This document shows positions 1 through 64,000 of a stretch of DNA of 64,000 nt, piece by piece. Each line of letters starts with the position of its first letter. The stretch's first letter is position 1. A model generated the notes under the pieces. The model ran no database searches. It worked only from the letters and a program-made list of their open reading frames with translations, and was not told the DNA's origin. The DNA is from an uncultured Bacteroidales bacterium (GTDB taxonomy: Bacteria > Bacteroidota > Bacteroidia > Bacteroidales > JAUNSR01): assembly GCA_947074145.1 (NCBI GenBank), contig CAMTOJ010000003.1:62001-126000 (forward strand). The letters are read 5' to 3'. The translations under genes and the position numbers were made by a program.

Positions 1-816
1 TACGCCTCTGCTTTCAAACATCTCGGATAATTTTTTTGCAGCAAGATATGTATGACCATATATAGAGGCATATGCTATTAATAATCCCTTTTTTTCAGGT
101 TCATAACTACTCCATATACTATATTTTTCTATTTTCTGTTTTATATCAGTATCAAGCAATGGCCCATGAAGAGGCGCAATTTTCTCTATATTAAGTTTAT
201 TTATCTTTTTCAATAGTGATTGGACTTGGAATCCATATTTTCCTACAATATTGAAATAATATCTTCCAGCTTCTTCATCCCATTTCTCTTGATTATCAAT
301 AGAACCAAAAGTTCCGAATGCATCAGCAGAAAATAAGATCTTTTCTACTGAATCATAAGAGACCATCACCTCAGGCCAATGAACCATAGGAGCCATATAA
401 AATGTCAACTTATGATTACCAAGATCAAGTATATCTCCCTCTATTACCTGATATTTATTATTATCAATATTTATATCAAAGAACTGTGAGATCATACCAA
501 ATGTCTTATTATTGCCAATAATCTTTACATTCGGAAATTTTTCCAAAAATGTTGATATACACGATGAATGATCCGGTTCCATATGATGAATTATCAAATA
601 ATCCGGTATGGCACCTTTCAATGCAGCTTCTAAATTTCTAAACCAGTCATTACTCATCCTTGAATCAACCGTGTCCATTACGGCTATTTTCTGATCTCTT
701 ATTAGATAAGAGTTATAGGTTATTCCATTAGGTACAGGATATTGATCTTCAAAAAGATCAAGAGTTTTATCATAAACACCGATATATGTAATTGTATCTG
801 TTAATTTATTAATCAT
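1..816 (-). CDS. fprA: Flavodiiron protein (A-type flavoprotein), partial
   Basis: These are the first 272 codons; the 3' end lies beyond the window. The start is the ATG at 816-814. The protein has the metallo-beta-lactamase-like fold of flavodiiron proteins, with the di-iron ligand motif HHMEPDHSS, a later conserved His in APMVHWPE, and an Asp in SADAFGTFG. The last visible part (LLIAYASIYGHTYLAAK) is the start of the flavodoxin domain, with the usual T/S-rich FMN loop. Family members reduce O2 or nitric oxide in the cytoplasm of anaerobes, using electrons from rubredoxin or similar carriers. The preference between O2 and NO cannot be read from sequence. The 5' region holds a small palindrome (894-907) that could be an operator. 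The family assignment is confident. Confidence 0.93.
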   Translation of the reverse strand, partial: MINKLTDTITYIGVYDKTLDLFEDQYPVPNGITYNSYLIRDQKIAVMDTVDSRMSNDWFRNLEAALKGAIPDYLIIHHMEPDHSSCISTFLEKFPNVKIIGNNKTFGMISQFFDINIDNNKYQVIEGDILDLGNHKLTFYMAPMVHWPEVMVSYDSVEKILFSADAFGTFGSIDNQEKWDEEAGRYYFNIVGKYGFQVQSLLKKINKLNIEKIAPLHGPLLDTDIKQKIEKYSIWSSYEPEKKGLLIAYASIYGHTYLAAKKLSEMFESRGV

Positions 817-893
817 CTGCTTACTTATTATTATAATTAAACGATATCGTCTTTAGATTTTGGAGATCAACTTAAAAACAACTTATTTATAAT

Positions 894-907
894 ATTTGTT
901 TACAAAT
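894..907. promoter_or_regulatory. Short palindrome upstream of fprA
   Basis: ATTTGTTTACAAAT has six-base arms (ATTTGT/ACAAAT) around a 2-base centre, about 80 bases before the fprA start. It could be an operator, but in such AT-rich DNA it may be chance. No TAnnTTTG promoter element was found close to it on the fprA strand. Confidence 0.25.
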
Positions 908-945
908 CATCATTTATTTTATGGTTTAACAACAATTATTCTTTA

Positions 946-1003
946 CAAAAAAACAAAGAGATTATTTATTCATAATTAGTAAATGAATAATATAATCTCT
1001 TGT
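946..1003 (-). terminator. Rho-independent terminator of the sulfhydrylase gene
   Basis: On the minus strand a long AT-rich hairpin (AGAGATTAT and its complement at the base, ATTCAT/ATGAAT near the loop) is followed by a run of T. It sits about 25 bases after the stop codon of the gene at 1027-2313. Confidence 0.75.
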
Positions 1004-1026
1004 TTTAAATAAGTAGAATAACTTGT

Positions 1027-2313
1027 TTAGATCTTATTTAGTGCCTGATCTAGATCTGCAATCAAATCATCAATATGTTCTGTTCCAATTGAGAGTCTTA
1101 CTGTTCCCTGAGTAATACCCTGTTCTTTCAGTTCCTGTTCACTTAACTGCGAATGAGTAGTAGTAGCAGTATGTATTACAAGCGACTTGAGGTCTGCAAC
1201 ATTTGCCAAAAGAGAAAAAATATTTAATGAATCAATAAACTTATGAGCTTTTTCAACTCCTCCATCAAGTTCTAATGTAAAAATAGAACCCGCTCCTTTA
1301 GGAAAATATTTTTTATACAACTCATTATCAGGGTGTGAAGCCAAGGATGGATGATTCACTTTCTTAACTTTCGGATGACTATTTAAGTAATCTACTACTT
1401 TTAATGTATTCTCTACATGACGTTCTAATCTCAAAGATAAAGTTTCTACACCCTGAAGAAGAAGAAATGCATTAAAGGGACTGATTGCGGCTCCTTTATC
1501 TCTTAATAATATAGCTCTTATCCTTGTTACATATGCTGCCGGTCCTACAGCCTCAGCAAAACGCAAACCATGATAACTTGGATCGGGTTCTGTTAATTGA
1601 GGGAATTTTCCTGAAGCAATCCAGTCGAATTTACCTGAATCTACAATTATACCCCCCAAAGAAGTTCCATGTCCACCTATAAATTTGGTTGCTGAATGAA
1701 CAACTATATCTGCGCCATATTCAAATGGACGAATAAGGTAAGGCGTACCAAATGTATTATCAACAATCAATGGGATACTATGTTTATGCGCTATATCAGA
1801 TACAGCTTTAATATCTATTATATTTGAATGGGGATTTCCTAAAGTTTCAATAAATATAGCTTTGGTATTCTCTTTAATAGCTTTTTCAAAATTTGAAATA
1901 TCTGAAGGATCTACAAAAGTTGTTGAAACGCCCTGATTTTTCAAAGTATGTGCAAGAAGGTTATAACTTCCTCCATAGATTGTATTTGCTGAAACTATAT
2001 GATCTCCGGATCTTGTAATATTTTCAAAGGCATATGTTATAGCAGCTGCTCCGGACGCAACAGCCAAAGCTGCAACACCACCTTCAAGAGCTGCAATTCG
2101 CTCTTCAAGAACTCCCTGAGTAGAATTTGTCAATCTACCATAAATATTGCCGACATCTGTTAAGCCAAAACGTGCTGCTGCATGAGCAGAATCACGAAAT
2201 ACATAAGAGGTAGTCTGATAAATAGGTACTGCACGTGCATCTGTTGCCGGATCCGGCTGTTCCTGACCTACATGTAACTGAAGTGTTTCGAAGTGTAATT
2301 TAGAATTGCTCAT
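1027..2313 (-). CDS. metY: O-acetylhomoserine aminocarboxypropyltransferase (sulfhydrylase)
   Basis: This PLP enzyme of the Cys/Met metabolism family converts O-acetylhomoserine and sulfide (or methanethiol) to homocysteine (or methionine) in the cytoplasm. The 428-residue length and the opening ([32 protein letters not shown]) are typical of MetY rather than of the shorter cystathionine gamma-synthases. The PLP lysine is in the motif [13 protein letters not shown], and the conserved [12 protein letters not shown] and [11 protein letters not shown] segments are present. It stands alone, with its own terminator, and is divergent from an Lrp/AsnC regulator gene 227 bases away, which may control it. 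The exact sulfur donor is not visible in the sequence. Confidence 0.93.
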
Positions 2314-2540
2314 AATCTTATATTTTAATTTGTTTATTACCTTATGTTATTTTCTTACAATATTACGGTTTAAAGAATTATCAAACAATACTTTTGTGTT
2401 TTTAAGAATATATTACTATATACTTAATATTTGAAAGAAAATAATTACTTTTATATAAGATTTTTCATATAGTTTGGAGAATTTTATTCTGCCTACAAAA
2501 AATCATATTTATCACTATAATTAATCAAAATATTAAAGAC

Positions 2541-3002
2541 ATGGAAATTTTAGATAAGACAGACATTCTGATCTTGAAAATTCTTCAGAACAATTCAAAT
2601 TTAACCACTAAAGAGCTTGCATCTAAAGTCAATCTTTCTACCACTCCGGTTTTTGAAAGACTAAAACGTCTAGAAAATGACGGTTATATAAAAAAATACG
2701 TAGCAGTATTGGATGCAAATAAGTTAAATCGAGGATTTGTTGTATTCTGTAGTGTAAAATTACGTCGGTTGAATAAAGAAATAGCTGAAAACTTTGTAAA
2801 TACAATCCAAAGTATTGATGAAGTGACAGAATGTTACAACATCTCTGGCGAATTTGACTATTTATTGAAAATACACGCCCCGGATATGAAATATTATCAA
2901 GAATTTATTATTAATGTTTTAGGTACAATAGACAGTCTTGGATCATTAGTAAGTACGTTCGTAATGCATGAAGAAAAACACCTTTATGGTATTCCTGTCT
3001 GA
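2541..3002 (+). CDS. Lrp/AsnC family transcriptional regulator
   Basis: The 153-residue protein has the family layout: an N-terminal winged helix-turn-helix (residues about 5-60, including LTTKELASKVNLSTTPVFERLKRLE) and a C-terminal RAM/AsnC ligand-binding domain (about 68-145, with VTECYNISGEFDYLLKI). Members bind amino acids and form dimers to octamers on DNA. It is divergent from metY, so a role in sulfur amino acid control or in its own regulation is plausible, but the effector cannot be read from sequence. No clear terminator follows; 3003-3150 is AT-rich with no gene. Confidence 0.92.
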   Translation: MEILDKTDILILKILQNNSNLTTKELASKVNLSTTPVFERLKRLENDGYIKKYVAVLDANKLNRGFVVFCSVKLRRLNKEIAENFVNTIQSIDEVTECYNISGEFDYLLKIHAPDMKYYQEFIINVLGTIDSLGSLVSTFVMHEEKHLYGIPV

Positions 3003-3152
3003 TTTATCATCTCTTATGAGATAAAAAGTGGAATCAAAAAAAAATACTTTTTTTACAATATCCATATATTATTATTTAGTAAGTAGTTATATATAAGTTT
3101 TATCTAAATATTGAATAGTAGATATTAATATACTTTTTCTAAAAAAACATTG

Positions 3153-3166
3153 CGCAAACGGTTGCG
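3153..3166. promoter_or_regulatory. LacI-family-type operator overlapping the kdgK promoter
   Basis: CGCAAACGGTTGCG is an inverted repeat with six of seven pairs matched and a central CG, as in operators of LacI/GalR-family repressors. It covers the TTG of the predicted -33 element (3162-3164), so a bound protein would block RNA polymerase. No LacI-family gene lies in the window; the regulator is inferred from the operator shape only. Confidence 0.55.
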
Positions 3167-3193
3167 TTATTTTTAATAAATAATTTATATTTG
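3162..3193 (+). promoter_or_regulatory. Bacteroidetes-type promoter of kdgK-eda
   Basis: TTG at 3162-3164 and TATATTTG at 3186-3193 are separated by 21 bases, matching the -33/-7 pattern of the primary sigma factor in this phylum. The predicted start near 3199 gives a leader of about 40 bases before the kdgK ATG. Confidence 0.7.
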
Positions 3194-3237
3194 CAACGTT
3201 TTTAATTAAAATTCATTTAAACATAATATTCAATAAA

Positions 3238-4260
3238 ATGAGTAAAATAGTAACCTTAGGCGAAATAATGTTGCGCTTATCAACTCCGGGAAACACACGT
3301 TTTGTACAATCTGATTCTTTCGATGTCGTATATGGTGGCGGAGAAGCTAATGTTGCTGTAAGTTGTGCTAATTATGGACATGAAGCATATTTTGTTACAA
3401 AATTACCGAAACATGAAATAGGACAGTCTGCAGTGAATGCTTTGAGAAAATATGGTGTTAACACTAATTATATTTCAAGAGGTGGAGATCGAGTTGGTAT
3501 CTATTATCTAGAGACTGGAGCTTCGATGCGTCCAAGTAAGGTGATATACGACAGAGCAAATTCGGCTATTGCAGAAGCTGATGCTTCGGATTTCGATTTC
3601 GATGCAATAATGGAAGGAGCTGATTGGTTTCACTGGTCTGGTATCACTCCTGCTATTTCAGATAAAGCAGCAGAACTTACATTGCTTGCTTGTCAAGCAG
3701 CAAAACGTCATAATGTAACAGTTTCTGTAGATCTTAACTTCAGAAAAAAACTTTGGACAAAAGAAAAAGCTCAATCTATCATGCGTCCTTTAATGGAATA
3801 TGTAGATGTTTGTATAGGTAATGAAGAGGATGCAGAGCTATGTCTTGGATTCAAACCTGATGCAGATGTTAATTCGGGTCATACAGATGCAGAGGGATAT
3901 AAAGATATATTCAAACAAATGAGAGAAACATTTGGATTTAAAACAGTTGTTACAACTCTTCGTGAATCATTTTCTGCTTCTCATAATGGGTGGAAGGCTC
4001 TTATATACGACGGTAATGAGTTTTATACTTCAAAAAGGTATGATATCGAACCTATTATAGACCGTGTTGGTGGAGGTGATTCTTTTTCAGGTGGTATTAT
4101 TCATGGTTTACTTACAAAACCAAATCAGGCTGAAGCTCTCGAGTTTGCAGTTGCTGCATCCGCTTTAAAACACACAATTCCCGGAGATTTTAATCTTGTT
4201 TCAATAGAAGAAGTAGAGGCTTTAGCAGGAGGTGATGCTTCCGGTCGTGTACAGAGATAA
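3238..4260 (+). CDS. kdgK: 2-dehydro-3-deoxygluconokinase (KDG kinase)
   Basis: This PfkB/ribokinase-family sugar kinase phosphorylates 2-keto-3-deoxygluconate to KDPG with ATP in the cytoplasm. The 340-residue protein opens with the family's strand and substrate loop ([24 protein letters not shown]) and carries the catalytic C-terminal signature [12 protein letters not shown], where the last Asp is the catalytic base. The neighbour 47 bases downstream is the KDPG aldolase, which fixes the substrate with good confidence. The pair makes pyruvate and glyceraldehyde 3-phosphate from uronates released from pectin or alginate-like polymers. A LacI-type operator overlaps the promoter. Confidence 0.92.
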
Positions 4261-4307
4261 TTAATATTAACATAAAAGAATTATTCTTACTATTAATCGT
4301 TATAAAA

Positions 4308-4979
4308 ATGGCAAGATTTTCAAAAATACAAACATTGGCAGCAATGTCGACAACCGGTATGGTTCCGGTTTTCTATCATAAGGACCTTGAAATAGCAAAA
4401 CAGGTTGTAAAGGCTTGTTATTTAGGTGGTGTACGAGCATTTGAGTTTACCAATCGTGGAGACTTTGCTCAAGAAGTATTTGGAGAATTAGTAAAATTCG
4501 CTGCAAAAGAATGTCCAGACATGATTCTTGGAATAGGATCAATAGTAGATCCTGCAACAGCTGCTCTTTACATTCAACTTGGAGCAAATTTCATAGTCGG
4601 TCCTCTTTTCAACCCTGAAATTGCAAAAGTTTGTAATAGACGACTTATTCCATATACACCTGGATGCGGATCAGTTTCTGAAATTGGGTTTGCCCAGGAA
4701 CTAGGTTGTGATCTATGTAAGGTATTTCCTGCCGGTAACGTTGGAGGACCTTCATTTGTAAAGAATGTAAAAGCTCCAATGCCTTGGTCTATGCTTATGG
4801 TTACAGGTGGAGTTGAACCAACAGAAGAGAATCTTACCTCTTGGATAAAAGCAGGTGTGACATGTGTCGGTATGGGCTCCAATCTTTTTCCTGCTGATGT
4901 AATTAAAGCAGAAAACTGGGATGCTATTTCTGATAAATGTAAAGAATCTTTAGATTTTATAGTTAAAGCAAGAAATTAA
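4308..4979 (+). CDS. eda: KDPG/KHG aldolase
   Basis: This class I aldolase splits 2-keto-3-deoxy-6-phosphogluconate into pyruvate and glyceraldehyde 3-phosphate; many members also act on 4-hydroxy-2-oxoglutarate. The 223-residue TIM barrel shows the conserved Glu region ([13 protein letters not shown]), the phosphate-binding glycines near the C-terminus ([19 protein letters not shown]) and the Schiff-base lysine in LCKVFPAGN. It is the second gene of the kdgK-eda operon, with a strong shared terminator about 25 bases after the stop. Confidence 0.94.
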
Positions 4980-5002
4980 AATAAACACTCCGTTTATCAC
5001 GT

Positions 5003-5034
5003 AAAAAGGCCTTCATAATATGAAGGCCTTTTTT
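5003..5034. terminator. Bidirectional terminator between eda and the GNAT gene
   Basis: A hairpin with stem AGGCCTTCA/TGAAGGCCT and loop TAATA is flanked by A-tracts and T-tracts on opposite sides. It can therefore end transcription from both convergent genes. It overlaps the stop codon of the GNAT gene. Confidence 0.88.
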
Positions 5035-5521
5035 ATTTATTCTTTTGATAAGCAATTCGTGGTGTACCATTTTGTACATAAATAGTTCCACATTTATGGA
5101 ATCCATTTCGTTGAAATATTTTCTGCATTATAAAATTATCTTCATGAGTATCGACTCTTAGGTTGGGACATCTTTTGAAACACCAGCTTATACATTTATC
5201 AGCTAATCCTTTTATCTTCCCATTTGAGGCTATACGATGAATGACACCGTAAGGTTTATTATCAAGCCATTCTCCATTTTCAATTACTATATAATTGGGA
5301 TCTGGTTCTTGTGAAAAACAGAATACACCGACAAGCTCATTATTTTCATTTACACAAACATAACTATCTCCTTTGTTAATATCTTCTATGATGAGTTCTT
5401 TCTGAGGATAACCGTTAATCCATTGATTGGCATTGCCTGTCGAAGTCATAAAAGTTCTTGCATATTCAAATAACGGTAATATTAATTCAAGATCCTCTAT
5501 ATTTGATCTCCTTATAATCAT
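5033..5521 (-). CDS. GNAT family N-acetyltransferase
   Basis: The 162-residue protein has the GNAT layout: an N-terminal strand-helix (MIIRRSNIEDLELILPLFEYARTFM), central strands (YVCVNENNELVGVFCFS), an acetyl-CoA-side segment with IHRIASNGKIKGLADKCISW, where a degenerate pyrophosphate loop would sit, and a C-terminal part with LRVDTHEDNFIMQKIFQRNGFHKCG. It transfers an acyl group from acyl-CoA to an unknown amine. It is convergent with eda and shares its terminator. Nothing in the context points to a substrate. Confidence 0.85.
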   Translation of the reverse strand: MIIRRSNIEDLELILPLFEYARTFMTSTGNANQWINGYPQKELIIEDINKGDSYVCVNENNELVGVFCFSQEPDPNYIVIENGEWLDNKPYGVIHRIASNGKIKGLADKCISWCFKRCPNLRVDTHEDNFIMQKIFQRNGFHKCGTIYVQNGTPRIAYQKNK

Positions 5522-5548
5522 ATTAAGTGTTTTTATTTTAATATATAT

Positions 5549-6151
5549 TTAACGCCTATTTGATGATCCTGTTCTTTTTACCTCTATCTTTTCTATTATA
5601 ACACCATCCGATGGAAGCCATAGTTTAACAGAGTGAATATCTCGATTAAGATTATTTGCTCTAAATGTTGCTTTCACACTTCCTGATTTACTTTTAAGAT
5701 TAAGATTTTTAGTATTAAGATTATCCATACCAATTATAAGATGAGGTTTTTTCGGGGTTAGTTTCTTATCAAGTTTATACTTTACAGTCACTAAATATTC
5801 CCCTCCTTGAGAACATCCCTGTAGCTTATATTCAGCATACGGCCAGTTAGAAATAGGCCCGGTTGCTTCTCCCAAATGGTTATATCGTCCTTTCTTTCCT
5901 CTTATTGCCGTATTGCCTATTCCCCTTCCCACTTCAATATAACGAGAATCTCTATATTGGGATGCGTATATTATTGTTTGATATTTTGAAGAAGAGTTAA
6001 CTTTAGGATTATTGTGATACTTTCTTTCATTCGTTTCTTTGTTATTGTTCGAATTTCCAATCTCTCGTTGGGTCGTTTGTCTTTGAGAATATGTCAAGAT
6101 AGGTGAAACACTGAATAATAAAGTGATAATGAGAAATAATATTCTACTCAT
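5549..6151 (-). CDS. Secreted protein of unknown function with a beta-sandwich-like C-terminus
   Basis: I do not recognise this 200-residue protein. Residues 1-22 form a signal peptide (hydrophobic stretch ending near TYSQ). A polar linker rich in Gln and Asn follows to about residue 55. The rest alternates in short strands, with YIEVGRGIGNTAIRGK, GGEYLVTVKYKLDKK and VKLWLPSDGVIIEKIEVKR. The pattern loosely recalls carbohydrate-binding modules of the CBM6/CBM35 type, but this is a weak resemblance. The gene ends 27 bases upstream of the GNAT start on the same strand, so the two may be co-transcribed. Confidence 0.6.
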   Translation of the reverse strand: MSRILFLIITLLFSVSPILTYSQRQTTQREIGNSNNNKETNERKYHNNPKVNSSSKYQTIIYASQYRDSRYIEVGRGIGNTAIRGKKGRYNHLGEATGPISNWPYAEYKLQGCSQGGEYLVTVKYKLDKKLTPKKPHLIIGMDNLNTKNLNLKSKSGSVKATFRANNLNRDIHSVKLWLPSDGVIIEKIEVKRTGSSNRR

Positions 6152-6620
6152 AAGGTTGATTTTAATTTATAGGATTTAGTCTATCTAAATTTAGATTACT
6201 TATATATAATGATACAATATATGTTAATCATTAAGATTTGATTATTATATATATAGGCAATTAAAATTTTATCTTACTGATTTAAAATCAAATGTAGTTT
6301 AATTAGATCAAATTTACTCCTGAATTTTCTTTTTAAAATAAGATTAACTATAAATAGAGGAATAGTATATGTATTTATTCTCCATAGTGCGAAGTTTTTA
6401 ATATATATCTTAATCTTAATTTATAAATCACATAGGTATTTGAAACAAACCGCTACACTATTCAGAATAGATATCTTGAAACTAAGACCTTCCTATTGAA
6501 TACTGTTTTTGTGCAAAATAACTTTTATATTGTTTTATTCTTGTTTTTTGCATATATTTAATCTACTTTTGCACCCCGATTACATATATTAATCAATATT
6601 AATTAATTAACATCATCAGT
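6152..6620. other. Intergenic region, AT-rich
   Basis: 469 bases between the divergent genes at 5549-6151 and 6621-7124. No coding sequence or stable RNA was seen. The only clear signal is the promoter at 6541-6571. Confidence 0.6.
6541..6571 (+). promoter_or_regulatory. Promoter of the outer-membrane beta-barrel gene
   Basis: TTG at 6541-6543 and TACTTTTG at 6564-6571 are 20 bases apart, fitting the Bacteroidetes -33/-7 consensus. The leader would be about 45 bases. Confidence 0.7.
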
Positions 6621-7124
6621 ATGAAAAATTTAGTTTTATTTAGTTTATTAGTGCTTGGTATTGGAAGTGCAAAAGCAGAAAATTGGTATGTAGGTGGATC
6701 TCTTGGGCTTTATGATACAAATGTTACAGGAGAAAATAGTATGACTTTTCAATTTGCACCAGAACTGGGATATTGGTTCGCAGATAATATGGCTGTCGGT
6801 GTAACATTGGATATGGATTTTCACAAAGATTTCAGCGGATTATCAATATCTCCATATTTGAGATATTCTTTTTATAGCATAGGAAAGCTATCTTGCTTTG
6901 TTGATGGTATAGGAACAATTCCTGCAGGAGATTATAAGAACTGGAAAATTGGAGTACAACCTGGTATTGCATTCAACATCAATGATAAATTTGCAGTTGT
7001 TTCTCACTTAGGATTTTTAGGATATAGACAATTTAATAATAGAAATATCGAAGGAGATAAAGTATATCAAGCAGGTCTTTGGGTATCTAATGATTTATCT
7101 TTTAGTTTCTATTATAATTTCTAA
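6621..7124 (+). CDS. Small outer-membrane beta-barrel protein
   Basis: The 167-residue protein has a signal peptide (residues 1-19, cut near SAKA-EN) and then alternating amphipathic strands typical of an OmpA/OmpW-like eight-stranded barrel: NWYVGGSLGLYD, MTFQFAPELGYWFADNMAVGVTLDMDF, LSISPYLRYSFYSIGKLSCFVDGIG, and a final strand ending in aromatic Phe (LSFSFYYNF), the usual BAM recognition end. It is a single-gene unit with a good promoter and terminator. A structural or porin role is possible; the function is unknown. Confidence 0.8.
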   Translation: MKNLVLFSLLVLGIGSAKAENWYVGGSLGLYDTNVTGENSMTFQFAPELGYWFADNMAVGVTLDMDFHKDFSGLSISPYLRYSFYSIGKLSCFVDGIGTIPAGDYKNWKIGVQPGIAFNINDKFAVVSHLGFLGYRQFNNRNIEGDKVYQAGLWVSNDLSFSFYYNF

Positions 7125-7207
7125 AAACTTTGTTTATATACTACATTTATATTGGAATTGAAACTATTATATAATTCCTATTATAGATAATTTTTGCAAA
7201 TAATATA

Positions 7208-7246
7208 CAAATGAGTTCGATATTAATTTTATCGAACTCATTTTTT
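7208..7246 (+). terminator. Terminator of the beta-barrel gene
   Basis: Hairpin with the 11-bp stem TGAGTTCGATA/TATCGAACTCA and a 7-base loop, followed by six T. It lies about 85 bases after the stop codon. Confidence 0.85.
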
Positions 7247-7601
7247 ATCATTTACTGATAAAGTTAATTTCATTAAAGGGAGATTCTGAGTGTAGTCTGT
7301 AACTTTATAACAATAATTAGACCTATTATATAGAATTAGAAACTAAGAAATCTTTCTTTTCATTATACATTATAATAGTCTCAATTAAAAATTTATATCA
7401 AGTATCAAAGTAGTAATTTACTATAAAAAGAAAACGAACTGTTTTACTATTAGATTATGTTAAAAATTTAGATGATATAATTATGTTATATAATTAATCC
7501 TTATTGATTTGAGATCATATCAATTTTTCTTTTAACATTATTACACAATGTTGGATAATAAAAAAAGTAATTATTTATATTAATTTCAATTCTGACATAT
7601 A

Positions 7602-7635
7602 TAAAAAAAAGTGTCTGACTATTAGTCAGACACTT
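7602..7635 (-). terminator. Terminator of the lipoprotein gene
   Basis: Perfect 12-bp stem AAGTGTCTGACT/AGTCAGACACTT with a 3-base loop. On the minus strand it is followed by a run of T. Confidence 0.88.
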
Positions 7636-7678
7636 ATAAATTAAAGAATATTGTTGAACTATTAATTAACTAGTTTTC

Positions 7679-8137
7679 TTACCAAGCTTTTACAGATTTA
7701 ATTTTCCACTCACCATTATTCTGCTTTACTTGAATATTTAGAAAATACTCTTTTCCTTCCTCTAACGCCTTGTATTCAATAGTTAGAAAATTCGGATCAT
7801 CATCTACTTCCTTTTGCGCAACTCTTACATAATTGGCTTTCTTCACCGATGCAAGTCTCTTTATACGCATTTCATAATGCTTTTTAGTATCTACATCAGT
7901 TTGAGCTTTCTCCTTTACGACAGTGTGAAGTTCTGCTTCTTTGGCACAAATACCTTTAAGAGTTTCTACATAATCAGGATCTGCATACTCTATTAATAGA
8001 GATAATTCATTTTTCTGGTAACATTTTAAGGCATAATCAGCAATACTCTTCGGATCACCTGTAAGTGAAGAAGAAGGACATCCAGTGAATAAAAGAGTTA
8101 TTAAAAAAACTCCTAATGTGATAAATTTATTTTTCAT
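7679..8137 (-). CDS. Small lipoprotein, DUF4878-like
   Basis: The 152-residue protein has a lipoprotein signal peptide with lipobox LLFTGC (Cys at about residue 19). The mature part starts with DPKSIADYALKCYQKNELSLLIEYADPDYVE, a helical segment followed by strands ending in NNGEWKIKSVKAW. This layout, a helix then a curved sheet with a closing W-K-I motif, is that of NTF2-like DUF4878 lipoproteins common in Bacteroidales. It is probably attached to the inner or outer membrane facing the periplasm. The function is unknown. It is a single gene with its own terminator. Confidence 0.75.
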   Translation of the reverse strand: MKNKFITLGVFLITLLFTGCPSSSLTGDPKSIADYALKCYQKNELSLLIEYADPDYVETLKGICAKEAELHTVVKEKAQTDVDTKKHYEMRIKRLASVKKANYVRVAQKEVDDDPNFLTIEYKALEEGKEYFLNIQVKQNNGEWKIKSVKAW

Positions 8138-8364
8138 ACTTATATGTGTTTTTGGGCTCGCTGGAGCTATGGTTATTAATATTAATAGTAATAGTTATAA
8201 TTGAAATATACATAAAATCATATTCTATTAATAAATTTAATAAAATATTCTTTAACGAAACCTTTTATTTGAAAACTAATAGCAATTTAGTGTTTTTTAA
8301 CTTTTAATAAATAAATATTTACAATCACAACGCCTTTTTCACACTAAACCTGATGATTTTAAAC

Positions 8365-8401
8365 AAAAAAAAAGTAGATAACAATATTAGTCATCTACTT
8401 T
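8365..8401 (-). terminator. Terminator of the RND efflux operon
   Basis: Hairpin AAAGTAGAT/ATCTACTTT with a 13-base loop. On the minus strand it is followed by a run of eight T. It sits about 30 bases after the stop of the outer-membrane channel gene. Confidence 0.83.
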
Positions 8402-8430
8402 TAATTTTCAGCATATTTTAGCTTTTTTTT

Positions 8431-9792
8431 TTAATTTCCTCCTCCTAAAGTTTGATAAAGATTCACCATACTCTGAATTTCGGCAAATCTATTGGCAATA
8501 TTGGATAATTTTGCAGAAAGTAAGGTTTGCTCAGAGGTAAGAACTTCAAGATAATTTGTAGAACCATTTCTCATAAGAAGCTGTGTACTTTTAACCGCTT
8601 TTTCCAATGACTGTAATTGCAAATCAAGATTCTCTCTCTTTGATTTTGCATTCTGAAGAGTAATAATCGCATCATTTACTTCACTTCCTGCCTTCAATAA
8701 AGTTTGCTTAAAATTAAGTTCAGAAATTTCTAATTGATTTTTAGCAATCTTCAAATTTGCAATATTCGTTCCTTTATTAAATAAAGGTTGAGTTATAGAA
8801 GCCACAGCCGTTTCAATTAATTTTCCGGGATTCATTATTACCTGCCCAAGATTATTTGTCCACCCTATTGTTCCACTAAGATTAAGAACAGGGTAAAAAG
8901 CAGATCTTGCAGAATTCACGCCGTAAAAAGCATTACCTAAAGCAAACTCAGCACTTCTCACATCTGGCCGATTACTAAGTAAGGATAAAGGAACACCAAT
9001 CATAAATGATTCAGGAAAATATTGTTGATCTATATCCCCTTTTTCAAATATCTGAGGAGTTTCAGCAATGAGAAGAGAAAGTCCATTTTCGGCTTGTCGA
9101 AGTTTTAATCTTAAATCTTCCACACTATTACAAACATTATAATATGTAGCCTCTGTCTGAGCAACACCGGCTTCATTGTATTGACCGGCTTCTTTCAATG
9201 CCTTTGCCACTCTAACACTCTCTTTCCATTTAAGCTGTGTTTCCTCAGTTATAGAAAGTTGTTTATCAAGCATTAATATAGTATAATAATAATTTGCTAC
9301 AGTTGCTATCAATTGCGAGCGTGTAGCTTGTTCCAATGCTTTTGTTTGTTCAAGCGTCATCTTTGTGCTTCTTCTTGCATTAAGCAAGGAACCGAAAACA
9401 TCAACTTGCCAACTTGCAGAGATTGGCAAAGTATAACTTTTTAAAGCCGCAGAATTATCAAAACTACTTAAAGTGCCTTGAGGGGATAATGAGAAACCCG
9501 GGAGAAAAGAGAGATTTGCAGCCATAAGCGATGCCTCGGCACTCTCTACTCTCAAACGAGCACTTTTCAAATCTGTATTATTTTCCAAAGCTCTTTCTAT
9601 TATGGATTGAAGTTTTGTATCGGTAAAAAACTCTTTCCATTCAACATAACCGAGTCCTGTACTATCCATAGCCACATTAATATCGCCGTAGATCCCTTGT
9701 TCGACCTCCTCTACAGGTTTATAAGATCTATATATTCCGCATCCGCTCAACAAGAAAACAGATGCAGTAAGTGATAATATTATTTTTTTCAT
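8431..9792 (-). CDS. TolC-family (OprM/NodT-type) efflux outer-membrane channel lipoprotein
   Basis: The outer-membrane channel of a tripartite pump. The 453-residue protein has a lipobox (LLSGC), two tandem outer-membrane efflux domains (about 60-250 and 265-450) with long coiled helices such as ENNTDLKSARLRVESAEASL and LTSEQTLLSAKLSNIANRFAEIQSMV, and the conserved segment LLSNRPDVRSAEFAL that marks the start of the second half. It overlaps the end of the RND pump gene by 4 bases, so the two are translationally coupled. It forms the last gene of the adaptor-pump-channel operon. The substrates are unknown, probably drugs, bile acids or toxic organics. Confidence 0.95.
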   Translation of the reverse strand: MKKIILSLTASVFLLSGCGIYRSYKPVEEVEQGIYGDINVAMDSTGLGYVEWKEFFTDTKLQSIIERALENNTDLKSARLRVESAEASLMAANLSFLPGFSLSPQGTLSSFDNSAALKSYTLPISASWQVDVFGSLLNARRSTKMTLEQTKALEQATRSQLIATVANYYYTILMLDKQLSITEETQLKWKESVRVAKALKEAGQYNEAGVAQTEATYYNVCNSVEDLRLKLRQAENGLSLLIAETPQIFEKGDIDQQYFPESFMIGVPLSLLSNRPDVRSAEFALGNAFYGVNSARSAFYPVLNLSGTIGWTNNLGQVIMNPGKLIETAVASITQPLFNKGTNIANLKIAKNQLEISELNFKQTLLKAGSEVNDAIITLQNAKSKRENLDLQLQSLEKAVKSTQLLMRNGSTNYLEVLTSEQTLLSAKLSNIANRFAEIQSMVNLYQTLGGGN

Positions 9793-12700
9793 TCCTGATT
9801 TCTCCTTTTCATTTTATCATTTCTATTCTGATGCATCTCCGCTTCTATTTGAGGATCGGCTTCTTCAGAAAATCTTATTGGTCTAATTTTTTCCTGAAGA
9901 TGTTGGAAAAAGATGAACAATGCCGGAACAATAAATAAAAGTGCAAGAGTTCCGACAACCATACCTCCTACTGTTCCGACACCAAGTGAAATATTTCCAT
10001 TTGCTCCGACACCTTTTGAAAATATCAAAGGTAAAAGACCAAATATCATTGTTAGTGCCGTCATCAAGATAGGACGAAGACGAACCTTTGCCGCCGAAAG
10101 TGCTGCAGAAACTATACTCATACCCTGAGCACGTCGAGCACTGGCAAACTCTGTCAAAAGAATTGCTGTTTTCGACAATAGACCTATAAGCATGATAAGT
10201 CCGGTCTGTAGATATATATTATTTTCAAGCCCTATTATTTTAGCAAAGAAGAAACTTCCCACTAGTCCGAAAGGAACAGATAAAATTACGGCAAACGGAA
10301 TAAGAAAACTCTCGTATAAAGCACATAATACCAGATATACTAATATTATACAAATTGCAAAGATTATCACTGTATTGCTACCCTCTGCACTCTCTTCCCT
10401 TGTAATTCCCCCGAAGTCAAAACTATATCCTTTAGGTAAACTTGTTGCTGCAACCTCTCGAATCGCTTTTATGGCATCTCCGGAACTATAGCCATCTGCA
10501 GCTGCTCCGTTGACCGAAATAGAATTAAACATATTAAAGCGAGTAAGAGATTCAGGTCCATACACTTTCTCCATAGTGACAAACTGACTTATAGGTGCCA
10601 TTTCTCCATTTACTCTAACATATATATTATCAAGTGATTCCTTATCTAATCGATACTCAGGAGATGATTGAATCATCACTCTATATACCTTTGAAAATCT
10701 ATTTATATTTGAAACATATTGACTTCCGTAATAACCGGATAATGTAGATAAAATCTCATTTGGTGTAATACCTGCTCTTTTTGCTTTGGCTGCATCAATA
10801 TCTATCATCCATTGAGGGAAGCGTATATCAAATGGGGAATATGCCGAAGCAACTTCCGGACGTTGTCTTAACTCAGCAAGGAAAGATTGAGTAACATTAA
10901 AGAAATCCTCTACAGAACCATCTGTTCTGTCCTGCATTTGTAGGTCAAATCCGTTACCCATACCATAACCGGGAATCATTCCGGGCGCCATAGCAAATAC
11001 TCTTGCATCTTTCACGTCAGATGTCATTCCGTAAATACGACCAATTACCGATTTTACAGAACTCTCCTCTTTTGTCCTTTCATCCCAATCTTTTAGTTTA
11101 ATGATAAACATACCATTTGACGAACCTTGTCCTGCAAGCATATTATATCCAGATACTTTCGAATAGGTATTAATCTCCGGAATATTCATAATTCTTTCCT
11201 CTACCTTATCCATAACTTCTGCTGTAGTGACCAAAGATGTTCCTGGAGCTGTATTTACAGATATAAACACTGTTCCCTTATCCTCATCAGGAACAAGACC
11301 TGTTTTAGTTGTCTTCATTAGGAATATAAGTCCTACAATAGCTGCAACAACCAATATACCGGCTAACCACTGACGTCGTATAAAAAACATTACGCCATTT
11401 TTATATTTATCTATCATAACTCCAAAAGCTGTATTGAAAGCTTTACGGAATCGTGCTGCAAAATTATCCTTTGTCTCTCCGTTTTCATCAAGATATGGCT
11501 TGAGTATTAATGCACAAAGAGCAGGCGACAATGTAAGAGCATTCAAGGTGGAAATTGCTACTGCAATAGCCATTGTTACACCAAATTGAGTATAAAACGT
11601 TCCTGCCGTTCCACCCATAAATGTAACAGGTATAAATACCGACATAAATACAATTGTAGTCGTAATTACAGCTGTTGAAATACTACCCATGGCATCAACG
11701 GCTGCTTTATAAGGTGAACGATATCCAGAGTCAAATCTTTCCTGAACAGCCTCTACAACTACAATGGCATCATCAACCACCGTACCAATTGCAAGAATAA
11801 GCGCAAAAAGTGTCAAAAGATTTATACTAAACCCTGCAATTTGAAGAAACGCAAATGTTCCAACAAGAGAAATAACTATCGCAATCGAAGGTATAACAGT
11901 CGAACGTAAATCCTGTAGGAAAATATAAACTATCAGAATTACAAGTATTATAGCCTCTATCAGAGTCTTTATCACATCATTAATTGAAGCCTGAAGAAAG
12001 TCATTAACACTCATCAGTTCAATTATCTCTACTCCGGGAGGTAGATCTTTCTTGGCTTCTTCAAGAAATTTATCTATCGAATTATTTACATCTGTGGCAT
12101 TTGACCCCGCTGTTTGAAATATCATACATGAAATACCGGGCTTTCCATTAGTTTGTCCGATAAATGCATAGCTGTCTTTACCTAATTCTATATCTGCTAC
12201 ATCTTTTAATCTTAAAACTCGGCCATTTTCATCCGATTGAATTACGATATCTCCAAACTCCTCAGGTTGTACAAGACGACCTTTATATCTCATTGTATAT
12301 TGAAAAGATACATCACCGTTTTCTCCCAGATTACCGACTGCAGATTCTATATTCTGTTCTGCAAGTACTCGTGAAATATCAGAAGGTATCAATTTATATT
12401 GGGCCATCACATCTGGTTTCATCCAGATACGCATACTATAATCACCACCCATAACCATAATATCTCCAACTCCGAATATACGTTGAATCTCCGGTTTAAG
12501 ATTTATAGATACATAATTGGAAAGAAAACCCTCATCATAAGTGCTGTCAGGACTATAAAGAGAAAAGATCTTAAGCATACTTGTCTGTCTTTTCTGTACA
12601 GTTACACCTATCTGATTAACCTCGGCCGGAAGCTGTGCTGTGGCACGGGCTACTTTATTCTGAACGTTTACTGCTGCCATGTCCGGATTCATTCCCTGTT

Positions 12701-12986
12701 TAAAATAAACAGTAATGGTCACAGATCCGGAATTCGAAGAGGTCGAGGTCATATATGTCATACCCTCAACTCCGTTAATAGCCTCCTCTAAAGGAGCAAC
12801 AACACTCTTTTGAAGTGTTTCGGCACTAGCTCCGGGATATGATGTTGAAACCTGAATAGTAGGTGGTGCGATATCGGGGTATTGTTCAACAGGTAAAGTG
12901 AAAAGTCCTATCACCCCGGCAAGGACAATAACTATTGAGATGACCGCCGAAAATATCGGACGATCAATAAATCTTTTTACATTCAT
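9789..12986 (-). CDS. RND multidrug efflux pump (HAE1, AcrB/MexB type)
   Basis: Inner-membrane proton-driven exporter, 1065 residues, close to the usual length for the HAE1 family. The start MNVKRFIDRPIFSAVISIVIVLAGVIG is characteristic. The proton-relay aspartates are in TM4 (AIGTVVDDAIVVVEAV) and the partner lysine in TM10 (GLLSKTAIL). Two large periplasmic loops and 12 membrane helices are present. The highly conserved FMGGTAGTFYTQFG and LVLCALYESFLIPF segments are intact. It follows the adaptor gene by 12 bases and overlaps the channel gene. All three parts of the pump are encoded here, so it needs no external channel. Confidence 0.97.
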   Translation of the reverse strand: MNVKRFIDRPIFSAVISIVIVLAGVIGLFTLPVEQYPDIAPPTIQVSTSYPGASAETLQKSVVAPLEEAINGVEGMTYMTSTSSNSGSVTITVYFKQGMNPDMAAVNVQNKVARATAQLPAEVNQIGVTVQKRQTSMLKIFSLYSPDSTYDEGFLSNYVSINLKPEIQRIFGVGDIMVMGGDYSMRIWMKPDVMAQYKLIPSDISRVLAEQNIESAVGNLGENGDVSFQYTMRYKGRLVQPEEFGDIVIQSDENGRVLRLKDVADIELGKDSYAFIGQTNGKPGISCMIFQTAGSNATDVNNSIDKFLEEAKKDLPPGVEIIELMSVNDFLQASINDVIKTLIEAIILVILIVYIFLQDLRSTVIPSIAIVISLVGTFAFLQIAGFSINLLTLFALILAIGTVVDDAIVVVEAVQERFDSGYRSPYKAAVDAMGSISTAVITTTIVFMSVFIPVTFMGGTAGTFYTQFGVTMAIAVAISTLNALTLSPALCALILKPYLDENGETKDNFAARFRKAFNTAFGVMIDKYKNGVMFFIRRQWLAGILVVAAIVGLIFLMKTTKTGLVPDEDKGTVFISVNTAPGTSLVTTAEVMDKVEERIMNIPEINTYSKVSGYNMLAGQGSSNGMFIIKLKDWDERTKEESSVKSVIGRIYGMTSDVKDARVFAMAPGMIPGYGMGNGFDLQMQDRTDGSVEDFFNVTQSFLAELRQRPEVASAYSPFDIRFPQWMIDIDAAKAKRAGITPNEILSTLSGYYGSQYVSNINRFSKVYRVMIQSSPEYRLDKESLDNIYVRVNGEMAPISQFVTMEKVYGPESLTRFNMFNSISVNGAAADGYSSGDAIKAIREVAATSLPKGYSFDFGGITREESAEGSNTVIIFAICIILVYLVLCALYESFLIPFAVILSVPFGLVGSFFFAKIIGLENNIYLQTGLIMLIGLLSKTAILLTEFASARRAQGMSIVSAALSAAKVRLRPILMTALTMIFGLLPLIFSKGVGANGNISLGVGTVGGMVVGTLALLFIVPALFIFFQHLQEKIRPIRFSEEADPQIEAEMHQNRNDKMKRRNQE

Positions 12987-12998
12987 AAAATCTCTCTA

Positions 12999-14108
12999 TT
13001 AATATTTTGCTTTAACAGGAGTACCCTCTCTTAAAAGACCTACACCCTCTATGATGATCTCCTCATTTTCTTCAAGCCCTGATAGCACAGCCATCTCTTT
13101 GCCTGAATTCAAAGGTTGAACACTAATCTGTTTTGAGGTTGCACGGCCATTTTTTATAGTATAAACATATGACTTGTCCTGAATTTCAAATGTTGCCGCT
13201 CGTGGGATTACAATTACATTTTCAATCTCCTGAGGCAAAATAACATTCGCAGAACTTCCACTATAAAGTAATCCAGATGCGTTATCAAACGCAGCACGAA
13301 TTGTTACACTTCCGGTATTTTTATCAATAAGACCGCTTATTGATTCAATTCTCCCTTTTTTCTCATAAATACTATTATCGTTTAATCGAAGTTCCACTTC
13401 AGAAAGAGAATTTAGCACCTCCTCTTTAGATCCATGCTTACGTGTTAGATTTAGAAGTTGGGTTTCATTCATTGAGAAATAGGCATACATCACTTTATTA
13501 TCCGAAATAGTAGTAAGAGGTTTTGTCATTTGAGCACTTACCATAGAACCAACTCTATATGGTAGTGTTCCTATAACACCGTCTGATGGACTTTTAACCT
13601 CTGTATATGAAAGGTTATTTTTAGCAGTCTGTTCTTGTGCTTGCATTAAGGCAAGTTGTGCCTTGGCTGAAAGATATGCATTCTCGGCATTCTTTAGATC
13701 AAATTCCGAAACTACATCATTTTCATAAAGTTCTTTCTTACTGTCTAATGTAAGAGCGGCTGTCGCCAATGAAGCTTTTGCTGCTTCAACATTAGCTTGT
13801 GCGGTTTTAAGAGCAGCCTGATAGTTGATCTGGTCTATAATCATCAAAACTTGACCTTTGCGAACACGATCACCCTCCTCTACATTTAATTTTGTAATAA
13901 TACCCGAAACTTGGGGAAAGATATCAATATCTTGGGTTCCTCTCACTGCTGCAGAATAGACACTATTAACAGCAGTATTTGTTTTTGTAGTTTTTACTAC
14001 TTTATATTCAGCTTCTTGCTGAATAGGAGCTTCCGATTTGCAGGAAGTCATAATTACTCCGCAGATGAACATCATCATCTGGATACACCTTTTAATCACC
14101 ATAAACAA
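12999..14108 (-). CDS. RND efflux periplasmic adaptor (membrane fusion protein)
   Basis: The AcrA/MexA-type adaptor joins the pump to the channel. The 369-residue protein has a lipobox (IMTSC, about residue 23), a lipoyl-like half (SGIITKLNVEEGDRVRKGQVLMIID), a helical hairpin (about 95-165, AKAQLALMQAQEQTAKNNLSY), the second lipoyl half (VKSPSDGVIGTLPYRVGSMV) and beta-barrel and membrane-proximal domains ending near EGVGLLREGTPV. It is the first gene of the operon. The start is uncertain between Met1 and Met3. A -7 element lies 20 bases upstream, and a divergent AraC regulator gene begins 130 bases away. Confidence 0.95.
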   Translation of the reverse strand: MFMVIKRCIQMMMFICGVIMTSCKSEAPIQQEAEYKVVKTTKTNTAVNSVYSAAVRGTQDIDIFPQVSGIITKLNVEEGDRVRKGQVLMIIDQINYQAALKTAQANVEAAKASLATAALTLDSKKELYENDVVSEFDLKNAENAYLSAKAQLALMQAQEQTAKNNLSYTEVKSPSDGVIGTLPYRVGSMVSAQMTKPLTTISDNKVMYAYFSMNETQLLNLTRKHGSKEEVLNSLSEVELRLNDNSIYEKKGRIESISGLIDKNTGSVTIRAAFDNASGLLYSGSSANVILPQEIENVIVIPRAATFEIQDKSYVYTIKNGRATSKQISVQPLNSGKEMAVLSGLEENEEIIIEGVGLLREGTPVKAKY

Positions 14109-14127
14109 TACTTTATTTTTCTTATTG

Positions 14128-14135
14128 CAAAGTTA
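14128..14135 (-). promoter_or_regulatory. -7 promoter element of the efflux operon
   Basis: On the minus strand TAACTTTG matches TAnnTTTG and lies 20 bases before the adaptor start. No good -33 TTG is seen at the usual distance, which would fit a promoter that needs an activator. Confidence 0.5.
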
Positions 14136-14223
14136 GATCATTATCAATAATAGATAAAGTTCATTATTTGTGCTATTATGGTAATAATCGGAACAAATGA
14201 GATGTACAAATCATAAATATTTT

Positions 14224-14231
14224 TAATTTTG
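14224..14231 (+). promoter_or_regulatory. Possible -7 element directly before the AraC-family gene
   Basis: TAATTTTG matches TAnnTTTG but ends only 7 bases before the ATG, so the transcript would have almost no leader. No -33 TTG is found. It may be chance in AT-rich DNA. Confidence 0.3.
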
Positions 14232-14238
14232 TTTCTTT

Positions 14239-15093
14239 ATGAGAACAAATAAAAATAATTATAAAATTTTTCAACCGGATGATGATAGTCTGCTTAACAC
14301 AGGATATTCATCACTTGATATGTGTAGAAGGACACTCGTTAAAATTCCATTTTTTACGATGATGCTACACAGAAAGGGGTATGCAAAGGTGCAGATTAAT
14401 TTCGAGGAATATTATATAACTGAAAACACTCAGATAATAATGCTTTCTCATAGTACAATAAACATACTTGAGGCATCTTCTGATTTTGAAATAATATATA
14501 TATGTTTCAGACCCTCTGACCTTATAAAAGTGGGGATCAAAATCGACAATAATGTATTAAAAGTGATAAAAGGTAAACCTTGTTATCACCATAGTGCTGA
14601 ACGTTTTGCAATAATAACATCTATTTCAGAACTTATATTGAAATTTAATTCCGAAAAAGATAATGAATATCGAAACCGAATCACCAATAACCTTCTTCAA
14701 ATTATTTTTCTTGATATGACAGATAAAATAAAAAGATTGGTTGACGAGGATTGTTGGGAAGATAAATATTCTGGTAGGCATGATGAAATTTTTAAAAAAT
14801 TTATGTGGTTAATACATAATCATTGCTTAAAGGAAAGAGAGGTTAAATTCTATGCTAATGAACTCTCTATTACCCCTCGTTATCTTGCTACCATTGTGAA
14901 AGATATAACTCATAACAAGACTGCAAAACAGATTATAGATGAAAATGTGATAGCAGAAATAAAATATCTGTTAGAGTCTACCGATATGCATATTAAAGAA
15001 CTTGTGGAACATATGAATTTTCCGGATGCATCTTTTTTAGGAAAATATTTTAAAAAGCATACAGGTATGACAATAATGGAATATAAAAAATAG
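14239..15093 (+). CDS. AraC-family transcriptional regulator
   Basis: The 284-residue protein has an N-terminal cupin-like sensing region (about 15-160) and a C-terminal double helix-turn-helix (about 180-284) with VKFYANELSITPRYLATIVKDITHNKTAKQIIDE and the second recognition part DASFLGKYFKKHTGMTIMEYKK, the standard AraC/XylS ending. It is divergent from the RND operon with a 130-base shared region, so it most likely controls that operon. A pseudouridine synthase gene follows after 5 bases and is probably co-transcribed. The ligand is unknown. Confidence 0.93.
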   Translation: MRTNKNNYKIFQPDDDSLLNTGYSSLDMCRRTLVKIPFFTMMLHRKGYAKVQINFEEYYITENTQIIMLSHSTINILEASSDFEIIYICFRPSDLIKVGIKIDNNVLKVIKGKPCYHHSAERFAIITSISELILKFNSEKDNEYRNRITNNLLQIIFLDMTDKIKRLVDEDCWEDKYSGRHDEIFKKFMWLIHNHCLKEREVKFYANELSITPRYLATIVKDITHNKTAKQIIDENVIAEIKYLLESTDMHIKELVEHMNFPDASFLGKYFKKHTGMTIMEYKK

Positions 15094-15098
15094 ATCAA

Positions 15099-15782
15099 AT
15101 GTTAGAAATTATATACTCAGACCAATTCCTTATATGCATTAATAAACCGAATGATATTCTGGTTCATCGCACTACTCTTTCGGTAGGAGAAACAGAATTT
15201 ATTGTTCAGAAGCTTAGAGATCAAACAGGTAAATATATTTACCCTGTTCATCGACTTGACCGTCCTACCTCCGGTGTACTTGTCTTTGCATTTGATTCCA
15301 AAACTGCAGCTTTGCTTAGTTCTATGCTTAATACATCTCTGGTTACAAAAACTTATATAGCACTTGTACGTGGTTGGTTTCCTGAAGAAAGATTACTCGA
15401 TTATCCTGTAAAAAACGAACGGGGTACTATAAAAGAGGCAATCACAAGTTTCAGAAACATCACACATTTCATTCTTAATATTCCTGTGGGAAATTTTCCT
15501 TCTGCACGATATTCTTTAATAGAATGTAAGCCACAAACGGGAAGATGGCATCAGATACGCCAACATCTGGCACATCTTCGTCATTATATTATTAACGATA
15601 GAGTTCACGGTGACGGAAAACATAATAATATTTTCAAACATCAATTAAATATTGAACCTTTATTTCTTCATGCATTAAAAATGGAATTTAAGCATCCATA
15701 TACAAATGAAACATTGATATTTAAGGCTGACCTACCTCCTCATTGGCAAACCGCTTTTGATAGATTTTCAGTGTCAGAATGA
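15099..15782 (+). CDS. RluA-family pseudouridine synthase (TruC-like)
   Basis: The enzyme converts a uridine in tRNA or rRNA to pseudouridine. The 227-residue protein lacks an S4 domain and starts directly with the catalytic fold (LEIIYSDQFLICINKPNDILVHR). The catalytic Asp is in PVHRLDRPTSGVLVFA, and ECKPQTGRWHQIRQHLAHLRHYIINDRVHGDG is the typical RNA-binding and active-site segment. The short, S4-free form best matches TruC (tRNA U65), but RluA-type targets cannot be excluded. It sits 5 bases after the AraC gene, a link with no obvious functional meaning. Confidence 0.88.
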   Translation: MLEIIYSDQFLICINKPNDILVHRTTLSVGETEFIVQKLRDQTGKYIYPVHRLDRPTSGVLVFAFDSKTAALLSSMLNTSLVTKTYIALVRGWFPEERLLDYPVKNERGTIKEAITSFRNITHFILNIPVGNFPSARYSLIECKPQTGRWHQIRQHLAHLRHYIINDRVHGDGKHNNIFKHQLNIEPLFLHALKMEFKHPYTNETLIFKADLPPHWQTAFDRFSVSE

Positions 15783-15945
15783 TATAAAGGCGATTGTTTC
15801 CTATTTAAACTCTCATATATTCCTAGAAAAAAAATCAACCAATAGACAATAAACTTGTTTATAAATAGAATGCGAAAAGATATATATAATTCGTAGTTTT
15901 TTAAGAGCTAAACATGTTTAATCGACCTTACTAAATAAATGACAT

Positions 15946-17172
15946 ATGAGAATTAATACAGGTCAGGGAACAATTTCACTGATAACATTAATAGCCGTTT
16001 GGTCCGTCTCGGCAATAATCTCGTTGCCGGGATTAGCCGTTACTCCTATTTTGGGGGATCTTGCAAAAATATTCAAAGGTGTTTCACAAGAAGAGATTCA
16101 GATGCTTTCATCTGTTCCTAATCTTTTGATAATTCCTTTTGTTCTTCTTTCGGGAAAAATTGCCGAAAGTAAAGGAAAACTTGTCATTCTTGTTATTGGT
16201 TTGGTTATTTTTCTTGCTTGCGGAATTCTTTATTTCTTTGCCAACAGTATGGGGGCACTTATGGCAATAAGTTGCTTGTTGGGTGTAGGTGCCGGAATGA
16301 TAATACCTCTTTCAACAGGACTTATAGCAGAATTCTTTTCAGGAATTGAAAGAACAAAACAGCTGGGATACAGTTCTTCGATACAGAACCTTATTCTGGT
16401 CTTTGCAACATTCATCACAGGTTGGCTGGCTAATATAAATTGGCATATGCCCTTCATCGTCTATCTGTTACCCGCAGCATCTCTTGTTCTGGCATATTTC
16501 CTTCGACCTTCTTACTTAAAGGATAATCATCAAATCAACAATGAATTAAAAGCAGATACCGGACTTGAAAAAACAGCGTTTATAGAGGCCGGAAAGCAAT
16601 GGAATATTAAATTGCTTGCTGGTTTTATGATCTTATATTTCTTATGCTCATATATTGCGTTAATAATAACCTTCAATATATCTTTCGTACTTGAAGATTA
16701 TGGTATGCAAAGTAGTATATCAGGTATCATTATAGCTATTTTCTTCGGAGCAATAATGATCCCAGGACTATTCATAAACAAATTCATTTCATTTTTCAAA
16801 AATTATTTTCTCTTCGTTAGTTTTGCATTAATAACGTTGGGTTTATTAATGATTATTTTATTCAAAAATGGATTTTTAATCTCTATAGGAGCGCTTCTTT
16901 CAGGTTTCGGTTATGGCATGATACAACCATTAATGTATGCAAAAACTGTTCTGGTTGCACGTCTAAAGAAATCAACTGTAGCACTTGCATTTCTTATGTC
17001 AATGAACTATATAGCGATAGTAGTAATTCCGGTTGGCATGAACTTCTTTAATGATCTTTTTAATGATCATACAGCATTATTTCCTTTCATTGTTAATATG
17101 ATAATGGCTATTATTGTTACAATAATTGCATTCTTTGGAAGACATAAATTCTTATTCTCTTCGCAGATGTAA
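15946..17172 (+). CDS. MFS transporter
   Basis: A 12-helix major facilitator superfamily protein of 408 residues. The first half has the loop-2 region around GKIAESKGKLVILVIGLVIF, a variant of the family's loop motif, and a glycine-rich helix (LLGVGAGMIIPLSTGLIAEFF). The second half repeats the six-helix pattern (IIAIFFGAIMIPGLF, GALLSGFGYGMIQPLMYAK). It resembles drug and sugar efflux members (Bcr/CflA or AraJ-like), but the substrate is unknown. It is a single gene followed by a strong terminator. No promoter was recognised upstream. Confidence 0.9.
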   Translation: MRINTGQGTISLITLIAVWSVSAIISLPGLAVTPILGDLAKIFKGVSQEEIQMLSSVPNLLIIPFVLLSGKIAESKGKLVILVIGLVIFLACGILYFFANSMGALMAISCLLGVGAGMIIPLSTGLIAEFFSGIERTKQLGYSSSIQNLILVFATFITGWLANINWHMPFIVYLLPAASLVLAYFLRPSYLKDNHQINNELKADTGLEKTAFIEAGKQWNIKLLAGFMILYFLCSYIALIITFNISFVLEDYGMQSSISGIIIAIFFGAIMIPGLFINKFISFFKNYFLFVSFALITLGLLMIILFKNGFLISIGALLSGFGYGMIQPLMYAKTVLVARLKKSTVALAFLMSMNYIAIVVIPVGMNFFNDLFNDHTALFPFIVNMIMAIIVTIIAFFGRHKFLFSSQM

Positions 17173-17659
17173 TGCACTTATTATAGATGAAAATCTCTAT
17201 TATATAAATTGTGATCTATTATCTCAATTTATCACTCCTGAGTTTTAATGATATAACATTAAAGCTCAGGAGTTTATTCTTATACATATCTCTTTAATTA
17301 TTATAACAATTTAGAGTGTTAATTAATCTCAATTTATATACATCTAAAAAACTAAGTAAAAGAAATATTGTTATCTATTAAAATAAAAATATTGTCAATT
17401 TATATGACATTTAATTAACTATTACAATATCTACTATTTTCTTAATTATCTATTCCAAAGGGTTATATATGGGGTATAGTTCATGATGAAGCATTATTAA
17501 TTGCAAATAAGACCTTAAGAAATTACAATTTATATGATCAATAAATTAACAGCATCTAATGCTATCTCTGTTTTTGAGAAAAACTATTATCCATTATTTT
17601 TTTATACATATTCTGATGATTCATTGAAATGAAAAACTAACATAAAAACCTACTAAAAA
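17173..17659. other. Intergenic region upstream of the secreted-protein operon
   Basis: 487 bases. The first 100 hold the MFS terminator (17234-17280). The rest is AT-rich with no gene, no repeat and no convincing TAnnTTTG promoter. Confidence 0.55.
17234..17280 (+). terminator. Terminator of the MFS gene
   Basis: Hairpin with base stem ACTCCTGAG/CTCAGGAGT continuing into TTTTAATG/CATTAAA, followed by a T-rich stretch. It lies about 60 bases after the stop codon. Confidence 0.82.
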
Positions 17660-18694
17660 ATGAAGAACTTATTACTATCAATTATGGCATTATTTTTAAT
17701 TAATGCAAATGTTATGGCTGATGATGTATGTGCAACACTTCAGCACGAAGATCAAATGACTGCTTTCTATGGTGAAAATGCCCTAAAAGATGCATATACA
17801 GCCTCAAAAGATGGCGATATCATCACACTTTCAAACGGAAGCTTTAATCCATGTGATACAATATCAAAATCGATTAAGATTATAGGAGCTTACGGTTTTA
17901 GCACCAATACATTATTATCAACACGTATTTCTAAATTGTATATTAATGCCAATGATGTTTCATTAGAGGGTATATATATCCCAGAAAATCTTTATCTGGG
18001 AAAAATCAATAATTTTATAATTAGAAAAAGTTATGTATATAGTTTAAACTGTTGGGATGCTCATACAAATTCTGTTGTCGATCAGTGTGTGATATATACA
18101 GAATATAGTATTAGAGATAGCAAAAAAATGGCAATTAAAAATTCTATTATTAATAGGTTTGGCAATAGCAATTCAAGCTCAGATCTTGCTTATATCTCTA
18201 ATTGTATTATTTATAGATGGTATGAATCTCTATATTTATATTACACGCCTTATGCTATATATAAGAATAATATAATGGTTGTTAATAATATATCCGGATC
18301 AAATTCTAACTATAACTATAACATACCAAATAGAGGCGAATTCTATTATAATAGATTTCTTTGTTACAATTCCACTTACAATTACCAAATTCAAAAATTC
18401 ACAGTTACCACTAGCTATGTAACATATCCCCATGAAGGAAATGTCGGTGATGAACCTTTCGACAGCGACTCTTTTGCCGAAATGGCGAAAGGTTTTCCGT
18501 CTGATAATATTCCAGTTTCCTGGGCAAAAATAACAGGTGAAGGCGTCGGGATGGATGGCACAAGTCGCGGACCAAGCGGAGGAAGCGGTTTTTCTGAATA
18601 CCCATCGATACCACGTATTATAGAAAAAGAGATTAGCTCTCATACCAATGACGAGGGTAAAATAAGCGTCAAATTAACTGTTAAAGCTGAATAA
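17660..18694 (+). CDS. Secreted right-handed beta-helix-like protein
   Basis: The 344-residue protein has a signal peptide (residues 1-20, ending NANVMA). Residues about 40-270 are built of short repeating strands rich in Asn, Ile, Val and Tyr (for example NFIIRKSYVYSLN, NSVVDQCVIYTEYSI, NSIINRFGNS, YISNCIIYRWYES, YKNNIMVVNNISG), the pattern of a pectate-lyase-like parallel beta-helix. The polar C-terminal tail has a Gly/Ser-rich segment (GTSRGPSGGSGFSEYP). No catalytic residues can be assigned, and no C-terminal sorting domain is seen. It is the first of three tightly packed genes (gaps 4 and 10 bases), so it likely works with the two repeat proteins downstream on the cell surface. Confidence 0.7.
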   Translation: MKNLLLSIMALFLINANVMADDVCATLQHEDQMTAFYGENALKDAYTASKDGDIITLSNGSFNPCDTISKSIKIIGAYGFSTNTLLSTRISKLYINANDVSLEGIYIPENLYLGKINNFIIRKSYVYSLNCWDAHTNSVVDQCVIYTEYSIRDSKKMAIKNSIINRFGNSNSSSDLAYISNCIIYRWYESLYLYYTPYAIYKNNIMVVNNISGSNSNYNYNIPNRGEFYYNRFLCYNSTYNYQIQKFTVTTSYVTYPHEGNVGDEPFDSDSFAEMAKGFPSDNIPVSWAKITGEGVGMDGTSRGPSGGSGFSEYPSIPRIIEKEISSHTNDEGKISVKLTVKAE

Positions 18695-18698
18695 TATA

Positions 18699-20132
18699 AT
18701 GAGAAACATAATAATAGTATGGTTATTACTATTCTTCTCATTATTCCCATCCCTTTTTGCAGAAGATGTTTCTCTTGAGAAATATCAATATTGGTTTGAT
18801 GATAATCATCAAGACTATAATGAAGGGAATATGAATGGTAATAAATCAGGGAATTTTGAATTTGATGTTGATGCCTCTCAACTTCGAATAGGGTTACACA
18901 CCCTGCATTTTCGTTTTTCAGACAACTTTCAAAAGTGGAGCTCTCCCTTGTGTTGGTTATTCTTTTCAAACGGAAAAATAGAACAAAATAAACTGAGCAA
19001 GTGTCAATATTGGTTTGATAATAATCATCAAAACCTTATTGAGAAAGGAATGAATGGCGGTATATCTGAAACACTTGAATTTGACACAGAACAGCTTGAG
19101 TATGGGCTTCATACTCTTCATTTACGCTTTTCTGATAATAACGGTAAATGGAGTACTCCTACCGAGTGGCTATTTTTCTCAAACGGAAAAATAGATCCAA
19201 AACAACCTGCTAAGATTGAATATTGGTTTAATGATCTCTCCTCTGAAAGAGTGACAGAAACTATAAAAGAGACAGGAATAACTCTTTTTACCAATGCTTC
19301 CAATCTTAAAGATGGATTACATAAAATTGTTTACAGAATAAGTGATAATCAAGGAAACTGGAGTATTCCTTCTCAATGGTCATTCTATAGATTACCAGAA
19401 TCATTTATCAACGATACGGTAGTCACCATTGAATATTGGTTAGATTCAGGTTATGATAAACCTTTTTCTATTTCGGCACACTCAGGTGTCAACCTATTTG
19501 ATATTGAGACAGAGAATCTGTCAGAAGGGTTACACACTCTTACTTACAGAACAAAAACAAAATGCGGGAATTATGGTAATCCCGGGACTTGGCTTTTCTA
19601 CAAACTCTCGCAAACTCAAAAAGCATCGGGCATCCAATGGTGTAAATATTGGTGGAATGACCGTGAGGATTTGGCAACAATAGAGATCTTTGATCCAATC
19701 TCCAATCCTTTGATATTTTCAAAAGAGATAGCCTTACCTATTTACGCTCAACAAAGAGGGACTCTGACCGCTCGCCTGAATATTGTATTTTGTGATGATC
19801 TTGGAGCTGTCTCCAATGCTGTTTATTCAGATATCGAATATCCTGATATATTCCCTCCTGTCTCTCAAATTAGTGTAGATTCCGAATCAGTAAATGAATC
19901 AGTCAACCTTTCTTGGAGTGCTGAAGATGAAGAATTGTCCGACTTCAACATTTATGTATCTGAAAATGATTTACCATATGTATTATGGTTACCTAATACG
20001 ACATCAACAAAAGCGATTTATAAAGGTGAAGCCGGCAAGTCATATCGATTTACTATAACTGCACGCGATAAATCGAATAATATTGAGAAGTTCGATGCCT
20101 CTAAATATGTGAAAGTACTATTTAACAAATAA
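18699..20132 (+). CDS. Secreted protein with five 71-residue YWFD modules and an FN3-like end
   Basis: The 477-residue protein has a signal peptide (1-21, LFPSLFA). Five modules begin at about residues 28, 101, 172, 243 and 314, nearly constant in spacing. Each starts with a YWF/L/W-D/N motif (YQYWFDDNH, CQYWFDNNH, IEYWFNDLS, IEYWLDSGY, CKYWWNDRE). The first four continue with a GLHTLHFRFSDN-like segment and a W-S-x-P-x-x-W-x-F-Y/F end. Residues about 386-477 look like a fibronectin type III domain (VNLSWSAEDEELSDFNIYVSEN). Such GLHTL modules occur in exported Bacteroidota proteins; their ligand is unknown to me. It is the middle gene of a three-gene unit, probably a surface or extracellular binding protein. 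Confidence 0.75.
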   Translation: MRNIIIVWLLLFFSLFPSLFAEDVSLEKYQYWFDDNHQDYNEGNMNGNKSGNFEFDVDASQLRIGLHTLHFRFSDNFQKWSSPLCWLFFSNGKIEQNKLSKCQYWFDNNHQNLIEKGMNGGISETLEFDTEQLEYGLHTLHLRFSDNNGKWSTPTEWLFFSNGKIDPKQPAKIEYWFNDLSSERVTETIKETGITLFTNASNLKDGLHKIVYRISDNQGNWSIPSQWSFYRLPESFINDTVVTIEYWLDSGYDKPFSISAHSGVNLFDIETENLSEGLHTLTYRTKTKCGNYGNPGTWLFYKLSQTQKASGIQWCKYWWNDREDLATIEIFDPISNPLIFSKEIALPIYAQQRGTLTARLNIVFCDDLGAVSNAVYSDIEYPDIFPPVSQISVDSESVNESVNLSWSAEDEELSDFNIYVSENDLPYVLWLPNTTSTKAIYKGEAGKSYRFTITARDKSNNIEKFDASKYVKVLFNK

Positions 20133-20142
20133 AACATGAAGT

Positions 20143-23100
20143 ATGAAATCATTATATAACAAGAGCTCTATACTTTCTAAATTCAAAAATGGATTATTTG
20201 TAATAATATTATCATTATTTGCATTTACACAAGGTGTTGTTGCTGATAATTTTAATCTCTATGTTGGTGATAATTGGTACACTCCCTACCCATCTCCTCC
20301 GTTAGCCAATTGGGTAGTAGATGTAAATTCTGTACGATTTTACTCAACCTCAGGAAATGTAAAGGTGAATTTATATACTGGAGAATTTAAGATAATCAGT
20401 TACTTTAGTGGTACCGTAAATATACAGGTAAGATATACTTGTGAGCAGTATCTTTATGGAAAAAAACTCATATCCCCGATGACAAAAACTCATTTTGTCA
20501 GTTGTAAAAGTAATCCCATAACTATAAGTGCTCCCCAATCCCAAATGAATGTGGATGATGAGATACAACTCTCATATAGTTTCCAACAATCAACCTATGG
20601 AATCACTCCGGAGATAATATGGAATACTAATTCAGAACATGTTACTGTAAGTAACACCGGAGTTGTGAAAGCTATATATGGTGACGGTACGGCAAGAGTC
20701 ACAGCTACCTCTAATCTTGGTAACAATCTTGCATATATTGATATAGAAGTAATTCCATTAGACCCTGAAGCAATTGAAATTGAACCCACTTCTACCGGGG
20801 TATATCTGGATGAAACCGTGAATTTAAATGCCACTGTTTATCCTAGAGGCGCTACCAGAACTGTAACATGGTATGTGGAGGATTCAAAGAAAGATATCAT
20901 GTCGGTTAGCGATAAAGGAGAAGTGACAGGACTTAAAGTTGGTTCGGGATATGTTTATGCAGAAACTTCAAACGGGATAATAGCAAAATGCCAGATTAAA
21001 GTTACTGAACCGAAACTGGAGGTTTCTACACTTTCTCCGGAAAATAACTCTTTAGGTCTTACCGTATTCACCAAACCTGAAGTAGTATTTTCACATCCTA
21101 TTATTGAAGGTGTGGATTTCGCTCAAATCTCGTTGATTGATGCGAAAGGGAATAGTGTAAAAGGAACTAAGATTATAAATAATAAATCAATATCATTCAT
21201 TCCTGAGAAACCATTACAAGCAAATACTTATTATACATTTAAAATTCCGTCAAGTGCCATAAACAATAAATGGAATACGAAGTATCTAAATGCTATAAAT
21301 TTGAATTTCTCAACCGGTGATCTTGAAAAACTGATTATTTCTATAAATCCCGATTATCAATTTTTAAATCCCGGAGATGAAATTGCTATAACAGCAAGTA
21401 ATAAAGATGCTAAAATCTATTATACAGTCGATAAAAGTAATCCGTCAAAGAGTTCTACTCTATATTCCGATCCGATAATCATGAAAGAAGGCTTTAATCT
21501 TAAAGCTATTTCGATAATGGAAGGTTTCGAAAGTAGTGATATTATTGATATTGAGTATCATATTAGCAATGCTCGTGTTACAAGAGTTTTCCCTGACAAA
21601 GACTTACTTTCAAAATATGACGATGTAATTCCTAATATTCTTTATAGTAATTCTATTAAGAGTTCGAACAATTTAAATGCTATAGAACTGATTAAAAATG
21701 ATAAGCACAAAATAAACTGTGAAATAATCGTTGCAGATAGTTCTATTTACCTTGTTCCTGAATCAAAAATAGAATCAAGTGGAAATTACAAAATCACTAT
21801 TCCGGCTGATGCTGTTAAAACATTTCAAGGTGAAGCAAATGTAGAATACAGTTGGTCCTTTTCTTGTGGCAATTGCGCATCTGCAATCTCTATGAGAGGA
21901 TATGAATTGGGGGCTACAACCAAAAAAGACTCATCTTTATTTATCTGGGGAAATAACTATATTTCCGGTAATTCATATGACAAAGGTGAACAGTTTAATA
22001 TGTTAACCTCTCCTACTTCGTTTATAGATAATGATGTCGTGAGTGTATCATGCGGTTATATGCACAATGCTTTAATAAAATCAGACTATTCATTATGGAT
22101 GTGGGGACGTCAGTATTGTGGTGAATTTGGAAATGAAAGTTTCAATGGTTCTGAGATTCCTATAAAAGTTAACGAAGATGTAATAGGTGTATCTGCCGGA
22201 GGTCAAACCACCGGAATTATAAAGAATAATAATTCTTTATACATGTGCGGTCGTAATGATTTCGGTCAGATAGGTGATGGTACACGTGAAATAAAACTTT
22301 TGCCTGTAGAGATTCTTTCAGATGTTAAGCAAGTAGTGACCGGTTGGTGTACAACTTTTGCAGTAAAGAATGACCAGACACTATGGGGCTGGGGATTAAA
22401 CGACAAATATCAATTAGCCGACGGTACCGATAGTTTACGCGCTAAACCGATAAAAATAATGAATGATATTATTAAAGTGGAAGCATCTGCTACCCATGAT
22501 AATATTTTTGCGGCCTTAAAAACAGATCAGACTCTATGGATATGGGGAGGCGAAATCTCTTCACCTATTCAATTGGATAAAGATGTGACAGAGATGGCAA
22601 TAGGCTCCAATCATTTGTTATTTATCAAAAATGATGGCTCTTTATGGGCTTACGGAAATAATAAATATGGTCAGCTTGGAATAAATACGCGCAGCTTTGT
22701 TTATCGACCGGAGATGGTAATGGAGTTTGTAGAGAAGATAAATACAGGAGGAGAAACTACATTGGTACTTAAACAAGATGGTAGTGTATGGAGCTGGGGG
22801 AGAAATTACGCCGGAACTCTTGGAACCGAATCTGTTTTAGCTTCAGTCGACTCCTACTCATCTGAAAAGATATGTCTGATAGAAGGTTTACCGGCATCTG
22901 AATTAAAAGGTATATACGCTCGAAGAAAAAATATTATTATAAACAAAGGTTGTAAAACTGTGGTAGAGATGCTTCCAATCCCGTTAAATGCTCGCTATGA
23001 AACGATGGAGTGGAATAGTTCAGATTATGATAACGTTGATGTTGATCAAAGAGGTATTATCTCAATCAAAGGGGATAAACCGACAGACATAATATGTAGG

Positions 23101-23394
23101 ATAACTGATAAAAAAGGCAATAATTTTTCTGCTATTAGTCATATCAACAGTAATCCGATAACCGAAATCCAGGAAGAATTATTAATTGAAGAAGATATAA
23201 AAATATGGGGAATTAATAAACATATAAATATTAGGAATCTAAAAATCGGACAAAATATTATGATCTTTGATATAAAAGGACAGCTTATTAATCAGGCAAC
23301 TGCACATTCTTCGGAAATCAGAATACCTGTTATTTCTGATGGAATTTATATTGTAAAAATAGACAATGGATATTATAAGATTGTTTGTAGATAA
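20143..23394 (+). CDS. Large T9SS-exported protein with Ig-like domains and an RCC1-type propeller
   Basis: The 1083-residue protein has a signal sequence (about 1-35), two BIG2-like Ig domains (about 125-205 and 207-290), a Big_5/SbsA-like Ig domain (about 293-390), a chitobiase C-terminal-like domain (about 392-470, IYYTVDKSNPSKSSTLYSDP), and a second Big_5-like domain (about 473-575). Seven RCC1 blades follow (about 578-905: LFIWGNN, LWMWGRQ, LYMCGRN, LWGWGLN, LWIWGGE, LWAYGNN, VWSWGRN), then another BIG2-like stretch. The last 80 residues (NIRNLKIGQNIMIFDIKGQL, then DGIYIVKIDNG) form a type A T9SS sorting domain, so the protein is probably attached to or released from the surface by T9SS. 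It is the last gene of its operon and has a strong terminator. Confidence 0.82.
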   Translation: MKSLYNKSSILSKFKNGLFVIILSLFAFTQGVVADNFNLYVGDNWYTPYPSPPLANWVVDVNSVRFYSTSGNVKVNLYTGEFKIISYFSGTVNIQVRYTCEQYLYGKKLISPMTKTHFVSCKSNPITISAPQSQMNVDDEIQLSYSFQQSTYGITPEIIWNTNSEHVTVSNTGVVKAIYGDGTARVTATSNLGNNLAYIDIEVIPLDPEAIEIEPTSTGVYLDETVNLNATVYPRGATRTVTWYVEDSKKDIMSVSDKGEVTGLKVGSGYVYAETSNGIIAKCQIKVTEPKLEVSTLSPENNSLGLTVFTKPEVVFSHPIIEGVDFAQISLIDAKGNSVKGTKIINNKSISFIPEKPLQANTYYTFKIPSSAINNKWNTKYLNAINLNFSTGDLEKLIISINPDYQFLNPGDEIAITASNKDAKIYYTVDKSNPSKSSTLYSDPIIMKEGFNLKAISIMEGFESSDIIDIEYHISNARVTRVFPDKDLLSKYDDVIPNILYSNSIKSSNNLNAIELIKNDKHKINCEIIVADSSIYLVPESKIESSGNYKITIPADAVKTFQGEANVEYSWSFSCGNCASAISMRGYELGATTKKDSSLFIWGNNYISGNSYDKGEQFNMLTSPTSFIDNDVVSVSCGYMHNALIKSDYSLWMWGRQYCGEFGNESFNGSEIPIKVNEDVIGVSAGGQTTGIIKNNNSLYMCGRNDFGQIGDGTREIKLLPVEILSDVKQVVTGWCTTFAVKNDQTLWGWGLNDKYQLADGTDSLRAKPIKIMNDIIKVEASATHDNIFAALKTDQTLWIWGGEISSPIQLDKDVTEMAIGSNHLLFIKNDGSLWAYGNNKYGQLGINTRSFVYRPEMVMEFVEKINTGGETTLVLKQDGSVWSWGRNYAGTLGTESVLASVDSYSSEKICLIEGLPASELKGIYARRKNIIINKGCKTVVEMLPIPLNARYETMEWNSSDYDNVDVDQRGIISIKGDKPTDIICRITDKKGNNFSAISHINSNPITEIQEELLIEEDIKIWGINKHINIRNLKIGQNIMIFDIKGQLINQATAHSSEIRIPVISDGIYIVKIDNGYYKIVCR

Positions 23395-23440
23395 GAAATT
23401 TAAAATATCCTGATTTAGAATAAAATACATTTTTCATTAT

Positions 23441-23485
23441 ACGTGGTGAACGCTAAAACATTTAGTTTTCACCACGTTTTTATTT
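23441..23485 (+). terminator. Terminator of the three-gene surface-protein operon
   Basis: Stem ACGTGGTGAA/TTCACCACGT with a 17-base loop, followed by a T-rich run. It lies about 45 bases after the stop codon. Confidence 0.85.
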
Positions 23486-23733
23486 TTTTATATGATTTAG
23501 TCTTATATTCTATTAATGATTTAATCATTTTTTCCCCTGCTAATTTTGAGAAACACAGAAAGGTTCTAATTGACACCTTGCCCGGTTTTAACCTACACCA
23601 AGCCAGGTGTAAATTAAAATCTTGCAAGATGCTGCAAAACTACCTTCGTTTATTTCAAAACTTGTTATTTGAACAAAAAAATAATAATCATCGTTTTTTT
23701 TATAACTATAAATTAACTACTGATAAAACACAA

Positions 23734-23767
23734 AATTACAGATGTAACAAATGTTACACCTGTAATT
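23734..23767. promoter_or_regulatory. Crp/Fnr-family (HcpR-like) operator of the cupin-hcp operon
   Basis: A 34-bp inverted repeat with only two mismatched pairs. The core is TGTAAC-N4-GTTACA, flanked by TTACAG and CTGTAA. Its centre (23750.5) is about 41.5 bases before the transcription start predicted from the -7 element, the class II activator position. HcpR of the Crp/Fnr family is the known regulator of hcp genes in many anaerobes; naming HcpR here is inference from the target gene. Confidence 0.75.
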
Positions 23768-23778
23768 ATAATGGATAC

Positions 23779-23786
23779 TACTTTTG
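23779..23786 (+). promoter_or_regulatory. -7 promoter element of the cupin-hcp operon
   Basis: TACTTTTG matches TAnnTTTG, with a predicted start near 23792 and an 18-base leader. No TTG -33 element lies 19-21 bases upstream; the operator arm occupies that place, as expected for an activator-dependent promoter. Confidence 0.7.
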
Positions 23787-23809
23787 TATAAACATAAAAA
23801 CAGTAAACA

Positions 23810-24139
23810 ATGAGTACAACAGAATTAATTAAGGGTTCTTTTATAGCAAAAGATAGAATCGAATATGCTAAAGGAAGTATAGTTAGTCAGCAAATAATAA
23901 AAAACGGAGCAGGAAATATCACTCTTTTTTCATTTGACAAGGATCAACAACTAAGCGAACATACGGCACCTTTTGATGCTATATGTCAAATATTAGATGG
24001 TCTGGCTACTATTAAAGTTGGAGACCAAAAATATAGTGTTCAAGAGGGAGAAATGATCATCTTGCCTGCCAATGTCCCACATGCGTTATATGCAGAAAAG
24101 CAGTTTAAAATGCTTTTAACTATGATAAAGGGCAATTAA
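23810..24139 (+). CDS. Cupin-domain protein
   Basis: A 109-residue single cupin barrel. Motif 1 appears as LSEHTAPFDAICQILDGLATI and motif 2 as EGEMIILPANVPHALYA, with the metal-ligand His residues in HTAPFD and PHALY. Small cupins of this type are often placed next to hcp or other redox-stress genes in anaerobes; the molecular activity is unknown. It is the first gene of the operon controlled by the palindrome upstream, and hcp follows after 29 bases, so a role in nitrosative or oxidative stress is likely. Confidence 0.85.
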   Translation: MSTTELIKGSFIAKDRIEYAKGSIVSQQIIKNGAGNITLFSFDKDQQLSEHTAPFDAICQILDGLATIKVGDQKYSVQEGEMIILPANVPHALYAEKQFKMLLTMIKGN

Positions 24140-24168
24140 GAGATATTAATAATTAAATAAAAGAGACT

Positions 24169-25797
24169 ATGTTTTGTTTTCAATGTCAAGAGGCAGCCCA
24201 GAATAAGGGTTGCACAATAAAAGGATTATGCGGTAAAACATCTGATGTTTCAGATCTTCAGGATCTTTTAATTTTTATACTTAAGGGAATATCAAAAAAG
24301 GCGGTAAAAATGCGCCAAAACGGTTCTGAGGTTCCTGCTTTGGTCAACAGATTTATAGTGGAGTCATTATTTATGACAATCACTAATGCGAATTTTGATA
24401 AAGAGCGTTTTGTAACCCGTATTAAAGATGCGATACAATTAAGAGATTCTTTAAAAGTAGAATTTGATGATTGCTGTAAATGTGATTGTCTTTCCTGGAA
24501 AACGGATACCGAAGAAGAGATGGAAAATAAAGCCAAAAGTATTGGTGTTCTTTCTACTGAAAATGAGGATGTGCGTTCACTAAGAGAGTTACTTATATAT
24601 GGGGTAAAAGGGATGGCGGCATATACCGAACATGCATATAATCTGGGATATGAAGAGGATTCAATTTATCAATTCATAGAAGAGGCATTGGTTGCGACAA
24701 CAAAAGAGACAGATATTCAAAAACTTATAAATTTGGTTCTCGGATGTGGTGAAATGGGGGTAAAAGCAATGGCATTGCTCGACAAAGCGAATACATCTAC
24801 GTATGGAAATCCGGAAATTACAAAAGTAAATATCGGAGTTCGTAATAATCCGGCAATATTAATTTCAGGTCATGATTTAAGAGATATGCAAGATTTGCTG
24901 GAACAGACAGAAGGAACAGGAGTTGATATATATACTCATAGTGAAATGCTCCCTGCTAATTATTATCCTGCATTCAAAAAATATAGTCATTTTGCCGGAA
25001 ATTACGGTAATGCCTGGTGGAAACAAAATGAAGAGTTTGAATCATTCAACGGTCCTATACTTTTTACAACTAACTGTATTGTTCCTCCACGATCAAGTTC
25101 AACTTATTCAGATAGGGTTTATACAACCGGAGCTTCCGGATTTACAGGCTTTACTCACATTCCGCCTCGTAAAGAGGGTGGAAAAAAGGATTTTTCTGCT
25201 ATAATTGAGCATGCAAAACGTTGCGCACCTCCTACGGAAATTGAAAAAGGTGAGATAGTTGGCGGTTTTGCCCATGCACAAGTACTGGCACTTGCCGATA
25301 AAATAGTTGATGCCGTTAAAAGTGGTGCAATAAAGAAATTTGTTGTGATGGCCGGATGCGACGGAAGAATGAAAATCAGAGAATATTATACCGATTTTGC
25401 AAAGGCATTGCCTGAGGATACTGTGATTCTTACTGCGGGTTGTGCAAAATACCGATACAATAAATTGCCTCTTGGTGATATAGGTGGAATTCCTCGTGTA
25501 TTGGATGCCGGACAATGTAATGATAGTTATTCTTTAGCTTTGATTGCGTTAAAATTAAAAGAGGTTTTCGGACTTAATGATATCAATGAACTTCCGATTG
25601 TTTACAATATAGCTTGGTATGAGCAAAAGGCTGTAATTGTATTATTGGCTTTATTATCTCTTGGTGTTAAAAACATTCATCTGGGTCCTACCCTTCCGGC
25701 TTTCCTATCACCAAACGTTGTTAAGGTGCTTGTTGAGAATTTCGGAATTAGCGGAATAAATGATGTAGACAGCGACATTAAGGAGTTGATTTATTAA
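24169..25797 (+). CDS. hcp: Hybrid cluster protein (hydroxylamine reductase)
   Basis: Hcp reduces hydroxylamine to ammonia in vitro and acts as a nitric oxide reductase or S-nitrosylation enzyme in vivo in some bacteria. The 542-residue protein begins [15 protein letters not shown], giving Cys3, Cys6, Cys15 and Cys21 in the C-x2-C-x8-C-x5-C spacing of strict-anaerobe Hcp with a [4Fe-4S] cluster. Hybrid-cluster ligand regions are present: the His and Glu area around [17 protein letters not shown], then [29 protein letters not shown] and [12 protein letters not shown]. It is co-transcribed with the cupin gene and followed by a terminator. Confidence 0.96.
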
Positions 25798-26142
25798 ACT
25801 GTTTTTACTTACAACAGTGATCTTTTTGCCAAGATAGCAAGGCATTAAAAGTTGAGGACTGTTTATTAAATATTGAAAAAGGAGAATTTGTCAGTTATAT
25901 CGACAAACTCTCCTTCTTTCATTCTATTAATTGTCTAATATCAAAGGAGTATCATATAATGTTTTCAAGGTCTTTCTTTTATACAATTATACGATCTTTT
26001 TGATTTCAAAATTCAGAATCCTTTTAGAGATCTGAAAGGATTGTCTTTACCATTATATTGATTGAGATTTATGTATGATAAGTTCGTTAATATTTACAAC
26101 TATATATAAAACCAAGTTACAATTGTTCCGTTTTTAATATAA
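25798..26142. other. Intergenic region between hcp and the PUL
   Basis: 345 bases between convergent genes. It holds the hcp terminator (25881-25920) and, at 26017-26042, a weaker hairpin AATCCTTT/AAAGGATT without a clear T-tract, which might end the PUL operon. Nothing else was seen. Confidence 0.55.
25881..25920 (+). terminator. Terminator of the cupin-hcp operon
   Basis: Stem GGAGAATTTGTC/GACAAACTCTCC, with one mismatch and a 9-base loop, followed by a T-rich stretch. Confidence 0.82.
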
Positions 26143-28545
26143 CTATTTAATATCCCATTCATAAATACCTGCTGAATGTTTTTCAGGTAAGACAATCTCT
26201 ATTTTAACTGCTTTTGTCTTAACGGCATTGAAATTAACCTCATTAACATCTCCTTTTATTACGCCAAATTTATCTGCACCGGTCACAGGCTGCCAGTTAT
26301 TATTATTGTCTTTATAATAGATATTCCATGCAGCCGGTACTCTACATCCACCCCATGGAGCATCATCGTACCAAATTACAGAAGAACGAGAGATCTCTGT
26401 TTCATTTTCAAATTCATAAGTGATCCATTCTGTCGAATTATTTTTTGGCCACCAATGATAATAAGGCACAGAACGGTCGTTTTCATCTATTGGCAACATT
26501 CTGTCATTAATAGCAGTGATTGCACGAGCAGGATGAGAAGCGTCAACTTTACTTGAAGAGGCAAGAGTTGGTGCCATAAGCGGAGTTGTTGAACGAAGTT
26601 CATTAGGAAGCCAAACTAACATATTTCCCACTCCTCTATGATTCCATGAATAATATGGAATAAGAGTCAAGGTTACATCATTAGTAATAAGACGCCCTTC
26701 ATCATCAAAACCAAGAGTTTGGGCTTTAGTCTTAATCTGATTTATTCCGTAAAGAAGATTATCCATTTTGACAATCTCAAATTTTGGTTCACGGTTCATA
26801 AATACTGTTCTTACATCAAAATCATTATCAGGCCATTCGGCACAATAAACGATTGGTCCACGCTCTACCGACACACGACCTTTGTCTGCCTCTACTTTGG
26901 CATTAGCTCTGACAAGTCGTGGCTCCATATCAAGAGAAAGTTCCACTTTATCACCTTTTTTCCATTTACGGTCAATTGAGATATAACCATCTTTAATTAC
27001 CGGTTCAATTTTATTGCCGTTAAGTTTCACAGAATATGAAAGTCGTTTACCATCATTGAAAGTATAAAGATTGCTTGGTACAACAACGTTCTGAACCCAT
27101 CCGGGAAGACGAACCATCATATTAAAATCTGAAGCACTATTTCTTTCAACTTCTATCACGATATTACCTTCCCATGGATAATTAGTTGTTTGTTTAAGTC
27201 CAACTTTTTTCCCCTTTACATCAAGAGTCGATGTGTTTGACATAAAAAGATTCACATATACTTTTTGATCTTTCACGGCATATACATATCCCGGAACAGA
27301 AGGAATGAATCTTGCTACATTAGACGGACAACATGCGCATCCGAACCATGGTTGACGCTGATGCTGCCCCATTGATTCGAGTGGATTAGGATAGAAAAAT
27401 GATCCACCGTCAAGAGATACACCTGAAATAAGTCCGTTATAAAGAGTACGTTCTAAAACATCATAATATTTTGATTCTCCATGTAGAAGAAATAAGCGAT
27501 AGTTTAGATATACATTACCAATAGCAGCACATGTTTCACAATAAGCTGACATATTAGGAAGTTCGTAATTATCACCGAAAGCCTCTCCGTGAGCAGTAGC
27601 ACCGATTCCTCCTGTTATATAAAGTTTTTTTGATACAATATTATCCCAAATATTATCGATAGCCTTAATATATGTAGAGTCGCCTGTTAAGGCTGCTACA
27701 TCTGCCATTCCCGAATACATATAAGCGGCACGAACAGCGTGACCGACAGCCTCATCCTGATCTACTACAGGTTTATGAGCCTGACTGTATTCTCCTGTTC
27801 TTGTCGTATAACCACGTTTATCAAGAAAGAATTTAGCCTGATTAAGATATTTTTGATCACCGGTTACAAGATAAAGTTTGGCAAGTGCCATCTCTGCTAT
27901 CTGATGACCGGGAACAGCAACCGTTTGATTGGGATCCTCTCCAATCTCCCGACATACACAATCGGCATATTTAATAGCAATATCAAGGAAATTGCGTTTT
28001 CCGGTAGCTTGATAATGAGCAACGGCACCTTCAACCATATGACCTAAGTTATAGAATTCATGACTTAGATCTTCAACTTTTTCCCATCTGCAACTCCCTG
28101 CCCATTCATGAGGATGTTCTGGATTCATTGTTCTTGAGGTAAATAAATAGCCATCAGGTTCTTGAGCCGGACGCATAATATTTATAACACTGTCAATATA
28201 TTTTTCAAGTTTTTTGTTTGGATAGGTCTGTAGAGAATAACTTGCACCTTCGATGGTTTTATATACATCAGTATCGTCAAAAGAGAGTCCTTCTACTTTA
28301 TATTGGGAACTTGGATTTGCCGCTTTAATAAAGTTTTCATATCTGCCTGTTTCCTCACATTTACTGAATGCAAGAGGTATAGTAACCTTTCGACTAGCCT
28401 CAAGGCGTTGTCCCCAAAAAGAATCAGTAACTTTTACAGATGTAAAAGGAACAGGATTAATAGGATAACCATGATGGTTTGTTTTCGCTATTAAAGGGTT
28501 GAATACTCCAAATAACAGAGCACAATAAAGAGATTTCTTAATCAT
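26143..28545 (-). CDS. GH127 beta-L-arabinofuranosidase, periplasmic
   Basis: A DUF1680/GH127 enzyme of 800 residues that removes terminal beta-L-arabinofuranose with a cysteine nucleophile held by zinc. The signal peptide covers residues 1-20 (cut near LIAK). The (alpha/alpha)6 barrel starts at VPFTSVKVTDSFWGQRLE. Metal and catalytic residues are visible: Glu337 and Cys339 in CETCAAIGN, and Cys403, Cys405 and Cys406 in WFGCACCPSN. These correspond to the zinc site and nucleophile described for HypBA1. The C-terminal part (about 640-800: WITYEFENETEISRSSVIWYDD, VKIEIVLPEKHSAGIYEWDIK) resembles an F5/8-type binding domain. It is the last gene of the PUL operon, with a paralogue as the first. 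Confidence 0.93.
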   Translation of the reverse strand: MIKKSLYCALLFGVFNPLIAKTNHHGYPINPVPFTSVKVTDSFWGQRLEASRKVTIPLAFSKCEETGRYENFIKAANPSSQYKVEGLSFDDTDVYKTIEGASYSLQTYPNKKLEKYIDSVINIMRPAQEPDGYLFTSRTMNPEHPHEWAGSCRWEKVEDLSHEFYNLGHMVEGAVAHYQATGKRNFLDIAIKYADCVCREIGEDPNQTVAVPGHQIAEMALAKLYLVTGDQKYLNQAKFFLDKRGYTTRTGEYSQAHKPVVDQDEAVGHAVRAAYMYSGMADVAALTGDSTYIKAIDNIWDNIVSKKLYITGGIGATAHGEAFGDNYELPNMSAYCETCAAIGNVYLNYRLFLLHGESKYYDVLERTLYNGLISGVSLDGGSFFYPNPLESMGQHQRQPWFGCACCPSNVARFIPSVPGYVYAVKDQKVYVNLFMSNTSTLDVKGKKVGLKQTTNYPWEGNIVIEVERNSASDFNMMVRLPGWVQNVVVPSNLYTFNDGKRLSYSVKLNGNKIEPVIKDGYISIDRKWKKGDKVELSLDMEPRLVRANAKVEADKGRVSVERGPIVYCAEWPDNDFDVRTVFMNREPKFEIVKMDNLLYGINQIKTKAQTLGFDDEGRLITNDVTLTLIPYYSWNHRGVGNMLVWLPNELRSTTPLMAPTLASSSKVDASHPARAITAINDRMLPIDENDRSVPYYHWWPKNNSTEWITYEFENETEISRSSVIWYDDAPWGGCRVPAAWNIYYKDNNNNWQPVTGADKFGVIKGDVNEVNFNAVKTKAVKIEIVLPEKHSAGIYEWDIK

Positions 28546-28569
28546 ATTTTCAAGATTTAATAGTGTTAA

Positions 28570-30606
28570 TTAATTATTTATTTTTTGTGAATTAATTGCG
28601 TAATCATAGAATTTAATAGAATTCACATAGCCGGTAAAGGGCCAATACCCTTCGGCATTTCTACCAAGAGTTAAGAAATCTACGGGTTGAACAAGAAGAC
28701 GTATATCTTTCTCACTTATTAGTTGATCGTTAAGATAAACCTTTTCTATATGTCCGTCAAAAATAACCTTCCAATGTTGCCATTTTCCTTGATGTTCTTT
28801 CACTTTTTCATAACCAACATCCTCATACCATCCATAATGATTCATAACACCACAACGTTTTTCTGTTCCGTTGACAAACATAATCTTTTCAAGCTCTCCG
28901 TGAGAGGATGTGAAATCCAGAATACATTCATTTTCGGCAATCTCATTATTCAGAATTACAGCTTCCAATGTATATGGTTGATTATCTCTTATAGGAAGTT
29001 TAAAATCAGAAATATAAACTTGTGTTCCGTCAAATTTAAATCCGTTTTTACCTGCTATTGATTCTACGACAACACAAGTATCCTTTGATAAGGTATTAAA
29101 AGAGCCACCCAGACGGTTTTTAATTGATACAACTTTACTGTTTTTTGCATAATCATCAGCACAGAAATCTACTAAAAGGCCTTTAGAGGGCTGAGCAGGT
29201 TCTGCTTTGATTTTATTTTTTTCAGAATATATCTCACTAATCCACTCTTGAGGAATAGCCTCAGGAGTATTAGCAAAGACTTTTATGTTCCATATAGCAC
29301 CCCAGAATCCATGTTTTTGATTACCTGTATTTGTCAGACGAATATATCTTGCCTTTGTTTTCTTTTCATCAATCATCGGACTTCCGGCAAAACGATTGTC
29401 TCGACGATCGGCAAACATAGTCCATGTTTTAGCATCGTTGGATGTTTCAATTTTATATTGATAATAGGATGTGGCATATTCAAATTGTGTCCAGATAGTT
29501 TTTATATCTGTTTTTTTACCCAAATCAAGTTGTATCCACTCTTCACCCAATGTCGCAGGACGCCATAAAGTGGCATTATTCTCATCTGCTACATATTCAG
29601 GTTTAAATTGATCATTATAGAATGAAGAGGCTGTAACTTTTGCTTTATAAGCAAGATTCTTATCCTCTTTTGTTCCTGCAAGATTTCCAATACCTATATG
29701 AGTAGGGATTATTTTATTAATATTTCCTTCTTCATCAAATGTCATCTCATCAGCACATATCTGGCGGTGAAACCCTCTTGTTGATTGAGGTAAATCATGA
29801 CGATGATAAAGAACATAATATTTACCATTATCTTCAAGGATGCTGTGATGCCCGGGACCATGAACAGTACCGTCTTGATTAGTTTCAAGAATCGGATTAT
29901 TTTTACCATAAGTAAATGGACCTAAAGGGGAATCGCCTACTGCATATTGAACTCTATATGTATGATCATGGCAACTTCCGGAAGAATACATGAAATAATA
30001 TTTTTTGTCTTTCTTCATTACAAAAGGAGCCTCGAAAAAATCTGTAGCTTCAGTATTTGGAATAAGTTTAAGGTCGGTAAATGTTTTCATATCCGGATTA
30101 AGTTTACCGGCTCCGCAACCAAAACCTTTATATATACCCCAAGTTCCCCAATACATATATAAAGAGCCGTCTTCATCTTCAAAACTCTGAGCATCAAGAG
30201 TTATGGCATTATGGACATATCTATCAGGAATAAGAACATTTTCATCATCTCCTAAAAGGTTTTCCCAAGGTCCAACGGGAGTATCACTTACTCCACAATA
30301 TATTTTACAAGGTTGACAATAATACATATAATATTTGCCATCTTTTCCTTTATGAACATCAGGAGCCCATATCCAATGTGTAGTAGGCCAGTTCATGGGA
30401 CGATTTATCCAGTTTTTAAAATCTTTTGACATCCATACTTGCGAAGGACCAAAGCCTGCCCCACAACCATCAGTTGTAGCATATATATAGTAAGTGTCTC
30501 CAAATTTTTTCACAGTAGGATCAGCAAAATAACCGGGGATAACAGGATTCTGTGCATTAACGTAACCGGAAATTATTATTGTAGCGAGTGATATAATTCG
30601 TTTCAT
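28570..30606 (-). CDS. GH43 glycoside hydrolase with F5/8-type and LamG-like domains
   Basis: Starting at the ATG at 30606 gives 678 residues and a clean signal peptide (IISLATIIISGYVNAQ); the longer frame would put 13 extra residues before it. The five-bladed GH43 propeller (about 20-310) has the three expected acids: Asp29 (GYFADPTV, base), Asp138 (AITLDAQSF, pKa modulator) and Glu192 (FFEAPFVM, acid). An F5/8 type C-like domain (about 325-450) and a LamG/concanavalin-like domain (about 480-678) follow. GH43 members are mostly alpha-L-arabinofuranosidases, endo-arabinanases or xylosidases; the subfamily is not clear from reading. Given the GH127 neighbours, an arabinose-releasing activity is most likely. 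Confidence 0.9.
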   Translation of the reverse strand: MKRIISLATIIISGYVNAQNPVIPGYFADPTVKKFGDTYYIYATTDGCGAGFGPSQVWMSKDFKNWINRPMNWPTTHWIWAPDVHKGKDGKYYMYYCQPCKIYCGVSDTPVGPWENLLGDDENVLIPDRYVHNAITLDAQSFEDEDGSLYMYWGTWGIYKGFGCGAGKLNPDMKTFTDLKLIPNTEATDFFEAPFVMKKDKKYYFMYSSGSCHDHTYRVQYAVGDSPLGPFTYGKNNPILETNQDGTVHGPGHHSILEDNGKYYVLYHRHDLPQSTRGFHRQICADEMTFDEEGNINKIIPTHIGIGNLAGTKEDKNLAYKAKVTASSFYNDQFKPEYVADENNATLWRPATLGEEWIQLDLGKKTDIKTIWTQFEYATSYYQYKIETSNDAKTWTMFADRRDNRFAGSPMIDEKKTKARYIRLTNTGNQKHGFWGAIWNIKVFANTPEAIPQEWISEIYSEKNKIKAEPAQPSKGLLVDFCADDYAKNSKVVSIKNRLGGSFNTLSKDTCVVVESIAGKNGFKFDGTQVYISDFKLPIRDNQPYTLEAVILNNEIAENECILDFTSSHGELEKIMFVNGTEKRCGVMNHYGWYEDVGYEKVKEHQGKWQHWKVIFDGHIEKVYLNDQLISEKDIRLLVQPVDFLTLGRNAEGYWPFTGYVNSIKFYDYAINSQKINN

Positions 30607-30654
30607 ATAAATTCGGATGTTTGTATCAATAAATGTTTTTAACAAAGAGTCTTA

Positions 30655-31962
30655 TTAGTTCTCTATTTTTATACTGTATGGCCATTGGTGATCTCCACTG
30701 TTTTCACCCAACATATAATGTTCTTTCGGAGCACCCATAACGATAAACCAAAGGTGTTTGATAGTTGTATCTTTAGGAGTTTTAAAAGATATTTTACCGC
30801 TATTATTTTTTTCAACTTGGCCATAAATGGATTGATTATCTTCAGTTACGGCAACAAAACCATATCTCCACCCCGCTTTATCTACATTTTTAAGAAGATA
30901 ACCGTCAATATCCGTTTCTCCTTTAAAACAGACAGTCACCTTCTTTCCCGGATCCGGAATTTCAATCGGAATAGCATTGAAGCCATAATTCTCGGGGCAA
31001 TTTTTCTCAGCAACACGTTGCCACCCCTTATTATCTTTATTTTCAAGTTCGGTGTTAAAGTTTTTGGCATATTCACGTGTCACATCATATGCATGTTTAA
31101 AGTCAAGATTTACTATTCTTGCTGAAGCTTCATACATTTCATCACAGAATTTATCTTGTGATATATTAAACATTCGTTTGTATGTGGTTATAGGATCTTC
31201 ACCTATTTTTCCTTCTCTGTAAAGATTTGCGATTACAGGTAATCCGTGTTTTTGACTCCAATATTCAAGCACATAAGGTGAGTGATATATATTATCAAGA
31301 TGAAGGTAGGCTTTATGAGTTTTCTTTGTAAATGCTTCCCAATGATAAAATTCATCTTTTATCCAAAGAGGATTTACATGCCACAACATCCATTGAGAAG
31401 TCATTTCAAAGAAACCACAACCTCCCCAAGATTCTCCTGTTTCGTCACATGATATCTGAGCCTGAAAACTATGACCTAACTCATGTGCGATACAATTTAA
31501 TCTTTCATCCTGAACTCTGTTTGGTGTAACCCACATCGCACCTATCTGACTATCGTAATCTCCTCCATATGCTGTTCCCTCAAGAGAGTAATTTATCATT
31601 AACATCATTCTGTATTTTTCACTTTTAGAGCCGGGGAGAACAAATTTTAGCTCATCACGATAAAATGTATAAAATTCTTCCAGTTTTTGCTTTAGATTAT
31701 CAAGACTGACTTTCATCTCTTTATTCTCCAGTTTAGGAGGATTTGAAAGATCTTCTCCAAATTTATTTTCCCAGAAAATCACAAAATTATCAGTACATGA
31801 CATATTATGATAATTCCATTGACTTATATTGTCTTTAAAATTCAGATTTTTTAAATCCTTCGGGATATAAATCTCTTTTCCTACAGGTAAGTTTATCTCT
31901 TGAGATGAGATAAGAGTGACACCTGTAAATAGCAGAGAGGTTAATAAAAGGGATCTTCTCAT
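30655..31962 (-). CDS. Secreted HExxH metallopeptidase-like protein (DUF6055-like)
   Basis: The 435-residue protein has a signal peptide (1-20) and no lipobox. A putative gluzincin zinc site is formed by His160-Glu161-x-x-His164 (CIAHELGHSFQAQ) and Glu186 (GFFEMTSQW), 22 residues later. Before the motif lies GGDYDSQIGAMWVTPNR and after it a helical part (YVLEYWSQKHGLPVIANLYREG). A beta-rich C-terminus ends with LWFIVMGAPKEHYMLGENSGDHQWPYSIKIEN. The same order occurs in the larger lipoprotein at 33389-35665, so the two are paralogues. The DUF6055 name is my recollection of the family and not checked. The substrate is unknown; proteolysis of a plant or mucin-like glycoprotein is one idea. Confidence 0.75.
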   Translation of the reverse strand: MRRSLLLTSLLFTGVTLISSQEINLPVGKEIYIPKDLKNLNFKDNISQWNYHNMSCTDNFVIFWENKFGEDLSNPPKLENKEMKVSLDNLKQKLEEFYTFYRDELKFVLPGSKSEKYRMMLMINYSLEGTAYGGDYDSQIGAMWVTPNRVQDERLNCIAHELGHSFQAQISCDETGESWGGCGFFEMTSQWMLWHVNPLWIKDEFYHWEAFTKKTHKAYLHLDNIYHSPYVLEYWSQKHGLPVIANLYREGKIGEDPITTYKRMFNISQDKFCDEMYEASARIVNLDFKHAYDVTREYAKNFNTELENKDNKGWQRVAEKNCPENYGFNAIPIEIPDPGKKVTVCFKGETDIDGYLLKNVDKAGWRYGFVAVTEDNQSIYGQVEKNNSGKISFKTPKDTTIKHLWFIVMGAPKEHYMLGENSGDHQWPYSIKIEN

Positions 31963-31969
31963 AATTTAT

Positions 31970-33268
31970 TTATTTTGTTCCTTCAGGATAATTATTTATA
32001 ATATTATTAAGAAAAAGAGTTCTTAATTGAAGCCAGTTTCTCATTTTAGTAATCTCAACTTTTCTATTTTTATCTATTGGCCATCTGTTAGCATCTCTAT
32101 CTAATGCATCTGAGCAAGCACTAAGATATTTATTTGTTTCATTCCAATATAGATCTATTACATTATTGCTGATTCTTGCCCAATGATTTTTATATCTTTC
32201 TACAAACTCTTTGTGTTTAAAAAGATCTGTAAAGAATGGAGATATATAATTTTTATTTCCATGTTCAATGGGACTATAACCCATTGTCAACTCTTTATAA
32301 TTTGCAAAATAATCATGGCCTGTATACATTGTTGCCCAATCAAAATCAAACCCGGCATCAAAGTCCCAAAGTGGTCCCATAGTCCACTTTTCATCTTTAT
32401 TTTTATAAATAAAGATACTTCTGGGAGCATTTATCTCAACATTTTGAACAAGCTCTTGAATTATCAAATATTTAATAAATGATTCAATATCAAGTATGGT
32501 TTCAATATCTTCAAAACGACTATTTTTAATGGCAAACTCTAATTTTGCAAATCTCTCTTTTACTAAACTTAAGTCATTTGAATTTAGGTCCTCGGGGAAC
32601 TTCACGCATACCGGTAAACGATAACAAGAAGAGAAAAAATTATCCGATTCTCCTGGACTTAAGTCTGGTCCGTCATCCAAATCCAAAGAAAGTAGCATAC
32701 CCTCTTTTTCATCAACATTAACCCTTTTTTTACCTTGTTCTACTTGTTCGGTCAACAGATATACCCCTTTATAATCTCCATTTAAAGTAACCTCAACAAA
32801 TCTTGAATGATTGGTAAAAGGGATACTTTCTATATTTCCATAATTAAAAACAAAACAATTCATGGCATGTGTGGGATCTCTGTAATTTGCAAGAAGAACC
32901 CAATCTCTTTCCTTTTCAAGACCTAATATTTCAGCTTTCTCATCAAGCTTAATTCTATAAGGTTTTTTGGGATACCATTCCCATGTCGAGTTCCCTCTTC
33001 CTCGTATTTTCGCTTTTCCTTCATAATCCCAGTCATTATAATCAGAATCTATCTTTATTTTACAATTTACATAATCAGCTTTTGTTTTTCCTGTTATTGG
33101 ACGGTTTCCGTCTGTTGTAATTTCCATTTTGGAAGGATAATAAACAAACTCAGCAGCAATATTGTCATTCTGCGCTTCTTTATTATCATCGATCTCATCA
33201 GAGCAACCAACAACATATAAATAAGAGATGATTAAAAATAAAAAGCCAATTAATTCTTTCTTCATCAT
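31970..33268 (-). CDS. CotH kinase family lipoprotein
   Basis: The 432-residue lipoprotein has a lipobox VVGC (Cys at about residue 22). The CotH fold is recognised from AKIRGRGNSTWEWYPKKPYRIKLDEKAEILGLEKERDWVLLANYRD in the N-lobe, YKGVYLLTEQVEQGKKRVNV, and the metal/catalytic segment MGPLWDFDAGFDFDW. CotH of spore coats is an atypical protein kinase; roles of the many exported Bacteroidota homologues are not established. Here it sits inside a PUL, 8 bases upstream of a metallopeptidase-like gene and 120 bases downstream of another. It likely faces the cell exterior or periplasm, where an ATP source is unclear. Confidence 0.88.
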   Translation of the reverse strand: MMKKELIGFLFLIISYLYVVGCSDEIDDNKEAQNDNIAAEFVYYPSKMEITTDGNRPITGKTKADYVNCKIKIDSDYNDWDYEGKAKIRGRGNSTWEWYPKKPYRIKLDEKAEILGLEKERDWVLLANYRDPTHAMNCFVFNYGNIESIPFTNHSRFVEVTLNGDYKGVYLLTEQVEQGKKRVNVDEKEGMLLSLDLDDGPDLSPGESDNFFSSCYRLPVCVKFPEDLNSNDLSLVKERFAKLEFAIKNSRFEDIETILDIESFIKYLIIQELVQNVEINAPRSIFIYKNKDEKWTMGPLWDFDAGFDFDWATMYTGHDYFANYKELTMGYSPIEHGNKNYISPFFTDLFKHKEFVERYKNHWARISNNVIDLYWNETNKYLSACSDALDRDANRWPIDKNRKVEITKMRNWLQLRTLFLNNIINNYPEGTK

Positions 33269-33388
33269 AATAGATTTAAAATATTGAAAGATCGGAAATC
33301 TTATTTTATCACTTTATTAAGCAAAGAATATCTGACAAGATAATTTTCAAAGAAAACATCTCATCAGATATTCTTTGTTAAATTAAAG

Positions 33389-35665
33389 TCATTTGATTGT
33401 AATATTGAATTTTATTCTTGCAATATATTGTTTTCCGTTTTTGACATATACAAAAACCGGTTCAAGAGTATACTTATCACCAACTGATAATCTACCGGGA
33501 TATTGACCAATATTAAATTGGAATGATCCAGAATCCATCTCAATGAAGAGTTTGCTGTCATTATCTTTTCCCCATACTGTGACATTACCGTTTGAATCAA
33601 ACCAAAAGCCGTAACCATTGGCTGTTGTTTCGTAATTGATACTGCCACTTGTTTCCATAGCTCCAAAAGCAATTTTTCCCTCAGCCGGTGTACTCTTTTC
33701 AGAAAGGAAAGATGCAGAGATCTCTGTAGGTTGCTTAACAAAAGCCTGGGCAATCTTAATAATATCTCCATTATCCATTAGATTAATTGAAGTACCGTCA
33801 TAAGAATTTGCATTTGCTTCAAACGAAATATTATATTCCAATGAGATATCTTTAGGATCAGCATTCTCATCAATATTAACAGATCCGAGTAAATCTGTAT
33901 TTTCAAACTTCACCTTATATGGCCATTGCTCATCATTAAGTTCTTTTTCATCCCATGGATGAGCTACATATTTCGTAGGTGCTCCCATCACGACAAAGTA
34001 TAGTTTGGAAACATTCGCCGGAATAGTAAATTCAATCTCTGCTTCCGAGGATGAGAACATATCACTATATTCTCTTGTACCATCATTTTTAAGAGCAGCA
34101 TATCCGTATCTCCACCCTGTATTACCCGGTGATATGGCATTATATGATGTTGTTGTTCCTTTTACTACTTCTGATTCCATATATTGTCCGGGGTCATTGG
34201 AATGTAGAGCCGTTCCGGGTGCTAAACCTTTAAATGATGTTTTTACTATTGTTCCTGCTTCCGGTATGTTCAATGAAATTATATTAAAACCGGTAGTACC
34301 CGGACATGATGCATATGCTACTTGATAATAATTGTCAGGAGCAGAATATAATTTTGTATTATATTTTCCCAAATATCCTTCTGAATATTCTCTTATTCCG
34401 TTAATATCAAAAGTTGTCATTTTAACGGCATAATCATATAGTTCTGTATATAAATCGTTAAGGTTGTTATTGCAATATAATCTCATATATGTATTAATCG
34501 GATCTTCAGGAGAATATGAATTTCGCCATATCTCTCCAAGCATATCTAATCCATGCTTATCTGCCCAATAGTACTGTAGCCAATAACTGGCATAACGCAT
34601 CCATTCGTGACCAAATGCACGATGACAATTAGCAATCCATACATTAAAATGATAGTTTGCGAAGATTTGTTCCGGATAATCCTGATAAGATTGCCATTGC
34701 GCACATTGTTCCCAGAAACCGTTGCCACCGTTACTTCCTTCGTATCCATATCTGAATCCGTGCTTAAAATCATTAGTAGCACCTTGTAATATTTTATCAC
34801 AATAAACTTGATATTGGAAACTATGTCCTATTTCATGAGCTATCGTTGATCCCACGGGCTGACATGTACTCGGGTTAACCCACAATGCACCAATTACATC
34901 ATCATATCCACTTCCGGTTGCAAGCCATTCTGTTTGATATATAATATAAATCTGCATCTTATATTTATCAAGATTTGATTTACCTGATCCAAGTTCGGCA
35001 AATTTTAATTTTTCAATATTTGTTTTATAATATTGTTCCGCTTTAATTAATAAGTCATCTATATCAACTCTTAGATTAGCGGGAACTTCCTCACTATTAG
35101 GATTATCACCAAAGCCTGTTTCCCAAAATACAACAAAATGGCTACTCTGTTTTGAACGGAACCATGACCATTTTGAATCACTTCTAAGCATATCCATTTT
35201 GGCAAATTCTGCCGGTTTATAATATTTTTCAAAATCTATCACCTCTGAAGCTTCCATTATTTTAAGAGAACTTCCTTGTTGCGATATTTCGATTTTTGCT
35301 ACATCTGAACCACAAGCTATTGTAACAACAGCGTCACGCTGATAATCGGAAGTATTGGCTCTAACAAACATTTTAAGGTTTATTTTTCCACCTATACCCG
35401 ACTCCTTATCAAAAGCAATCCACGAACATTGTGTTGCTTTTGTGATAGATATATCTTCACATTTCAATGTCCAGGAAGCAGATGCCGTAAAATCTATAAT
35501 CGCATCTAATCCGTCAGGCTCAATAGCAAAACTTTTAAGACTTTCGCTAATTATGATTTTGGCAGCTGAAACCTCTTCATCCTTTTTATCACATGATCCA
35601 AAAGCAAAAGCGGCAAAAAGAACAGCAACTAAATTCCATAGATCTCTTTTCAATATATTTTTCAT
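33389..35665 (-). CDS. Lipoprotein with BACON, HExxH metallopeptidase-like and DUF4859-like domains
   Basis: The 758-residue protein has a lipobox FGSC (about residue 25) and a BACON domain (about 40-135, ASASWTLKCEDIS to VAKIEISQQGSS), a module often used for carbohydrate or mucin binding. A peptidase-like region follows, with His277-Glu278-x-x-His281 (TIAHEIGHSFQYQV) and the possible third ligand Glu319 (GFWEQCAQW), 38 residues later. The beta-rich part ends LYFVVMGAPTKYVAHPWDEKELNDEQWPYKVKFEN, matching its paralogue at 30655-31962. The last 150 residues form a DUF4859-like module (YGFWFDSNGNVTVWGKD, FNIGQYPGRLSVGD) shared with the neighbouring lipoprotein at 35753-37231. It is probably on the cell surface. 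Confidence 0.78.
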   Translation of the reverse strand: MKNILKRDLWNLVAVLFAAFAFGSCDKKDEEVSAAKIIISESLKSFAIEPDGLDAIIDFTASASWTLKCEDISITKATQCSWIAFDKESGIGGKINLKMFVRANTSDYQRDAVVTIACGSDVAKIEISQQGSSLKIMEASEVIDFEKYYKPAEFAKMDMLRSDSKWSWFRSKQSSHFVVFWETGFGDNPNSEEVPANLRVDIDDLLIKAEQYYKTNIEKLKFAELGSGKSNLDKYKMQIYIIYQTEWLATGSGYDDVIGALWVNPSTCQPVGSTIAHEIGHSFQYQVYCDKILQGATNDFKHGFRYGYEGSNGGNGFWEQCAQWQSYQDYPEQIFANYHFNVWIANCHRAFGHEWMRYASYWLQYYWADKHGLDMLGEIWRNSYSPEDPINTYMRLYCNNNLNDLYTELYDYAVKMTTFDINGIREYSEGYLGKYNTKLYSAPDNYYQVAYASCPGTTGFNIISLNIPEAGTIVKTSFKGLAPGTALHSNDPGQYMESEVVKGTTTSYNAISPGNTGWRYGYAALKNDGTREYSDMFSSSEAEIEFTIPANVSKLYFVVMGAPTKYVAHPWDEKELNDEQWPYKVKFENTDLLGSVNIDENADPKDISLEYNISFEANANSYDGTSINLMDNGDIIKIAQAFVKQPTEISASFLSEKSTPAEGKIAFGAMETSGSINYETTANGYGFWFDSNGNVTVWGKDNDSKLFIEMDSGSFQFNIGQYPGRLSVGDKYTLEPVFVYVKNGKQYIARIKFNITIK

Positions 35666-35752
35666 ATTTCAATATATTTCTTTTTTTAATTTGAGTCATA
35701 GAGGCGAATACACACACTATATTCTTGAATCCCCTATGACTCATTCTAATAA

Positions 35753-37231
35753 TTACTCAATATCTATTCCGGGTGTTATTTCGTAAGTCAAATTAAATAT
35801 CGCTTTTCCTCCGTTGCATAATACAATTACTTTGGTTTGTATTGTTGTGCCCTCAGTAGGACAATTTGACGGATGATTTCCTCCATATAAATATAATTCT
35901 GTTTCAGATCCTCCTAAAGAACACCAGATATAACCTGTACCATATTCAGTTGGAATTCCTTGTTCATCAATCCAGTAACCCGGACTATCAGCAGTATATG
36001 CAGGTTCCTCTTCACTCTCTTCATTAATATAAATTTTTAGAGATCCGTTATTCTTGGCCTGGAATATTTCATATGTAGTCATTTTGAACGCATCTTTTAG
36101 AATATCTTTCACATCAAAATTTACCGGAGTATAAGTATTATCATATTGCTTTGTCATACTTATATTCTCTTCTATCACTGTAGGCTCACCGGCAGGTTTT
36201 TCCTCAGGATCTTCATATGCATTTACAATTACCGTAATTTTAAGCATAACGATTTTATTATTTGCAAGAAAACCGTATTGTATGGTTACACTCATACCCG
36301 GTTGCATCTGGTCAGGCATTTGTCCTATACCAATACAATCATCATCTCCAACTTCGCCATAATTAGTATATACGCTTGCATTATCACCATGATCACCTAC
36401 ATATCCCTCTTTATCATACCAGAAACCTTTTCCTGTCACAGTTTCCTGTGAATAGCTACCATCCTGTTTTACACCAAGAAATTGCACCTCATCCATTGAA
36501 CTTATTCCAAGATCGCTGAATGTCTTATTAATATCAAATTGAACCGGTGTTTGAACATAACTATTATTTGGTATAACCTCAACAGAAATCTCCTGAATAT
36601 CAACAATCGACGCTTCTACTTTTGGTGCATCAATAGCGTTTAGATCAATCACAACAGCAGCCCGTTTATCATTGTACTTAAGACATTCTATGAATTTAAT
36701 GTTTTGACCAATCGTTAAGTGACCGGGAAATTGACCAACATGAAAACTCTTTGTTTCACTATTAAACTCTGCAAAAGTCATCGCATCATCACCCCATCCT
36801 GTTACATCTCCTTTAGCACTCCACCAATGTCCCCATGGTGCATTAGTATTAGATTTTCCTGCAATCTCCTTTCTATCACTCCAGTTAATTGCAAATCCAT
36901 TAATTTCAGGCGCTCCTGCTTCTTCATCTATTCCGGCAAGCAATTGCTCTTCGGTTATATCAAAAAGTTGTGCAATTTTACTCATCTCTACCTCTACATC
37001 TACTCCGGTATAAAGATTCGCACTTACAACTACGTTAGCTGTATATTCAAGAATCAGATCAGCATTAATTTTATTCTTTTGTGCCTCTCGAATAGAATCC
37101 TGACGAGCAAGCTCTTTTATCTCATTGTCGGTAAGAATATGCTCTTTTGAGAAGTTATCATTATCTCCACAACTAATAAACATGGAAGCCATTATTGCGA
37201 AAACTGATAAATATATATTAGTCTTTTTCAT
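35753..37231 (-). CDS. Surface lipoprotein with three DUF4859-like repeats, probable glycan-binding protein
   Basis: The 492-residue protein has a lipobox FISC (about residue 21). Three repeats of about 130-150 residues can be read. Repeat 1 has WGHWWSAKGDVTGWGDD and HVGQFPGHLTIGQNIKF, repeat 2 has GFWYDKEGYVGDHGDN and IGQMPDQMQPGMSV, and repeat 3 has GYWIDEQGIPTEYGTG followed by a more divergent end. Each begins with a helix-like segment (ITEEQLLAGI; ISSMDEVQFLGV; MTTYEIFQAKNN). The gene directly follows SusD, the place of SusE/SusF-type surface glycan-binding proteins, so it probably captures the substrate of this locus. The DUF4859 name is from memory. Confidence 0.78.
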   Translation of the reverse strand: MKKTNIYLSVFAIMASMFISCGDNDNFSKEHILTDNEIKELARQDSIREAQKNKINADLILEYTANVVVSANLYTGVDVEVEMSKIAQLFDITEEQLLAGIDEEAGAPEINGFAINWSDRKEIAGKSNTNAPWGHWWSAKGDVTGWGDDAMTFAEFNSETKSFHVGQFPGHLTIGQNIKFIECLKYNDKRAAVVIDLNAIDAPKVEASIVDIQEISVEVIPNNSYVQTPVQFDINKTFSDLGISSMDEVQFLGVKQDGSYSQETVTGKGFWYDKEGYVGDHGDNASVYTNYGEVGDDDCIGIGQMPDQMQPGMSVTIQYGFLANNKIVMLKITVIVNAYEDPEEKPAGEPTVIEENISMTKQYDNTYTPVNFDVKDILKDAFKMTTYEIFQAKNNGSLKIYINEESEEEPAYTADSPGYWIDEQGIPTEYGTGYIWCSLGGSETELYLYGGNHPSNCPTEGTTIQTKVIVLCNGGKAIFNLTYEITPGIDIE

Positions 37232-37258
37232 ATTACTTAAATTTTTTAGGTGTGTAAA

Positions 37259-38953
37259 TTAATTACCATATCCTTCATTCTGAACCAATGAAATATTAGA
37301 ATCCATAAAGCTCTTAGGAATTGGGAAATAATCCCAATGTGTTTCGTTAGTAGCATCCTTACAGAACCATGATTTTCCGTTAAACACATTTCTGCCATCA
37401 CTCATTTTAAACCTGATTAAGTCCTGACGTCTATGATGTTCTCCAACAAATTCCCAAGCAAGATCATCAAGTAGTCCCCCTAATATAATGTCAGCTCCAC
37501 CTTCCTGTGTTGAAATATATGATGCTCTATCCCAATTAGAATATCCCTCACAAGTATATTCTCTGTGACCATAATCATAAATACTTCCACCCTTTAACTG
37601 AGCTACTGTTCTTGTAGCATCCGAAGCATTTTCAAAATTTCTGGTTCTTACCTCTGTTACCAAATTTGCAGCAGTCTGTTCATCTCTTCCAAGTCTTAAA
37701 AGACACTCTGCTTTCATAAACATAGCATCGGCAAGTCTGAAAAAAGCAACATCATTACCATATGTACCGGCATCTCCGCCTACTATCTCACTCTTTACAA
37801 ATCTATACCCCTCTTGCTGATAAGCTCCGGGATTATCAATTGAATGAACTTCATAAGAATAATTCAAATTACCTGTACCCGACCAGTCATCAGATGTAAA
37901 AGGTATAGGATCACCTGCTTGTGGAGTATATGTACCATCTGAGTTCTTAATAGCCTCTCTTTGTTCTCCACCTGTCCAGGTATCGGTAAAACGCTTATCA
38001 TTAGCATGATATGTATCAAGGAACTGAGGGATCGCACAACTTCCATTCCACGGAGCACCATCATAACCGTAAGCTGCAGCACCGGCTCCAACAAGACATT
38101 TATTCACAAGATAATTATGAGTTGCAAATTTTTTATGAAGGGGTATAGCAAAAATCACCTCCGGAGAAGAGGATATATCAGCTTTAAAATTATCCGTATA
38201 ATTCTCTGCCAGAGAGTAACCGCCATTTGTCAACACTTCATCAAGTTCGCTCAAAGCCTTTTCATAAAACTCATTTGTATCTGTTTTGAAATAGACATTA
38301 TAATTCAGATAAAGCTTAGCAAGAACCATATTTGCGGCATATCTATTTGGCTTTCCATGAACCTTTTTATCGCCAAGTTCATCCTTTATAGCATTAAGTT
38401 CACTTACGCAAAATTCAAAGATAGTTTTAGAATCAACTTGTTTAGGAAGATGTCCTTCCGGTACATCTTGAGTTGTTTCCAGTGGTACATTTCTAAATGC
38501 ATCGAGCAGAATATAATAATTAATAGCTCTTACAAACCTCATCTCAGCCTGAGACGTCCCATACTCTGGAAGAATATCAAGACATTTATTAGTATAACCA
38601 ATTCCTACATAAGCGAAATTCCATAATCCTTCAATATGACCAAGAGAAGTGTTCCATGTATGTTTATGCATATTCACATATAAATCACCCCAACCCACAC
38701 CGATACGTTTGGGTGTCATATAAAGATCTGCGCACTCATCCATTAAATCAAAGTACCCGTTCCATCCCCAATAAAGGAATCTAAGGTTTGCATAAGCCTG
38801 TCCCATCATTGAGCCGACAACATCTGAGTCAGATGTATCTATTGATTCATCTGTAAGTTTATCATAAACGCTTTCTGTAAGATCGGTACATGCTGCCAAT
38901 GATATCAAAGATCCAACAGCAATGCCATATATTAGTTTTTTATATTGTTTCAT
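37259..38953 (-). CDS. SusD/RagB-family nutrient-binding outer-membrane lipoprotein
   Basis: The 564-residue lipoprotein has a lipobox LAAC (about residue 22). The N-terminal SusD-like helices (ESIDTSDSDVVGSMMGQAYANLRFLYWGWNGYFDLMDECAD) and TPR pairs (MRFVRAINYYILLDAFRNVPLETTQ, ANMVLAKLYLNYNVYF) are typical. The C-terminal family signature includes WEFVGEHHRRQDLIRFKM and the closing DYFPIPKSFMDSN. It caps the SusC barrel and holds incoming oligosaccharides. It starts 12 bases after the SusC stop. Confidence 0.97.
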   Translation of the reverse strand: MKQYKKLIYGIAVGSLISLAACTDLTESVYDKLTDESIDTSDSDVVGSMMGQAYANLRFLYWGWNGYFDLMDECADLYMTPKRIGVGWGDLYVNMHKHTWNTSLGHIEGLWNFAYVGIGYTNKCLDILPEYGTSQAEMRFVRAINYYILLDAFRNVPLETTQDVPEGHLPKQVDSKTIFEFCVSELNAIKDELGDKKVHGKPNRYAANMVLAKLYLNYNVYFKTDTNEFYEKALSELDEVLTNGGYSLAENYTDNFKADISSSPEVIFAIPLHKKFATHNYLVNKCLVGAGAAAYGYDGAPWNGSCAIPQFLDTYHANDKRFTDTWTGGEQREAIKNSDGTYTPQAGDPIPFTSDDWSGTGNLNYSYEVHSIDNPGAYQQEGYRFVKSEIVGGDAGTYGNDVAFFRLADAMFMKAECLLRLGRDEQTAANLVTEVRTRNFENASDATRTVAQLKGGSIYDYGHREYTCEGYSNWDRASYISTQEGGADIILGGLLDDLAWEFVGEHHRRQDLIRFKMSDGRNVFNGKSWFCKDATNETHWDYFPIPKSFMDSNISLVQNEGYGN

Positions 38954-38965
38954 TGTAATACAGTA

Positions 38966-41900
38966 TTAGAAGTTAACATTTAGACCTAAAGAAAACGATC
39001 TTGTTGTAGGATATTTATCACGGCTGTCAACACCCGGAGTCTGAAAGTAATTTGAAACCTCAGGATCAAGGCCAGAGTAGCCCGTGATGCAGAATAAATT
39101 TTGACCTGAAACATATACTCTTAAGCTATTGCAATATTTAGTTGCATTTCCCTTAAGATTGAAAGTGTATCCGAATGTTGCATTTGTAAGTTTCACAAAA
39201 TCACCTTTTTCAAGATGATCACTCCAGAACCCCTGCGACATAGATGAGGATAATCTTACCTGCATTTGTTTTCCTGTTTCTAGATCAATTACTGGGTTAA
39301 GGTCAGTATCCTGAGCTCCGTACCATTTCGCAGCAGATTTTAATTTATTATATGCTATAGAATTGTTTTCATAGAAACATCTCTGCTCATTGAGAATCAT
39401 AAAACCAAATTGACCTGTAAATTGCAGACTTAAGTCAAAATTTTTATAACTGAAAGTATTTGCCCAACCTGCATAAACTTTTGGCAAACCGCTACCCAAT
39501 CTTTGTCTGTTTGCCTGCTCATTATATTTTGTATCAAACTCTTTGACTATCCAGCCACCGTTACCATCGGAAACTTCAACAAGAGTTACCCCGTCTTTAC
39601 TTACTCCTACTGATTTTAGGCCCCAGAAATCGCCTAAGCTTTTCCCTACTTCCATACAGTGAGTTGGTACTGAGATTGGATCGGAAAGACCACCCCACAA
39701 CTCTTTAAAGTTTTCAGTTTCATATAAATCATTTGATAGACTTATCAGTTTATTTTTATTATGTGACATTGTCACAGTTGTGCTCCATTCAAAATCTGAT
39801 GTTTTAATAGGAATTGCATCAACCATAATCTCAATACCTTTATTACTCATCTTACCAACATTGGCCTTAGTATATCCATACATATTTGGTGGAACCGGAA
39901 CTGCATAGTCATATAAAAGATCAGATGTTTTCTTGCTATAAATATCAATAGATCCACTTAATCGTTGATCAAGAACAGCCCAATCAAGACCTATATTATA
40001 CTCTTTTGTTGTTTCCCATTTTAGATTAGGGTTAGGATTTTGTGTCACTTTTAAGGATGGAATCCATTCTCCCGATTCATTAAGTTGATAACCATATGTA
40101 TCATAATCATATACATTTAATGACAAGTAAGATTCGTTTGGTATTACACCTGTTTCTCCATACCCGGCTCTTAACTTAAGATTATTAATTACATAAAAAT
40201 CTGATAAAAATTCTTCATTACTTAAGGTCCAACCCAACGACAAAGACTTAAATGTTCCCCATTTATTATTATCACCGAATTTCGAAGAACCTTCACGACG
40301 TACACTCACCAACGCATTGTACTTATTATCATAACCATAACTTACTCGTCCGAAATAACCTATAAGAGTGTTATCATTCTTATATGATCCTAAACTTGCA
40401 GTTTTCCCTTCATCTTTAAGATAGCTACCCTGAGCCAGATTATTATATAAATATGATTCTGAAGAAAAGTTTCCGTTACCAGCATTAAATCCATCATATA
40501 GATTATACAGATAACTATAACCTACCAATGCTGATAATCTGTGCGTATTTATAGTTTTCTCATATTTTGATGTTAACTCTAAATTATTACTTCTTCCAAT
40601 TCCCATACCTTTTGATGCCCAGCCCTTACAAGAAGCAATCATTTGTGAATAATAATTGCTGGTATAATAAGTCTGACCAGTCGAAATATTTTCTTTTGTA
40701 GAAAGCATTAAGTTAGTTTGCCAACCTTTTATAGGTTCAAGTGTAATATTACCTGTTAAACTGGTAAAATTGGAACGAGTATCACCGATCTGCTCATTCT
40801 GAATAGAAACAGGGTTATAATACTGGAATCTGCTAAGCTCTTCATAATAACTTCCATCCGAATTATATATAGGTGATGAAGGATTATGAATTAAAGCTTG
40901 TCTATATACATATGTGTTACTATTATTAGTATGCTTATATCTACTATGAAGTAGATTAACATTAATCTTTAATATATCATTTAAGAAATACTGAGAGAAA
41001 TCTAATTGTGCTTTAATATTATTTCTATCACTCTTTCTCATTATCCCTTCTTCATCAGCATAAGTTATATTTGCAGAATAAGTTGAGTTTTCTGTTCCTC
41101 CGGTAATACTGAATGAATGATTTTGTGTATATCCCGATTTCCTTGTTACTGCAGCAAGCCAATCGGTATCGTATCCTTCATAAGGGTAACTAGTCTGAGC
41201 ATAAATAACATCATTAGTATTCATAAAATCGGCAGTTTTATACCAATTCGAAACAGACCCATAACCATTATAAGTTATTATAGGTTTACTATCTCTTTTT
41301 CCTGTTTTTGTGGTGATAATGATAACTCCATTTGCACCTCGTGTTCCATAAATAGCTGCGGCTGAAGCATCTTTCAATACATCTATAGATTCAATATTTT
41401 CCGGAGCTACCGTTGTCAGACTTCCTTCAATTCCGTCAACAAGAACCAATGGCGAAACATTTCCGCTTACTGTAGTGATACCACGAAGCATTATATCAGA
41501 CGTTTCGTTCGGGTCACCGGATGATTTTATTATACTTAATCCGGCAATCTTACCTTTTATAAGTTCTGCAGCATCACCTATTTTTCCTACTGAAAAATCT
41601 TCAGCTTTCACACTTGATATGGCACTTGTAATATCCCCTTTTCGTTGTGTACCGTAACCGATTACTACTACCTCATCCACCAATTGGCTATCCTCAACCA
41701 GAACAATATTCAAATCAGAAGCATTTTTAACAACAATATCTTTAGTCAGATAACCGATATATGTTATTTGTATAGTTGCTCCGGGGGATACATCAATAGA
41801 AAACTTACCGTCAAAATCGGTCATAGTACCAGAGGTTGTCCCAACTACAAATACATTGGCTCCTACGACCGGCTCTCCTGACATCTCTTTAACTACTCCT

Positions 41901-42061
41901 TTAACAGTAATTTTCGCTTGTTGCTGTACTTTTGCAGTACTCTCTACGGGAATGACTTCTGCCATCAACGGCTGAACACACATTCCTGAAGCGAGCAATA
42001 CACCAGTAGCCAGATTCTTTGTTCCGGCACTGAAGATTTTGTTTGTGTTTAGTGGATTCAT
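38966..42061 (-). CDS. SusC/RagA-family TonB-dependent transporter
   Basis: The 1031-residue outer-membrane transporter imports oligosaccharides in complex with SusD. It has a signal peptide (about 1-34), a CarboxypepD_reg-like domain (about 50-130, KGVVKEMSGEPVVGANVFVVGTTSGTMTDFDGKF), the TonB-box-like segment DEVVVIGYGTQRKGDITSAI, and a plug with SIDVLKDASAAAIYGTRGANGVIIITTKTGK. A 22-stranded barrel ends in SLGLNVNF. There is no STN domain, so it is controlled by the hybrid regulator rather than by an anti-sigma system. It follows the first GH127 gene by 30 bases. Confidence 0.97.
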   Translation of the reverse strand: MNPLNTNKIFSAGTKNLATGVLLASGMCVQPLMAEVIPVESTAKVQQQAKITVKGVVKEMSGEPVVGANVFVVGTTSGTMTDFDGKFSIDVSPGATIQITYIGYLTKDIVVKNASDLNIVLVEDSQLVDEVVVIGYGTQRKGDITSAISSVKAEDFSVGKIGDAAELIKGKIAGLSIIKSSGDPNETSDIMLRGITTVSGNVSPLVLVDGIEGSLTTVAPENIESIDVLKDASAAAIYGTRGANGVIIITTKTGKRDSKPIITYNGYGSVSNWYKTADFMNTNDVIYAQTSYPYEGYDTDWLAAVTRKSGYTQNHSFSITGGTENSTYSANITYADEEGIMRKSDRNNIKAQLDFSQYFLNDILKINVNLLHSRYKHTNNSNTYVYRQALIHNPSSPIYNSDGSYYEELSRFQYYNPVSIQNEQIGDTRSNFTSLTGNITLEPIKGWQTNLMLSTKENISTGQTYYTSNYYSQMIASCKGWASKGMGIGRSNNLELTSKYEKTINTHRLSALVGYSYLYNLYDGFNAGNGNFSSESYLYNNLAQGSYLKDEGKTASLGSYKNDNTLIGYFGRVSYGYDNKYNALVSVRREGSSKFGDNNKWGTFKSLSLGWTLSNEEFLSDFYVINNLKLRAGYGETGVIPNESYLSLNVYDYDTYGYQLNESGEWIPSLKVTQNPNPNLKWETTKEYNIGLDWAVLDQRLSGSIDIYSKKTSDLLYDYAVPVPPNMYGYTKANVGKMSNKGIEIMVDAIPIKTSDFEWSTTVTMSHNKNKLISLSNDLYETENFKELWGGLSDPISVPTHCMEVGKSLGDFWGLKSVGVSKDGVTLVEVSDGNGGWIVKEFDTKYNEQANRQRLGSGLPKVYAGWANTFSYKNFDLSLQFTGQFGFMILNEQRCFYENNSIAYNKLKSAAKWYGAQDTDLNPVIDLETGKQMQVRLSSSMSQGFWSDHLEKGDFVKLTNATFGYTFNLKGNATKYCNSLRVYVSGQNLFCITGYSGLDPEVSNYFQTPGVDSRDKYPTTRSFSLGLNVNF

Positions 42062-42091
42062 TCTTAGTAAATTTGTGGTCTGTGATTTATA

Positions 42092-44524
42092 TTACTTTAC
42101 TTTCCATTCCAAAATACCTCCGGATGCGTTTTTCTGTAACTGAGCCTCTATTCTTAATCCTGTGGTATTTATCGAATCGAAGTTTACTATATTATAGCAG
42201 TCCTTTTTTACACCTAATTGATCTTTACTTTTTACTTCTTTCCATTTATTGCCCTGTTTTGCATAAAGCTTCCAGCTTTCAGGCACTCTATAATTTCCGT
42301 CATAATGGTCAAGATCAAGCCAATAAACCTCTACACTTGATATCGTTTCAGGTTTTTCAAACTCATAAGCTATCGTTTCAAGCGTACCGACCTTTAACCA
42401 CCAGTAATGATAAGGTTTTGAAATATCGCTTGATGATTTAGGTTCCCATTGATCATTAACACCATCTGCCCATGTTTCTTGAGCTGCCGAAAGAGGTGCA
42501 TCTTTTTGTATTGCATTTTGAAACATAAAAGAACGAGCCTTTGAAGCAATAGTAGGCTGAGGTCTGCACAGTGCATAATTTTCACTATTTGGAATCCATA
42601 CTGCCATCTGATTGCGACCTCTATTATTCCATGTAGAATAAGGAATAGCTTTAAGTGTCACATCTTTTATATCCCCATCATCTTGAATCTCTTTCCCTTT
42701 AATATTAATAACGGTCACTCCGTTAAGTAATTCCTTTTCATAAGAGGTAGAGAACTGAGCATTCTCTGGAATATATTTGTTAAACACGTAATTATCTAAC
42801 TGATCATTACCCTCTATACAATATACAATAGGCCCCCTCTCTATAGATCTTTTCCCTATATTATCTTCAACTTTATCATTGGCTTTAACCTGTCTTACAT
42901 CCATAGGATAATCAACCTCAACAAGATCATTCTTGCTCCATACTCTGTTAAGTGTTATATAACCATCTACGACATTCGGTTTAATAGATTTACCATTAAG
43001 TTTAACGGTATATTTAGAACTTTTTTGAACATAAGAATACAAATCAGTAGCTATCGGTCTGTCATTTACCCATCCGGGAACCCTTAATCGCAATGCAAAA
43101 AGATCCTCTTTTTCAGGATTTATAATAAGTCTAACTTTTCCATCCCATGGAAATTCTGTTTTCTGTTCAAGAGAAATCTTGTTATCAATTGTTTCTATAT
43201 CAGAATTACTCTGTATATAAAGATTCACATATATATCATTCTTTTGAGTTGCATAAACATATTTGGGTATTGATGCAATAAATCTTGTCACATTACCCGG
43301 ACAACATGCACAACCAAACCACTTTTGTCTTTCATGTTGTCCCATTGATTCAAGAGGATTATCATAGAAAAATTTATCTCCGCTAAGTGATACTCCCGAT
43401 ATAACCCCATTGTATAATGATCTTTCCAAAACATCTACATATTTCGAATCTCCTGTTGATAAGAACATACGATGATTCCAATAAACATTGGCTATCGAAG
43501 CACATGTCTCACAGTAACCTGTGTGATTATTCAACTCATAATCAGGCCCAAAACCTTCTCCTTGAGGTCTTGACCCTATCCCTCCGGTTATATATAATTT
43601 TCGACCTGCCATGTTATCCCAGATCCGACAAAGAGCTTGGAAATAATTATCATCATTATTCAATACGGCGACATCCGCAACTCCCGAAAATAGGTATCCG
43701 GCTCTTACCGCATGTCCAACGATTTCATCTTGAAGAAGAATCGGTTTATGATCCTGACTATATTTATTTAATCTGTGTCCATCAGTACCTCGGCCGGTTT
43801 CCTCTACAAAATATTTGGCAAGTTCCAGATATCTTTTTTCGCCTGTTATTTTATAAAGTTTGGCAAGTCCCATTTCAACTATAGGATGTCCTGAGGGTAC
43901 ATGTTTTTGCCCCTCGTTAGGTCCAAAAACATTACATATCAAATCTGCATTTTTAAGAGCTACATCTAATAAAGATCTTTTCCCTGTGGCTTCATAATGT
44001 GCTACGGCAGCTTCATAAAGATGACCGCAATTATAAAGTTCATGACTATTGATTTTTTCCCATTTCGAACGACCCCACCATCCTGACAATCTCTCACATT
44101 TATTTGTAACACATGTAGTAAGATATCCATCCGCTTCTTGTGCTGATGATATTAATGTTATTACACTGTCTAAATAATGATCAAGATGTTCATCATATTT
44201 TACAGCCAAAGAATATGAAGCACCCTCTATTACTTTGTAAGGGTCGGTATCATCAAAAGAAAAGTCTCCTTGATGCTTTCCTTTTATTAATCCCCCGGCT
44301 AAAGCAAAATTGTCAAAACGTCCATTTTGCTCACACTCTTTTAATGCAGATGGTATTGAAACCGTTCTGTTTGTTTCTATTCGCGTTAACCAGAATGAAT
44401 CATTCAAACTGACTTTGGTAAAAGAAACCTCTTTTATTAATTCGTTTGGCTTCTTAAAAGAATCACTGCATGAACTAAAAAAAAGAATAGTTATTCCTGA
44501 AAATAATTTTAATGTGTAATTCAT
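42092..44524 (-). CDS. GH127 beta-L-arabinofuranosidase, lipoprotein
   Basis: The first gene of the PUL operon, an 810-residue paralogue of the enzyme at 26143-28545. It carries a lipobox (LFFSSC, about residue 19), so it is membrane-anchored, unlike its soluble paralogue. The zinc and catalytic residues are kept: Cys338, Glu339 and Cys341 in YCETCASIAN, and Cys405, Cys407 and Cys408 in WFGCACCPGN. The barrel start EVSFTKVSLNDSFWLTRIE and the C-terminal binding region (IAYEFEKPETISSVEVYWLDLDHYDGNYRVPESWKLYAK) match the paralogue. One may act at the surface and the other in the periplasm, or they may prefer different linkages; this is inference. Confidence 0.93.
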   Translation of the reverse strand: MNYTLKLFSGITILFFSSCSDSFKKPNELIKEVSFTKVSLNDSFWLTRIETNRTVSIPSALKECEQNGRFDNFALAGGLIKGKHQGDFSFDDTDPYKVIEGASYSLAVKYDEHLDHYLDSVITLISSAQEADGYLTTCVTNKCERLSGWWGRSKWEKINSHELYNCGHLYEAAVAHYEATGKRSLLDVALKNADLICNVFGPNEGQKHVPSGHPIVEMGLAKLYKITGEKRYLELAKYFVEETGRGTDGHRLNKYSQDHKPILLQDEIVGHAVRAGYLFSGVADVAVLNNDDNYFQALCRIWDNMAGRKLYITGGIGSRPQGEGFGPDYELNNHTGYCETCASIANVYWNHRMFLSTGDSKYVDVLERSLYNGVISGVSLSGDKFFYDNPLESMGQHERQKWFGCACCPGNVTRFIASIPKYVYATQKNDIYVNLYIQSNSDIETIDNKISLEQKTEFPWDGKVRLIINPEKEDLFALRLRVPGWVNDRPIATDLYSYVQKSSKYTVKLNGKSIKPNVVDGYITLNRVWSKNDLVEVDYPMDVRQVKANDKVEDNIGKRSIERGPIVYCIEGNDQLDNYVFNKYIPENAQFSTSYEKELLNGVTVINIKGKEIQDDGDIKDVTLKAIPYSTWNNRGRNQMAVWIPNSENYALCRPQPTIASKARSFMFQNAIQKDAPLSAAQETWADGVNDQWEPKSSSDISKPYHYWWLKVGTLETIAYEFEKPETISSVEVYWLDLDHYDGNYRVPESWKLYAKQGNKWKEVKSKDQLGVKKDCYNIVNFDSINTTGLRIEAQLQKNASGGILEWKVK

Positions 44525-44714
44525 ATTTTGTTGTTTTTCTCTATCGCTAAGAAATAAACTTTAATACATTTTCATTAAAAGAATAATCCATTTATATACA
44601 AAACTCGTGATTGTTCAAAAAATAAACCCAACACACTTATACGCTAATAATAAACCATTTAAGTCGCCATTTTGGATTATTATGATCTTTACTTGTACTA
44701 TTTTTCAATAATTC

Positions 44715-44734
44715 TATTACAAATATTTGTAATA
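44715..44734. promoter_or_regulatory. Perfect 20-bp palindrome in the PUL regulator/enzyme divergent region
   Basis: Each half is TATTACAAAT; the whole reads identically on both strands. It ends 29 bases before the hybrid regulator ATG and lies 190 bases from the GH127 start. Its ATATTTG parts resemble -7 elements with one mismatch on both strands. It may be an operator or a symmetric promoter core. Confidence 0.5.
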
Positions 44735-44763
44735 TTGCAGAAACAATAATTAACGATTACTTC

Positions 44764-47700
44764 ATGCTAAGAAAATATATACTTATAAATATCTTATTGA
44801 TATCAATATTTCATACTTTTTCAATTAATACTTCATCTGAATTAAAATTCAGACATCATTCAATTGATGACGGTATGCCATCTAATATTGTAAAAAGCTT
44901 AATTCAAACAAGAGACGGTTATATATGGATAGGTACAGAGTCAGGTTTATGTAGATTTGATGGGAACAAGTTTAAATTTTTCAATAAAAATTATATCAAG
45001 GATAAGGAATGGGATAATGATTATATTAATTATCTGTTCGAAGACAAAAAAAATAATCTATGGATAGGTACAGATATTGGAGCTTACTGTTATTCCTATG
45101 CGAACTCGGAATTTAATTCTTTTGATATTGTTACATCAAAAGGGATTAAAATAAATTCTCAAATAAATAGTATAAACGAAGATAATGACGGTAATATTTG
45201 GTTTTCCACTTTCGGTCAAGGGGTTTTCAAATATAATCAGGAACAAGAAGAACTGGAAAACTTTGAATTTAGTGAGACATCAGGCTTGATTAATCAAATA
45301 TATATAGATAGTTCAAATACTATTTGGGTAGTAAGTCGACATAACATCAACTTTTTATACAAATACAATAAATTACTAAACAGCTTCCAACAGTTTAATA
45401 CATATTATGAAAAGGATGCTGAAAAAAACGGATTCCTTTGTATCCTTCAGGAATCAGCTCGATATATATGGTTGGGTACATGGAATAAAGGATTACAAAA
45501 ATTAGATATCCAAACAGGAGCTATATCTCAAGTATTACCGAACCAAAGTCCATATTTTTTGTCGCATATTCACAGTTTAACTTATTATTCTGACGATATC
45601 TTACTAATAGGATCTGACGATGGGCTTTCATTTTATAATAAGGAAAATGGAGATTATAAATTAATCACTCCGGATGAAACTCAACCCTATTCAATCTCAG
45701 ATAAGTTTATATATCCTATTACTAAAGATAAAGAGGGTGGTATATGGATAGGTACTTATTATGGTGGAGTAAATTATTTGGCGCCAAATAATGGACAATT
45801 TTCAGCATATAATTATTCTAAATATAAGAATTCGGTAGGAGGAAAAATTATAAGCCGGTTTTGTGAAGATAATAACGGAAATATATGGATTGGCTCTGAT
45901 GATGGCGGACTTTCCTTGTTTAATCCAAAGACAGGGAAATTTTGTAATTACACAGTTTCTAAAAATTACAACTCTCTTTCTTATGCCAATGTACATTCTC
46001 TATGTATGGATGGTGATAATCTTTGGATTGGTACTTATACAGGCGGACTTAATATCCTTAATACTAAAACAGGTAAATTTAAGATATACAACTCAATCAC
46101 TGATGATGAAACGACACTTGACGGAAGTAGTATTTATGCTATTTTTAAAGACAAAGACAACGATATGTGGGCGACATCAATGTCTGGAGTAAATAAATAT
46201 GATCGTACAAAAGACAATTTTATACGTGTAAAGGATTTTGGTTTTATGACTATTGACATAGATCAAGACTTATCCGGAAATATTTGGTTTGCCACTCAAG
46301 GTAAAGGGCTTTTCAAATATAATGAACATGGTAATAGCTGGACTAACTATTCTGTTGAAAATGAAAAGAATTTCATTTTCAACAATATGGTAAATGATAT
46401 ACATATTATAAAAAATGAAATATGGGTAGCTACTTCTAAAGGATTAGCTATTTATAATAAAGAAAAAGATTGCTTCGAGAGATTTCTGCTTGAAACTGAT
46501 GTTGACAATATTTTAGGAATAACATCTGAGAGCAACACCTTATGGCTAACTACAACTTCAGGGTTGATTCATTTGAATCCGAAAACTAAAAAGATGCAGA
46601 TTTACACAAAAAGCGATGGTTTACAAAGCAATCAATTTCTGCCAGCTTCAATTCTTAAAACCTCTGATAATAAAATTTATATTGGCAGTGTTGATGGATT
46701 TAATGTGTTTTATCCCCAGAATATAAATATTAACAATCATATCCCACCTATTGTTATTACAGATTTCATTGTCATGAATAAAAATATACATTTCAATGAA
46801 AATGAAGCGGAGTTATCTTCGAAAGAGAATGTGTTTTCTTTTCATTTCGCATCTTTAAGCTATTGTACGCCGGTAAAAAATCAATTTATGTATAAACTTG
46901 AAGGTTTTGATAATGATTGGATAATGTGCGGAGATACAAAAATTGCGACTTATACAAATCTGCCCGCCGGTAATTATATTTTCAAAGTAAAAGGAACAAA
47001 TAGCGATGGAATATGGAATGAACAGGGAGCTACCTTTAAACTAACTATTTTGCCCCCTTTTTATATGCTACCGATTTTTAAATTATTGTATTTCCTGATC
47101 TCTCTAATTATTATTGTTTTAATATTAAAATTCTTCATTAATAAAACCAGAAGAGAACATAACGATAATATCATAAAGCTGAAAAAAGAGAATGAAGAAA
47201 CTATACAAAAATCAAGAATCCAATTTTTCACTATGATTGCTCATGAAATAAGAACTCCTGTTTCTCTTATTATAGGTCCGATGGAAAATATAATGAATGA
47301 TCTTGGGTCAATTCCAGAATCTTTCAAAGATGATCTTGAAATCATAAACCGTAACAGTAAAAGATTATTGACTCTTATAAATCAAATTCTTGATTTTAGG
47401 AAAGTGGAACAAGGTGAATTCTCTATAAATAAAAGATATCAAAATCTATCGACACTTATTGAACATGTAATTGTGAGATTCGCTCCCTCTGCAAAGCAAA
47501 AAGGTGTAAATATCGATTTCAATTCAAATAACAACAATCTTCTTGTCAATGTTGATCCTGAAGCGATAACAAAAGTTATAAGCAATCTTTTGAGTAATGC
47601 TCTAAAATTCACAAAAGACAATATTAATGTTAATCTGGAATATGTAGAAAATGAAAAGATTATTAAGATTGTAGTTTCTGATAATGGTTGTGGAATATCA

Positions 47701-48801
47701 AAAGAACAACAAAAAAAGATCTTCAATCCTTTTTATCAAACAGATTCCGGAATTAAAGAAAATGGAACCGGAATAGGTCTGCATATTGTCAAGACTCTTG
47801 TGAAAGCGCATGAGGGTAAAATATCATTGATATCAAATCTTGACAAAGGTTCATCATTTATTATATCAATTCCTTTTGAGAAAAAAAATATTTCTCAGGA
47901 TTTAATAAATAGTCTGAATAGTAGTGATTATAATGAAATGCTCAACGATGAACCAGTAGTAGAAGATATTGTTAAACAAACTGATTCAACTCAAAAGAAA
48001 ATACTTATTGTAGAGGACGATCCTGATATGCTTAGTTTTCTTGTTTCTAGTCTGAAGAATGATTTTATAATTTTGACCGCCGATAATGGAATAACCGCGC
48101 TTGAAGTTTTGGCAGACAATTCTGTTTCTTTAATTATTAGTGACTGGATGATGAAAAGTATGGATGGTATAACACTTTGCAAAAGTGTTCGTTCTGAAAG
48201 TAAGACAAGTCATATTCCTTTTATTATACTTACTGCACGTACTGACGATGGGTCGAAAGTAAAAAGTATGAAATCTGGAGCCGATATGCATATTGAAAAA
48301 CCTTTTTCAGTTCAGCATCTTAAAGCTTGTATCAACAATATACTCGACATTAGGTCTCAGCTACACCATAAATTATTTACTACTCCTCTGACTCCTATTG
48401 ATAGTATTGCTGAAAATGGTTCAGATGTAAAATTCTTATCAGACTTAAATAACATTATAGAGGAAAATTTCTCCTATAATGATTTATCGATTGATTTTAT
48501 TGCCTCAAAAATGAAAATTAGTCGTTCGGGGCTTTTTTCGAAAATAAAAACTATTACAGATTCTACTCCGAATGAATTAATTATGCTTATCAGAATGAAA
48601 AAAGCGGCTCAACTTCTATTAGAAAATAAATATCGTATAAATGAGATATGTTATATGGTGGGATTTAATAATCCTTCTTATTTCTCGAAATGTTTTCTTA
48701 AACAGTTTGGAGTAAAACCGCTCGACTTTGTCAATAATCATAAAAAAATCGCTGAAGAGGAAATAGTTTTTCCCACTGCAAGTTCTGATGCTCCTTGCTA
48801 G
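44764..48801 (+). CDS. Hybrid two-component system sensor-regulator (HTCS) of the PUL
   Basis: A 1345-residue one-protein signalling system. After a signal/anchor segment (1-22), 14 Reg_prop strands such as GYIWIGTESGLCRFDG and GNIWIGSDDGGLSLFN form two seven-bladed propellers (about 25-660). A Y_Y_Y domain (about 690-765) and one transmembrane helix (about 774-795) follow. The HisKA domain has the phospho-accepting His827 (MIAHEIRTP), and the HATPase has NLLSNALKF and DNGCGIS. A receiver domain (about 1080-1195) has Asp1127 in ISDWMMKSMDG, and an AraC-type helix-turn-helix (about 1230-1330) closes the protein. It is divergent from the PUL operon, whose breakdown products it should sense in the periplasm. 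The last codons (SSDAPC) lie in a long inverted repeat. Confidence 0.96.
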   Translation: MLRKYILINILLISIFHTFSINTSSELKFRHHSIDDGMPSNIVKSLIQTRDGYIWIGTESGLCRFDGNKFKFFNKNYIKDKEWDNDYINYLFEDKKNNLWIGTDIGAYCYSYANSEFNSFDIVTSKGIKINSQINSINEDNDGNIWFSTFGQGVFKYNQEQEELENFEFSETSGLINQIYIDSSNTIWVVSRHNINFLYKYNKLLNSFQQFNTYYEKDAEKNGFLCILQESARYIWLGTWNKGLQKLDIQTGAISQVLPNQSPYFLSHIHSLTYYSDDILLIGSDDGLSFYNKENGDYKLITPDETQPYSISDKFIYPITKDKEGGIWIGTYYGGVNYLAPNNGQFSAYNYSKYKNSVGGKIISRFCEDNNGNIWIGSDDGGLSLFNPKTGKFCNYTVSKNYNSLSYANVHSLCMDGDNLWIGTYTGGLNILNTKTGKFKIYNSITDDETTLDGSSIYAIFKDKDNDMWATSMSGVNKYDRTKDNFIRVKDFGFMTIDIDQDLSGNIWFATQGKGLFKYNEHGNSWTNYSVENEKNFIFNNMVNDIHIIKNEIWVATSKGLAIYNKEKDCFERFLLETDVDNILGITSESNTLWLTTTSGLIHLNPKTKKMQIYTKSDGLQSNQFLPASILKTSDNKIYIGSVDGFNVFYPQNININNHIPPIVITDFIVMNKNIHFNENEAELSSKENVFSFHFASLSYCTPVKNQFMYKLEGFDNDWIMCGDTKIATYTNLPAGNYIFKVKGTNSDGIWNEQGATFKLTILPPFYMLPIFKLLYFLISLIIIVLILKFFINKTRREHNDNIIKLKKENEETIQKSRIQFFTMIAHEIRTPVSLIIGPMENIMNDLGSIPESFKDDLEIINRNSKRLLTLINQILDFRKVEQGEFSINKRYQNLSTLIEHVIVRFAPSAKQKGVNIDFNSNNNNLLVNVDPEAITKVISNLLSNALKFTKDNINVNLEYVENEKIIKIVVSDNGCGISKEQQKKIFNPFYQTDSGIKENGTGIGLHIVKTLVKAHEGKISLISNLDKGSSFIISIPFEKKNISQDLINSLNSSDYNEMLNDEPVVEDIVKQTDSTQKKILIVEDDPDMLSFLVSSLKNDFIILTADNGITALEVLADNSVSLIISDWMMKSMDGITLCKSVRSESKTSHIPFIILTARTDDGSKVKSMKSGADMHIEKPFSVQHLKACINNILDIRSQLHHKLFTTPLTPIDSIAENGSDVKFLSDLNNIIEENFSYNDLSIDFIASKMKISRSGLFSKIKTITDSTPNELIMLIRMKKAAQLLLENKYRINEICYMVGFNNPSYFSKCFLKQFGVKPLDFVNNHKKIAEEEIVFPTASSDAPC

Positions 48802-48874
48802 TTATCAACTGATAACACGCAAGTTATCAGTCTGCTCCACGCAAGTTATCAGTTGATAACTAGCAAGGAGCAGC
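48787..48874. repeat. Long inverted repeat overlapping the HTCS stop codon
   Basis: Arms of 28 perfect bases (48789-48816 and 48845-48872) face each other across a 28-base centre; two further pairs outside one mismatch extend them slightly. Each arm contains the near-palindrome GTTATCAACTGATAAC or its complement. The direct repeat ACGCAAGTTATCAGT occurs at 48817-48831 and 48839-48853. The TAG stop codon at 48799-48801 is inside the left arm. No T-run follows, so it is not a standard terminator. Confidence 0.85.
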
Positions 48875-49033
48875 AAAAACACTCTTGGCTAAAAAAAATT
48901 GGATATTTCGAAATGTAGAATCACTGAATGATATCTTCATTATTTTGGTGAAAGTAAAGTGGAATTGAGTCTTTCAATATTTATCAGAAAGATAAAATTG
49001 GTTTGAAATGGATTGATTCGGAAGGATCGATAT

Positions 49034-49103
49034 AAAAAAAGAAAAGGCTGTCATCGCGACAACCCAATCTCCATTAACCTTAAATCTAATACCATGAAAA
49101 ACA
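49034..49103 (-). ncRNA. Predicted small RNA of about 70 bases
   Basis: A complete transcription unit on the minus strand: promoter at 49138-49109, predicted start near 49103, an unpaired body, then the hairpin GGTTGTC-GCGAT-GACAGCC (49064-49046, one G-U pair) and a T-rich tail to 49034. No reading frame of useful length is present. The body contains a run that I recall as conserved in intergenic regions of other Bacteroidales, but I cannot assign a named family. It may regulate mRNAs of nearby or distant loci. Confidence 0.6.
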
Positions 49104-49108
49104 CATTA

Positions 49109-49138
49109 CAAATGTAGCGAGTTTTTTGTTCTTTGCAA
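49109..49138 (-). promoter_or_regulatory. Promoter of the predicted small RNA
   Basis: On the minus strand TTG (49138-49136) and TACATTTG (49116-49109) are 19 bases apart, matching the Bacteroidetes -33/-7 consensus. Confidence 0.7.
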
Positions 49139-49535
49139 TAGTTTGCGCAATAAATAAGTGTAGGTTTAACAACTTATAACACTATAACAAAATTATGTTA
49201 CAATACTTGTTGTATTTCCATAATAAAATCCGATAATATCAGTAATTGATTTCAAATAGATTGTCAAAATACTATTTTAACATATTTTTGACACATACAA
49301 CTTAAATTCATCATTAACTATTTATCTATTTATTTATACTATAAAATAACAAAAAGTAAATAACTGGAAATTATACAACTAAAAATTATTGATTTTATAT
49401 AATCTATTTATAATTAGAAAGTTCCTTTGTATAATAGATTACTTGATTTAATAACGATTATTAATCAATTTAAAAATATCGGACACTATTTTGTAATAAA
49501 GTGTAATTATAACCTTATAAAAATTTACATTTTAC

Positions 49536-49566
49536 TTGCATTGTATAGTTTTGAGTATTACTTTTG
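49536..49566 (+). promoter_or_regulatory. Promoter of the ilv leader and operon
   Basis: TTG at 49536-49538 and TACTTTTG at 49559-49566 with 20 bases between. The predicted start near 49572 places the leader peptide ATG about 23 bases into the transcript. Confidence 0.8.
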
Positions 49567-49594
49567 CATCACTGAACAATAAAAAAGAAAAACA

Positions 49595-49654
49595 ATGATA
49601 ACAAATTATACAATTATTCGCCTCATTTCTTCAATTCTGGTCGTCGTGGCATAG
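49595..49654 (+). CDS. ilv operon leader peptide
   Basis: A 19-codon frame reading MITNYTIIRLISSILVVVA. It has five Ile, two Leu and three consecutive Val, ten of 19 residues, exactly the end products of the operon. It starts about 23 bases after the predicted transcription start and ends 4 bases before the first arm of the attenuator. Ribosome stalling at the Ile, Leu and Val codons when charged tRNA is low would favour the antiterminator. This is the logic of the enterobacterial ilvGMEDA and ilvBN leaders. The peptide itself has no other role. Confidence 0.88.
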   Translation: MITNYTIIRLISSILVVVA

Positions 49655-49657
49655 AAT

Positions 49658-49752
49658 AGAGAAAGGCTGTGTGTATAATTTATTATTATAAAATATAAAT
49701 GGGATAATCAATGAGCCTTTCTCTTATGTATGAGAAAGGCTCATTGTTGTTA
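49658..49752 (+). promoter_or_regulatory. Transcription attenuator of the ilv operon
   Basis: The terminator is a 15-bp perfect stem (49709-49723 with 49732-49746) with an 8-base loop and a T-rich but interrupted tail. An upstream copy of one arm, AGAGAAAGGCT at 49658-49668, just after the leader stop, is complementary to the left arm of the terminator (AGCCTTTCTCT), so it can form the competing antiterminator. About 40 bases separate the two. Confidence 0.85.
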
Positions 49753-49817
49753 TAAAAAATCAGCTGTCGATGCACCCAAAAAATCGGTACATTGATAAAA
49801 GAATAAAAGTTTTCATT

Positions 49818-51650
49818 ATGAAACATGAATTGAGAAGTGCTCAAAGCACACAGGGAAGAAGAATGGCAGGTGCAAGATCATTGTGGCGTGCCAACGGGAT
49901 GAAAGAAGATATGATAGGGAAACCTATCATTGCAATCGTTAATTCTTTTACTCAATTTGTACCGGGACATGTGCATTTACATGAGATCGGCCAGCAAGTG
50001 AAACAAGAGATTGAAAAATTAGGCTGTTTCGCAGCTGAATTTGATACCATAGCCATTGACGACGGAATTGCAATGGGTCACGACGGGATGCTTTATTCGT
50101 TACCCTCGAGAGATTTGATTGCAGATAGCGTTGAATATATGGTTAATGCTCATAAAGCTGATGCGATGGTTTGCATTAGTAATTGCGACAAGATCACTCC
50201 GGGGATGCTTATGGCTGCAATGCGACTAAATATTCCGGCTGTTTTCGTTTCGGGCGGACCAATGGAAGCAGGTAGAATGGGCGACAAACGACTTGATCTA
50301 ATCGATGCTATGATACAGGCTGCCGATAAAACGGTTGATGATGCAACGGTGAGAGAGGTTGAAAATGCAGCTTGTCCAACTTGTGGAAGTTGTTCGGGAA
50401 TGTTTACGGCAAACTCAATGAATTGTCTTAATGAAGTACTTGGTATGGCATTGCCCGGTAATGGGACAATAGTTGCTACTCATAAGAACAGAAAACTTTT
50501 GTTTGAGAAGGCAGCAAAACAAATAGTAGAAAATACGTATAGATATTACAGAGACGGAGATGAAAGCGTACTACCGCGTTCAATAGCTAAAAGAGAAGCA
50601 TTTCTCAACTCTATGACTCTGGATATAGCAATGGGCGGATCAACAAACACTATCCTTCACCTGCTTGCAATAGCGAATGAGGCAGGTGTGGATTTCACGA
50701 TGGAAGACATCCATCATCTTTCTTTAAAAACTCCGGTTCTATGTAAAGTGGCGCCAAATACTCAGAAATATCACATCGAAGATGTAAACAGAGCCGGAGG
50801 TATTCTTTCAATAATGGGAGAACTTGATAAAAAAGGATTGGTTCACAGAGAAGTATCACGCGTTGATAATCTTTCTCTTGGTGAAGCAATCGAAAAATAC
50901 TCTCTTGGCAGTGACAAGGTTAGCGATGAAGCAAAAGAATTATGGCACTCTGCGGCAGCAGGTAAGTTCAATCTTGTGCTTGGTTCTCAGGATGCAAAAT
51001 TTGAAACTCTTGACACTGACAGAAAAGAGGGTTGTATCAGAGATTTTGACAATGCTTATGTAAAAGATGGCGGTCTTGCCATATTAAGAGGAAATATAGC
51101 ACAAGACGGTTGTGTGGTGAAAACTGCCGGTGTCGATCCTTCGATATTCAAATTCAAAGGAACAGCAAGAGTATTTCAGTCTCAAGATGATGCATGTGAA
51201 GGTATATTGGGAGGAAAAGTGAACAGCGGCGACGTTGTAGTTATCACCTATGAGGGACCAAAAGGTGGTCCGGGAATGCAGGAAATGCTCTACCCTACTT
51301 CGTATATCAAATCACGACATCTTGGTAAAGAATGTGCTCTTATTACTGATGGTAGATTCTCAGGTGGTACATCAGGCCTTTCAATAGGTCATATATCTCC
51401 AGAGGCAGCAGCCGGAGGAAATATAGCACTTGTCAGAGACAACGATCTTATAGAAATAGATATTGAGAAGCGTTCTATAAACGTGCTTGTCAGCGATGAA
51501 GAACTTGAAAATCGCAGAAAAGAGGAACTGGAGCGTGGAAATAAGGCTTTTACGCCAACAACAAGAAACAGAGTTATATCAAAAGCTCTTAAGGCATATG
51601 CTAAAATGGTTAGTTCTGCCGATAAAGGGGCAGTAAGAATTGTAGATTAG
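49818..51650 (+). CDS. ilvD: Dihydroxy-acid dehydratase
   Basis: IlvD removes water from 2,3-dihydroxy-isovalerate and 2,3-dihydroxy-3-methylvalerate, the third step of Val/Ile synthesis, with an Fe-S cluster. I chose the ATG at 49818 (610 residues, [25 protein letters not shown]), since the upstream in-frame codons lie just after the attenuator and do not match the family. Cluster cysteines are in [11 protein letters not shown] and [18 protein letters not shown]. The conserved [21 protein letters not shown] segment near the C-terminus is intact. It is the first structural gene of ilvD-ilvB-ilvN-thioesterase-ilvC. Confidence 0.97.
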
Positions 51651-51668
51651 TACTAAAAACTAAAAGTG

Positions 51669-53372
51669 ATGGAGAAAATTACAGGATCTGAGGCTCTTAT
51701 AAGATCATTACTTGAAGAGAACGTTAAGACGGTTTTCGGTTATCCGGGAGGGCAAATAATGCCTGTATTCGATAAACTTTACGATTACACGGATAAACTT
51801 AAACATATACTTGTCAGACATGAACAGGGTGCGGTACATGCCGCTCAAGGATTTGCACGTGTTAGTGGAGATGTAGGCGTAGTCCTTGTCACTTCCGGAC
51901 CGGGAGCAACAAATGTGATAACAGGCGTTGCAGATGCAATGATAGACTCTACTCCCCTTGTCGTCATCACCGGACAGGTGCCGTCGCCTTTATTGGGAAC
52001 GGATGCTTTTCAGGAAACAGACGTAGTGGGTATCACTTTGCCTATTACAAAATGGAGTTACCAGATTCAATCGGCAGATGAGATACCATGGGCAATAGCA
52101 AGAGCATTTTATATCGCTCGTAGTGGTCGTCCGGGCCCTGTTGTGATTGATTTTCCTAAAAATGCACAGATAGGAATGATGAACTTCGATTACAAAAAAT
52201 GTGATTTCATCAGAAGTTATCGTCCTGTTCCGCATACAGATCCGCACTCTTTGATTCAGGCTGCGTCAATGATCAATAAGGCAGAAAAGCCTTTTATTAT
52301 ATTTGGTCAGGGAATAGTATTATCGGAGGCAGAAAAGGAATTGAAACATCTTATCGAAAAAACAGGAATACCTGCGGCTTCGACTCTTTTAGGCTTGTCG
52401 GCTCTACCTTCCGATTATAAACAATATAAAGGAATGGTTGGAATGCACGGAAATCTGGGTCCTAATAAAAAGACTAATGAGTGTGATGTGCTTATCGCTA
52501 TAGGTATGCGTTTCGACGACAGAGTCACAAGCGATATAAATACTTATGCCAAACAGGCAAAAGTGATCCATATAGATATCGATCCTTCTGAAATAGGTAA
52601 AAATGTACCTGCTAACATTGGTATTCTTGGAAATGCTAAAGATGTGCTTCAAAAGCTTATTCCGATGCTTGAAAAAAGAGAATTTAAGCAATGGAGCAAT
52701 GAGTTTGATGAACTTAACGAAATAGAGAATCAGAAAGTTATAATACCGGAAACTTTACCCACAGATGGCGACCTTAATATGGGAGAAGTTGTTGCTAAAG
52801 TTTCGGAACTTACCAATAATAATGCTATCATAGTGACTGACGTTGGTCAGAATCAGATGATGGCGGCAAGATATTCGAAATTCAATAATACGAGAAGTTT
52901 CGTTTCTTCGGGAGGACTCGGAACAATGGGATTCGGTCTGCCGGCTGCAATAGGAGCGAAAATAGCATCACCAGATAAACATGTTTGTTTCTTTACCGGA
53001 GACGGAGGAATACAGATGACTATTCAGGAACTGGGGACTATACTTCAGGAAAATACAGGTGTTAAGATTATTATTCTTAATAATTCGTGGTTGGGTATGG
53101 TGCGTCAGTGGCAGGAGCTATTCTTCGAGGAAAGATATTCCGAAACATCGATGAAAAATCCTAATTTCATCGCTCTTGCGGCAGCTTACGGAATTAAAGG
53201 TCGTAAGGTTGAGAAAAGAGAGGATCTTGATGGGGCTATAAAAGAGATGCTTTCAGATAATGAGCCTTTCCTTCTTGAAGTGAATGTGATAGAAAAAGGT
53301 ATGGTTTTCCCGATGATTCCGGGAGGAAAATGTGTATCTAAGATGATGTTAACAACAACTGAATGGCATTAA
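51669..53372 (+). CDS. ilvB: Acetolactate synthase large (catalytic) subunit
   Basis: This ThDP-dependent enzyme joins two pyruvates, or pyruvate and 2-oxobutyrate, in the first committed step of branched-chain synthesis. The ATG at 51669 gives 567 residues; a GTG one codon earlier is an alternative. The catalytic Glu is in VRHEQGAVHAAQGFARVSG, the central FAD-binding domain is present (LIAIGMRFDDRVT), and the ThDP motif starts at GDGGIQMTIQEL and ends at NNSWLGMVRQWQ. It starts 18 bases after ilvD, and the regulatory subunit gene follows after 1 base. Confidence 0.97.
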   Translation: MEKITGSEALIRSLLEENVKTVFGYPGGQIMPVFDKLYDYTDKLKHILVRHEQGAVHAAQGFARVSGDVGVVLVTSGPGATNVITGVADAMIDSTPLVVITGQVPSPLLGTDAFQETDVVGITLPITKWSYQIQSADEIPWAIARAFYIARSGRPGPVVIDFPKNAQIGMMNFDYKKCDFIRSYRPVPHTDPHSLIQAASMINKAEKPFIIFGQGIVLSEAEKELKHLIEKTGIPAASTLLGLSALPSDYKQYKGMVGMHGNLGPNKKTNECDVLIAIGMRFDDRVTSDINTYAKQAKVIHIDIDPSEIGKNVPANIGILGNAKDVLQKLIPMLEKREFKQWSNEFDELNEIENQKVIIPETLPTDGDLNMGEVVAKVSELTNNNAIIVTDVGQNQMMAARYSKFNNTRSFVSSGGLGTMGFGLPAAIGAKIASPDKHVCFFTGDGGIQMTIQELGTILQENTGVKIIILNNSWLGMVRQWQELFFEERYSETSMKNPNFIALAAAYGIKGRKVEKREDLDGAIKEMLSDNEPFLLEVNVIEKGMVFPMIPGGKCVSKMMLTTTEWH

Positions 53373-53373
53373 T

Positions 53374-53946
53374 ATGGAAGAGAATAAAATAAATAATGAG
53401 GAAGTTACACTATATACCGTAACGGTATATTCTGAAAACCAGGTTGGTTTGCTGAATCAGGTTTCCATAATTTTCACCAGAAGGAATTTGAATATCTGGA
53501 GTCTTTCTGTTTCAGCGTCTGCAATAGAGGGTGTTCACAAGTTTACAATTACGACTCATACTACAAGGAGTCAGATTGAGAAAGTTGTGAAACAGATCGA
53601 GAAAAGAATCGATGTTTTAAAAGCTTTCTATTATACAAATGATCAAATAATACATCAGGAGATTGCTCTTTATAAGGTAGAAACCGAGAAGCTCCTGGAA
53701 AGTGATGAAATAGAAGATCTTATCAGAAAACATAATGCACGTATTCTTGAAATTAATAAGATATTCACGGTAATCGAAAAAACAGGTCATTGTGAAGAAA
53801 CGGGTGCTTTGTTTGATGATCTTAATAAATATGGAGTGCTTCAGTTCGTCAGATCGGGACGTATTGCCATAACAAAAGACAGAACAGAACATGTTTCTAT
53901 ATTTCTTGAGGAACAAGAAGTACGTAGATTGAAAGAAAAGATGTAA
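53374..53946 (+). CDS. ilvN: Acetolactate synthase small (regulatory) subunit
   Basis: The 190-residue subunit carries feedback inhibition by valine. The N-terminal ACT domain (about 10-85) has LYTVTVYSENQVGLLNQVSIIFTRRNLNIWSLSVS, and a C-terminal ALS_ss_C domain (about 100-175) ends with LQFVRSGRIAITK. It is slightly longer than the enterobacterial IlvH, as is usual in Bacteroidales. Spacing of 1 base after ilvB implies translational coupling. Confidence 0.95.
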   Translation: MEENKINNEEVTLYTVTVYSENQVGLLNQVSIIFTRRNLNIWSLSVSASAIEGVHKFTITTHTTRSQIEKVVKQIEKRIDVLKAFYYTNDQIIHQEIALYKVETEKLLESDEIEDLIRKHNARILEINKIFTVIEKTGHCEETGALFDDLNKYGVLQFVRSGRIAITKDRTEHVSIFLEEQEVRRLKEKM

Positions 53947-53970
53947 CATTGCATTTATTTTAATTAAAGT

Positions 53971-54708
53971 ATGGAAGAGAGTCTTTTTTTAGGCGTTACC
54001 CAATATAAGGTATATTATAATTTGTTGAATGCAGAGGGCGAAATGCCGGTTTCACAAATAGCCGAGTCTTTAATTAATTCAGCTTCACATCACGCTTACA
54101 GATTAGGGGTTGGTTTTAATAATTTGATCAAAAACAATCATACCTGGGTTCTTGCCCGTATGGCTATTGAGATGAAACGATATCCTAAAGCTGAAGAAAC
54201 ATTGGTGATAGAGACCTGGATTGAGGATTTTAATAAACTCTTTACGTCAAGAAATATGCGACTTCTGACTTCAGAGGGTGAAGAACTTGGTTTTTGCAGA
54301 ACGATATGGTCGATTATCAATTATCAAACAAGAGAATCTCAAGATCTGACACAGTACAGAGACATCCCAAAACTGATAAACGACAGGCCATGTCCTATAA
54401 ATAAACCGGGAAGAATACCTACTGCAATAGATGAAGATCCTATACTTTATAGAGTTAAATATAGTGATCTGGATATAAACAGACACATGACAAGTTCGAA
54501 ATATATTGAGCATATGCTTGATGGTTTCTCACTTGATACATTCGACAACCAAAGAGTTGGCAGATTTGAAATTCATTATATCAATGAGGCCCTTTATGGT
54601 GACGAAATAAAAATTTTAAAACAAAAAACAAAAGAGGGTGAATATATCATGGAAATGAAAACCAATGAAGGAAACACTCTTTGTAAAAGCAGAATAATCT
54701 TTATATAA
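53971..54708 (+). CDS. Acyl-ACP thioesterase (FatA-like)
   Basis: The 245-residue protein has two tandem hot-dog domains, as in acyl-ACP thioesterases. The first domain (about 5-130) includes TWVLARMAIEMKRYPKAEETLVIETWIEDFNKLFTSRNMRLL; the second (about 150-245) starts RVKYSDLDINRHMTSSKYIEHMLDGF. The D-x-N-x-H motif of the second domain carries the Asn and His of the active site. It releases fatty acids from acyl carrier protein in the cytoplasm. Its place between ilvN and ilvC is shared by many Bacteroidales. A link to branched-chain fatty acid synthesis from the same 2-oxo acids is plausible but inferred. Confidence 0.9.
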   Translation: MEESLFLGVTQYKVYYNLLNAEGEMPVSQIAESLINSASHHAYRLGVGFNNLIKNNHTWVLARMAIEMKRYPKAEETLVIETWIEDFNKLFTSRNMRLLTSEGEELGFCRTIWSIINYQTRESQDLTQYRDIPKLINDRPCPINKPGRIPTAIDEDPILYRVKYSDLDINRHMTSSKYIEHMLDGFSLDTFDNQRVGRFEIHYINEALYGDEIKILKQKTKEGEYIMEMKTNEGNTLCKSRIIFI

Positions 54709-54730
54709 ACTTTTTAAATATTTAATCAAA

Positions 54731-55777
54731 ATGGCTATAATGAATTTTGGTGGTGTTGAAGAAAATGTACGCACACGTGAAGAATTTCCATTGGAAAAGG
54801 CAAGAGAAGTATTAAAAGACGAAACTATCGCTGTAATCGGTTATGGAGTTCAGGGTCCTGGTCAGGCTTTAAATCTTCGTGATAATGGATTTAACGTTAT
54901 CGTTGGACAACGTAAGGATTCTAAAACATGGGATAAAGCGGTTGCTGACGGATGGGTTCCGGGTGAAACTCTTTTTGATATCGATGAAGCTTGCCAAAGA
55001 GGTACAATTATTCAATATTTGCTATCTGATGCTGCTCAAATCGCAGTATGGCCAACAGTAAAGAAAAATCTTACACCAGGTAAGGCTCTTTATTTCTCTC
55101 ATGGTTTTGCAGTAACTTACAAAGAAAGAACAGGTATCATCCCTCCTGCTGATGTTGATGTTATCCTTGTTGCTCCTAAAGGATCAGGTACATCTCTTCG
55201 TAGAATGTTCCTTCAGGGTCGTGGTCTTAACTCTTCATTTGCAATCTTCCAAGATGCAACAGGAAAAGCTCTTGATCGCGTAGTAGCTCTTGGTATCGGT
55301 GTAGGTTCAGGTTACCTATTCGAAACAACTTTCAAAAGAGAAGTTTACTCTGACCTTACAGGTGAACGTGGTACTCTTATGGGTGCTATCCAGGGTATCT
55401 TCGCTGCTCAATATGAAGTTCTTCGTGAAAACGGACATACTCCTTCTGAAGCATTCAACGAAACAGTTGAAGAACTTACACAATCTCTTATGCCTCTTGT
55501 TGCTGAAAACGGTATGGATTGGATGTATGCAAACTGTTCAACTACTGCTCAAAGAGGTGCTCTTGATTGGTGGGGACCTTTCCATGATGCAACTAAACCA
55601 GTGTTCGAAAAACTTTATTCTGAAGTAGCTTGTGGAAATGAAGCTCAACGTTCAATCGACTTGAATTCTAAAGCTGATTACCGCGAAAAACTTGAAGAAG
55701 AACTTAAAGAACTTCGTGAAAGCGAAATGTGGAGAACAGGTGCTGTTGTTCGTAAACTTCGTCCTGAAAATAACTAA
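54731..55777 (+). CDS. ilvC: Ketol-acid reductoisomerase
   Basis: IlvC performs the second step of Val/Ile synthesis: alkyl migration and NADPH-dependent reduction of acetolactate. The 348-residue protein has the Rossmann loop IGYGVQGPGQALNLRDNG, the HGFAV segment, VAPKGSGTSLRRMF, and the Mg-binding helices with SDLTGERGTLMGAIQG and TSSKADY-like NSKADYRE near the end. Its codon use is visibly more uniform (many CTT, GAA, CGT) than that of the neighbours, fitting high expression. It closes the operon and is followed by a terminator. Confidence 0.97.
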   Translation: MAIMNFGGVEENVRTREEFPLEKAREVLKDETIAVIGYGVQGPGQALNLRDNGFNVIVGQRKDSKTWDKAVADGWVPGETLFDIDEACQRGTIIQYLLSDAAQIAVWPTVKKNLTPGKALYFSHGFAVTYKERTGIIPPADVDVILVAPKGSGTSLRRMFLQGRGLNSSFAIFQDATGKALDRVVALGIGVGSGYLFETTFKREVYSDLTGERGTLMGAIQGIFAAQYEVLRENGHTPSEAFNETVEELTQSLMPLVAENGMDWMYANCSTTAQRGALDWWGPFHDATKPVFEKLYSEVACGNEAQRSIDLNSKADYREKLEEELKELRESEMWRTGAVVRKLRPENN

Positions 55778-55860
55778 TAAGAAGTTTGATTATAATCTTT
55801 CCCTCTACTCTTTCTCATTGAAAGGATAGATAGAAATTAAATAGATTATATCGAAATAAT

Positions 55861-55905
55861 AAAAGAAGGAAGAGAATTTTTATTTTCTTCCTTCTTTTAT
55901 TTTTT
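55861..55905 (+). terminator. Terminator of the ilv operon
   Basis: Stem AAAAGAAGGAAGA/TCTTCCTTCTTTT with a 12-base loop, followed by a T-rich run. It lies about 85 bases after the ilvC stop. Confidence 0.85.
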
Positions 55906-55908
55906 ACC

Positions 55909-55958
55909 CATAAGAAAACCCCAAAAGTTTTTCATCTAACTTTTGGGGTTCTCTTATG
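55909..55958. other. Stable stem-loop downstream of the ilv terminator
   Basis: Inner stem AACCCCAAAAGTT/AACTTTTGGGGTT (13 perfect pairs, 8-base loop), extended after a small bulge by CATAAGA/TCTTATG. No T-run follows on either strand. It lies in the 350-base gap between ilvC and the convergent phosphatase gene; it could block read-through from either side or protect an mRNA 3' end. No gene was seen in the rest of the gap. Confidence 0.6.
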
Positions 55959-56129
55959 TTATAATATTTACCTTTTTAAGGTTGTTTCATTAATTACACT
56001 TGTATAACGATTGATCCGAGGTCATATATTTTCCATTCTTATGCTATTTAAAAAAATGGCAATTGTTCATAGACCAATTTAAAGGAAATTCTCTTTTATT
56101 CTAAAGTGGAAAATTTAAAATTACAGAGA

Positions 56130-56867
56130 TTAAATCTCATCATTTCTCAAATCTTCAAACAAAGGAAGCATCTTTTTGTATTGAGAAGAGACTAAAAACT
56201 GATCAAGTGCCGCAACATGATTTCTATGATGCAAATCAGTTGACAAGTAATCAACCATATTATTTTTTAGAAGCCATATAGATACATCCTGAACCTCTTT
56301 TCCATAACAACCGGAAAGAGATAATACATTTACCTGAAACAGCACTTCAAGAGATTTGAGATGTTTATATATCTGTTTATTTGAATGATAATAATTATAT
56401 CTCTCTGGATGAGCCAAAATAGGAAAAAATCCTTTCAATTTTAGATCAAAAATAAGATCGTCAAGATTCCATAAAGGCTGTATAAATGAGTTCTCAACGA
56501 GCAGATATTTATCTTTTAATGGCTTTAGAAGATTTTTATCTCTGAGTTTAAGAAAACCTTCATCCATTCTATATTCAAATGAATAATTGAAATCTATCTC
56601 GATAGATTCATCTTTCAATCTTTTTACTATTTCAAGATATTTTGGTTCTATTATTTCCACACTGTTTTCAAATGTTTCATCAGTGCGGTGAGGGGTTGTT
56701 ATGATCCTTTCCACTCCCCAACTTTTCATCTTTTTTATTAATTGGATTGACGTTTCAATATCTTTGGAACCGTCGTCTACTCCATGAATTAGATGACTGT
56801 GGATATCTGTCGTATATGGTAAAGTCGGTATTGTGTTTGTTTTCTTTCTAAATAAAAAATCAAGCAT
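56130..56867 (-). CDS. PHP-domain tyrosine phosphatase (CpsB/YwqE type)
   Basis: The 245-residue protein is a metal-dependent tyrosine-protein phosphatase of the PHP fold, a family that dephosphorylates tyrosine kinases of capsule or exopolysaccharide synthesis. Metal ligands are visible in DIHSHLIHGVDDG, TTPHR, the middle Glu of LLVENSF, ILAHPERYNY and the final STDLHHRNH. It stands alone on the minus strand with a -7 element (TAAATTTG) about 70 bases upstream; no kinase or polysaccharide gene is in the window. The substrate is thus unknown. Confidence 0.9.
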   Translation of the reverse strand: MLDFLFRKKTNTIPTLPYTTDIHSHLIHGVDDGSKDIETSIQLIKKMKSWGVERIITTPHRTDETFENSVEIIEPKYLEIVKRLKDESIEIDFNYSFEYRMDEGFLKLRDKNLLKPLKDKYLLVENSFIQPLWNLDDLIFDLKLKGFFPILAHPERYNYYHSNKQIYKHLKSLEVLFQVNVLSLSGCYGKEVQDVSIWLLKNNMVDYLSTDLHHRNHVAALDQFLVSSQYKKMLPLFEDLRNDEI

Positions 56868-56936
56868 GTTTCTAATGTCGCTTATTGAATTGAAAATGAT
56901 TTTATATTGAATCTAAATAATCAGATTTAATTTTGG

Positions 56937-56944
56937 CAAATTTA
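56937..56944 (-). promoter_or_regulatory. -7 promoter element of the PHP phosphatase gene
   Basis: On the minus strand TAAATTTG matches TAnnTTTG, 69 bases before the ATG. No clear -33 TTG lies 19-21 bases further up. Confidence 0.45.
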
Positions 56945-57126
56945 GTGAGTATTTATTATTAAAAAAGTAAAACTATTTATATTGTCTTTGATTTTTATAT
57001 AAAAGTTTTGATTTAACATTTATAATCGAAGAAATCTGATATTTAAAAGAAAAGAGTCTGCTTTTATTTAATTGAAAATGCTAATTTGCGGAAGCAAAAA
57101 ACATCAAACAGTAAATATTTCCCTTA

Positions 57127-60105
57127 ATGGATAACATGAAAAAAGAGAAGACAGACAGCCTGTCGGATCTTCTGCTTAAAGACACTTCGTTTGCCAATCT
57201 TATGCAATCGCGAATCTATAATGTGCTTTTGATAGCCAGTAAATATGATACGTTCATGCTTGAAGATGACGGACGAGTTGACGAGAATATATTTATTGAA
57301 TATTCTCAACTTAATCTGCGCTATCCTCCCAGATTTACACAAGTTTCCTCTGATTCGGAAGCTCTTGAGGAACTTCATAATAGAAGGTATGATTTGATTA
57401 TATCAATGCCTACAAATCAAGATAATATCGTTTTTGAAACATCAAGAGAGATAAAAAATATTTTTCCAGATATCCCAATCGTTTCACTTACGCCATTTTC
57501 AGGTAAAATGTATGAAAAGATGAATAATACCGATCTTTCATCTATTGATTATATATTCAGTTGGCTTGGAAACACAGATCTTTTATTAGCAATAATAAAA
57601 CTTATAGAGGACAAAATGAATATCGAACAAGATGTGGAATCGGTAGGAGTTCAAGTTATTTTACTTGTAGAGGATTCTATTCGATTTTATTCATCTCTTC
57701 TACCCCATATTTATAAGTTCATTCTTAAACAATCACAAGAATTTTCAACAGAAGCACTTAACGAACATCAGAAAATGCTTCGTATGAGAGGACGTCCTAA
57801 AATAATACTTACAAGAGATTTTGAAGAGGCGAAACAAGTATATGATAAGTATAAAAACAATATGCTTGGTGTGATTACAGATGTTAGTTTTCCCAAGAAT
57901 GGAAAGGAGAATAAGACTTCCGGCTTTGAGCTTTGTGAATATATAAGATCAAAAGATCCTTTTATTCCCGTGATTATTCAGTCATCGGAGATTGAAAATA
58001 AAGAGAAAGCGAATCTTTATAATGCAGTATTTCTTGATAAACAATCAAAAAAACTTCCTCTTGATCTTCGCGAAACTATATTAAATAAGTTTGGTTTCGG
58101 AGCTTTTGTATTTATCGACCCCGAAACAAAAAAAGAGATAGTGACTGTCAATAATCTTAAGGAACTTCAGGATCAATTATCTATGATTCCTGATAAGTCT
58201 TTGTATTATCATGGTTCACATAATCATATATCACGTTGGCTATATTCACGTGCTATGTTTCCGCTTGCTGAGTTCGTCAGAAATAAATCATACGATTGTA
58301 TTGAGCAGGTTCCCGAGATGAGAAAGATAATCTTCGAGGCAATAGTTCAATATAGAAAAATGAAAAATCGAGGTATCGTTGCAGAATTTAAGCGTGGAAG
58401 ATTTGACAGATATTCAAATTTTGCTCGTATCGGAGATGGATCTCTGGGAGGTAAAGGTCGCGGACTTGCCTTTATCGATGCTATGATTAAAAGAAATATG
58501 AATCTACAATCTTTTGAAAATGCGACCATATCAATACCAAAGACATTAGTCTTATGTACCGATCTTTTTGACGATTTTATGGAGAGTAATTCTCTTTATC
58601 AGGTTGGTCTAAGCGATCTTCCTGATGAAGATATTTTGCGATATTTTTTAAGAGGAAAGCTTAAAACTGATTTGATTGAAGATTTTATGGCCTTTTTCGA
58701 AGTAGTAAAATCGCCTGTTGCCATCAGATCATCAAGCTTACTTGAAGATTCACACTATCAGCCTTTTGCCGGTATATATTCAACTTATATGATACCTTAT
58801 CTTGAGGATAAATATGAGATGCTTCGACTCGTCAGCGATGCTATAAAGGGAGTATATGCGTCTGTGTTTTATAAGGGAAGTAAAGCTTATATGAATGCAA
58901 CAAGCAACTTGATTGATCAGGAAAAGATGGCTGTTATAATACAGGAGGTTGTAGGTAGCCAATATGACAATAAATATTATCCCTCTTTTTCGGGTGTAGC
59001 GAGATCTATTAATTATTATCCTATCAATAGTGAGTTGCCGGAAGAAGGAATTGCGAATATTGCTGTCGGACTTGGAAAATATATAGTAGATGGAGGTATT
59101 ACTCTTAGGTTTTCACCTTTTTGGCCATCTAATGTTTTACAAACAAGTACTCTCGATCTTGCTTTAAAGGATACACAGACAAGATTTATGGCATTGGATC
59201 TGAATTCTCTTAATAATAATATAACTATTGATGATGGAGCAAATCTTCTGAAATTGTCTATCAGAGATGGCGAAAATGATGATTCTATCAGATCAATGGT
59301 TTCAACATTTGATCCGCATGATGTGATGATACATGACGGTTATTATGAGGGAGGAAGAAAAGTAGTGACTTTTTCTTCAATTCTGAAACACGAATCCTTT
59401 CCGTTATCAGAGATTCTTAAAGAGGTTTTAAGTACCGGAAGCAGGGAGATGGCCAGACCTATTGAGATAGAGTTTGCAGTGAATCTTAATGATTATTCGG
59501 GTATTCCTGCTTTTTACTGGCTTCAGATCAGACCTATTGTTGATTCAAAGGAGATGTCAGATGAAGATATTTCCGGTGTTGATCCTCAGTCTTGTTTATT
59601 ATACTCAAATAATGCTCTTGGACATGGAAAAATAAAAGATATATCACATATAGTCTATATTAAGACCGATAAATTCACTTCATCCAAAAATCCGCAAATT
59701 GCCAGGGAAGTTGAATATGTGAATGACGATTTTGTTGCAATGAATAAAAATTATGTCTTAGTTGGGCCGGGTCGATGGGGTTCAGAAGATTATTTTCTTG
59801 GAGTACCTGTAAAATGGCCTCATATATCGCAAGCAAAGGTTATCATAGAAACAACATTACAAAACTATCGTATAGAACCGAGTCAAGGGACACATTTCTT
59901 TCAGAATATGACATCACTTGGTGTTGGTTATTTTTCGGTAAGTCCGGAAAACAATGATGGTATATTCTGTAAAGAACAACTTGATAAGATGCCTGCGATA
60001 ATGGAATCAGATTTTGTAAGAGTTGTTGAATTTCCTTCATCACTTGATATTAAAATCAATGCATCTAAAAAAATAGGATTTGTTCGTTATACTGATGATG
60101 ATTAA
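57127..60105 (+). CDS. Two receiver-like domains fused to a PPDK-type ATP-grasp domain
   Basis: The 992-residue protein starts with a degenerate receiver fold (about 28-170), where Ser93 in YDLIISMPT stands in place of the phospho-accepting Asp. A second receiver (about 175-320) keeps the active residues: Glu182/Asp183 (LLVEDS), Asp252 (GVITDVSF) and Lys305 (FLDKQ). Then comes a pyruvate phosphate dikinase N-terminal, PEP/ATP-binding-like region (about 430-820) with ARIGDGSLGGKGRGLAF, SPVAIRSSSLLEDSHYQPFAGIYSTY and EIEFAVNL...FYWLQIRPI. A C-terminal domain has VLVGPGRWGSEDYFLGVPVKWPHIS. The His-carrying and PEP-binding TIM-barrel domains of PPDK are absent, so it cannot be a complete PEP synthase. 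I infer a phosphorylation-controlled ATP-dependent transferase or ligase of unknown substrate. Confidence 0.85.
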   Translation: MDNMKKEKTDSLSDLLLKDTSFANLMQSRIYNVLLIASKYDTFMLEDDGRVDENIFIEYSQLNLRYPPRFTQVSSDSEALEELHNRRYDLIISMPTNQDNIVFETSREIKNIFPDIPIVSLTPFSGKMYEKMNNTDLSSIDYIFSWLGNTDLLLAIIKLIEDKMNIEQDVESVGVQVILLVEDSIRFYSSLLPHIYKFILKQSQEFSTEALNEHQKMLRMRGRPKIILTRDFEEAKQVYDKYKNNMLGVITDVSFPKNGKENKTSGFELCEYIRSKDPFIPVIIQSSEIENKEKANLYNAVFLDKQSKKLPLDLRETILNKFGFGAFVFIDPETKKEIVTVNNLKELQDQLSMIPDKSLYYHGSHNHISRWLYSRAMFPLAEFVRNKSYDCIEQVPEMRKIIFEAIVQYRKMKNRGIVAEFKRGRFDRYSNFARIGDGSLGGKGRGLAFIDAMIKRNMNLQSFENATISIPKTLVLCTDLFDDFMESNSLYQVGLSDLPDEDILRYFLRGKLKTDLIEDFMAFFEVVKSPVAIRSSSLLEDSHYQPFAGIYSTYMIPYLEDKYEMLRLVSDAIKGVYASVFYKGSKAYMNATSNLIDQEKMAVIIQEVVGSQYDNKYYPSFSGVARSINYYPINSELPEEGIANIAVGLGKYIVDGGITLRFSPFWPSNVLQTSTLDLALKDTQTRFMALDLNSLNNNITIDDGANLLKLSIRDGENDDSIRSMVSTFDPHDVMIHDGYYEGGRKVVTFSSILKHESFPLSEILKEVLSTGSREMARPIEIEFAVNLNDYSGIPAFYWLQIRPIVDSKEMSDEDISGVDPQSCLLYSNNALGHGKIKDISHIVYIKTDKFTSSKNPQIAREVEYVNDDFVAMNKNYVLVGPGRWGSEDYFLGVPVKWPHISQAKVIIETTLQNYRIEPSQGTHFFQNMTSLGVGYFSVSPENNDGIFCKEQLDKMPAIMESDFVRVVEFPSSLDIKINASKKIGFVRYTDDD

Positions 60106-60134
60106 TAATATATTTATTGATTATCGATCATAAG

Positions 60135-60182
60135 AAGATTAATCCTAAATTAATTTGCGATAACTCATTTAGGATTAATCTT
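60135..60182 (+). terminator. Probable terminator after the receiver-ATP-grasp gene
   Basis: A perfect 16-bp stem (AAGATTAATCCTAAAT with its complement) and a 16-base loop, 30 bases after the stop. The tail is AT-rich but not a pure T-run. Confidence 0.65.
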
Positions 60183-60340
60183 ATATTTATCAGTTATAAC
60201 TTTTATTAGAATTTCATCTCGTTGTTTTAATTATGATCTAATTTGAATTCATTGATATATTTATGCTAACGGGTTAATTATATACAATTATTAAGTTGGT
60301 ATTTTAAGAACATTTTGTATCTGCGAAACAGCTTATATTA

Positions 60341-60348
60341 TATCTTTG
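60341..60348 (+). promoter_or_regulatory. -7 promoter element of dnaE
   Basis: TATCTTTG matches TAnnTTTG; TTG at 60315-60317 is 23 bases upstream, slightly longer than usual. The leader would be about 45 bases. Confidence 0.5.
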
Positions 60349-60399
60349 AGTAAAGTTTATTTTCATCATATTAGTAGTTTTTGCACACCATTTTATAAT

Positions 60400-63300
60400 A
60401 TGCAACCATTCGTTCATCTTCACGTCCATTCTCAATATTCTATCCTTGACGGACAGGCTTCAATCCCGGCTTTAGTTGATAAAGCTATAAAAAACGGAAT
60501 GAAAGCCATTGCTGTTACCGATCATGGTAATATGTTTGGTATAAAGGAGTTATTCAACTACACCAATAAGAAAAACGGTGCTTATAAAGGTGAGATAAAA
60601 TCACTTGAGAAAAGAATAAAAAACGTTGAGGGGGGAAATGAAGATTCAGAAGGTCTTACCCTTGAACAGCTTAAAGAAAAGGTTGAAGAACAAAAAAATA
60701 AAATGTTCAAGCCTATTCTTGGGTGTGAGGTTTATGTAGCAAAGAATGGTCGTTTCAGTAAAAACGGAAAAGAGGATCAGAGCGGTCGCCACCTTATTCT
60801 GCTTGCCAAAAACAAGACAGGTTATCACAATCTTATAAAACTTGTTTCAATGGGCTGGACAGAAGGGTATTACTATCGTCCGCGTGTTGATAAAGAGATT
60901 CTTAAAAAACATTCGGAAGGTCTTATCGTTTCCTCAGCTTGTCTTGGTGGCGAAATTCCTAAATATATCCAAGCAAATCAGCTTGATAAGGCGGAAGAGA
61001 CTATACTTTGGTTCAAAGAGATTTGGGGTGACGATTTTTATCTTGAACTTCAGAGACATAAAACCAATGATGCCAACGCCAATAGGGAGGTATATCCTAT
61101 TGAGGAGATGGTAAATATCGAACTGATAAAACTTGCAAAAAAACTTGATGTAAAACTTATATGTACCAATGACGTTCACTTCGTAAACGAAGAACACGCA
61201 GAGGGACACGATCATCTTATATGTCTTAATACGGGAAAAGATCTTAACGATCCTGCTCGTATGAGATACACAAAACAGGAATGGATGAAGACTCAGGAAG
61301 AGATGAATGAGTTATTTGCCGATGTTCCTGATGCTTTGTCAAATACTGCTGATATAGCCGATAAAGTAGAATTCTACACAATTGACCACGGTCCTATCCT
61401 ACCTAATTTCCCTAAACCGGAAAGGTTCAAGGATGATGATGAATATCTTCAATATCTTACTTATGAAGGTGCTAAGGAGCGTTGGGGTGAGATGAATGAG
61501 GAACAAAAGGAGCGTATAGATTTTGAGCTTGCAACGGTAAAGAACATGGGATTCCCCGGATATTTCCTTATCGTTCAGGATTTTATCAGAGCAGCTCGCG
61601 AAATGGGTGTATCTGTTGGTCCCGGTCGTGGTTCGGCTGCGGGATCGGCTGTGGCATACTGTCTTAAGATTACAGACATAGACCCTATAAAGTATGACTT
61701 ACTTTTTGAACGTTTCCTTAATCCTGACCGTATATCGCTTCCCGATATTGATATCGACTTCGATGATGACGGTCGCGGTGAAGTTTTAAGATGGGTAACT
61801 GAAAAATATGGCTACGAAAAGGTAGCTCATATTATAACATATGGTACAATGGCAACAAAATCATCTATTAAAGATGTTGCCAGAGTTGAAAAACTTCCTC
61901 TTTCCGAATCAGACAGACTTACCAAACTTATACCGGACAGATTGCCCGAGGTAAATGGGAAATCACTTAAGATAAATCTGAAAAACTGTATTGAGAATGT
62001 TCCGGAATTAAGAGATGCCGTAAATTCCGACAATCCTCTTATCGCAAATACAATGAAGTATGCGCAGATGCTTGAGGGTAATGTCAGAAACACCGGTGTG
62101 CATGCCTGCGGTATCATTATTGGTAGAGATGATATTACTGATTGGGTACCTGTAAGTACGGCTGATGATAAAGAAACAGGCGAAAAAATGCTTGTTACCC
62201 AATATGAGGGTTCGGTTATTGAAGATACCGGTCTTATCAAGATGGACTTCTTGGGGTTGAAAACTTTATCAATCATAAAGGAGGCTATTTTCAATATAAA
62301 ACTTTCTAAAAATATAGATGTAGATATTGATAAGATATCTATTGAGGATCCTCTGACTTATAAACTTTATAGTGATGGTAAAACAACCGGAACATTTCAG
62401 TTTGAGTCTGCCGGGATGCAAAAATATCTGAAGGAACTTCTACCTTCAACTTTCGAGGATCTTATTGCGATGAATGCGCTTTATCGCCCTGGTCCGATGG
62501 ATTATATCCCTCAGTTTATTGCTCGTAAACATGGAATAGAACCTATTGTCTATGACCTTCCGGTGATGGAAAAATACCTTAAGGATACCTATGGTATTAC
62601 GGTTTATCAGGAACAGGTCATGCTTTTGTCGCGTCTGCTTGCCGACTTTACTCGTGGTGAGTCTGATGCGTTAAGAAAGGCAATGGGTAAAAAACTGAAG
62701 GATAAACTTGATGAAATGAAGCCCAAGTTTATTTCCGGAGGTGTAAAGAATGGTCATGATGCCAAAATCCTTGAAAAGATATGGGGAGACTGGGAAAAAT
62801 TTGCTTCCTACGCCTTCAACAAATCTCATGCTACATGTTACTCATGGGTTGCTTATCAAACGGCATATCTAAAAGCTAATTTCCCTGCCGAATATATGGC
62901 TGCGGTTTTGAGCCGAAATCTTGCTAACATTACCGAGCTTGTAAAATACATGGAAGAATGTAAAGCCATGAAAATACAGGTACTTGGACCCGATATCAAT
63001 GAGTCGAACGTTAAGTTTTCGGTAAATAATAAAGGGGATATACGTTTCGGGATGGCCGCCATTAAGGGTGTTGGCGAAAATGTGGTACTTGCTATCGTAA
63101 AAGAGAGATCTGAAAATGGTCCTTTTAAAAATATATTTGACTTCATCGAGAGGATTAATCTTAGTGCGGTAAATAAAAAATCAATAGAGGCGCTTGCTCT
63201 TGCCGGTGCCTTCGATAACTTCGAAGAGATAAAAAGGGAACAGTTTCTTGAGAAGAACAACCGTGATGAATCGTTCATTGAGGTTCTTGCCAAATATGGC

Positions 63301-64000
63301 AACAGATTCCAGGCTGATAAAAACTCATCTAAAGTTTCTCTTTTTGGTGATATAGATGTTATAGATGTTGCACGTCCCGAGATTCCTCAGTTCATACCCT
63401 GGCCTAACCTGGAAAGATTGAATAAGGAAAAAGAGTATGTCGGTATTTACCTGTCGGCACACCCCTTAGATGATTATAAGATTGCTATCGACTATGGCTG
63501 TAATACAAAATTGGAAGAGTTCAGCACTAATCTTGAAGCATTGAAATCAAGAGATATTCTTTTAGGTGGTATTGTAACCGGCTTCTTCGAAGGACAAACA
63601 AGAACAGGTAACCCCTATGGGCGTCTTAAAGTGGAAGACTATTCCGGTTCCCATGAGATTATGCTTTTCGGAAATGATTTTATCGAATATAGAAAATATG
63701 GTTACAATGGCATGTACTTACTTATATCAGGTAAATTCCAACCTCGCAGATTCAAAGAGAATGAGTTTGACTTTAGAATAGGTAAAATTGAATTACTGAC
63801 AGAAGTAAAAGATAGGCTTCTTGAATCATTAACTCTTATAATTCCTTTAACTGATATAAATAAGACTCTTGTCAATACTTTTGATTCGATGATTATATCT
63901 GATAAAAATTCCAGGGCAAAGCTGTTTTTCGAAATAGTTAACCCTTTGACAAATCAGACGATAAAGCTATATTCGAGATCTAAAAATATCACTATTAATA
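60400..64000 (+). CDS. dnaE: DNA polymerase III alpha subunit, partial
   Basis: The replicative polymerase of the chromosome. 1200 codons are visible from the ATG at 60400; the end lies outside, probably close, given the usual length of about 1200-1270 residues in this phylum. The PHP domain begins [19 protein letters not shown] and has [10 protein letters not shown]. The polymerase active-site aspartates are in [17 protein letters not shown] (Asp451 and Asp453 region), with [17 protein letters not shown] just before. Also seen are the fingers region ([43 protein letters not shown]), a helix-hairpin-helix area ([13 protein letters not shown]) and an OB fold (about 1045-1125). An insert of about 30 residues rich in Lys and Glu in the PHP domain ([20 protein letters not shown]) is a lineage trait. 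Confidence 0.97.
   Translation, partial: [1200 protein letters not shown]

Follow-up and report, generated by a model that had tools for sequence, protein, structure and literature searches.

A receiver-fused, PPDK-like ATP-grasp protein of Bacteroidales with genomic linkage to glutamate dehydrogenase: a candidate regulator of ammonia assimilation

In an uncultured Bacteroidales bacterium, one gene joins two receiver domains to the ATP-grasp domain of pyruvate phosphate dikinase (PPDK) and ends short of a PEP/pyruvate barrel, which raises the question of what such a protein might phosphorylate and what it might control. The gene lies in the 64,000-nucleotide stretch of DNA analysed here (the window). 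Below, Q is shorthand for the family gene and its protein, and residue numbers are those of the 992-amino-acid protein of the window. Based on residue conservation, structural models and gene context we propose, with a probability of roughly 40%, that Q regulates glutamate dehydrogenase (GDH) as a dikinase-type phosphotransferase under two-component control. The proposal gives a protein so far annotated only loosely, as a "PEP/pyruvate-binding domain protein", a function that can be tested.

The initial annotation had described a fusion of a pseudo-receiver, an intact receiver and a PPDK-type ATP-grasp domain at 57127-60105 on the forward strand. Coordinates, frame and length were confirmed from start to stop (ATG at 57127, stop codon at 60103-60105, a single open frame of 992 amino acids), and the domain layout and conserved residues agree with such a fusion. 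The features are as follows.

57127..60105, + strand: whole gene, REC1-REC2-helical linker-PPDK_N-predicted carrier domain, 992 aa
57214..57621, + strand: receiver 1, degenerate, residues ~30-165 (from conservation and the alternation of strands and helices in the AF2 model; range approximate)
57403-57405, + strand: S93 at the phospho-Asp position of receiver 1 (W146 at the Lys position)
57649..58101, + strand: receiver 2, intact, residues ~175-325, with D183, D252 (57880-57882), S286 and K305
58141..58416, + strand: linker domain, residues ~339-430, weak DUF5752 similarity (E 0.02)
58441..59571, + strand: PPDK_N ATP-grasp domain, residues 439-815, with K443, R534, E780/E782, Q800 and R802
59548..60102, + strand: C-terminal domain, residues 808-992, predicted to be a diverged phosphohistidine (swivelling) carrier
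59764-59784, + strand: GPGRWGS motif in the C-terminal domain
59893..59895, + strand: H923, proposed phosphoryl acceptor and the sole histidine invariant in 104/104 homologues

The two receivers differ in their phosphorylation sites. Receiver 1 has S93 in place of the phospho-Asp, as previously noted, and Asp is absent there across the homologues of types A to C (see below), which have T, S, C, A or V or, in type C, I, L or F; W146, where Lys is usual, is present in 98 of 98 such homologues. A receiver match to this region is significant in the relative L066 (E 9e-7) and is not separately resolved in the window protein. For receiver 2, Pfam Response_reg (PF00072) aligns with residues 215-301 at a score of 28.7, just under the cut-off of 30.2, and the nearest solved fold is that of the PorX receiver (Z ~12 across 115-118 residues). 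Its signature, i.e. the E182/D183 acidic pair, D252, S286 and K305, is present and conserved. Specifically, the three residues for which it had been called intact (Asp183, Asp252 and Lys305) are almost invariant among the 98 type A-C homologues (D252 and K305 in all, D183 in 96), and S286 is nearly always kept. The linker that follows scores 14.7 bits against DUF5752 (PF19027) here and at most 21.8 bits in relatives, where the E-values are better (1e-4 and 7e-4), all below the curated cut-off of 23.

The catalytic half is recognised clearly. Pfam PPDK_N (PF01326) covers residues 439-815 with E 6e-38 and 131 bits against a cut-off of 27, and by structure the ATP domain (model residues 416-810) is closest to rifampin phosphotransferase (RPH; 5hv1, VIA Z 20.1). 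Residues identical in 104/104 homologues are K443, R534, E540, E782, Q800, G882, R883, W884, D888, S919, G921, H923, F924 and F925, while E alternates with D at position 780 and R with K at position 802. We take the ATP-site residues of the family to be equivalent to K22, R92, D321, E323, Q335 and R337 of PPDK. The ATP site and H923 are invariant in these homologues at identities down to ~25-30%. The view that the nucleotide-binding part of PPDK has been kept is therefore borne out, and the loss of ATP-binding residues, which had been named as an outcome that would count against it, was seen in none of the 104 sequences at K443, R534, E782 or Q800. Conservation of the ATP site, H923 and the receiver 2 site argues for a family of active ATP enzymes under the control of receiver 2.

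Whether the C-terminal domain can take up a phosphoryl group is less apparent from sequence profiles. There was no match to PF00391 (PEP-utilizers) in the Pfam scan or in a PF00391 search of the bacterium's own genome, and hhalign of the domain against PF00391 gave a weak match over the first strand only (E 0.029). Foldseek alone gave no match at E 0.001, and hmmsearch against the PDB nothing convincing. For the whole protein, phmmer with the single 992-aa sequence found no solved structure; a seven-sequence profile reached PEP synthases and RPH (E 1e-9 to 1e-5) and receivers (E 0.007), and the alignment of the family profile to PEP synthase 2ols continues beyond the ATP domain and reaches the first part of the central domain (i-E 0.27). 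Since sequence profiles fail to reach PF00391, the case for a carrier domain rests on structure and the invariant histidine.

Modelled alone, residues 808-992 gave a pLDDT of 84 and a pTM of 0.85. In this model H923 begins helix 922-930, between strands 903-909 and 934-938, and this helix start is the place of the catalytic histidine in PPDK (TSH-AAVVARG motif); the residue before H923 is T or S in all 104 homologues. The best VIA match is the phosphoryl carrier domain of PPDK (2fm4, which by its title and range places this domain at PPDK residues ~385-511) with Z 6.5 and rmsd 3.5 over 112 residues, a Z of ~6 being modest as VIA counts 8 as clear. Most of the first 14 VIA matches are carrier domains of PPDK, RPH (764-867) or Enzyme I, or the related C-terminal domain of pyruvate kinase. 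Moreover, residues 414-989 of the full-length AF2 model (pLDDT 67, moderate only) superpose on residues 13-467 of PEP synthase 2ols (Z 18.7), colinear through the ATP and carrier domains, and the same model matches PPDK 1dik (residues 3-510, Z 17.1) and RPH 5hv3 (Z 19.6). With moderate confidence, the models thus place the fold of the C-terminal domain among phosphohistidine carriers, and we consider it fairly probable that H923 is the catalytic phosphohistidine. In rising order of weight, the evidence for a carrier consists of the profile and hhalign alignments, the full-length model, the model of the domain alone and the placement of H923. The initial annotation had regarded both the phosphohistidine and the PEP/pyruvate domains as missing. 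The former is probably wrong, as 808-992 models as a diverged carrier with an invariant histidine; the latter stands, the chain ending at residue 992 after the predicted carrier domain and PF02896 being unmatched. Because the PEP/pyruvate barrel is absent, the phosphate acceptor must come in trans.

The search for homologues and their gene neighbours revealed a wide family and a linkage to GDH, both absent from the initial annotation. With the protein as query, matches (the gene or a paralogue) were present in 172 of the 198 Bacteroidales genomes of an evenly drawn set, in 59 of 296 genomes from the phylum as a whole (hits that are receiver-only in some cases), and in 37/37 high-quality genomes of one genus (Bacteroides by inference). 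The window's own genome (a 3.71 Mb draft) has one copy, and the nearest named relative found is in a Paludibacter MAG (59% protein identity). NCBI names these proteins PEP/pyruvate-binding domain-containing protein. Five architectures were distinguished; "GAF-like" is a reading of the sequence, and GAF was not reported in the members scanned with Pfam.

Types A and B: REC-REC-PPDK_N, ~990-1010 aa
Type C: extra N-terminal GAF-like stretch followed by REC-REC-PPDK_N, ~1160 aa
Type D: PPDK_N and C-terminal domain only, 580-595 aa
Type E: GAF-like N-terminus, PPDK_N, C-terminal domain and nucleotidyltransferase domain, ~1060 aa

Gut and environmental Bacteroidales assimilate ammonia mainly through GDH. 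In 87 locus maps GDH was the commonest immediate neighbour of Q, with 50 of 187 neighbour genes at 38 loci, the next family accounting for 8. Counted over 104 family genes, a GDH gene directly adjoins 44 and lies within 7 kb of 55, with direct adjacency in 18 of 60 type A, 18 of 25 type B, 5 of 13 type C, 1 of 2 type D and 2 of 4 type E genes. For type A, 18/60 against ~0.15% expected corresponds to a binomial probability of 1e-36, a figure that shared ancestry makes optimistic. GDH may be upstream, downstream, codirectional, divergent or convergent, and linkage occurs in all five architectures. The linked GDHs (one representative per GDH type was confirmed by Pfam) come from several clades, among them the distant GDH-2 type, which neighbours Q of types B, D and E, and the adjacency is therefore not a single inherited accident. 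One deltaproteobacterial locus has GDH, a 595-aa Q and a 1065-aa Q in a row, and four loci (L066, L067, L069 and L071) have gdh-Q-kinase-NarL regulator-gdh-Q-gdh arrays in which the kinase is PAS-HisKA_3. Strict co-occurrence of Q with GDH was not found among the Bacteroidales genomes: at least 20 of the 26 without a Q match still have a GDH, so GDH does not need Q everywhere. A few GDH residues differ partially with the presence of Q, and these differences are confounded by phylogeny. Taken together, we regard a functional link between Q and GDH as likely.

In the window itself GDH is not adjacent to Q. The upstream neighbours are ilvD-ilvB-ilvN-thioesterase-ilvC and a PHP-type phosphatase gene, and dnaE is downstream (names assigned from sequence); the single GDH of the genome is on another contig. 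In a congener the GDH gene is divergent and 121 bp from the family gene, for which reason the linkage has probably been lost in the window's genome. That the window gene is unlinked to GDH, and that 42 of the 60 type A genes have no GDH as direct neighbour, were counted against the reading of Q as a GDH regulator. Among the listed ORFs, the kinase nearest to Q is that at 44764-48801, a hybrid two-component regulator with its own receiver and a DNA-binding domain as judged from its sequence. The absence of an adjacent kinase gene thus holds in the window, as does the suggestion that the partner is encoded elsewhere, which does not extend to several distant relatives, where genes for a kinase and a NarL-type regulator are part of the cluster or flank it.

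A Bacteroides genetic result bears on these layouts. In the work of Baggio and Morrison, gdhA of B. thetaiotaomicron was reportedly inactive on its own in E. coli, a separate 3-kb downstream segment is said to have restored activity, and insertions in this segment were reportedly unobtainable in B. thetaiotaomicron. At 3 kb, the segment reportedly needed for GdhA activity in E. coli would have the length of the Q gene. Reversible inactivation of B. fragilis GDH in vivo was reportedly described in a study from 1987. In Bacteroides-type genomes Q lies between or beside gdhA and gdhB and, like the segment, downstream of gdhA: at one such locus (L179) the order is maeB-gdhA-katA-Q-gdhB (katA named from its sequence), and at two others (L077 and L169) Q is directly downstream of gdhA, convergent and 84 bp apart. 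By its title, the 1996 paper (Baggio & Morrison, J Bacteriol 178:7212) concerns B. thetaiotaomicron gdhA activity and a trans-acting gene. The published names of BT1969, malic enzyme (PMC8865466), and BT_1971, catalase (PMC4595636, PMC12596196), fit the order at L179, and we infer that Q is BT_1972, between gdhA (BT_1970) and gdhB (BT_1973). Given its position between or beside gdhA and gdhB in Bacteroides-type genomes, Q is our best candidate for the trans-acting gene. Other genes were considered for this role: katA intervenes at L179 and does not track gdh across layouts as Q does; the same applies to nucleotidyltransferase and RapZ-like genes, which are downstream of one Parabacteroides gdh and absent from the Phocaeicola/Bacteroides-type layouts examined. 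In open-licence full texts we found no literature on BT1972 or on GDH phosphorylation in Bacteroides.

In the scheme that we propose, a histidine kinase encoded elsewhere would phosphorylate Asp252 of receiver 2, with receiver 1 serving as a structural pseudo-receiver, and this would shift the catalytic half or alter its activity. In the manner of PPDK, PEP synthase or RPH, the ATP-grasp domain would then charge His923 on a swivelling C-terminal domain, and the phosphoryl group would pass in trans, most likely to GDH or a GDH-bound ligand, switching GDH activity. The receiver phosphorylation and His923 charging steps are based on the conserved catalytic residues, and GDH is named as the likely acceptor because the gene linkage singles it out. 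The switch of GDH would be the phosphorylation state. Direct covalent modification of GDH by Q is a tentative part of this scheme. Equally doubtful is the fullest version, in which Q, having lost its substrate domain, works as an ATP-grasp/phosphohistidine relay under receiver control, (pyro)phosphorylates GDH and is the missing trans-acting gene for B. thetaiotaomicron gdhA.

The GDH linkage data would also fit a pseudo-dikinase that senses ATP/ADP/AMP together with the two-component signal and binds GDH, altering its activity or assembly without phosphotransfer. The absent acceptor domain and a carrier domain that lacks the normal TSHAA surroundings would be in keeping with this, while a full ATP site and H923 invariant in 104/104 sequences at ~25-30% identity go beyond what binding alone needs, and we consider it possible though unlikely. 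Rather unlikely, too, is that Q is a metabolic enzyme that phosphorylates a small molecule near GDH, e.g. 2-oxoglutarate, glutamate or an ammonia-related compound, or a metabolite of the pyruvate/malate branch, with the linkage reflecting a shared pathway and not regulation of the GDH protein. Small molecules are the substrates of most PPDK_N relatives (PEP synthase, RPH, PigC), and Q is flanked by maeB, gdhA and gdhB in Bacteroides-type genomes; an acceptor-binding domain is absent, however, fusion to receivers, GAF-like or nucleotidyltransferase domains is typical of regulators, and the GDH-specific linkage persists in another phylum.

The many type A members that are unlinked to GDH, including that of the window, could also mean that the linkage is merely transcriptional or historical and that Q acts on something else, which the repeated adjacency in varied orientations, with different GDH clades and in five architectures, makes improbable. 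That Q is simply a PEP synthase or PPDK with an added regulatory N-terminus would agree with the PPDK_N annotation and the NCBI name of the family, but the chain stops after the predicted carrier domain without a PEP/pyruvate barrel, the NCBIfam PEP synthase models give at most 50.5 bits against cut-offs of 598-883 (883 for the best), and another contig of the same genome carries a distinct PPDK-like gene, which matches both PPDK_N and PEP-utilizers. On architecture and NCBIfam scores we reject an ordinary PEP synthase, and the whole interpretation appears very improbable. Our preferred reading remains that of Q as a two-component-controlled phosphotransferase acting on GDH. If GDH is phosphorylated, a two-component signal would set ammonia assimilation at the enzyme and without transcription, a new class of post-translational control; a near-universal GDH regulator would, moreover, explain the old genetic result in gut Bacteroides, where such a factor has been sought since 1996.

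Among known systems, Q shares with PPDK and PEP synthase (PF01326 + PF00391 + PF02896) an ATP-grasp domain with the key ATP residues followed, in the same order, by a (here predicted) carrier, and differs from them in lacking the PEP/pyruvate barrel, in a carrier that PF00391 does not detect and in its N-terminal receivers. RPH provides the best match to the ATP domain (Z 20.1) and also matches the carrier domain, but has between these a rifampin-binding domain that Q lacks. In split systems of the phenylphosphate synthase/HpeI type the dikinase-type ATP domain is apart from the acceptor-binding part and transfer occurs between polypeptides; their substrate is a phenol and they lack receivers, and they are not known to be linked to GDH. 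The HpeI structure 9goj was matched by the full-length model with Z 15.5. GlnD and GlnE exert covalent control over glutamine synthetase, an ammonia-assimilation enzyme. Type E relatives of Q resemble them in ending in a nucleotidyltransferase domain, yet this is an analogy only, the controlled enzyme being different and the dikinase part not homologous.

Finally, a survey of aspartate-less receivers (ALR) lists pyruvate phosphate dikinases among the associated effector domains and relates ALR-PPDK fusions to plant C4 metabolism (PMC4395418), whereas a function, a GDH link or a carrier domain of such fusions is not given there. We found nothing on the function, GDH linkage or carrier-domain identity of the family in open-licence full texts. 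The combination of receiver and PPDK domains is already known (PMC4395418), and Q potentially represents a dikinase-type phosphotransfer enzyme with a new use; if so, it would be a rare two-component system that acts directly on a central metabolic enzyme via a dikinase-type phosphohistidine relay.

The gene order gdh-Q-histidine kinase-NarL regulator-gdh-Q-gdh is found in arrays L066, L067, L069 and L071, where gdh encodes glutamate dehydrogenase (GDH) and Q is the receiver and PPDK_N family of the window gene at 57127-60105 (+). The kinase inside these arrays is of the PAS-HisKA_3 type and may be what phosphorylates receiver 2, the intact receiver of Q. hisG/hisD-like genes adjoin the cluster in L067, L069, L068 and L082.

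In the window's genome (a draft, 95% complete) we found a single GDH, of the gdhA clade (G000, contig C22, 32316-33050), and no gdhB-type gene; in the congener G475 a gdhB-type gene adjoins Q. Among the sampled Bacteroidales genomes that lack Q, many have a size of only 1.2-2.7 Mb; several GDHs from this Q-less set cluster in the GDH tree and could be a Q-independent form.

Elsewhere in the window, the branched-chain amino acid operon includes an acyl-ACP thioesterase-like gene, and a polysaccharide-utilisation-type cluster carries a similar protein pair:
49770-55777, ilvD-ilvB-ilvN-acyl-ACP thioesterase-ilvC
26143-48801, SusC/SusD-like genes and hybrid two-component regulator
26143-28545 and 42092-44524, glycoside hydrolase-like pair in this cluster

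At the Parabacteroides locus L035 other genes separate Q from a second gdh, the RapZ-like one combining APH with a RapZ C-terminal part:
L035:12988-16199, endonuclease/phosphatase, nucleotidyltransferase and RapZ-like genes

Relatives termed type E occur at loci of GDH-2, a distant GDH type:
L068:2805-5987 (-), type E
L082:7965-11153 (-), type E
L081:16846-19998 (+), type E
L005:9727-12924 (+), type E
All four join PPDK_N and the GPGRWGS/H923 domain, as in Q, to a C-terminal nucleotidyltransferase (NTP_transf_2 in the one member scanned), and might represent a second, nucleotidylating branch of GDH control.
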